A DNA stretch of 24,880 bases, taken from IMG/VR virus record IMGVR_UViG_3300005590_000072, positions 1 to 24,880 of that record, one strand, 5' to 3'. Below, piece by piece: positions 1 through 24,880 of the stretch (its first letter is position 1; every line of letters begins with the position of its first letter). The notes under the pieces are model-generated. The model was not told where the DNA came from, made no database searches, and was given only the letters and a program-made list of their open reading frames with translations. This stretch comes from a virus. A program made the position numbers and the translations under genes.

Positions 1-75
1 GTAGTTCTCCTGGCCCGCAAGGGCTTCTCGCAAGCTGATTGGTCTGGCCAGATAGGCCCCAGGGCTGTTAATCAT
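1..75 (-). CDS. Start of a phage late gene, truncated by the window edge
   Basis: Only the first 25 codons are visible (MINSPGAYLARPISLREA and a few more residues), reading off the left edge. The ATG overlaps the TGA of the preceding S74-type gene in an ATGA junction. A strong GGAGG lies just upstream, inside the end of that gene, so the start is well supported. The position after the S74-type gene in a P22-like virion operon suggests another ejection or tail protein, but too little is visible to assign a family. Confidence 0.6.
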   Translation of the reverse strand, partial: MINSPGAYLARPISLREALAGQENY

Positions 76-1148
76 CGCACCGCCTCCGAGTAGTTCACCG
101 CATCATATCCATTAATGGATTTTACAGCTTCCGGGTGTAGTTCTTTCACCTCATCCGCCATAAGGCCGATATGCGTCTCAAGAAGATCGTCGCCTATATA
201 TGAAAACACATAGACGTTTAGACCGTTATCGAGCGTTCCTATTTTCTCGATGTCCCGTTTCAAGCGGCGGTCCGAAAAAGCCCAGCCGTTCATGGCCAGG
301 CCGCCGATGCCGGTACCAGCAAGGCCAAACAAGCCTTGTGTTGTCGCTCTGTCATTCGCCATGGATTGCGCGTAGTTCTGATTTGCAAGGTTCCCACTAG
401 CATATGTCGCCCCCATTAAGTCGGCAGGCGTAACGCTGGTTTGCGGCGCGTTGATAAAAGATGGGTTCTGCACCTGTGCCCCGGACAACATCGCCGCCAA
501 TTCGTTTAGTGGCTGAGCGCGGCTTTGGGTTAATTCATTGACGGCCCTGTCCCGTGCGTTTGCCTCAAGACCGAACGCACGCGCCATTTCGTCGCCAGCG
601 CGGGCGTCGGCGGCAAGATAGGCGTCGTTCCGGGATCGGTTAAATTCATCAAGGCCCTGATTGTACCCCTCCGACCCGGCTACAAACCCCTGGTTGATTA
701 ACGACGTTTTTAAGGCGTTTTCGTCGCGTTCAAACTGCGGTTGCAACCGGGCAAGCATGGCGTCCCTTGATGCCGTTCGAGTCGCCTCGTTTGCGACGGG
801 TGCAGCCCCAAGGGCGGAAAAGTCTAGCGGAGACTCAAGCGCCCCGCGAACATTGTCCAATTGCGTGTTCGCCGTTTCCCCAAATTTTTGACCGGCGCTT
901 GAGGACAGGTCAAAAAGCACCTGCTGTTCCGGAGAAAGCGTTTGCGTCGCCGTGTAAATCGGGTTCCCCGATGCAGACGTGCCAGTCTGCCCAAATTTCA
1001 GGCTGCCATAGGGCGTGTCCTGATTGACCATGCTCATTTCTGCGGACGCAATGGCCGCGTCCTTGTTAATCGCGCCTTGCGCCTGTGCCGTTTTAAGCGG
1101 GTCGGGTGGAGCCGGTTGTGACGGCGAGTCCTTAGAAAAAAGTCCCAT
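72..1148 (-). CDS. Virion protein with C-terminal S74-type chaperone motif
   Basis: A 358-residue late protein. The first 290 residues are rich in Ala, Gln, Asn and Asp and mostly helical-looking, followed by a short Gly-rich hydrophobic stretch (LFGLAGTGIGGLAM). The last 67 residues open with SDRRLKRDI at residue 292, the start of peptidase S74 intramolecular chaperone domains, in which autocleavage occurs at the serine in known family members. The domain is short compared with full S74 domains, so cleavage is uncertain. In related phages this arrangement is found in tail fibre or DNA-ejection proteins near the end of the virion operon, which fits the position after gp10. It overlaps the GNAT gene upstream by 17 bases and the next gene by 4. 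Alternatives are an ejection (internal virion) protein or a tail-fibre-like protein. Confidence 0.75.
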   Translation of the reverse strand: MGLFSKDSPSQPAPPDPLKTAQAQGAINKDAAIASAEMSMVNQDTPYGSLKFGQTGTSASGNPIYTATQTLSPEQQVLFDLSSSAGQKFGETANTQLDNVRGALESPLDFSALGAAPVANEATRTASRDAMLARLQPQFERDENALKTSLINQGFVAGSEGYNQGLDEFNRSRNDAYLAADARAGDEMARAFGLEANARDRAVNELTQSRAQPLNELAAMLSGAQVQNPSFINAPQTSVTPADLMGATYASGNLANQNYAQSMANDRATTQGLFGLAGTGIGGLAMNGWAFSDRRLKRDIEKIGTLDNGLNVYVFSYIGDDLLETHIGLMADEVKELHPEAVKSINGYDAVNYSEAVR

Positions 1149-1575
1149 TGCCTAGTTCCCTATTATAAATATGTTCAAAATCAGGTCGCAGCATCCGGCA
1201 GATGACGGCGTGGTTTTTCTTACCAAGATGGTGTGCCAGGACTGCCTCTTTCTTGAAGCCTATCCTAGCATTTGCCTTCAAAGTCCGTTCGTTTCTGTGA
1301 GGCGTTACCGTGTAAACCTTAAAGCAGCCCATCTGCCGGAACGGGTATGCCAGAAGCTCTGCAAGAACATTTGGCCTTGCCCAAACCGGCGTATCGGACG
1401 CCGCGCTTAGCTGTATGGTCCCAGCCTTTGGCTGGTAGTCATGGTAAACCCACCCGGCCACCATCTTTTCCCCAATCGTTACGCCAATTGCCGCAAAGGG
1501 GCCGAATCCGTCTGCGTGGGGAATACGCGCCGCCGTCCACTCGGCAACGGCTTCGTCCTCGCCATAAAGCAGCAT
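1132..1575 (-). CDS. Phage GNAT-family acetyltransferase-like protein
   Basis: A 147-residue protein whose C-terminal half looks like the acetyl-CoA-binding end of the GNAT fold: a helix containing NERTLKANARIGFKKEAVL, then a short segment ending in AVICRML. This N-x-K/R-A-x-K-x-G-F-x-x-E pattern is typical of GNAT N-acetyltransferases. GNAT-like proteins of this size are common among tail genes of podoviruses, where their substrate is unknown. The ATG follows the gp10-like gene's stop directly (TAAATG), so translation is probably coupled. Whether it modifies a virion protein or a host protein cannot be told from the sequence. Confidence 0.75.
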   Translation of the reverse strand: MLLYGEDEAVAEWTAARIPHADGFGPFAAIGVTIGEKMVAGWVYHDYQPKAGTIQLSAASDTPVWARPNVLAELLAYPFRQMGCFKVYTVTPHRNERTLKANARIGFKKEAVLAHHLGKKNHAVICRMLRPDFEHIYNRELGNGTFF

Positions 1576-3087
1576 TTACAATTGCCCGCCTCTGACAAAG
1601 GTAAAGTTTGTTGAAATCCATGACGGACGTGGGGAGTTTGTGTTTACACGAATACGAATGGCCGCAGCCCTTCCGGTCCCGCGAACGCCATGCCACCCAC
1701 GGTATATCTGGTCATCACCCCCCCAAATTCCCTGATTCCACTTCATCACATTCCAAAGGCCAGACGCTACAGTTGGCGCCGTTGCCACGCCTGTCGGCGT
1801 CGTGATATTAAAGTCCGTATTCAGGTCAATTGCCGGGGCGGCGGCCCCATCGCTTTGGAAGATTGGCTCCACTAATTTGAAAACCTTGTTTGACTGCGGG
1901 GAGCCGAAATAGTTAAACGCCTGCAAAGCATCGGCTTCGATGTTTGCGCCGTCGTCACTTACGCCATCGTCGAATTTATATACAACCCCGTCAGAGCCGC
2001 CCCAATATGCGCTATCGTTTAGCAACGCGAAACATTTCGCGTTAATGCCGGTAAACCTGCATGGGGCTCCGGTGATCGTATTGAAAACGTATTGGTGCGC
2101 GGTTGTAGTCGATTGCGGAATGTTAAAAACGAGCATCCGGCCCCTTGGGTAAACAATCGGCTCCCAGCCAAATAGAGCCCCATAGTCTCGAACGGCGTCG
2201 TTGACGGCGCGGTTGATTTGGTCCGAAATTGCGGCGAGCCTCGCCTGGCTCCGGTCTAAGGTCAGAATGGCCGCTAGGGGCACAAAGCCGTCTTGTGTGA
2301 CAAGGATTAAATCCGCGCCAGCCTTCACAAAGCACCGCCTGCCGATGGGTTTCCCTATTCTGAAAACACCGACCAGGGACCACGCCGACGCCGAAGCCGG
2401 GTCCGTACCCTGATAAACGATGGCCTCGCCTTCCGACGTGAGGAATACGGCAACGTCGTCCATTCCATCGCCTGCGTCCCGCGTCCACGTCCCCATACCG
2501 ACGAGATATCCGCCGAGGCGCGCGATCCCGGCAAGCGGAAACTCCGTAGCTGCGCCGCCAACACTATTAACTGCGAGATACCACGCCGAAAGGCTGTCTT
2601 TTTCGCCAAACCAAAGGCGTTTCTGATGGACGTTCCCCCAAACAAGGCTTGCAGCCGTCGGCCCGGTGATCGCCGGGGTCGTGCCCCATGTCGATCCGTC
2701 ATAGACCTGTGGCGTATCCAGGCCATTGAAAAGCCTGACATATTGCCCGGCTGCCGTGCCGATTTGGACTTGTTGCCACCGGTCGCTCGACATACCCGTG
2801 ACCACCGCCGCACCAACCGCGCCAGGAGAAGTTACGTCGTATATATTCCCATCGTTTGCGGCGAACATCTTACCGGATGCCGTTAGGGGGACATACTCGA
2901 TAAGCGTTTCCACGGCGCCGCTCATGCCCGTTGCGTGGGACGTATTCCCACGGCGAACCGTCACTCGATCCGTTTCCGGGAACCAGTTGTCCAATACGAT
3001 GGCATGGTCTGGCGGCATATCAGAAAGGGCCGTGCGCGTGTCCCAGCCGTTAATAGGCGGGGGGAGCGTTTTCGACGTGCTTCGCAC
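1576..3087 (-). CDS. P22 gp10-like packaged-DNA stabilization / tail hub protein
   Basis: A 503-residue protein. It opens with PPPINGWDTRTALSDMPPDHA and a segment about a nonfinal fitted structure (LDNWFPE, RRGN), followed by repeated beta blades such as MFAANDGNIYDVTS, VRLFNGLDTPQVYDG and AYWGGSDGVVYKFDDG. This is the beta-propeller-like pattern of P22 gp10-type tail accessory factors, which close the portal channel after packaging. Length is close to P22 gp10 (about 470 residues). The gene begins with GTG overlapping the TAG of the gp4-like gene (TAGTG), with GGTGGGG upstream. The neighbours (gp4-like upstream) match the P22 order coat-gp4-gp10. Confidence 0.8.
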   Translation of the reverse strand: MRSTSKTLPPPINGWDTRTALSDMPPDHAIVLDNWFPETDRVTVRRGNTSHATGMSGAVETLIEYVPLTASGKMFAANDGNIYDVTSPGAVGAAVVTGMSSDRWQQVQIGTAAGQYVRLFNGLDTPQVYDGSTWGTTPAITGPTAASLVWGNVHQKRLWFGEKDSLSAWYLAVNSVGGAATEFPLAGIARLGGYLVGMGTWTRDAGDGMDDVAVFLTSEGEAIVYQGTDPASASAWSLVGVFRIGKPIGRRCFVKAGADLILVTQDGFVPLAAILTLDRSQARLAAISDQINRAVNDAVRDYGALFGWEPIVYPRGRMLVFNIPQSTTTAHQYVFNTITGAPCRFTGINAKCFALLNDSAYWGGSDGVVYKFDDGVSDDGANIEADALQAFNYFGSPQSNKVFKLVEPIFQSDGAAAPAIDLNTDFNITTPTGVATAPTVASGLWNVMKWNQGIWGGDDQIYRGWHGVRGTGRAAAIRIRVNTNSPRPSWISTNFTFVRGGQL

Positions 3088-3806
3088 TAAAAATCCCCAC
3101 CATAGCTTGCCCGCGACGGTTTTGGCGCACCCTCAAAGTGTCGCGTGTTCTGTGCAAAAACATCCCCAGAAACAAGGATATCGGCGGTTGCGCGCTCGTT
3201 ATCAACCAATAGGTTGAAATATTTTTCATACGCCCTCGCGGCCCTTGCGGAAGGCTGCCCCTCCGCATCCAGCCACTCAAAAATAGCGCCGTAGGTGATC
3301 AAGTCCTCGTCAATAATGGCCGTGTCATCATCCGCCGCAAATTTGGCCTGCGCGGTCGAAGATGAATCCTGGCACCAGTTCTTTGAGATATACTCGAACG
3401 CCATGTTAACGCCAGCCCCCAACTCTGGCTGGGTGAATATGGACCCCCCGCGATGGGTAAACTTCTTGTTCTGGCTGGAAAACGTCTGAACCTTCAAGCC
3501 CGCCCATTCTACAGGCGAAACCGGGCCGGACATAAGGTTGTTGCTGTCTCGGTCCCAAAATGTCTCCGGAACAAACCTGTCAAAATCACTCGGCAGCGCC
3601 CCGGTCTGCTCCTCCCCGGAAACCGATGTAAATGTCTGCTCCTTGCGGAGAACATTCCAGCCATAGGCTCGCATGAGATTGATGCCGACGCGATTAATGA
3701 CACGGAGAATATTTTGCGCGTCAGGGCTCGTATTACCCACGATAGTCGCCGGACGCGGGCCTTTTGTCTCGTCGGCTACATCGTTCGCTATGGATAAAAG
3801 GGTCAT
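3087..3806 (-). CDS. P22 gp4-like head completion / tail adaptor protein
   Basis: A 239-residue protein with conserved features of the P22 gp4 / tail accessory factor family: an N-terminal helical part (DAQNILRVINRVGINLMRAYGW), the segment PSDFDRFVPETFWDRDSNN, and a C-terminal helix with DLITYGAIFEWLDAEGQ and YEKYFNLLVD. In P22, gp4 binds the portal after packaging and connects the head to gp10 and the tail needle. It sits between the coat region and the gp10-like gene, as in P22. The ATG overlaps the stop of the small basic protein upstream (ATGA). The role is by family analogy. Confidence 0.8.
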   Translation of the reverse strand: MTLLSIANDVADETKGPRPATIVGNTSPDAQNILRVINRVGINLMRAYGWNVLRKEQTFTSVSGEEQTGALPSDFDRFVPETFWDRDSNNLMSGPVSPVEWAGLKVQTFSSQNKKFTHRGGSIFTQPELGAGVNMAFEYISKNWCQDSSSTAQAKFAADDDTAIIDEDLITYGAIFEWLDAEGQPSARAARAYEKYFNLLVDNERATADILVSGDVFAQNTRHFEGAPKPSRASYGGDF

Positions 3807-4045
3807 GCTTCGACCTGCACATATTCAGGGTGGGATTTTCCGTCACAGTTTTTGCATTTCGCCGGGGAATCCTCCCAGCCTGCCGGGAGCCACCCGTCGG
3901 GGAAGTTGGCCGTTTCCACGGCGCCGCCCTGGCCGTCGCGATAGCCCGTTGTGGGGCCGTCCGCGACCTTGACTCTGGTTGGCTCGTCGCCTGTAACCGG
4001 CTCTTTAGGCTCGGTCGGTTTGCTTGGCTTTTTCTTGCGTGGCAT
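3803..4045 (-). CDS. Small basic/acidic phage protein with a CxxC pair
   Basis: An 80-residue protein beginning MPRKKKPSKPTEPKEP, with a Lys/Pro-rich N-terminus, a middle acidic and Gly-rich part, and a C-terminal CKNCDGKSHPEY that could bind a metal. I chose the ATG at 4045 because a GGAG lies nine bases upstream; an in-frame GTG at 4060 would add five residues. It overlaps the end of the glycosyltransferase-methyltransferase gene by 41 bases in another frame and the gp4-like gene by 4. I do not recognise the family. Small linker proteins of this kind often lie between coat and gp4-like genes. Confidence 0.65.
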   Translation of the reverse strand: MPRKKKPSKPTEPKEPVTGDEPTRVKVADGPTTGYRDGQGGAVETANFPDGWLPAGWEDSPAKCKNCDGKSHPEYVQVEA

Positions 4046-5318
4046 TTTCAATATCTCCACTAATGATAGCTGCGCGCAAATCGGGAAATTTTACGGCCCG
4101 GCCTTTTGACTTACCCCATTTGGATATTTTCTTCGCATAATCTGGGTCGTCTGCATCGTCCGCCAAAATGATTTTGCAGCGGGCGCCGAAAACATCAAAG
4201 AACCGCATCCGATCCCCTAATTGGCGAGGCGGTCCATCGTTCAGCCCTAGGGCAAAGGATTCCGGCAGGCTGTCAGCATCCTCCGAAATGTCATACCATC
4301 CGTCTTTGATGTCGCACCGGACAATAGCTATATTTGTTACCCCTGCAGATGCCGAGAGGGCTTTCAGCCGTCCGGCAAAAACCGGGTCATGCTCAATGCA
4401 AAACACCGTCTCTTTGGTTGCCGCCGCCATAAGAACGGTCGTCAGACCCGAGCCCGCCTCGATGATCGGGCCGTCTGCCTGCCTAGCGATGCCGACCGAT
4501 AGCATTAAGACCTCTTCGTCGGCACCCCACGGGTTATCGACAAACTCCATTGCTTCTGTATAAAGGCCAGGCTCTTCCGTTCCAGATCGTATGCAGTCCG
4601 CAACATGCCTAAGCGTTTGACCGGACGCCCGACGAAGATTGGCGGCCAAGCTGTCCACTAGAACCGTTTTGCATACGTGTCCAAGGCGCATTTCCGTAGC
4701 GGCGTATATTTTCCCGCCCGTTGCCCGCCATTTGTTGCACATATTCAAGTCACCGCCCCAGCGCGTCCCATCTTCAAGGGTGCGCTCAAATATAAGCGGT
4801 ACGCCGTCGCGGCGGTCTTTGGCACTATCAAACGTCCGGGACTGCTCCGCGAGGGTTTCTATAACAACTCGGCGAAGGCGCATAAACCCGGTAGGCAACC
4901 CCTCAACCTCAAGAAGCCCGTCCTTGGGTTTTGCCCCCGGTAAAAAGCGATAGGGCATGCCGCCCTTGGCCCGAACGTCCTCGCGGCGGTAGCAATAAAC
5001 GCCGCCGACCAAATCAAGGTCGTATTGGCACAGCGCAACCAGATCGCCATCATCCCACGAAACATCGGCGTCGAGGAAAACGAGGTCCGTGCAATCGGAT
5101 TGCAGAAATTCATGGACAACGCTATTCCTGGCGTCGTCAACGTGGCAATTGCCGGAAAGCAAGACATAGGCAGATTGTATCCCTGCCGCCGTCATTGCCT
5201 CCCGGCTGCTTGCTATTGAGTAAGTGTAGCTTGCGTCCGGGCAATCGTACGCCGTAGTTGCAAGCATCACCTTTTGGCCTGTGGCGGGAGGGCCGCCATC
5301 ATAATGAAAGACTGACAA
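4005..5318 (-). CDS. Glycosyltransferase-methyltransferase fusion
   Basis: A 437-residue protein with two apparent enzyme halves. Residues 15 to about 225 look like a GT-A glycosyltransferase: KVMLATTAYDCPDASYTYS at the start, the DxD-type motif FLDADVSW at 82-88, then LVGGVYCYRR and a terminal LGHVCKTV. Residues about 255-415 look like a class I SAM methyltransferase: motif I IIEAGSGLTTVL at 285-296, an acidic CIEHD after the second strand, and GLNDGPPR near motif IV. It starts with TTG behind GGAGG at good spacing, 12 bases after the small capsid-associated gene; the first in-frame ATG is codon 18 and has no good ribosome site. Its place in the head operon suggests modification of virion or surface glycans. 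Substrates are unknown. Confidence 0.75.
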   Translation of the reverse strand: MSVFHYDGGPPATGQKVMLATTAYDCPDASYTYSIASSREAMTAAGIQSAYVLLSGNCHVDDARNSVVHEFLQSDCTDLVFLDADVSWDDGDLVALCQYDLDLVGGVYCYRREDVRAKGGMPYRFLPGAKPKDGLLEVEGLPTGFMRLRRVVIETLAEQSRTFDSAKDRRDGVPLIFERTLEDGTRWGGDLNMCNKWRATGGKIYAATEMRLGHVCKTVLVDSLAANLRRASGQTLRHVADCIRSGTEEPGLYTEAMEFVDNPWGADEEVLMLSVGIARQADGPIIEAGSGLTTVLMAAATKETVFCIEHDPVFAGRLKALSASAGVTNIAIVRCDIKDGWYDISEDADSLPESFALGLNDGPPRQLGDRMRFFDVFGARCKIILADDADDPDYAKKISKWGKSKGRAVKFPDLRAAIISGDIENATQEKAKQTDRA

Positions 5319-5330
5319 CGGCCCCCTCCA

Positions 5331-5546
5331 CTAGCCCCCGGTAGTCGTGAGCCCAAGCGAAGCAAGGGCCGCGATTACGCGGTTGATCTTGAGTTCATTA
5401 AGCGCGGTCGTCGCGGTCGCCGTGGCAACGGCGGTCATGGCGACCTGCACTACAGGAGTCGCCCCGAAGAAACCAATTTTCTCCGTAGCGGACGACCCGA
5501 GGACGGTCCCGTCAGTGTTCCCGTCTCCGATGTATTCTACAGTCAT
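5331..5546 (-). CDS. Small capsid-associated protein (head fibre/decoration-like)
   Basis: A 71-residue protein starting MTVEYIGDGNTDGTVLGSSA, followed by EKIGFFGATPVVQ and a helical C-terminus. The DGT-x-LG ... EKIGFFG-x-TPVVQ pattern recurs in small proteins next to major capsid genes of many phages and resembles the N-terminal anchor of head-fibre proteins, so a role on the capsid surface is plausible. The ATG at 5546 is preferred over upstream possibilities because GGAG lies at good spacing (GGAGTTATACT). It lies 23 bases after the coat gene and 12 before the fusion gene. The function is inferred from context. Confidence 0.7.
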   Translation of the reverse strand: MTVEYIGDGNTDGTVLGSSATEKIGFFGATPVVQVAMTAVATATATTALNELKINRVIAALASLGLTTTGG

Positions 5547-5569
5547 AGTATAACTCCTTTTCTTTGTGC

Positions 5570-6802
5570 CTATGCGGTGCCGCTGATGCGATGGGCCAAA
5601 CGCGAGTCGATGGTTTTCACGCCATAGAGAACGTCCAGCCGCCATTTCGAGATGTCGTTCGTGCCGTCATAGACGGGAATCACGCGAACATGCGTTCCCT
5701 TGTAAGACTGGCGCGAAACGTCAACGGCTCCCGGAGGGGCCACAAGCGGGACAGAAACCAAAGCAAAGGCTTTCGGGCAGAAAACCATGTTTTGCCGGTA
5801 TCCGGTCGAAGCCGTTCCGACAACGGTAATCGCCTTACCATCCCCGATGGTCGCGGAGATGTTCTGGTGGGCACCCGTCAGAATAGCCGCCGGGGACATA
5901 GTAAGCGTAATGTCGCCCGTGGTATCGCTGATGGTGGTCACCACCCGGAATTGCTTCAAGAAAGGAAGCGTTGCCTTGGTAACAGGGTTAACGGCATAAA
6001 CGTCGGCAATCGTAAACACGTCACCAGCGTTAAGCGTTGTCGCACCGCTAGACCAACCGTCCGTAATAAGCGTCTGGGTGTCGGTGTCCTTCGATGCCGC
6101 GTACGTCGTCTCTTGGGCCGCGCCGTTCGTTAACGGCGTGCCTGCGTGGGCTCCGACCGTATGAGTCGGAACATTCTGAGACATGTACGTGTCAACGCCG
6201 CCAATTTCGCCGAGCGAACCCTTGCGATAGGCAGAGCCAACAAGGCGGTCGTTCAGCAAGGCAGTCTGTGCCCCAACAAGCCCCCAATGGTCAGCCGGGG
6301 AAAGAACGGAACAGCGCGAATCCTGCGGGTTTGCATATTCGTCCATACGCTCCGGACCCTTGGCAAAGTCCTGGTTGCTGTTGATGGTTTGACCGGGCGT
6401 TCCCACCCAAGACGGGACGTTCTTGTATTCCGCCATAAGCGAGCTGTCGATATCGTTCGCAAGCTGAATCATGGCAGGCTTAATGACGCGCTCGTTCAAT
6501 TCCTTGATCGAAAGCGTCAATTCCTGGGATGTAAACTCAAAGTCGATACCCTTACGCTGATCGACATCAAGGGTAAACTTGCCTTCCGTGGTATCCTGGA
6601 CATTCATCACGGCGCCGGTTCGGACCGTGAAGTCCATCGGGCGCTTGACGGAAATCGAGGAACCAACCTCGTAACCGTTGATATTTTTAGAAAATTCCTC
6701 TTCGTAACCGCGAAAAACCTTTTTCGCCATCACAAGCTCGTTGTCAAGCTGCATCACCGCCGTTTTGGCGATAATAGATGCAGTTAAGGTCGTGTTAGCC
6801 AT
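5570..6802 (-). CDS. Major capsid protein, P22 coat (gp5) family
   Basis: A 410-residue protein, close to the 430 residues of P22 coat. The start MANTTLTASIIAKTAVMQL, then NELVMAKKVFRGYEEEF, and the segment GSSISVKRPMDFTVRTGA are characteristic of the P22 coat protein family, which builds the HK97-like shell with an added domain. The motifs DFEFTSQELTLSIKEL and SCSV-like SRCSVLSPADHWGLVG are also typical. It follows the scaffold gene by 39 bases, as expected for coexpression, with a GGA-type ribosome site (ATGGAAACAAAACA) before the ATG. Assignment is strong because terminase, portal, scaffold, coat, gp4 and gp10 appear in the P22 order. Confidence 0.92.
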   Translation of the reverse strand: MANTTLTASIIAKTAVMQLDNELVMAKKVFRGYEEEFSKNINGYEVGSSISVKRPMDFTVRTGAVMNVQDTTEGKFTLDVDQRKGIDFEFTSQELTLSIKELNERVIKPAMIQLANDIDSSLMAEYKNVPSWVGTPGQTINSNQDFAKGPERMDEYANPQDSRCSVLSPADHWGLVGAQTALLNDRLVGSAYRKGSLGEIGGVDTYMSQNVPTHTVGAHAGTPLTNGAAQETTYAASKDTDTQTLITDGWSSGATTLNAGDVFTIADVYAVNPVTKATLPFLKQFRVVTTISDTTGDITLTMSPAAILTGAHQNISATIGDGKAITVVGTASTGYRQNMVFCPKAFALVSVPLVAPPGAVDVSRQSYKGTHVRVIPVYDGTNDISKWRLDVLYGVKTIDSRLAHRISGTA

Positions 6803-6841
6803 TGTTTTGTTTCCATTCTGTTTGGCCTCTTGGCCGTGCTA

Positions 6842-7771
6842 TTACGATGCCAGGCCCAATTCCTTACGCAATTCTGCCGTGCTCCACTTGTCCGGGTCTG
6901 CGGAACGTCCGCTTGCCCCGCCCTTGTTCTTCATGGCTTTCACTGGCTTGGATTTGGCTGGCGCTGCTGTAGGCGTCTTAGCCTTGGCCTGCATCCGGCG
7001 ATAAAGCATTGACTCATAGGCCATGCGGGCAACGGGTGGGTTCAAGGCCCACTGGTCCGCGTCTGCTTGGCTTATGCCAAACTCCTTGACAACGTAAGAC
7101 ACCAATTCCGGCGCCTTTTCTGTCGAGAAGTTCTTGATTTGCTTGTCCAACAAGGCTCGGCCTTCCTCGGCGCGCCGGGCAAGCTCTGCTTGCTGCGCGG
7201 CACGGGTGGCCTTTTCTTGCTGGTCAACCTCATTAACAATGCCTTGGAAATCTGCGAGCTTTTGCGCTAAGGCGTCAGAAACACGGCGCCCCTGATCAGG
7301 GTCCGCCTCCCATAACGCGTTTAGATCAACCGCTTTAAGCTGCTCAATCTCCGCACGTAATTGCAGGCCCTGAGAATACTTCTCAAGGGTTTCGCCGTTC
7401 AAAGCTGAAATCTTTGCTACGGCCTGCTCTTGTTCGGATAGTGTCTTTTCCCTCTCTGCATGGGCCTGCGACTTGCGGGTGTAGTCCGACCAGATTCCCT
7501 TGGAAAACTCGTCGATCTTGTCCGCAAGTTCGGGCGTAATGTCAGAAACCGGAACCTCGATCTTATTGCCGCCGAAATCAAATTCACGCATTTCAACGGC
7601 TTCTTCTTCCCCATCTTCGCCTTCTTCGTCAGCATCTTCGGATGCCTCTTTCTGTTCAGTTGGCTCCCGATCTTCCTCGGAAGCCTGCTCAACTTCTTCC
7701 GTGTCTGGGATGGTTTTTACCGCATCCGCTTCGTCTGCAACTGCGTCAATGACGCCGGTTGGCTCTTCCAT
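6842..7771 (-). CDS. Capsid scaffolding protein
   Basis: A 309-residue, highly charged protein. Residues 1-60 are strongly acidic (EEVEQASEEDREPTEQKEA and more Glu runs). The next part holds the short conserved-looking FDFGGNKIEVPVSDITPEL. Residues about 95-215 are a long predicted coiled coil (EREKTLSEQEQAVAKI, QQEKATRAAQQAELARRAEE). The C-terminus is Lys-rich with KSKPVKAMKNKGG, like the coat-binding helix-turn-helix of scaffolds. The position directly before the coat gene fits a scaffold, which directs shell assembly and leaves the head during packaging. AGGAG lies nine bases before the ATG. Confidence 0.82.
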   Translation of the reverse strand: MEEPTGVIDAVADEADAVKTIPDTEEVEQASEEDREPTEQKEASEDADEEGEDGEEEAVEMREFDFGGNKIEVPVSDITPELADKIDEFSKGIWSDYTRKSQAHAEREKTLSEQEQAVAKISALNGETLEKYSQGLQLRAEIEQLKAVDLNALWEADPDQGRRVSDALAQKLADFQGIVNEVDQQEKATRAAQQAELARRAEEGRALLDKQIKNFSTEKAPELVSYVVKEFGISQADADQWALNPPVARMAYESMLYRRMQAKAKTPTAAPAKSKPVKAMKNKGGASGRSADPDKWSTAELRKELGLAS

Positions 7772-7793
7772 AAAACTAACTCCTGATGTGTGT

Positions 7794-8894
7794 TTAAGCT
7801 CGGTTTGTCCCGAAAACGTCTGTCGGCAAGAGGACCGGCGAGCCGTTCCATGCGTTGTTATCGACGACCCAGCCGGTCTGGTTGGAATTGAAGTGAACCG
7901 CGTATTGTGCGGAGCCGAAGATGATGTTGCCTGTTAGGGACCCGTTCAAGGCGTTCGGCGAAGTCACAGCGATGCCGTTATACTGACAACCATAAATCCG
8001 GTTGTCCGAAGCAATGGCGTCCGTCGAGGTAATCCCGATCCCGACATTGGTAACGCCTTCGCCTAGGATCGTGTTCCCAATGGCGCTTTCCGCCGCGACG
8101 ATGCCCCGACTGTTACAACCCTTCGTGACGCAGCTTTGAACCAAGGCCCCGCCGCCGTGAATACCAATCTCGCCGCCCTCGACATAGGCCCCGATGATGC
8201 GACTGCCAAAGCCTTGAATCGTTCCGACCCCGTTGGCACAATTAAGGGCCATCACGTCAACAAAGCTGTTTACATCGCCACTTAGATGAATGGCGTAAGC
8301 TTCGCTGGCACCCGCATCTGCCCTGCGATGGGCGCAGTTGACCGCCGTTACGCGATGAACGCGGTTGTAGATGGCGGAATAATTCGCGCCGCCGTGGATA
8401 AGATCGCCGCCGCAGTCCTCGCCATAAACATCCTCGATCAAGCAATGGTCCGGGAAGTCCAGGTCGATTCCCTCGGAAACAGCGCCGTAGAATTCGAGCC
8501 TCTGAAAGCGCGAACGGCTGACATGCAGGCCGTGAAGTAACTCCCCTTCGGCGTCATAGTCCTTGAGCGCCCCGTTTCCGTGGAACGTAAGGTCCGTTAC
8601 GGTGTTTTGCGTCGAATAATTCTCCAACTCGAATAGCTTGGTTTCCGGGAGGGCGTAGGGAGAAAGAGTCATCTCGCTTTTCCCAACGCCGTCGCCGTAG
8701 AACGTGATCCCCGCAGGAGCCAGGAGAGCCGCATAAGGCGTCGGAGGCGGCCCGATCAGGTAATCGCCCGCAGGGAGATACACTTCGTCGCCCGGCATCC
8801 AGGCATCCAAAGCGGCCTGAATGGCAAGACGATCATCGGTGGCACCGTCTCCAGCGGCATTAAACGGCGAGTTTTTTACGTTTAGAACTGTCAA
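7794..8894 (-). CDS. Right-handed beta-helix protein (pectate-lyase-fold)
   Basis: A 366-residue protein. Residues 1-35 match the pectate lyase superfamily opening (VLNVKNSPFNAAGDGATDD, then RLAIQAALDA and VYLPAGDYLIG). The rest is a run of short strand-turn units (TDLTFHGNGALKD, IEDVYGEDCGGDLIHGG, IIGAYVEGGEIGIHGGGALV, NTILGEGVTNVGIGI), as in right-handed parallel beta-helices of tailspikes and polysaccharide lyases. No receptor-binding or chaperone domain is obvious. It starts with TTG in a TTGA overlap with the lectin-like gene, with GGAG ten bases upstream. It sits between portal and scaffold, unusual for a tailspike. Possible roles are capsular or exopolysaccharide binding or cleavage from a capsid site. 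Confidence 0.8.
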   Translation of the reverse strand: MTVLNVKNSPFNAAGDGATDDRLAIQAALDAWMPGDEVYLPAGDYLIGPPPTPYAALLAPAGITFYGDGVGKSEMTLSPYALPETKLFELENYSTQNTVTDLTFHGNGALKDYDAEGELLHGLHVSRSRFQRLEFYGAVSEGIDLDFPDHCLIEDVYGEDCGGDLIHGGANYSAIYNRVHRVTAVNCAHRRADAGASEAYAIHLSGDVNSFVDVMALNCANGVGTIQGFGSRIIGAYVEGGEIGIHGGGALVQSCVTKGCNSRGIVAAESAIGNTILGEGVTNVGIGITSTDAIASDNRIYGCQYNGIAVTSPNALNGSLTGNIIFGSAQYAVHFNSNQTGWVVDNNAWNGSPVLLPTDVFGTNRA

Positions 8895-9628
8895 GACAAG
8901 GTGACTCCGTATTTATTGGCGAGATAATTCATGGTCTGTGCAAGCTGCGCGTCCGTCAGGGCGCTACAAACGATGACCTCTGCAACCGTCCCTCCGGTCT
9001 TGAAATTGATGTTGAATTTAGCCGTGGACGTTTCACCGGACGTTTGGCCGTCCGAAGCCGAAGCCGCTGCCGTCAGGCTGTTCGCATAGCCCTTGACGCT
9101 GGAATTGTCGTGCCGGAAGGCCAGAACATACGTCGCATCTGTGTCCATTGTCGGCCCAACCAGCGTAGCCGTTGCAGGAACCGCTGTGCGGTACTTCCAG
9201 TTAATAGCGTTGCTGACGGCAATGAAATGTCCCCAAACCGACGAATCCCCGCTCGTTGGACCAATCGCAATGCGCTTGTTGGAAACCGCGCTACCGCCAG
9301 ATTTGTAAACGACAAAAATCGTTTTCTGGGTCGAGGCAAAGATATTATCGGAGTTAAACGCCGCCGTTGTTTCCAGAAGGTCGTCCGTTTCATCCGAAAG
9401 AACCCCAGGAATCCCATTTATACCGGACGAAACATAGGCCGGTTGGAGAGAGGCCGTTCCTTGCGTCGCGTGATTCGAACCCCCCGAAATATCGTTCCAT
9501 TGCGAGACATTCCCGCTGTTTAAGGTAAACGGCGAGCGATTCCCGGCAAGCCATAATTTCAGGCCCGGTAGATCGCTAGGCAGCCATGGGCTGCTTGGGG
9601 ACATAATGCCGCCTGGGCGCGCAAACAT
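8891..9628 (-). CDS. ConA/LamG-like lectin-fold protein
   Basis: A 245-residue protein. After a short N-terminus comes LPGLKLWLAGNRSPFTL, then VSQWNDISGGSNHATQGT, IFVVYKSGG, TYVLAFRHDNSSVKGYANS and the ending AEVIVCSALTDAQLAQTMNY with LANKYGV. This is the pattern of concanavalin-A/LamG-like jelly-roll domains that end in a helix. Such domains bind glycans or stabilise capsids. The ATG at 9628 overlaps the previous stop (TAATG); an in-frame ATG at 9604 preceded by AGGCGG would give 237 residues and is equally possible. It precedes the beta-helix gene in the head cassette, so a surface decoration role is plausible. Confidence 0.75.
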   Translation of the reverse strand: MFARPGGIMSPSSPWLPSDLPGLKLWLAGNRSPFTLNSGNVSQWNDISGGSNHATQGTASLQPAYVSSGINGIPGVLSDETDDLLETTAAFNSDNIFASTQKTIFVVYKSGGSAVSNKRIAIGPTSGDSSVWGHFIAVSNAINWKYRTAVPATATLVGPTMDTDATYVLAFRHDNSSVKGYANSLTAAASASDGQTSGETSTAKFNINFKTGGTVAEVIVCSALTDAQLAQTMNYLANKYGVTLS

Positions 9629-9930
9629 TAGGTCGTCCCATCATAGGCGGCCACTTTCTGGCCCGGCGTGACTCCGAAGTACTCCTCTTTGTTCGCCGGG
9701 AGCATCAAATCCGTTGCGTCAGCCGTGGGGTTGGCACCAAACTTTAGATGAACCGTCGCATCCGCGATGACACGGATAAACACCGTCTTGTCGTTAAACG
9801 CGGCGGACGCCGTGGATGACGTGTAGGTAACTTTCTGGTCCGCAACAGAAGGCTCCTTGCCGACCTGAACCGCTTGGCCGCCCGAAACGCTCGCCGTTTC
9901 GTCGTATTCCGATATATACAAACTCGCCAT
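9628..9930 (-). CDS. Small beta-rich virion-associated protein
   Basis: A 100-residue protein beginning MASLYISEYDETASVSGGQA, then PSVADQKVTYTSS, FIRVIADATVHLKFGANPTA and LPANKEEYFGVTPGQKVAAY. The pattern of a short YISEY start and a later F-G-x-N-P-T-A ... A-N-x-x-E-Y-F-G-V is common in small proteins encoded next to portal or capsid genes in many podoviruses. Its role is not established; a head decoration or adhesin-anchor role is possible. AGGA lies about nine bases before the ATG, and the gene begins 2 bases after the portal stop. Confidence 0.7.
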   Translation of the reverse strand: MASLYISEYDETASVSGGQAVQVGKEPSVADQKVTYTSSTASAAFNDKTVFIRVIADATVHLKFGANPTADATDLMLPANKEEYFGVTPGQKVAAYDGTT

Positions 9931-9932
9931 GA

Positions 9933-12083
9933 CTACTCTTCCTGATTTAAGTGGTTTTTGGAAATAAGCGCCCGCTCCAGGGCGGCGGCGCGGTCCTTGT
10001 CACCCTCGGACGCATCGAACGCCATCTTCTCTCTTGCAAGCAGTATGCTCGCTTCTTCCTTGGCAGTGTCGGGCGGGGTCGCTGCTTCCATTTCTTTAAG
10101 CCTAAGCTCTCGATCTTTGAAGCCGACCTCCGCCCTCAACCGTTGCAACTCGATGTCCCGGTCTTCCTTTAGCGCCTCGTTCTCTTTTTGGATTTTCTCA
10201 AACTCTTGCGCCGCCTGTTGTTTTAGTTGCTCAACCTGTTGCTGCTGCGCCTTCATTTGCGCCCGCAAGGCCGCCGCTTCGGGGTTGTCCTCGTCACCTT
10301 CGGCGTCCCGTATGGCCTGCGGCAGCATCTGCTCAAGGCGCTTGGCGATCCTATCCGCACCTGAGAAGTCCATGTTGTCGAGAAGAACATCCCCAAGAAC
10401 CGGGGCCGCGTCAGGAACCTGCCGCATAATCTCGATTAAGGTTTCGCGGGCCTCTACGCGCTGGGTGGCGAAGGACGGCCCGGTGTCCACGGTTACGTCG
10501 TATTTCCCGATGGAAAGATTATATAGGCCCTTTCCGCCCCCGGCTTCGGTCGTCAGCTTGGCAACTTTCTCCTTGCTGTCCTCGCCTAAGATTCGCACGC
10601 TTTCCCGCTCGGAATAGACAGACGGAATTATCTCGACAAGACACTTCCCGGCGTATTGGATGGCGCGCGAAAGGTTGTCGATGAAGTGGAAATTCGAGAT
10701 ATCCCCCTGGCGCTCCCTCGCAAGGATGGCCCTGCCGGACGTTTCGTTTGACCGGGCACCAACGGAACTGTCGTAAATCCCCGTGATGGCCTTCATGTCG
10801 TCAGCAGCGTTCAGGGCTTCTTGAAGAGCGCCAGCGGGCGGCCCGGCAAAGGCCGTGCGCGACGGCGGGCCAGCGTCCGGGTTAAACTCAAGATATGCAT
10901 GTGTGCGCGTATTCGCCGACGCCCATTTGTCCTCCTGGCCTCTCGGGACGAAGCCCTGCGGCCCGACCCATGGGGCCTTTGGCGCGCTTGCCACCAATTC
11001 AGTCGTCGCGGACCGCCACAGATTAAACATAAGTTGCGGGTCTTTGGCGTCCCGGATAAGTGAGCGGAAATGCCTGCGTCCGTCTAAGAAAACTTCATCG
11101 CCCCACACCGGACAAATAGGGATCGTGGAGCCGGGCCAAACGTCCTCTTCCAATACCTCCGACCCACTGATGATCCTGCGGGATACTTCGTAGTATTTCG
11201 CGTCGCGCTCCGCCCGGACCTCGGCCCCCGTGGCCTGTAGGGCCGCCGCGATTATTTCGTCATCGCTGCCCCCGGTCGTATCGACCCCGCCCGCTGCCAG
11301 CACACTGTCGGCGTGGGATCGCATATCCTTTTCGCGGATCGCCTTGGTTTCAAAGCCGCCGTTTCCGTTAGGGATTGCAACCAGAAACAGCTTTCTCTCT
11401 TTCTCCGTTCGGAGGAAATATTCCGCAACCCTAACGTCGTCGTCGTTAATCCACTGATCCGAAGCATCCTCGCGGCTATCCCCTTCAAACGGCACCAAAG
11501 CCGCATCCGGGTAGCGGGCCTTAAATTCGTCCTTCGCGATCATGTCGGAAATAAAGGCGTATTCCCAATCTGACGCATCAAACCCCGTCGAGGACGTATC
11601 CCAATGGACCATAAGCGGGTTCGGAATCCTGTCGATCCGCGCCTCCATTTCAAAGCTGTCCGGGTGCGCGTAGTCCGTCGAGATACGAAAGAACCCCATA
11701 CCGCCGGTGACCGCGTGGTCGATGGCGGTATCGTAAGCAAGGCTGGCGTTCGAGTTTCGCTCGATGGACCGGATAAGCCCGCCGATCACTTCCGCCGTGT
11801 CCTCGTCCGCCCCGCCGTCAACCGGCGCCACACTAATAGCTGGCTTATTCTGCCTCGATTCGTTCACGATAGAGCGGATAAGCGCGGGCATCTTGTTAAT
11901 CACAAGAACGGGGCGGCCCTCCTGGATTCGCTGCTTTTTCACGGCGTCCGGCCACTGCTCGGCTAAGCGTGCAAATTTCACGTCCTCATAGAAAGCCTCG
12001 CGGTTCCATTCGGAACCCTCTTGCGACGATTCAAAACGCTCAAGCGCCTCTTTAATAATATTATCTTTTTTCATCCCATCCAT
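9933..12083 (-). CDS. Portal protein, P22 gp1-like
   Basis: A 716-residue protein, close to P22 portal (725). Family features include GRPVLVINKMPALIRSIVNE early, RQNKPAISVAPVDGGADED, the DIAxx-like SDMIAKDEFKARYPDA and the segment ATGGMGFFRI-like TGGMGFFRISTDYAHP. The C-terminal 130 residues form a Gln- and Glu-rich long helix (MKAQQQQVEQLKQQAAQEF), like the barrel of P22-type portals. As the dodecameric portal it is the DNA entry and exit channel and the docking site for terminase and the gp4-like adaptor. The start is ambiguous: ATG at 12083 (used here) or ATG at 12074, which overlaps the terminase TGA in an ATGA junction. Confidence 0.88.
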   Translation of the reverse strand: MDGMKKDNIIKEALERFESSQEGSEWNREAFYEDVKFARLAEQWPDAVKKQRIQEGRPVLVINKMPALIRSIVNESRQNKPAISVAPVDGGADEDTAEVIGGLIRSIERNSNASLAYDTAIDHAVTGGMGFFRISTDYAHPDSFEMEARIDRIPNPLMVHWDTSSTGFDASDWEYAFISDMIAKDEFKARYPDAALVPFEGDSREDASDQWINDDDVRVAEYFLRTEKERKLFLVAIPNGNGGFETKAIREKDMRSHADSVLAAGGVDTTGGSDDEIIAAALQATGAEVRAERDAKYYEVSRRIISGSEVLEEDVWPGSTIPICPVWGDEVFLDGRRHFRSLIRDAKDPQLMFNLWRSATTELVASAPKAPWVGPQGFVPRGQEDKWASANTRTHAYLEFNPDAGPPSRTAFAGPPAGALQEALNAADDMKAITGIYDSSVGARSNETSGRAILARERQGDISNFHFIDNLSRAIQYAGKCLVEIIPSVYSERESVRILGEDSKEKVAKLTTEAGGGKGLYNLSIGKYDVTVDTGPSFATQRVEARETLIEIMRQVPDAAPVLGDVLLDNMDFSGADRIAKRLEQMLPQAIRDAEGDEDNPEAAALRAQMKAQQQQVEQLKQQAAQEFEKIQKENEALKEDRDIELQRLRAEVGFKDRELRLKEMEAATPPDTAKEEASILLAREKMAFDASEGDKDRAAALERALISKNHLNQEE

Positions 12084-13336
12084 GCGCCTTCCGCGCAGCG
12101 TGGTTCAACCGGCGCCATGGCAGGCTCGGACGTTAGCCGGGGGAACAGTTCCGTTAGTGCCCAAATCGCCGCCTCGGCCCTATCGGGGGAATCCGACCCG
12201 GCGTAGCCGCTTGGCGTGAATTTGCAGAATTGATCTTCCATCTCGATAAGCGTTCCTACATGGCTAATCCGGCCAAGCGAGTAAAGCGCGCTGATCGGCT
12301 CGGCCCGAACATGCTTTCCGCGTGTGGCGCGAACCTCAATGATCCGCACGCCCCTGCGAACGCTCTCAAGCGTATGGCGGACCATATCCCCGCCCTGGTT
12401 AACCTCTATAACAACCGCGTCCGCGTCGTATTTGTCATAAAGCGCGATTGCCCTTGTCGCCCATTGGTGCGGCGGCCCATGCAAGGAGCCGTCCTCCAAT
12501 ACGTAGCCCCGCTGGTCCTTGCCTATGGCGCAAACCGCAACGCCGTGGTAATCCGAGTTTTCCGTATCCGTAACCGCCGGGTCGACCGCGACTACGATGC
12601 GCTCAAGGTTCGGTGGCTTCGATACTCTATGTTCGTGGAATACCTGCCTGGTCCAGATCGCTCCGATTGCCTGCGGCTCGTATTCCCCGAGCCAGATATG
12701 GGCATATCGGTCAGGGTTATGCAGCCGGTCATGCTCCCGCTCTTGCTTTAGAACGTCTGGAAAGAAGTTGTTATCAGAATAATTCGCACGGACGACGATG
12801 GCGTCTTTTGGCGGCGTAACGCCGCGTAGCAGCCTGTCCACCGGGTCCGATGGGTTTCTCGGGTTCCAGCCAAACCATAACTCGGAATCCTTCTTACGGA
12901 TCGTAGGGCGAAGCAATTCGAGTGATCGAGCCGAAAGCGTCTGCGCTTCTTCCACATGCGCAATATCAAAGTCTTCTAGCGACTTAATGCTCTCCGCCGT
13001 ATGGTCCTGCATCCCCTGAAAGATGATCGACCCGCCGCCTGGCGTTCGGATGCGGTCCGACTGTATCTCGAATTGGTTTAATGCGCCCAAAGAGACGATC
13101 TTGGCCTCGATCAACTTCTTAACCGAATCCCGCAGGGTCTTTTGAACCTCGCGGACGCAAGCGATATTCGTGCCCGACCGCAGAATACACCGCTCTACGT
13201 CTAGCCCCGCAAAGAAGTGCGACTTCCCCGAGCCACGGCCACCATAGGCGCCCTTGTACCTAGACGGTTTAAGAAGCGGCTCGAATACCTCAGCCGTCTC
13301 GATCTGTACTCGGCGCCCGGACAATTTTCCTCTCAA
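12071..13336 (-). CDS. Terminase large subunit
   Basis: A 421-residue ATPase-nuclease that pumps DNA into the prohead and cuts it. The ATPase part has Walker A GGRGSGKS at 32-39, Walker B DIAHVEEA at 124-131 with the catalytic glutamates, and the coupling-region ELWFGWNPRNPSDPV. The nuclease part has acidic residues at VAVDPAV (D252), VIEVNQGG (E311) and a late DRAEAAIWAL. This is the terminase_3 / PBSX-like family. It starts with TTG at 13336 just after an in-frame TAG; a second TTG at 13324 follows AGAGG more closely. It overlaps the small terminase gene by 47 bases and the portal gene by a few. Confidence 0.93.
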   Translation of the reverse strand: MRGKLSGRRVQIETAEVFEPLLKPSRYKGAYGGRGSGKSHFFAGLDVERCILRSGTNIACVREVQKTLRDSVKKLIEAKIVSLGALNQFEIQSDRIRTPGGGSIIFQGMQDHTAESIKSLEDFDIAHVEEAQTLSARSLELLRPTIRKKDSELWFGWNPRNPSDPVDRLLRGVTPPKDAIVVRANYSDNNFFPDVLKQEREHDRLHNPDRYAHIWLGEYEPQAIGAIWTRQVFHEHRVSKPPNLERIVVAVDPAVTDTENSDYHGVAVCAIGKDQRGYVLEDGSLHGPPHQWATRAIALYDKYDADAVVIEVNQGGDMVRHTLESVRRGVRIIEVRATRGKHVRAEPISALYSLGRISHVGTLIEMEDQFCKFTPSGYAGSDSPDRAEAAIWALTELFPRLTSEPAMAPVEPRCAEGAWMG

Positions 13337-13577
13337 CTACGCTGATTTTCAATGCGTCGTCGCCATTGGATATTTGCAGCGGCAGAACCTTGCCCAGCAG
13401 CGTCATGAAGGCCGGCGGGTTCAATCGCGCTTGCACTTCCAAATACCCCACGATCCCGGCCTTGCTGCCAGCCCGTTGCGCCGCCTCAAGGATCGCGTCC
13501 TTCAATAACGCGGTCGTTTTGTTGGGCGTGCCCTTCTTGCGGCCGCCCGTTTTTTTACAACCCTTGGCTCTAGCCAT
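13290..13577 (-). CDS. Probable terminase small subunit
   Basis: A 95-residue basic protein starting MARAKGCKKTGGRKKGTPNK, then an alpha-helical middle (ALLKDAILEAAQRAG). The KTGGRKKGTPNK start is typical of short proteins encoded just before terminase large subunits, annotated as small terminase-like or DUF5681-like. It is the first gene of the left operon, and its end overlaps the large subunit gene. A DNA-recognition role is expected from position; the N-terminal basic tract supports DNA binding. The ATG has only a weak ribosome site. Confidence 0.68.
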   Translation of the reverse strand: MARAKGCKKTGGRKKGTPNKTTALLKDAILEAAQRAGSKAGIVGYLEVQARLNPPAFMTLLGKVLPLQISNGDDALKISVVERKIVRAPSTDRDG

Positions 13578-13641
13578 TCTACCACTTTCTACTGTAGATT
13601 GCCGCTGCAGAATCCTGCGGATAATTAGGAATATGCACCTG

Positions 13642-13669
13642 TTGCATTAGGTGGGAGCGCTGTTACTAT
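13642..13669 (+). promoter_or_regulatory. Candidate promoter for the small-gene cluster
   Basis: In the gap between the divergent terminase operon and the small plus-strand genes lies TTGCAT (13642-13647) and TACTAT (13664-13669) with a 16-base spacer, followed 29 bases later by ATG. A good ribosome site (AAAGGAG) is also seen before the ATG at 13699. This fits a sigma-70-type promoter but has not been tested. A short dyad CACCT/AGGTG (13637-13654) overlaps it and could be an operator. Confidence 0.4.
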
Positions 13670-13698
13670 CCAGTTATCGAATTTAAAGGAGATTAGTC

Positions 13699-13896
13699 AT
13701 GAACGAGTATGAGAAAAAACAGGAACGCCGCCGCGAGCGGTATCTAGCCAGAGCCGAAAAGGCCCGCGAAGAATCCAATAGCCGATACGACATGGCAACC
13801 GAATCCATTGCCGGGATACCCGCAGGGCAGCCTGTATTAGTGGGACACCATTCTGATACTACGGGCGCCACCAACCTAGAAAGGACTAAGCCATGA
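13699..13896 (+). CDS. Truncated DUF3560-like protein
   Basis: A 65-residue protein. Residues 1-50 look like the N-terminus of DUF3560 proteins: MNEYEKKQERRRERYLARAE, then helix and the highly conserved IPAGQPVLVGHHS. In longer family members that motif is followed by RR-type residues and an extended C-terminal part; here the frame instead reads TTGATNLERTKP and stops. Those last residues are encoded by the leader of the next gene, and the TGA overlaps its ATG. So this is either a truncated form or a naturally short version. AAAGGAG precedes the ATG. The function of DUF3560 is unknown. Confidence 0.65.
   Translation: MNEYEKKQERRRERYLARAEKAREESNSRYDMATESIAGIPAGQPVLVGHHSDTTGATNLERTKP
13871..13886 (+). 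repeat. Leader repeat copy 1 (CCAACCTAGAAAGGAC)
   Basis: A 16-base block ending six bases before the ATG at 13893. It contains the AGAAAGGA ribosome-binding core. An exact copy precedes the gene at 14149 and a near copy precedes the gene at 14526. Confidence 0.75.
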
Positions 13897-14078
13897 AGAA
13901 AACACCCGGGCAAGTTGCCTACGAAGCCGAATTAAAGGTTGTGCCAACCTACCATGATAGCCAGCAACGCAAATCATGGAGCCAGTTGGGTGAGGTTGAG
14001 CGCTGGTCATGGGAACGCAACCCAACCCCGAGGTGGATTGCTACCCCAAGAGGCACACTAGTTGACGTCAAAATCTAG
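13893..14078 (+). CDS. Small phage protein (KTPGQVAYEAE type)
   Basis: A 61-residue protein: MKKTPGQVAYEAELKVVPTY, then WSQLGEVERWSWERNPTPRW. Proteins with the K-T-P-G-Q-x-A-Y-E-A start and an x-Q-L-G-x-V-E-R-x-x-W-E-x-N-P block occur in accessory regions of many alphaproteobacterial phages, with no known function. It is preceded by the 16-base leader repeat and overlaps the preceding gene by four bases. It stays a hypothetical protein. Confidence 0.65.
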   Translation: MKKTPGQVAYEAELKVVPTYHDSQQRKSWSQLGEVERWSWERNPTPRWIATPRGTLVDVKI

Positions 14079-14087
14079 CCTTCGCCG

Positions 14088-14110
14088 GAGCGTAGCAAGT
14101 AGCTGCGCTC
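14088..14110 (+). other. Short stem-loop between small genes
   Basis: GAGCGTAGC and GCTGCGCTC form a nine-base stem with one G-U pair around a five-base loop. No T-run follows, so this is not a typical terminator. It could stabilise or attenuate the message between the genes at 13893 and 14149. Support is by pairing only. Confidence 0.35.
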
Positions 14111-14124
14111 TAGTGAGTCCTAAA

Positions 14125-14140
14125 CCAACCTAGAAAGGAC
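14125..14140 (+). repeat. Leader repeat copy 2 (CCAACCTAGAAAGGAC)
   Basis: An exact copy of the 16-base leader, here eight bases before the ATG at 14149, giving the ribosome site AGAAAGGACCAAGGACA. Confidence 0.75.
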
Positions 14141-14148
14141 CAAGGACA

Positions 14149-14427
14149 ATGACCCAAAGAGTAACCGAGAAACAGCTAGAGGCCATCGTGGACAGGATTA
14201 ACAAAGCCACCAACCAGCCAGCTACACCTTATACCAAAACGCCGAGCGGCCCAAAGGCCAATATTGGAAATTACCATCTCGGCTTCCAGTATGGCGGAGT
14301 AAGCCTCCAACAAATGCACAATGAAGGCGGCGGAGTAAATGTTATCTTCGAAACCAGCCCAAAACGTGAGCTTGCAGATAAAATGCATGCCTTTCTTTTT
14401 GGTATTGATACCCTTAAGGGCAATTAA
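14149..14427 (+). CDS. Phage conserved small protein (IGNYHL type)
   Basis: A 92-residue protein with TEKQLEAIVDRINKATNQP at the start, then ANIGNYHLGFQYGGVSLQQM and HNEGGGVNVIFE, ending in a helix (RELADKMHAFLFGI). The combination of an N-terminal TEKQLE helix, IGNYHL, YGGV and NEGGGV is found in many small phage proteins of unknown role. It has the shared leader upstream, so it is probably co-regulated with its neighbours. No catalytic motif is visible. Confidence 0.75.
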   Translation: MTQRVTEKQLEAIVDRINKATNQPATPYTKTPSGPKANIGNYHLGFQYGGVSLQQMHNEGGGVNVIFETSPKRELADKMHAFLFGIDTLKGN

Positions 14428-14430
14428 CCA

Positions 14431-14508
14431 GTTAGTGAGGCCGCGCAGGGAAGCACTCCTTTAGGCCCCTCGCCGGTATCCCAGGGACGCGGAGGGACCG
14501 GCACTAAC
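14431..14508 (+). other. Structured 78-base element between small genes
   Basis: GTTAGTG (14431-14437) pairs with CACTAAC (14502-14508), closing 78 bases. Inside, GCCGGT (14472-14477) pairs with ACCGGC (14497-14502), or alternatively CCCTC with GAGGG, around a TCCCAGGGA dyad. The seven-base closing stem recalls a tRNA acceptor, but no T-arm GTTC-type loop or clear anticodon arm is seen, so a tRNA call is not supported. It could be a structured leader or small RNA just before the gene at 14526. Confidence 0.4.
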
Positions 14509-14518
14509 TTAGAAAGGA
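14503..14518 (+). repeat. Leader repeat copy 3 (CTAACTTAGAAAGGAG)
   Basis: A near copy of the 16-base leader (three differences: two in the first half and the last base), eight bases before the ATG at 14526. Its first bases also form the right arm of the closing stem of the structured element. Confidence 0.65.
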
Positions 14519-14525
14519 GCTAATC

Positions 14526-14825
14526 ATGGAAACGAAATTCACGCCGGGGCCTTGGTCTTTTGTAAAAAATGAAGGAGTCGGCGATCCTTGGTTCACCGTA
14601 CTGTCTGGTTCTTGGGATGTTGCTCGCAATCAACATTCCAATCGCGACTTAAAGACAGAAAAAGCCAACGCCCATCTAATCACAGCCGCGCCGGATTTGT
14701 ACGAAGCATTAATAGACCTGCTTGCTGAACAAAACGGGCCGCCGCTTATCCACCATCAAGAATCTTGGGAACGAGCAATGGATCATGCAAGAAGCGCACT
14801 TGCCAAGGCACGGGGTGAAGAATGA
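14526..14825 (+). CDS. Phage conserved protein (FTPGPW/APDLYEAL type)
   Basis: A 99-residue protein with METKFTPGPWSFVKN, then ANAHLITAAPDLYEALIDLL and a C-terminal helix (HARSALAKARG). The F-T-P-G-P-W start and the A-N-A-x-L-I-x-A-A-P-D-L-Y-E-A-L block mark a very common family of small phage and prophage proteins of unknown function. The third copy of the leader repeat supplies the ribosome site AGAAAGGAG. The next gene may overlap its stop. Confidence 0.8.
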   Translation: METKFTPGPWSFVKNEGVGDPWFTVLSGSWDVARNQHSNRDLKTEKANAHLITAAPDLYEALIDLLAEQNGPPLIHHQESWERAMDHARSALAKARGEE

Positions 14826-14851
14826 CCAAAAGTAACCGAGGAGTAAAGACT

Positions 14852-15100
14852 ATGAAAACCTACACACACTGTTTCAAGCACTTAGGCGGAGATGTCACCG
14901 TTGAAACGGACGAACTCGGTTCGATGCTAACAGTGACTTACGAGGATAACGTCCTCGCAGAAGCATCCGGCCAATGTGTTAACTGGCCTTTCCTTGGCCG
15001 CCTACACGGCGCAGCGCTTGAAGCCGCTGAAAACAAAGTTCTTCGCGAGGCAGGAGAGGAGGCCATCAGCCTGTATCTTGAGATGCAGAAAGACGAGTAG
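14852..15100 (+). CDS. Hypothetical phage protein
   Basis: An 82-residue protein, MKTYTHCFKHLGGDVTVET at the start, with beta-rich N-terminal half and a C-terminal helix (EAAENKVLREAGEEAISLYL). The ATG at 14852 is chosen because GAGGAG lies eight bases upstream. An in-frame ATG at 14822 overlaps the preceding TGA (ATGA) and would add ten residues. I do not recognise a family; no enzymatic motif is visible. Confidence 0.6.
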   Translation: MKTYTHCFKHLGGDVTVETDELGSMLTVTYEDNVLAEASGQCVNWPFLGRLHGAALEAAENKVLREAGEEAISLYLEMQKDE

Positions 15101-15109
15101 TAAAAAGCC

Positions 15110-15178
15110 ATGGAAATAGGGTCCGCCTTTGGTTGGGACGTTCCAGGCGCCGACCCTGACTTCTACACAGAGGAGTAA
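15110..15178 (+). CDS. Possible 22-residue peptide
   Basis: A short frame reading MEIGSAFGWDVPGADPDFYT and ending in EE. The composition looks protein-like (Trp, Asp, Pro) and the preceding and following genes are on the same strand. There is no convincing ribosome site and it is very short. It is listed only as a possibility. Confidence 0.25.
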   Translation: MEIGSAFGWDVPGADPDFYTEE

Positions 15179-15247
15179 CAGCGCGTTCTTAATCTTCACC
15201 GACTGAACGGCCAACCTAGCCTATTCTTTGGCTTCAGGAGATGAGCA

Positions 15248-15463
15248 GTGAGAGCGTCCAAAACTATCTCTTTTGCCATTAATTGCCCGCATTGCGGCCA
15301 TAACACGCCTCAAACGGTCGCTTGGCTCGCCGTACACAACCAGATGCCCTGTGGCGCTTGTGGCCTGTCTATCAATCTCGAAAGCGGCCAAAATGCCGCC
15401 GTCATCGAGAGATTGGCGCAGGAGTGTTTGCGCCTCGACGCTATCGCTGCAAAGCGCAAATAA
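15248..15463 (+). CDS. Small zinc-ribbon-like protein
   Basis: A 71-residue protein starting at GTG behind AGGAG with seven bases spacing. It holds CPHCGH at about 13-18 and CGACG at about 35-39, a typical two-pair zinc ribbon, followed by an alpha-helical tail (NAAVIERLAQECLRLDAI). Zinc-ribbon small proteins in phages may bind nucleic acid or a host protein; no specific role is known. A 91-residue frame on the opposite strand overlaps it but lacks such motifs. Confidence 0.6.
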   Translation: MRASKTISFAINCPHCGHNTPQTVAWLAVHNQMPCGACGLSINLESGQNAAVIERLAQECLRLDAIAAKRK

Positions 15464-15526
15464 TTCTGGGAATAAATCAACGGTAACTTTTTCCATGACA
15501 GATATTTCAAACCCTAGTTCATGGGC

Positions 15527-15706
15527 TCAAGCAGGAAATCGCCGCGCAGCTTGCAGCGCGGCGCGAATAACATCCTCAATCATCGGGTCGGGATTGCTTA
15601 CTGCTAAATCCTCAAGATCGTATTTTGCAAACGCATGAAAGCCAGCGTCCACCATCTCCGGCGTGACTTCAATCCCATCAACTGGTTGCTTGTGCTTTCT
15701 GCTCAT
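15527..15706 (-). CDS. Small phage protein, 59 residues
   Basis: A 59-residue protein too short for common length cutoffs: MSRKHKQPVDGIEVTPEMVD, then FHAFAKYDLEDLAVSNPDP and MIEDVIRAALQAARR. The regular helix pattern and the V-T-P-E-M-V-D and D-x-M-I-E-D-V-I-R-A-A blocks look like real coding sequence and recall small regulatory-type proteins of alphaproteobacterial phages. No clear ribosome site is seen before the ATG. It is convergent with the zinc-ribbon gene. The function is unknown. Confidence 0.6.
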   Translation of the reverse strand: MSRKHKQPVDGIEVTPEMVDAGFHAFAKYDLEDLAVSNPDPMIEDVIRAALQAARRFPA

Positions 15707-15768
15707 CTTTGTTCAGTCAGGTATATTATTGGGCTTTTCGGTAACTGGCGGGCGCCACCACCTTTTTT

Positions 15769-15787
15769 GAGGCCAGCGTCTGGCCTC
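15769..15787. promoter_or_regulatory. Perfect 8+8 dyad, candidate operator
   Basis: GAGGCCAG and CTGGCCTC are exact inverted halves around CGT. The T-run lies on the 5' side on the plus strand and there is no T-run after the stem on either strand, so this is not a standard terminator. It lies in the gap between the divergent genes at 15706 and 15868, where a repressor site would be expected. Confidence 0.4.
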
Positions 15788-15867
15788 GGCGCGCAATTAA
15801 CCATCCTAGGGATTTTATACCTAACTTTGCGCCGGGGTGTCAACAATATCTTTTTCGGTAGTGCCCC

Positions 15868-15993
15868 ATGGCGTTCGGTCGAGACGCCAAGACCGGGGAA
15901 TTTATCCCGGTTAAGGAAGCACAACGACGGCCCAATACGACCGTCGTTGAGACCATTAAGACGAAGCCAAAGCCGAAACCCAAAGGAAAGTAA
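15868..15993 (+). CDS. Small basic phage protein, 41 residues
   Basis: A 41-residue protein: MAFGRDAKTGEFIPVKEAQ, RRPNTTVVETIK, then a Lys/Pro tail ending in PKPKPKGK. The start M-A-F-G-R-x-A-K-T-G-x-F-I-P-V-K-E-A-Q-R recurs in very small proteins of alphaproteobacterial phages. A basic tail suggests nucleic-acid contact. No obvious ribosome site is seen. A hairpin resembling a terminator follows. Confidence 0.55.
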   Translation: MAFGRDAKTGEFIPVKEAQRRPNTTVVETIKTKPKPKPKGK

Positions 15994-16012
15994 GCTAGGC
16001 TTCTAGTTACGG

Positions 16013-16047
16013 GGTGGTCAAGGAAACCTGGCCGCCCTTCTTCATTT
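16013..16047 (+). terminator. Possible rho-independent terminator
   Basis: GGTGGTCAAGG and CCTGGCCGCC pair into about ten base pairs with two G-U pairs and one bulged base around AAA, and the tail CTTCTTCATTT is pyrimidine-rich. It lies after the 41-residue gene and before the convergent operon end. The tail is a weak U-run. Confidence 0.4.
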
Positions 16048-16098
16048 AGGAGAATACCTTCAAACGACTCGCCAAACAAGCAAAATCTTGGTAGTGTC

Positions 16099-16638
16099 TC
16101 AGTTTGAAATTCTGGCCTTGTAATTCGTCGGCCTGCCCGGTTTTGGGGCGCGGGCATCAACAAGATGCTGCGGCTCGATCCCTGCTATCTCCGCATATCG
16201 GCCAAGGGCGTCCTTTAAATGGCGCGTAACTGCCTTTTTCCCCCTCGGAAGGCCGTATAATCTCTCAATGTGCGAAACGCACCGATTATCCACCACAACA
16301 TCTATAACCAGTTGCAGGCGCGTAACCTGCCGTTTGGCGGGGAGAAGCCCTCGCATTTCATTCGCCCAAGGCAGGTAATTATGCCGGTAAATCCGCCGCT
16401 CGGACGGGCAGAGGGATTCTGTCGGGAAACTACCTGAATACCGCTTTGGGGCATCGTAGTCACGGGGCTCGTACTTCATCCCGGCCCGAAATACCGCGCT
16501 ACTAACCGCGTGGAAGATTTCCTCGATTTCCTTGGCCGCTTCAAGGTGGATTCGCTCCAAGTGGCCGCGTTGGAACAGAAAAACCAGCTCGTCCCGGCGC
16601 AATTTTCGGATGGTTTCGGGGGTTGCCTCTCGGTTCAT
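16099..16638 (-). CDS. Unknown phage protein with a possible C-terminal HTH
   Basis: A 179-residue protein. Residues 1-55 are helical and charged (ATPETIRKLRRDELVFLFQR), the middle has RYSGSFPTESLCPSERRIY, and the C-terminal part HIERLYGLPRGKKAVTRHLK could be a helix-turn-helix. It overlaps the end of the DUF1376 gene by four bases (ATGA), so it is translated after it. As the last gene of the replication operon it may be a late regulator, but I do not recognise the family. Confidence 0.6.
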   Translation of the reverse strand: MNREATPETIRKLRRDELVFLFQRGHLERIHLEAAKEIEEIFHAVSSAVFRAGMKYEPRDYDAPKRYSGSFPTESLCPSERRIYRHNYLPWANEMRGLLPAKRQVTRLQLVIDVVVDNRCVSHIERLYGLPRGKKAVTRHLKDALGRYAEIAGIEPQHLVDARAPKPGRPTNYKARISN

Positions 16639-17753
16639 TGGCCTGACCTCGCTAAATCCGCCTGCGGGGCCGATGTGGTGCCATTGTTTGTTTTGGGGCT
16701 ACCACCACCCGTTTTTTTCAGAGTCGGGCACCCCATGGCCTTCTCTGCCCGTTTAACGGCTATTTCAAACCAAGATGGCGCCCCTGCTTTTTCCATAAGC
16801 ATATCCTGAAGCGTTTTCGTGTAACGTTGCTGCGCGGTATCGCGAATGAACGCGGTTGGCGCTGTGGCGTGGAATGTCTTTGCCACATCGTCGCCAGCAA
16901 CCGACAAAAGCATCAATTTCCCAAGCCACGATTCAAATTCCCCCGGCCCGATTTTGGTGGCCAAATCCTCCATGACCGCCGTCCAAGACGCCGCGTCCCT
17001 CTCGCCAACCCATTCGGAAATAAGGATTTTCGGTTTCCAATCGGGGGGGAATTCCTTCGCTTTTGGGGCGTCAGGGTCGGGATCGTCAAGCCATCGCTCG
17101 CCGTTAAGCCACGTTGCAGGCTGCGCCCAAGCGGCGTAGCTCGGTTTGTTTTCGCGGTATTTTTGGACGCCAGCCAGCAAAACCTCGCCGCTGGCCTTCG
17201 TTCGGGCGGTTCGGTAGGCCCGCAAAGCCTGCCCCCTGCCGACATGGGTCGGGTAAGCCGAATACCAAATTTCAAATTCTTCCTCCAAACTTGGGGTTTT
17301 CTTTTTTGTATTTTTTTCTTTCTTTCTAGTATCTGGTATCTGGTTTCTAGTAGGCATGTTTTTGGTAGTGCCTGTTTCATGCGGCGGCATATTCGTGACG
17401 TTGTTTTTATTAGACTTTTTATCATCTTTCTGCCACCTACTACGCGCGTTAGATGCTTGCTTTGTGTTGAGTTCGTGCTGAGTTTCGATCACTTTTTTGG
17501 CTTTTTTATTCACCAACATACCGTCCTCACGGGTCAATTTGTTGTCTGAGACAAGCTGGTCGATGGCCTTTTTACACGCCGTCAAACGCATATTGCATCG
17601 CCTTGATATCCGAACGGGATCATCTGGGATTGGTCCGCCCTCGTCATACATGCGCATTAGCACAACCGTATAAACTGCTATCTCGTGTGGTCCTAATTCA
17701 GACACACCGTTTAGAAAATCGCTTGGGAAGCACTTAAACCACACGTTGCTCAT
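16635..17753 (-). CDS. DUF1376 replication protein with DnaA domain I-like C-terminus
   Basis: A 372-residue protein. Residues 1-95 look like DUF1376 (FKCFPSDFLNGVSELGPHEI, then AVYTVVLMRMYDEGGPI), a replication-initiation module in phages. Residues 95-150 are a Lys/Asn/Thr-rich linker. Residues 155-225 resemble a common phage replication block (FEIWYSAYPTHVGRGQALRA, ending PATWLNGERWLDD). Residues about 257-318 look like DnaA domain I (WTAVMEDLATKIGPGEFESW, then APTAFIRDTAQQRYTKTLQ), which in DnaA contacts DnaB and other partners. The ATG at 17753 overlaps the DnaA-IV gene's stop (ATGA). It probably loads helicase at the phage origin; the fusion is inferred from motif similarity. Confidence 0.72.
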   Translation of the reverse strand: MSNVWFKCFPSDFLNGVSELGPHEIAVYTVVLMRMYDEGGPIPDDPVRISRRCNMRLTACKKAIDQLVSDNKLTREDGMLVNKKAKKVIETQHELNTKQASNARSRWQKDDKKSNKNNVTNMPPHETGTTKNMPTRNQIPDTRKKEKNTKKKTPSLEEEFEIWYSAYPTHVGRGQALRAYRTARTKASGEVLLAGVQKYRENKPSYAAWAQPATWLNGERWLDDPDPDAPKAKEFPPDWKPKILISEWVGERDAASWTAVMEDLATKIGPGEFESWLGKLMLLSVAGDDVAKTFHATAPTAFIRDTAQQRYTKTLQDMLMEKAGAPSWFEIAVKRAEKAMGCPTLKKTGGGSPKTNNGTTSAPQADLARSGQ

Positions 17754-18127
17754 TGCATCCACCCCCCAAGAATATCTGAGTTGCAAGCTGACCAGCATAC
17801 CGTTATATATGATGGCTGCGAAAAATCGTTCAGAGGCGGGGGCGTTTGCCGAAGCCGAAGGCGCGCCGCTTCCGTCAAATATCTAAATTCCCTGTCTTTT
17901 TCTATCAAAATCTCCGCGCGGCTTATTCCAGCCATGACGGTCGTATGATCGCGTCCGCCAAACTCTCTGCCAATTACCGGGTAGGATTGTGGCGTTAAAT
18001 CGCGGCAAAGCAAATAGGCGGCCTGCCTGGGTCTGGCGCAGCGCCTTTGGCGGCGCTCGGATAACAATTCCATCATTGAAATGCCGAAGCTGCGGCAGAC
18101 GGCCTCTTGAATTGATCGTATTTTCAC
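17750..18127 (-). CDS. Stand-alone DnaA domain IV-like protein
   Basis: A 125-residue protein. Residues 5-75 match DnaA domain IV: IQEAVCRSFGISMMELLSER, RPRQAAYLLCRDLTPQSYPV, and the DnaA signature GGRDHTTVMAGI at 57-68, whose loop and helices contact DnaA boxes. No AAA+ ATPase domain is present. The C-terminal part is less conserved. It begins with GTG overlapping the methyltransferase stop (GTGA), with GGAGG six bases upstream. It is followed directly by a protein carrying a DnaA domain I-like segment, so the pair may bind a phage origin and recruit DnaB. A regulatory role at DnaA boxes is an alternative. Confidence 0.85.
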   Translation of the reverse strand: MKIRSIQEAVCRSFGISMMELLSERRQRRCARPRQAAYLLCRDLTPQSYPVIGREFGGRDHTTVMAGISRAEILIEKDREFRYLTEAARLRLRQTPPPLNDFSQPSYITVCWSACNSDILGGWMQ

Positions 18128-18558
18128 GACACCCCTCCGTCTAAGTCAAAATCTTCTTGGTTTCCAACAGCATCCCCGCCTTGGGGCACAAACAAATCCC
18201 CCTGCTTGTAGGCGTCATATATACGCTTGCAGGCAATATCGAAATATTTTGGCTCCAATTCAATTCCGATAAACTTCCTGCCCATCTTCGCGCACGCAAC
18301 CCCCGTTGTGCCGCTGCCCATGAACGGGTCTATGATTGTGTGCCCCGGCGAGCTGTGCAGCATAATAAAATGCTCACACAAGGCTACCGGCTTCTCGTTC
18401 GGGTGCAGGCGTTCACGCGGGGGCATCATAGAAAAGATATTTCTGGCAGCCATGTTGTTGTCGTGCCAAAGCAGCTTCCCTCCGTCGCGGTGGGCAACCA
18501 TAATCATCTCATGCTGACGTCTATACCGCCACCCCAACCCTGGATTTTTTTGTCCCAA
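18124..18558 (-). CDS. DNA methyltransferase, C-terminal half (frameshifted)
   Basis: This frame carries the SAM-binding part: WRYRRQHEMIMVAHRDGGKL, the target-region RLHPNEKPVALCEHFI and the motif DPFMGSGTTGVACAKMGRKF. The shown start is arbitrary, because the true beginning is the upstream half in another frame. The two frames overlap at an A7 run, and a shift of minus one there joins VIWDKK to NPGLGWRYRR, a continuation expected in homologs. It ends overlapping the DnaA-IV gene. It is either expressed by frameshifting or is a broken gene. Confidence 0.7.
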   Translation of the reverse strand: MGQKNPGLGWRYRRQHEMIMVAHRDGGKLLWHDNNMAARNIFSMMPPRERLHPNEKPVALCEHFIMLHSSPGHTIIDPFMGSGTTGVACAKMGRKFIGIELEPKYFDIACKRIYDAYKQGDLFVPQGGDAVGNQEDFDLDGGVS

Positions 18559-18929
18559 ATCACCGAATGGAAAAAGGCTAGGCCAGCGCTATCCATGCGG
18601 TCGGCGACCCAAGCAAATGTTGGCCTCGGCCCCCCGCCGCAGCAGCAGCAGCAGCAGCTATCACGCCGCAAGATTCTGGCCGCCTGCAATAGCATCCCAT
18701 CCAGCACCGCGCGAAATGAATCTTGGTCGTCGTTGGCAATCGGCTTATCCACAATGCCGCGCGCAGCGTTGAGGTGAGCGTTCAAATCGCCGTCGTGGTT
18801 TCCGTGTCCATATGGGGGGTCCGTCCAAAACATTTCGGCGCTTTCCGCCGGGGTATCCTGGAGAACAGACAGACAATCCCCAAGATAGAGCGTACAATCA
18901 CCAATTACCTCTTTGCGCCTATGGGTCAT
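18504..18929 (-). CDS. DNA methyltransferase, N-terminal half with DPPY motif
   Basis: A 141-residue frame with GDCLSVLQDTPAE, the catalytic motif TDPPYG (D-P-P-Y at 37-40) and an odd run of six Cys (92-97), encoded by a GCA/TGC-type triplet repeat, then GGGPRPTFAWVADRM. The order DPPY before FxGxG is that of beta-class amino (N4-cytosine or N6-adenine) methyltransferases. The real protein continues in the minus-one frame after residue 128. CGGAG lies five bases before the ATG. The target site cannot be predicted. Phage methyltransferases usually protect DNA from host restriction. Confidence 0.72.
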   Translation of the reverse strand: MTHRRKEVIGDCTLYLGDCLSVLQDTPAESAEMFWTDPPYGHGNHDGDLNAHLNAARGIVDKPIANDDQDSFRAVLDGMLLQAARILRRDSCCCCCCGGGPRPTFAWVADRMDSAGLAFFHSVIWDKKIQGWGGGIDVSMR

Positions 18930-18947
18930 ACCGGCTCCGAGTATAAA

Positions 18948-19100
18948 TTAGTCCGCACTTTGGCGGTAAAGCTGCCGCAATTCAACCGTCTTGCCCGCGT
19001 CTTTCGCCGCCTTGATACCGGCTTTCATGCCTTGGGAAATTCCCCGGTCTGTGTAAACCACCACCAAATCACACACTTGCTCGCATATCGCTCCGATCCG
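18948..19100 (-). pseudogene. C-terminal remnant of a DUF7768-like protein
   Basis: In a frame different from the DnaB remnant, the codons read ICEQVCDLVVVYTDRGIS, then QGMKAGIKAAKDAGKTVE and LRQLYRQSAD before TAA. This matches the C-terminal part of DUF7768 / deoxyribosyltransferase-like phage proteins, where a V-F/Y-x-D-R-I-S-x-G-M-x-A-x-I block is typical. The N-terminal part is absent; the sequence upstream belongs to the DnaB remnant. The left edge is at the last readable codon before the junction. Confidence 0.5.
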
Positions 19101-19438
19101 AAAAGCTGTAGATAATCAACGACGACCAGGCCAAGCCCATGGCTGCGTTTGATACGGCGCAGCTCCATTCGCAGATGGTCCACCGTGCCGCCGATCTGTT
19201 CCAGCGACCCGTCCTGCTCGAAGCAGGTTTTCAGCAGAATCGGATCGGCCGCGCCGTTCGCTTTCAGCACTTTCTCGATCTGGGTGAAAATCCGGGCATG
19301 CGCCGGCGAGTAAAAATCCCCGGCCGAGACGATCCCGGCAATTTTGTCATAGGCCGCGTTCTCCAGAAGCACGGCACCCAACAGGGCCTGTTCGACCTCC
19401 AAATTCTTCGGCGGCTGGCGTTCGGCGAGATCGGTCAT
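19025..19438 (-). pseudogene. dnaB: DnaB helicase with a large internal deletion and lost C-terminus
   Basis: A 137-codon frame. Residues 1-90 match the DnaB N-terminal domain (PPKNLEVEQALLGAVLLENA, DFYSPAHARIFTQIEKV, DGSLEQIGGTV). Then it jumps to RIKRSHGLGLVVVDYLQLF, the Walker B region that in intact DnaB lies about 200 residues later. The Walker A and much of the ATPase core are missing, and after DYLQL the match ends. The ATG has GGAG at good spacing, so a short protein could still be made, but it cannot be a helicase. It is more GC-rich than its neighbours by eye. Most likely a deletion remnant. Confidence 0.75.
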
Positions 19439-19468
19439 ACAACTTCTCCAAACATGCCCGCGTCGTGA

Positions 19469-19516
19469 TCAATCCGCCGCCGCGTGAGGATCGAATTCGT
19501 TGTAATAGACGCGCAT
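19469..19516 (-). pseudogene. N-terminal remnant of a DNA cytosine methyltransferase
   Basis: The frame MRVYYNEFDPHAAAD then stop. The start M-R-V-Y-Y-N-E-x-D-P-x-A-A-x is typical of phage C5-cytosine methyltransferase-like proteins, which continue for hundreds of residues. Its ATG follows directly on the ASCH gene stop (TGAATG), as expected for an operon gene. Only the first 14 residues match, so the rest was lost, probably in the same deletion history as DnaB. Confidence 0.5.
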
Positions 19517-19533
19517 TCATGCCGCCCCCATCA
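19517..19533. repeat. Direct repeat of gene-end sequence, copy 1
   Basis: TCATGCCGCCCCCATCA here, exactly repeated at 19990. It encodes the final M-G-A-A residues and stop of the ASCH gene. Confidence 0.7.
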
Positions 19534-19960
19534 GCAGATGGCGGGCATCCGGCGGCAGAACGACCTTGGAAATGACTGCCGCAGGCACTTCGAAAAACCC
19601 CAGCGCTCCCTTGCAAGGGACGAAGTCGATTGTTGGCACCGGACTGTCCAGCACAAACCCATACGGCCCATAAAACCAAGGGTCATCGCTTTCTGTCACG
19701 CAATTGACAATGCGCGCAGCACCAACGATGCCACCGAGCCGACGGCACTTAGTGTAGGTGGCTGCTATTTCGCGATCCGGCATGTTGGCGGAAGATGCTA
19801 TTGAACGGATTACGGATTCGACATCATCGGACTCTTCTTTCTTGCCCGCATGGATCAACACCGGGCCACGGAAATGCGTCGGCCATGATCGGTTTTCGAC
19901 AAGCTTAAAACCACGCGTAATTGCATAGGCATAGGGTTGCCGGATTGAGATTGCTTTCAT
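19517..19960 (-). CDS. ASCH-domain protein
   Basis: A 147-residue protein starting MKAISIRQPYAYAITRGFKL, with VENRSWPTHFRGPVLIHAGK, GGIVGAARIVNCV and the ending region PDARHLLMGAA. This is the ASCH family, a small RNA- or nucleotide-binding beta-barrel fold; some members act on modified nucleosides or RNA. The ATG at 19960 is preferred because GGAGG lies eight bases upstream; an ATG at 19993, in an ATGA overlap with the HNH gene, would add 11 residues. It is upstream of methyltransferase genes, which could suggest a link to modified DNA. Confidence 0.82.
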   Translation of the reverse strand: MKAISIRQPYAYAITRGFKLVENRSWPTHFRGPVLIHAGKKEESDDVESVIRSIASSANMPDREIAATYTKCRRLGGIVGAARIVNCVTESDDPWFYGPYGFVLDSPVPTIDFVPCKGALGFFEVPAAVISKVVLPPDARHLLMGAA

Positions 19961-19989
19961 TTCCCTTCCCTCCGTCCATTGGTTGTCTG

Positions 19990-20006
19990 TCATGCCGCCC
20001 CCATCA
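19990..20006. repeat. Direct repeat of gene-end sequence, copy 2
   Basis: TCATGCCGCCCCCATCA, identical to 19517-19533. It encodes the final M-G-A-A residues and stop of the NinG/HNH-like gene. Confidence 0.7.
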
Positions 20007-20439
20007 ACCGCTTGATCGGGCCCGGCACGTCAAACGCGATCCGGCCCTCTACCCCGTCCATGCGAAGGGCCATCATGCGGTCATATTCGCGCTTCAAATC
20101 TGTGTGAATCTCTTCCAAATCGGGTTTGGAAAGCTTGGCCCTGGTCCGTACGAGACGGCCCAGCTTTTCGTAATTTTTCTTGCCAAGATGCCCCTTGGCC
20201 CATTCCGCAAAAATTAGCGGGTTTTCGCCCAAAAAGTTATGACACGCAAAGCAATGCGCCGCCGCGTTCAGAGGCATCCAGCGCGTCATCCGGTTGCGTC
20301 TCGAATAGATATGCGAGCAATGAAGGGACTGGCGAAAGCCCTCTGGGTGGTATTTCCCGCATCGGTCGCACGTCCACCCCGCGCCCTCGCGGGTTAATTG
20401 GCTGAATACGGCGTCGCGTTTGTCGCGCTTAATATTCAT
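19990..20439 (-). CDS. NinG/HNH-like zinc protein
   Basis: A 149-residue protein starting MNIKRDKRDAVFSQLTREGA. It has WTCDRCGKYHPEGFRQSLHC, then SHIYSRRNRMTRWMPLNAAA and HCFACHNFLGENPLIFAEW. The CxxC, HCSH and CxxCH groups are as in HNH-type and lambda NinG-like recombination proteins, which fold around zinc and may cut or bind branched DNA. A longer upstream frame is ignored because the ATG at 20439 begins the conserved part. It overlaps nothing upstream; it ends at the ASCH gene. Exact activity is not shown. Confidence 0.72.
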   Translation of the reverse strand: MNIKRDKRDAVFSQLTREGAGWTCDRCGKYHPEGFRQSLHCSHIYSRRNRMTRWMPLNAAAHCFACHNFLGENPLIFAEWAKGHLGKKNYEKLGRLVRTRAKLSKPDLEEIHTDLKREYDRMMALRMDGVEGRIAFDVPGPIKRLMGAA

Positions 20440-20452
20440 ATCAGGCCCGCCC

Positions 20453-20644
20453 TTAATCGTGGTCAACCCATACAACATGCTTCGTGGTGGCATGTCCCAC
20501 GCTCCTAAGAACATCAAAGCGGGACGTTGGGTCGTGCGTGGCAAGCGACTCCGCTTCGCGCCGGGCTTCGTCGAAAGTATCGCATTGCGCCCAGAAAGAG
20601 CTGCTTGATTTCTCCACAACAAAGTAGGAAACGTTCTCGCTCAT
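20453..20644 (-). CDS. Hypothetical small protein
   Basis: A 63-residue protein, MSENVSYFVVEKSSSSFWAQ, then DTFDEARREAESLATHDP and FDVLRSVGHATTKHVVWVD. GGAG lies eight bases before this ATG, so I prefer it to an ATG 78 bases upstream. The beta-helix-beta pattern recalls small DUF-type phage proteins, but I do not recognise it. It is the first gene of the replication operon after the repressor terminator. Confidence 0.6.
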   Translation of the reverse strand: MSENVSYFVVEKSSSSFWAQCDTFDEARREAESLATHDPTSRFDVLRSVGHATTKHVVWVDHD

Positions 20645-20669
20645 AATCCTATCTCCTTTGCCCCACCAT

Positions 20670-20702
20670 AAAAAGCCCCCGCCAACCTTTCGGCTGGCGG
20701 GG
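20670..20702 (-). terminator. Rho-independent terminator of the repressor gene
   Basis: On the minus strand a strong GC-rich stem (CCCCGCCAGCC, loop GAAA, GGTTGGCGGGG) is followed by CTTTTT. The stem is about ten base pairs with one mismatch. It lies between the end of the XRE repressor gene and the small gene at 20644, so it ends the repressor transcript or partly separates the operon. Confidence 0.75.
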
Positions 20703-20729
20703 TAGGAGGGGAAGTATGGCAACTCGGTA

Positions 20730-20927
20730 TCATGTCTGCTTGAAGAAATCGTTTGGCTTGACCTTGCCTTTTGTGGCTTTGCAAAGCCTGCGGATCAAGG
20801 CGACGGATGGGTCTTTCTCGCCGGTTTCAATGCGGGAAAGGGTGGACCTGGAAGCGCCCGCTTCTTTGCCAAGAGCTTCCAGGCTAAGCCCGCGCTTGGC
20901 GCGGTATCTACGTAGTGCATGTTCCAT
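20730..20927 (-). CDS. XRE/Cro-family transcriptional regulator
   Basis: A 65-residue protein consisting essentially of one helix-turn-helix domain: MEHALRRYRAKRGLSLEALG, KEAGASRSTLSRIETGEKDP and the C-terminal helix ALIRRLCKATKGKV. The A-S-R-S-T-L-S-R-I-E-T-G-E-K-x-P sequence is the classic XRE recognition helix region. It is divergent from the early genes at 21057 and followed by a strong terminator. So it is probably a Cro-like or repressor switch protein that acts on the operator region next to it. Confidence 0.9.
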   Translation of the reverse strand: MEHALRRYRAKRGLSLEALGKEAGASRSTLSRIETGEKDPSVALIRRLCKATKGKVKPNDFFKQT

Positions 20928-20942
20928 GATTTTGAGGGTTGC

Positions 20943-20987
20943 ATAGGCGGGGATTGCCTGTCAAGAAAAAATATCTCCCCCGCCTAT
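20943..20987. promoter_or_regulatory. Inverted operator half-sites in the switch region
   Basis: ATAGGCGGGG (20943-20952) and CCCCGCCTAT (20978-20987) are exact inverted copies, separated by 25 bases of A-rich sequence. They lie in the gap between the repressor and the early operon. Such GC-rich half-sites around an AT spacer fit two operator sites for the XRE protein. Binding is inferred from position and symmetry. Confidence 0.55.
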
Positions 20988-20998
20988 CAACATTTATA

Positions 20999-21027
20999 TT
21001 GACATCTATTCCCACATCGTGGAACAT
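20999..21027 (+). promoter_or_regulatory. Candidate early promoter
   Basis: TTGACA (20999-21004) is a perfect minus-35 box. At 17 bases spacing lies GAACAT (21022-21027), a weak minus-10. It is 30 bases before the start of the gene at 21057, and close to the operator half-sites, so control by the XRE protein is plausible. Confidence 0.4.
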
Positions 21028-21056
21028 GGCAAAACAATCAATGAGGGGATGACGTT

Positions 21057-21365
21057 ATGGAACAGGAATTTGAAAACGAGGTCGAGGCCCAGCGGTGGGC
21101 CGCAGAAGTGGATGAACAAATCGTAATTTTAAGGCGCATCGAGGAACAGTATGTTCGCGCCATTGCGGAGTTTAAACAGTTTTCAACGGACTGCTTGGAA
21201 GCGCAGGAACAAATCGAATATTTCTTCGAACAGGCGGACGGCCTTCGCTCGGAGTATATCGAGACGGCCTTTAGTCAGATGAAGGCGGGTCGCGACGATG
21301 CGCTTGGTTTTGATGGTGATGACGTTGAGCGCGCCATGACGAATTTTCGATCAACGGGGGTGTAA
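21057..21365 (+). CDS. Hypothetical early protein, coiled-coil-like
   Basis: A 102-residue, acidic, highly helical protein: MEQEFENEVEAQRWAAEVDE, then RRIEEQYVRAIAEFKQFST and EAQEQIEYFFEQADGLRS. GAGGGG precedes the ATG by eight bases. It is the first gene of the early operon. No family is recognised; small acidic helical early proteins often act as host-takeover or regulatory factors, but that is a guess. Confidence 0.65.
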   Translation: MEQEFENEVEAQRWAAEVDEQIVILRRIEEQYVRAIAEFKQFSTDCLEAQEQIEYFFEQADGLRSEYIETAFSQMKAGRDDALGFDGDDVERAMTNFRSTGV

Positions 21366-21366
21366 T

Positions 21367-21642
21367 ATGACCGCACTAGCCAGAAACACCGATCCGGTTA
21401 CTTCGCACCAAGCTGCGGATTATGTCAACGTCACCAAGCGCGAGGCCGAAGTGCTGGCCGTGCTGGAAGCAGCGGAGTTCGGCCTTACAACAAACGAGAT
21501 TGCTAAATATCTGGGGCGGTCCCTCGTTTCCATTTCCCCGCGTCTAAAACCCCTTGTCATCAAGATGTTGGTCGAGGATAGCGGCAACCGTAGGAGCGGG
21601 CCGGAAGGCCGCGCCCGGATTATATGGAGGGTCAAACGATGA
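21367..21642 (+). CDS. Winged-helix DNA-binding-like early protein
   Basis: A 91-residue protein: MTALARNTDPVTSHQAADYV, then REAEVLAVLEAAEFGLTTNE, IAKYLGRSLVSISPRLKPL, and VEDSGNRRSGPEGRARIIWR. The A-R-x-x-D-P-V-T-S-x-x-A-A start and the L-T-x-x-E-I-A ... S-I-S-P-R-L-x-P-L recognition helix are common in small phage winged helix-turn-helix proteins. The role is probably regulatory. The next gene starts inside its stop (ATGA). Confidence 0.75.
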   Translation: MTALARNTDPVTSHQAADYVNVTKREAEVLAVLEAAEFGLTTNEIAKYLGRSLVSISPRLKPLVIKMLVEDSGNRRSGPEGRARIIWRVKR

Positions 21643-22307
21643 CCACGCTGCTTGCCTATCATAACGACCCAAAAATCAAGGCCAACATCATGGCGCAGCT
21701 CCAAGCCCATCACGACGCCGACGAGATTGTCCAAGGTGTCTATTGGACAAATGGAAAGGGCTGTGCGGTTGGCTGCATTGCCGAAACCGAAGAGAATCCT
21801 CACGAAGCTTGCGCTGAAAAATGTGGTGGGCCTTTGATGCTGTATATCTTAATAGACGCTGTTTTTGAGGGACTACCAAACATTAAGGCGAGAGCGTTTC
21901 CTCTTAAGGTAATGGGTGCTATCGAACCGGGAGCCGATCTATCGAGAGTGGGTTGGAAATTTCAGCATTGGCTACTTACAGATGTGACAGTAAATCCAGG
22001 GATCAACCATCCTCTTGTGAAGGACGCTGTGAAACAATGTGCCGATGCGCTAGTCCCGCTTACAGAGGGCAAACCTGTTGATGAGTATATGATGCGTGCG
22101 GCAGCGCTGGAGGCGTGGAGCGCAGAGAACGCGGCGAGAGGCGTGGCGGGGAGAGCGGAAGTGAGCGCGGCGAGCGCGGCCAAGAGCGCGGCGTGGAGCG
22201 CGGCGAGCGCGGCAGAGAGCGCGGCGAGCGCGGCCAAGAGCGCGGCGTGGAGCGCATCATATGAATTGATGGCCGACAAACTGATCGACCTGATAGGTGA
22301 AGCATGA
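21639..22307 (+). CDS. Phage protein with variable Ala/Ser-repeat segment
   Basis: A 222-residue protein. Residues 1-150 are a conserved-looking domain: MTTLLAYHNDPKIKANIM, VQGVYWTNGKGCAVGCI, a segment on a cap (FPLKVMGAIEPGADLSRV) and QHWLLTDVTVNPGI. Residues about 155-210 are low-complexity repeats of A, S, K, W and E (SAASAAKSAAWSA), then a short conserved end ASYELMADKLIDLIGEA. Phage proteins with this layout are known to vary in the number of Ala-rich units. ATG at 21639 overlaps the previous stop, with GGAGG eight bases upstream. Function is unknown. Confidence 0.75.
   Translation: MTTLLAYHNDPKIKANIMAQLQAHHDADEIVQGVYWTNGKGCAVGCIAETEENPHEACAEKCGGPLMLYILIDAVFEGLPNIKARAFPLKVMGAIEPGADLSRVGWKFQHWLLTDVTVNPGINHPLVKDAVKQCADALVPLTEGKPVDEYMMRAAALEAWSAENAARGVAGRAEVSAASAAKSAAWSAASAAESAASAAKSAAWSASYELMADKLIDLIGEA
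22163..22255 (+). repeat. Two exact 39-base direct repeats in the Ala/Ser region
   Basis: Positions 22163-22201 and 22217-22255 are identical, 54 bases apart (18 codons). The unit encodes the repeats of S-A-A with K and W at fixed spots. The even codon spacing keeps the frame, so recombination would change the length by whole 18-residue units. Confidence 0.85.
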
Positions 22308-22411
22308 CCTATCCAACAAGATTCGGGGTGTTCATCATCTGGACGCTTATGGTGGGGTTTACGCTTTTCAACATCGGTTATTGCAGCCGGATCGTGGAGG
22401 CGACGCTATGA
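22304..22411 (+). CDS. Very small single-span membrane protein, 35 residues
   Basis: A 35-residue protein: MTYPTRFGVFIIWTLMVGFT, LFNIGYCSRIVEATL. Residues 8-27 make one hydrophobic helix. The ATG overlaps the previous stop (ATGA) and the TGA overlaps the next ATG, so it sits in a chain of coupled starts. A holin or a regulatory membrane peptide is possible. It is not supported by homology. Confidence 0.6.
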   Translation: MTYPTRFGVFIIWTLMVGFTLFNIGYCSRIVEATL

Positions 22412-22500
22412 AACAGGTGCTTTCCTGCGCGCTATATCTAGCCGCGATCCTATTAACCGCTTTTATGTTTGGGCTCTACTTTATTGAGGCAATCCGATGA
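22408..22500 (+). CDS. Very small single-span membrane protein, 30 residues
   Basis: A 30-residue protein: MKQVLSCALYLAAILLTAFM, FGLYFIEAIR. Almost the whole length is one membrane helix. GGAGG lies seven bases before the ATG. It overlaps its neighbours by four bases on both sides. It is next to the 35-residue membrane protein, so the two may act together. Confidence 0.6.
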   Translation: MKQVLSCALYLAAILLTAFMFGLYFIEAIR

Positions 22501-23135
22501 AATTCCCAATTAAAAACCGCTTTACCGGAAATCCAATTACCGAGGTTGAATTGGATGCCAGTTATGAAAGCGCGGCGTACTCTGTTCAACTCGGTGCGGC
22601 GGTGAAAATTGCTGCCGCCGAAAATACAAACCTCGCATGTGCGGACCTCGCCGGGGTGGACCTCTCTGGTGCGGACCTAGCCCGTGCGTACCTCGTCTAT
22701 GCGGACCTCGTCCGTGCGAATCTCTCCGGTGCGAATCTCGTCCGTGCGAATCTATCCTGTGCGGACCTCGCCGGGGTGGACCTCTCTGGTGCGCTCCTCG
22801 TCGATGCGGACCTCGCCGGTGCGAATCTCTCCGGTGCGAATCTCGTCCGTGCGAATCTCTCCGGTGCGAATCTCACTCGTGTGAATCTCGCCGTGGTGGA
22901 CCTAGGCAAGAAAGGCATCCTCCAAATAAATGGCCTGCGGTGGCCCATCCTTATCACGCCGGAATACATGAGGATCGGCTGCGAAAAACATTTGCACGGC
23001 GACTGGCGTTCTTTTGATGACCGGCGTATTGCGGAAATGGACGGAAAGGAAGCGCTCAAGTTCTGGCGTGATAACAAAGACTGGTTGCTTGAGCGGTGTG
23101 AATGGGCGGCTGGTTTTAAGAAAGATGGAGTATAA
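22497..23135 (+). CDS. Pentapeptide-repeat protein
   Basis: A 212-residue protein. After a 45-residue start (MKFPIKNRFTGNPITEVELD) come about 19 pentapeptide units of the A(D/N)LXX type (for example ADLAG VDLSG ADLAR; ANLSG ANLVR ANLSG), roughly residues 43-138, which fold as a right-handed quadrilateral beta-helix. The C-terminal 70 residues are different (ILQINGLRWPILITPEYMRI, RIAEMDGKEALKFW). Some pentapeptide proteins mimic DNA and protect gyrase; others have unknown roles. The gene is translation-coupled (ATGA). Confidence 0.85.
   Translation: MKFPIKNRFTGNPITEVELDASYESAAYSVQLGAAVKIAAAENTNLACADLAGVDLSGADLARAYLVYADLVRANLSGANLVRANLSCADLAGVDLSGALLVDADLAGANLSGANLVRANLSGANLTRVNLAVVDLGKKGILQINGLRWPILITPEYMRIGCEKHLHGDWRSFDDRRIAEMDGKEALKFWRDNKDWLLERCEWAAGFKKDGV
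22638..22858 (+). repeat. DNA-level tandem repeats in the pentapeptide gene
   Basis: A 36-base unit recurs exactly at 22638-22673 and 22758-22793 (120 bases apart), and a 40-base unit at 22714-22753 and 22819-22858 (105 bases apart). Both spacings are multiples of 15 bases, the size of one pentapeptide codon block, so repeats stay in frame. Confidence 0.8.
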
Positions 23136-23147
23136 AATGACGCCACT

Positions 23148-24014
23148 ATGGTTAAGACGCATCCGCCGACGCGGAATCCGGTTCCTACTTTGGAGAATAT
23201 TCGTATGCGGTCGTTAGATGTTGGCCTGACAAAAGAACAGATTGCCAAGCGCGGGGGCACCATTGGGGGGTCCGATGCAAACCGTATAATGGCTGGCGAC
23301 TGGTTTCCGCTTTGGGAAGAAAAGACGGGCCGCAGGCCGGGGGATGACCTTTCCGACGTTCTGCCCGTGATGCTTGGGTCTTACACCGAGGAATTTAACC
23401 GCTATTGGTATGAAAAACAAACGGGCCGAGACGTAACAAGCGAGGGGATGGAGGCCGTTTCCAAGAATGTGCCAATCATGTCATGCACCCTTGACGGCAT
23501 GACGAAAACGGAAGGCGGGAAGCCCGCGATATTCGAGGCAAAGCATGTCAACCCGTTCGGGGATATCGAGAATGTTGTGCAGCGGTATATGCCGCAGCTT
23601 CATCACAACGCCTATATCTGCAATGTCGATTGGGCCGTGCTTTCTGTTTTGATTGGTACGATGAAGTGGGAATTTTTCGAGGTTGAGATAGACCATTTCT
23701 ATATGCAGAGCGTTTTGGACGAAGAGGCCCGTTTTTGGAGCCATGTTGAAAACGACACGCCCCCCACAAACCAAGAAAGCGTTGCGCCGCCAAAGACTCC
23801 CGAAAAACTTATCGAGGTGGACATGGCCGGGGATAATATTTGGGGAGCGGGCGCTGCCGACTGGCTTGAAAACAAGGACGCGGCCAAGAAGTTCAAGAGC
23901 GCGGAATCGGCCTTAAAGGATTTGATGGCGCCGCATTTCGGGCGTGCCTTTGGTGCTGGGGTTCAAATAAAGCGAGCAAAAAACAACTCTTTAAGAATAA
24001 CGGAGGTTAAATAA
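23148..24014 (+). CDS. YqaJ-family phage recombination exonuclease
   Basis: A 288-residue protein of the lambda-Exo-like YqaJ type. Early residues GGTIGGSDANRIMAGD, then the Glu-containing LGSYTEEFNRYWYEK, the catalytic pair CTLDGMT and IFEAKHVNP (D and E-x-K), and PQLHHNAYICN with the Gln. These form the metal-dependent nuclease core. It probably trims DNA ends for the ERF annealing partner downstream. The start is uncertain: ATG at 23148 is used from codon use, but ATG at 23205 has a better ribosome site (GGAG nine bases upstream), giving 269 residues. Confidence 0.88.
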   Translation: MVKTHPPTRNPVPTLENIRMRSLDVGLTKEQIAKRGGTIGGSDANRIMAGDWFPLWEEKTGRRPGDDLSDVLPVMLGSYTEEFNRYWYEKQTGRDVTSEGMEAVSKNVPIMSCTLDGMTKTEGGKPAIFEAKHVNPFGDIENVVQRYMPQLHHNAYICNVDWAVLSVLIGTMKWEFFEVEIDHFYMQSVLDEEARFWSHVENDTPPTNQESVAPPKTPEKLIEVDMAGDNIWGAGAADWLENKDAAKKFKSAESALKDLMAPHFGRAFGAGVQIKRAKNNSLRITEVK

Positions 24015-24697
24015 TGGAAGATACAAAAACGGCAATGCCGCCGAAGGTATCTGCGGCTATTTCTGCCGTAATGGCATCGGTGCCAAAGCTGGAAAAAACG
24101 CAGAAAAACCAATTCGGGAAATACTCCTTTGCCGGTATTGATAGCTTTTTGGAGGCGTTGCGTCCGCTTTGTGCCGATAACGGGCTGATTATTCGACAAA
24201 ACGAAGAGGATTTCCAGGTTATAGAAACCCCGCCACCCAAAGAGGGGCAGGCCGGGAAGCGATGGCTTCTTATCCGCTATAGCTACACCTTGGCCCATGC
24301 GAGCGGGGAGGTTTGCCCTCAAAAAGACGTCCGCTCGATCATTGTAGATGCCAGCATGGGTGCGCAGGCATTTGGTGCGGCCCAATCCTATTCCCTAAAA
24401 CAATATATGAGGTCGCTGTTTATGGTGGCCACTGGCGAAAAGGGGGAGGATGCAGACGAGCACGACCCGGCAAATCTCCCGCAAACGAAGCGCCCGCCGT
24501 CAAGCGCAAGCCCGGAAATGCGGGAATACGCGGCGGACGCCGGAAAGCGCATCGACGCGGCAAACAACGAGAAGGAAATCCAGCAAATCATGGCTGAACC
24601 TGAAATGGAGAATTTGAAGAAGGTCTCCATGGTCGCATATGACTCCCTATCCAAGCGCGGGATTAACCGCCTTGGCGCGCTTTCAGTCACGCCATAG
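24014..24697 (+). CDS. erf: ERF-family single-strand annealing protein
   Basis: A 227-residue protein. The ERF core includes KTQKNQFGKYSFAGIDSFLE, RPLCADNGLIIRQNEEDFQV, LLIRYSYTLAHASGEVCP and the G-A-Q-x-x-G-A-A-x-S-Y-x-x-K block (GAQAFGAAQSYSLKQYMRSL). ERF proteins form rings that anneal single strands. The C-terminus (residues 155-227) is a linker plus a helical tail. The ATG overlaps the YqaJ stop (TAATG), and the pair with YqaJ and SSB makes a recombination module. Confidence 0.9.
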   Translation: MEDTKTAMPPKVSAAISAVMASVPKLEKTQKNQFGKYSFAGIDSFLEALRPLCADNGLIIRQNEEDFQVIETPPPKEGQAGKRWLLIRYSYTLAHASGEVCPQKDVRSIIVDASMGAQAFGAAQSYSLKQYMRSLFMVATGEKGEDADEHDPANLPQTKRPPSSASPEMREYAADAGKRIDAANNEKEIQQIMAEPEMENLKKVSMVAYDSLSKRGINRLGALSVTP

Positions 24698-24734
24698 GAA
24701 GGAAAACAAACAATGAGCAAAACAGGAGATAGAT

Positions 24735-24880
24735 ATGTCTGGATCGGTTAACAAGGTCACTCTTATCGGCAATCTGGGCCGCGACCCGGAAGTCCGCAAC
24801 ACCCAGGATGGCACGGCGATTGTCCATCTTTCCGTCGCCACCTCCGAAAACTGGAAGGACAAGACGACCGGCGAGCGCCG
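24735..24880 (+). CDS. ssb: Single-stranded DNA-binding protein, N-terminal part
   Basis: The first 48 codons are in the window: [40 protein letters not shown] and KDKTTGER. The N-x-V-x-L-I-G-N-L-G-x-D-P-E-V-R block and the S-V-A-T-S-E-x-W-K-D-K block are typical of bacterial-type SSB OB folds. AGGAG lies six bases before the ATG. It continues past the window edge. It follows YqaJ and ERF, so it protects the single strands they make. Confidence 0.92.

Follow-up and report, generated by a model that had tools for sequence, protein, structure and literature searches.

Can a phage use the two ends of the bacterial initiator DnaA, domains I and IV, as separate proteins and dispense with the ATP-dependent middle? 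The question is raised by two overlapping genes of interest, both on the minus strand of a 24,880-base IMG/VR virus record, the whole of which is called the window here. The original prediction held that the first gene encodes DnaA domain IV and the second a DUF1376 replication protein with a domain I-like segment, and that the pair could be a distributed initiator that binds a DnaA-box origin and brings in the host helicase. The features that bear on this prediction are the following.

16635..17753, minus strand: replisome organizer gene, 372 aa, ATG at 17753 (DUF1376 and DnaA_N by Pfam; PHROG)
16794..16988, minus strand: DnaA domain I, organizer residues 256-320 (Pfam DnaA_N, phmmer, fold, residue mapping)
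17088..17294, minus strand: conserved middle domain, organizer residues 154-222 (tblastn)
17300..17499, no strand: AT-rich stretch (GC 0.385) inside the organizer gene, the sole clear AT dip in the replication block (composition)
17487..17741, minus strand: DUF1376 winged-helix domain, organizer residues 5-89 (Pfam E 3.1e-11; model)
17750..17753, minus strand: ATGA overlap of 4 bases between the domain IV gene stop and the organizer start (sequence; also in L105-L108)
17750..18127, minus strand: solitary DnaA domain IV gene, 125 aa, GTG start (Bac_DnaA_C, TIGR00362, phmmer)
17921..18118, minus strand: domain IV proper (gapless alignment to E. coli DnaA domain IV)
18745..18753, plus strand: exact TTATNCACA DnaA box (TTATCCACA), the sole one in the window, inside the methyltransferase gene
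19025..19438, minus strand: dnaB remnant, DnaB N-terminal domain plus Walker-B fragment (Pfam DnaB 1e-21; DnaB_C only over positions 112-143 of 255)

The replication block and its surroundings

The four-base overlap of the two genes was correctly read in the original prediction. An alternative open reading frame for the organizer has 387 aa, with 15 extra residues upstream, such that the Pfam hit at 271-335 of 387 corresponds to 256-320 of 372. The gene downstream of the organizer, running from 16638 to 16099, again shares a 4-base overlap with it, and these successive overlaps give the block the appearance of an operon. The AT-rich stretch within the organizer gene is a candidate unwinding region on the basis of its composition; a repeat search of the same gene revealed no iterons beyond short chance pairs.

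An overlapping contig of 36,048 bases shows 100% identity with the window across 24,734 bases, and for this reason it was rejected as independent support and the two are treated as one observation. The final 146 bases of the window (24735-24880) find no match in this otherwise identical contig, probably reflecting an assembly branch, and comparison of the two also revealed a gene region with internal repeats of ~120 bases at 22497-23135 on the plus strand. A set of 46 proteins from the window and the 36-kb contig was scanned; it includes a P22-type portal, coat, terminase, ERF, YqaJ exonuclease, holin and peptidase, and 25 of 75 PHROG families are among the matches listed for this set. Pfam detected no primase or DNA polymerase among these 46 proteins, and its helicase matches were confined to the dnaB fragment. 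The ATP-dependent middle of DnaA is missing, as had been proposed: none of the 46 proteins contains an AAA+ DnaA domain, and no match to Bac_DnaA (AAA+ domain III), as expected of a DnaA initiator, was found in the window at E 1.

The dnaB remnant lacks a complete DnaB motor domain by Pfam, and its truncation could reflect decay, deletion or an assembly join. At 18948-19076 on the minus strand it continues into what is left of a DUF7768 gene. Of 15 related records tested, 1 has a complete DnaB motor domain. Given the fragmentary dnaB of the window and the near lack of full motors in these records, these phages probably rely on the DnaB of their host, which is, we infer, probably an alphaproteobacterium. 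At 18124-18929 on the minus strand, a DNA methyltransferase is split across two overlapping frames, and a -1 shift within a seven-A run of the coding strand would connect them; a real frameshift, programmed slippage and sequencing error are the alternatives.

The truncated dnaB, the methyltransferase split over two frames and the finding that the sole second copy is the identical contig are features that a degenerate prophage or a chimeric assembly might show, in which case the two genes of interest would be unrelated relics brought together by chance. This explanation appears very unlikely, as both genes are intact with their 4-base overlap, the contact residues of domain IV are kept (see next section), and the pair is conserved in the closest organizer relatives (L105-L108; 44% identity), in which the domain IV gene lies immediately upstream with the identical overlap.

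DnaA domain IV and a replisome organizer that ends in domain I

The assignment of the 125-residue protein to DnaA domain IV proved sound. Bac_DnaA_C matches residues 4-69 with an E value of 5.7e-25 and 87.6 bits, against a curated cut-off of 31.5, and Pfam finds no other domain in the protein. Its best match in a phmmer comparison with the PDB is E. coli domain IV, 1j1v (8.5e-16), with a gapless alignment, and it covers positions 347-430 of the 437 in TIGR00362, the model of full DnaA. The 1J1V structure is the DnaA-box complex, in which R399, R407, Q408, D433, H434, T435 and T436 of E. coli DnaA are contact residues. All seven are identical in the phage protein, where they correspond to R26, R34, Q35, D60, H61, T62 and T63. 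We also compared 20 solitary domain IV proteins that were gathered via their DUF1376 neighbor and not selected on the contact motif. The contact positions are among the most conserved in this set (n=20), with R407 and H434 kept in 85%, R399, R432 and T436 in 75%, and T435 and D433 in 70%. Since these positions are conserved in an unselected set, DNA recognition seems to be under selection, and the comparison argues strongly that the solitary domain IV protein would bind DnaA boxes. In E. coli DnaA, specific binding to dsDNA is due to domain IV alone (PMC5835720).

The organizer contains, in order, the DUF1376 winged helix, a linker, the middle domain, DnaA domain I and a low-confidence tail. 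The model of the DUF1376 domain has pLDDT values of 86-93 over most of its length, and its structural matches are winged helices, including the DnaD N-domain (2vn2). Among PHROG families, the best match to the protein is primosomal protein family 9327 (6.3e-48), followed by family 270 of replication initiation proteins (5.9e-23). Thus, the second gene is, as anticipated, a DUF1376 replication protein, and it shows the N-terminal winged helix and the location in a phage replication block of DUF1376 phage replisome organizers. The middle domain (~154-222), to which the tblastn matches in many phages are confined, recurs in replication proteins from phages of Gordonia, Arthrobacter and alphaproteobacteria and is also present in L214, L220 and L242.

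C-terminal to the middle domain, Pfam identifies DnaA_N with an E value of 2.6e-7 and 30.7 bits, above the curated cut-off of 24.6. The organizer covers positions 1-80 of the 437 in TIGR00362, so that, together with the small protein, the pair spans both ends of DnaA. In a single-sequence phmmer comparison with the PDB, the organizer C terminus matches B. subtilis DnaA domain I better than anything else, first as 4tps (E 4.2e-4) and then as 8btg (5.3e-3). AlphaFold2 was run on residues 236-372 using an alignment of six rows that included DnaA copies from phage contigs. With this DnaA-containing alignment, pLDDT was about 82-91 across the domain, and the model has the expected helix-helix-strand-strand-helix-strand order (H16-33, H35-42, E46-53, E56-63, H66-88, E92-98). 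Its best structural match is 4tps_B (Z 13.4, rmsd 1.5, 82 residues aligned), and DnaA domain I of 2wp0_C scores Z 10.5, compared with ~8.5 for unrelated KH-like structures. DciA was considered as the identity of the C-terminal domain and rejected, as this related fold (VIA-align Z ~7.4) ranks below DnaA. In the full-length organizer model domain I was not reproduced, with pLDDT mostly below 55 there, and this model was not used for domain I owing to its low-confidence C terminus. The profile match at 256-320 coincides almost exactly with residues 257-318, where the resemblance to domain I had originally been noticed by eye, and profile, single-sequence and fold comparisons all confirm that assignment. 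Neither outcome named in advance as refuting it, a missing DnaA_N match or a different fold there, was observed.

Residue mapping aligns W257, E272, W276 and F302 of the organizer with W6, E21, W25 and F46 of E. coli DnaA, while the equivalent of W50 is replaced by T306. In E. coli DnaA, Glu21 and Phe46 bind DnaB and Trp6 is a dimerization residue (PMC5448010). Phe46 is kept in nearly all of the mobile-element domain I copies compared. Glu21 is variable among alphaproteobacterial DnaA proteins, and thus the presence of E272 is a weak argument for DnaB binding. No viral model in a fold search of BFVD matched at E 0.001, but two of the ranked rows hint that databases may already contain this architecture: one from Brevibacillus phage SecTim467, titled "Putative replicon initiation protein", and one from an uncultured phage, titled "DnaA N-terminal domain containing protein".

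Distribution of the two DnaA pieces

A scan of viral contigs with domain IV returned at least 483 relatives, from which 80 loci were kept, and in most of these domain IV is a solitary protein of 113-300 aa. Among 75 DUF1376 organizer loci, 24 have a solitary domain IV gene within about 4 kb, on the same strand in 23 of the 24. As in the window, phiGT1_62, Rhizobium phage RHph_N28_2 and Bradyrhizobium prophages encode a small Bac_DnaA_C-only protein in a replication block, and phage solitary domain IV genes often adjoin a DUF1376 gene. Unlike the window, these genomes contain no DnaA domain I by Pfam, carriers of full-length DnaA aside. Indeed, across the records of the 80 loci and eight named phages, the only DnaA_N matches were in the full-length DnaA proteins of L031, L081, L083 and L090 and in a second L090 protein. 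Other organizer records likewise gave no DnaA_N match (0 of 72, in sets of 50 and 22).

Domain I, for its part, was found in 275 of 289 alphaproteobacterial genomes, and in 14 genomes there are multiple copies that a split contig does not explain. In most of the extra copies examined, domain I forms the extreme C terminus of a Rep-like protein; these copies include a protein that is DUF1376-like by alignment (L210), two with the middle domain (L214 and L220) and one with an HTH (L215). No solitary domain IV was present near the extra domain I copies in any of the 20 loci fetched. One Rep-like protein of 548 aa, at L217:1456-3102, ends in two tandem copies of DnaA domain I.

Related proteins have been described on plasmids. 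Rhodobacterales have DnaA-like plasmid replicases (Petersen et al. 2011, as cited in PMC9025767). To this group, we infer, belongs the "DnaA N-terminal domain-containing protein" of pDY25-E, the gene of which adjoins ParB and ATPase genes. Similar to the organizer, the pDY25-E protein combines an HTH N terminus (HTH_Crp_2, E 1.4e-4, below the cut-off) with a C-terminal DnaA_N at 165-222 of 240 and has no AAA+ domain; in contrast to the organizer, it is on a plasmid and has no DUF1376, phage middle domain or solitary domain IV neighbor. Rickettsiales plasmids and RAGE elements also encode DnaA-like or DnaA_N-domain proteins (PMC1800911, PMC10732058), and in Rickettsia the DnaA-like proteins have been proposed as starters of plasmid replication (PMC1800911). 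Rep-like proteins of the Rickettsiales type resemble the organizer in their C-terminal DnaA_N, as do several of the copies among L203-L217, some of which may be rickettsial, and differ from it in having another N-terminal domain and, in the loci checked, in lacking a domain IV gene close by.

Scans with single proteins and with two rows retrieved as relatives only the identical contig, L090 or partial-protein matches, and a tblastn search of the organizer against plasmids and phages gave matches over DUF1376 or the middle domain and none over domain I. A domain I organizer was found in four viral lineages: the window, L242/L243, L240/L241 and L090. In L090 (IMGVR 3300035704_000384, 4837-7729), as in the window, a DnaA gene lies directly upstream of an organizer that ends in domain I; here, however, DnaA is full-length with its AAA+ middle, and the organizer has no DUF1376 match. 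L242/L243 (IMGVR 3300030906_000324 and 3300029951_000475) share with the window an organizer containing the middle domain and DnaA_N (31.5 bits), with a solitary domain IV one gene downstream whose score of 29.2 bits falls slightly short of the 31.5 cut-off. They differ from the window in their reversed gene order, a GcrA gene between the two and the lack of the DUF1376 winged helix. The block at L242:5610-7104, with its domain I organizer, GcrA and solitary domain IV, brings together domains of two host cell-cycle regulators.

Thus, the two DnaA pieces were found together in two lineages, the window and L242/L243. Each piece is known alone in phages or plasmids, and their pairing appears to be rare. 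Our literature search, with most subscription journals outside its coverage, found no report describing solitary domain IV proteins of phages or a combination of DUF1376 with DnaA_N; as far as found, the combination is undescribed in the literature searched, with components of known kinds. The domains I and IV of the pair are homologous to those of cellular DnaA, but here they reside in two proteins, domain III is absent, and domain I is C-terminal rather than N-terminal.

DnaA boxes and the roles of the pair

The proposal of a phage origin made of DnaA boxes fared poorly. The window holds one exact TTATNCACA box and two matches to the looser TTWTNCACA, compared with 1.2 expected. The 97 loci with solitary domain IV (0.90 Mb) contain 7 boxes against 8.6 expected, and no locus of the 97 has a cluster of three or more. 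In the positive control, alphaproteobacterial dnaA loci, 2 boxes were found against 1.4 expected and 10 looser motifs against 4.7, which makes the control a weak one. A DnaA-box phage origin is therefore unsupported, since the boxes are neither enriched nor clustered, though the weak control means that this is not an exclusion. As to the distributed initiator of the original prediction, recruitment of host helicase is plausible, with F302 and E272 kept and only a dnaB fragment in the phage, and it is the step to a single distributed initiator working at a DnaA-box origin that lacks support.

These data bear on how the pair might function. In a true two-protein initiator, domain IV on DnaA boxes of the phage origin would bind the organizer, which would supply domain I and thereby DnaB, the pair replacing DnaA. 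The adjacency and overlap of the genes, the retention of gene order and overlap in L105-L108, the DNA-contact residues kept in domain IV, and L242/L243 as a divergent second lineage with both pieces and only a GcrA gene between them are all consistent with such an arrangement. Yet the phages show no enrichment or clusters of boxes, and relatives of the L105-L108 type have the gene pair without domain I, which indicates that domain IV does not depend on domain I. Domain I organizers also occur without solitary domain IV, and the co-occurrence in 2 of 4 viral lineages fits the base rate of 24 of 75, making the pairing indistinguishable from independent acquisition; two common modules may simply have come together by chance. 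Mainly because the cases are few and this base rate is about one third, we do not take it as established that a single DnaA has been divided between two proteins. We regard the two-protein initiator as unlikely, and equally so the broader claim that a phage-split DnaA, acting as an ATP-independent two-protein initiator, was assembled independently at least twice (in the window and in L242/L243).

A second possibility, doubtful but somewhat less so, is that domain IV serves in host take-over by occupying the boxes of host oriC or of DnaA-controlled promoters, restraining host initiation and freeing DnaB. This would account for the conservation of all E. coli box contacts in phages without box clusters, and the specific dsDNA binding by isolated E. 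coli domain IV noted above is in keeping with it. However, the chromosomal dnaA loci that served as positive control for the box counts gave only a weak signal.

The reading we consider reasonably probable gives the two proteins separate tasks: the organizer would be an origin binder that docks host DnaB via domain I, and domain IV a separate, accessory DnaA-box binder. The recurrence of Rep proteins with C-terminal domain I in plasmids and prophages counts in favor of this role for the organizer. Its N-terminal winged helix would bind the phage origin, and its C-terminal domain I, judging from homology and the residues kept, would dock host DnaB as in cellular DnaA, such that the helicase could be loaded without an ATP-dependent AAA+ DnaA filament of the phage. 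The solitary domain IV protein would most likely be an accessory that acts either on a few phage sites or on DnaA boxes of the host, whether these lie in oriC or in promoters under DnaA control.

These findings suggest that DnaA domain I is a detachable helicase-docking module that has been grafted onto the C terminus of initiators unrelated to one another, and that a free-standing gene for DnaA domain IV circulates among phages. The separability of helicase recruitment and DnaA-box recognition from the AAA+ filament may thus be testable in a small natural system.
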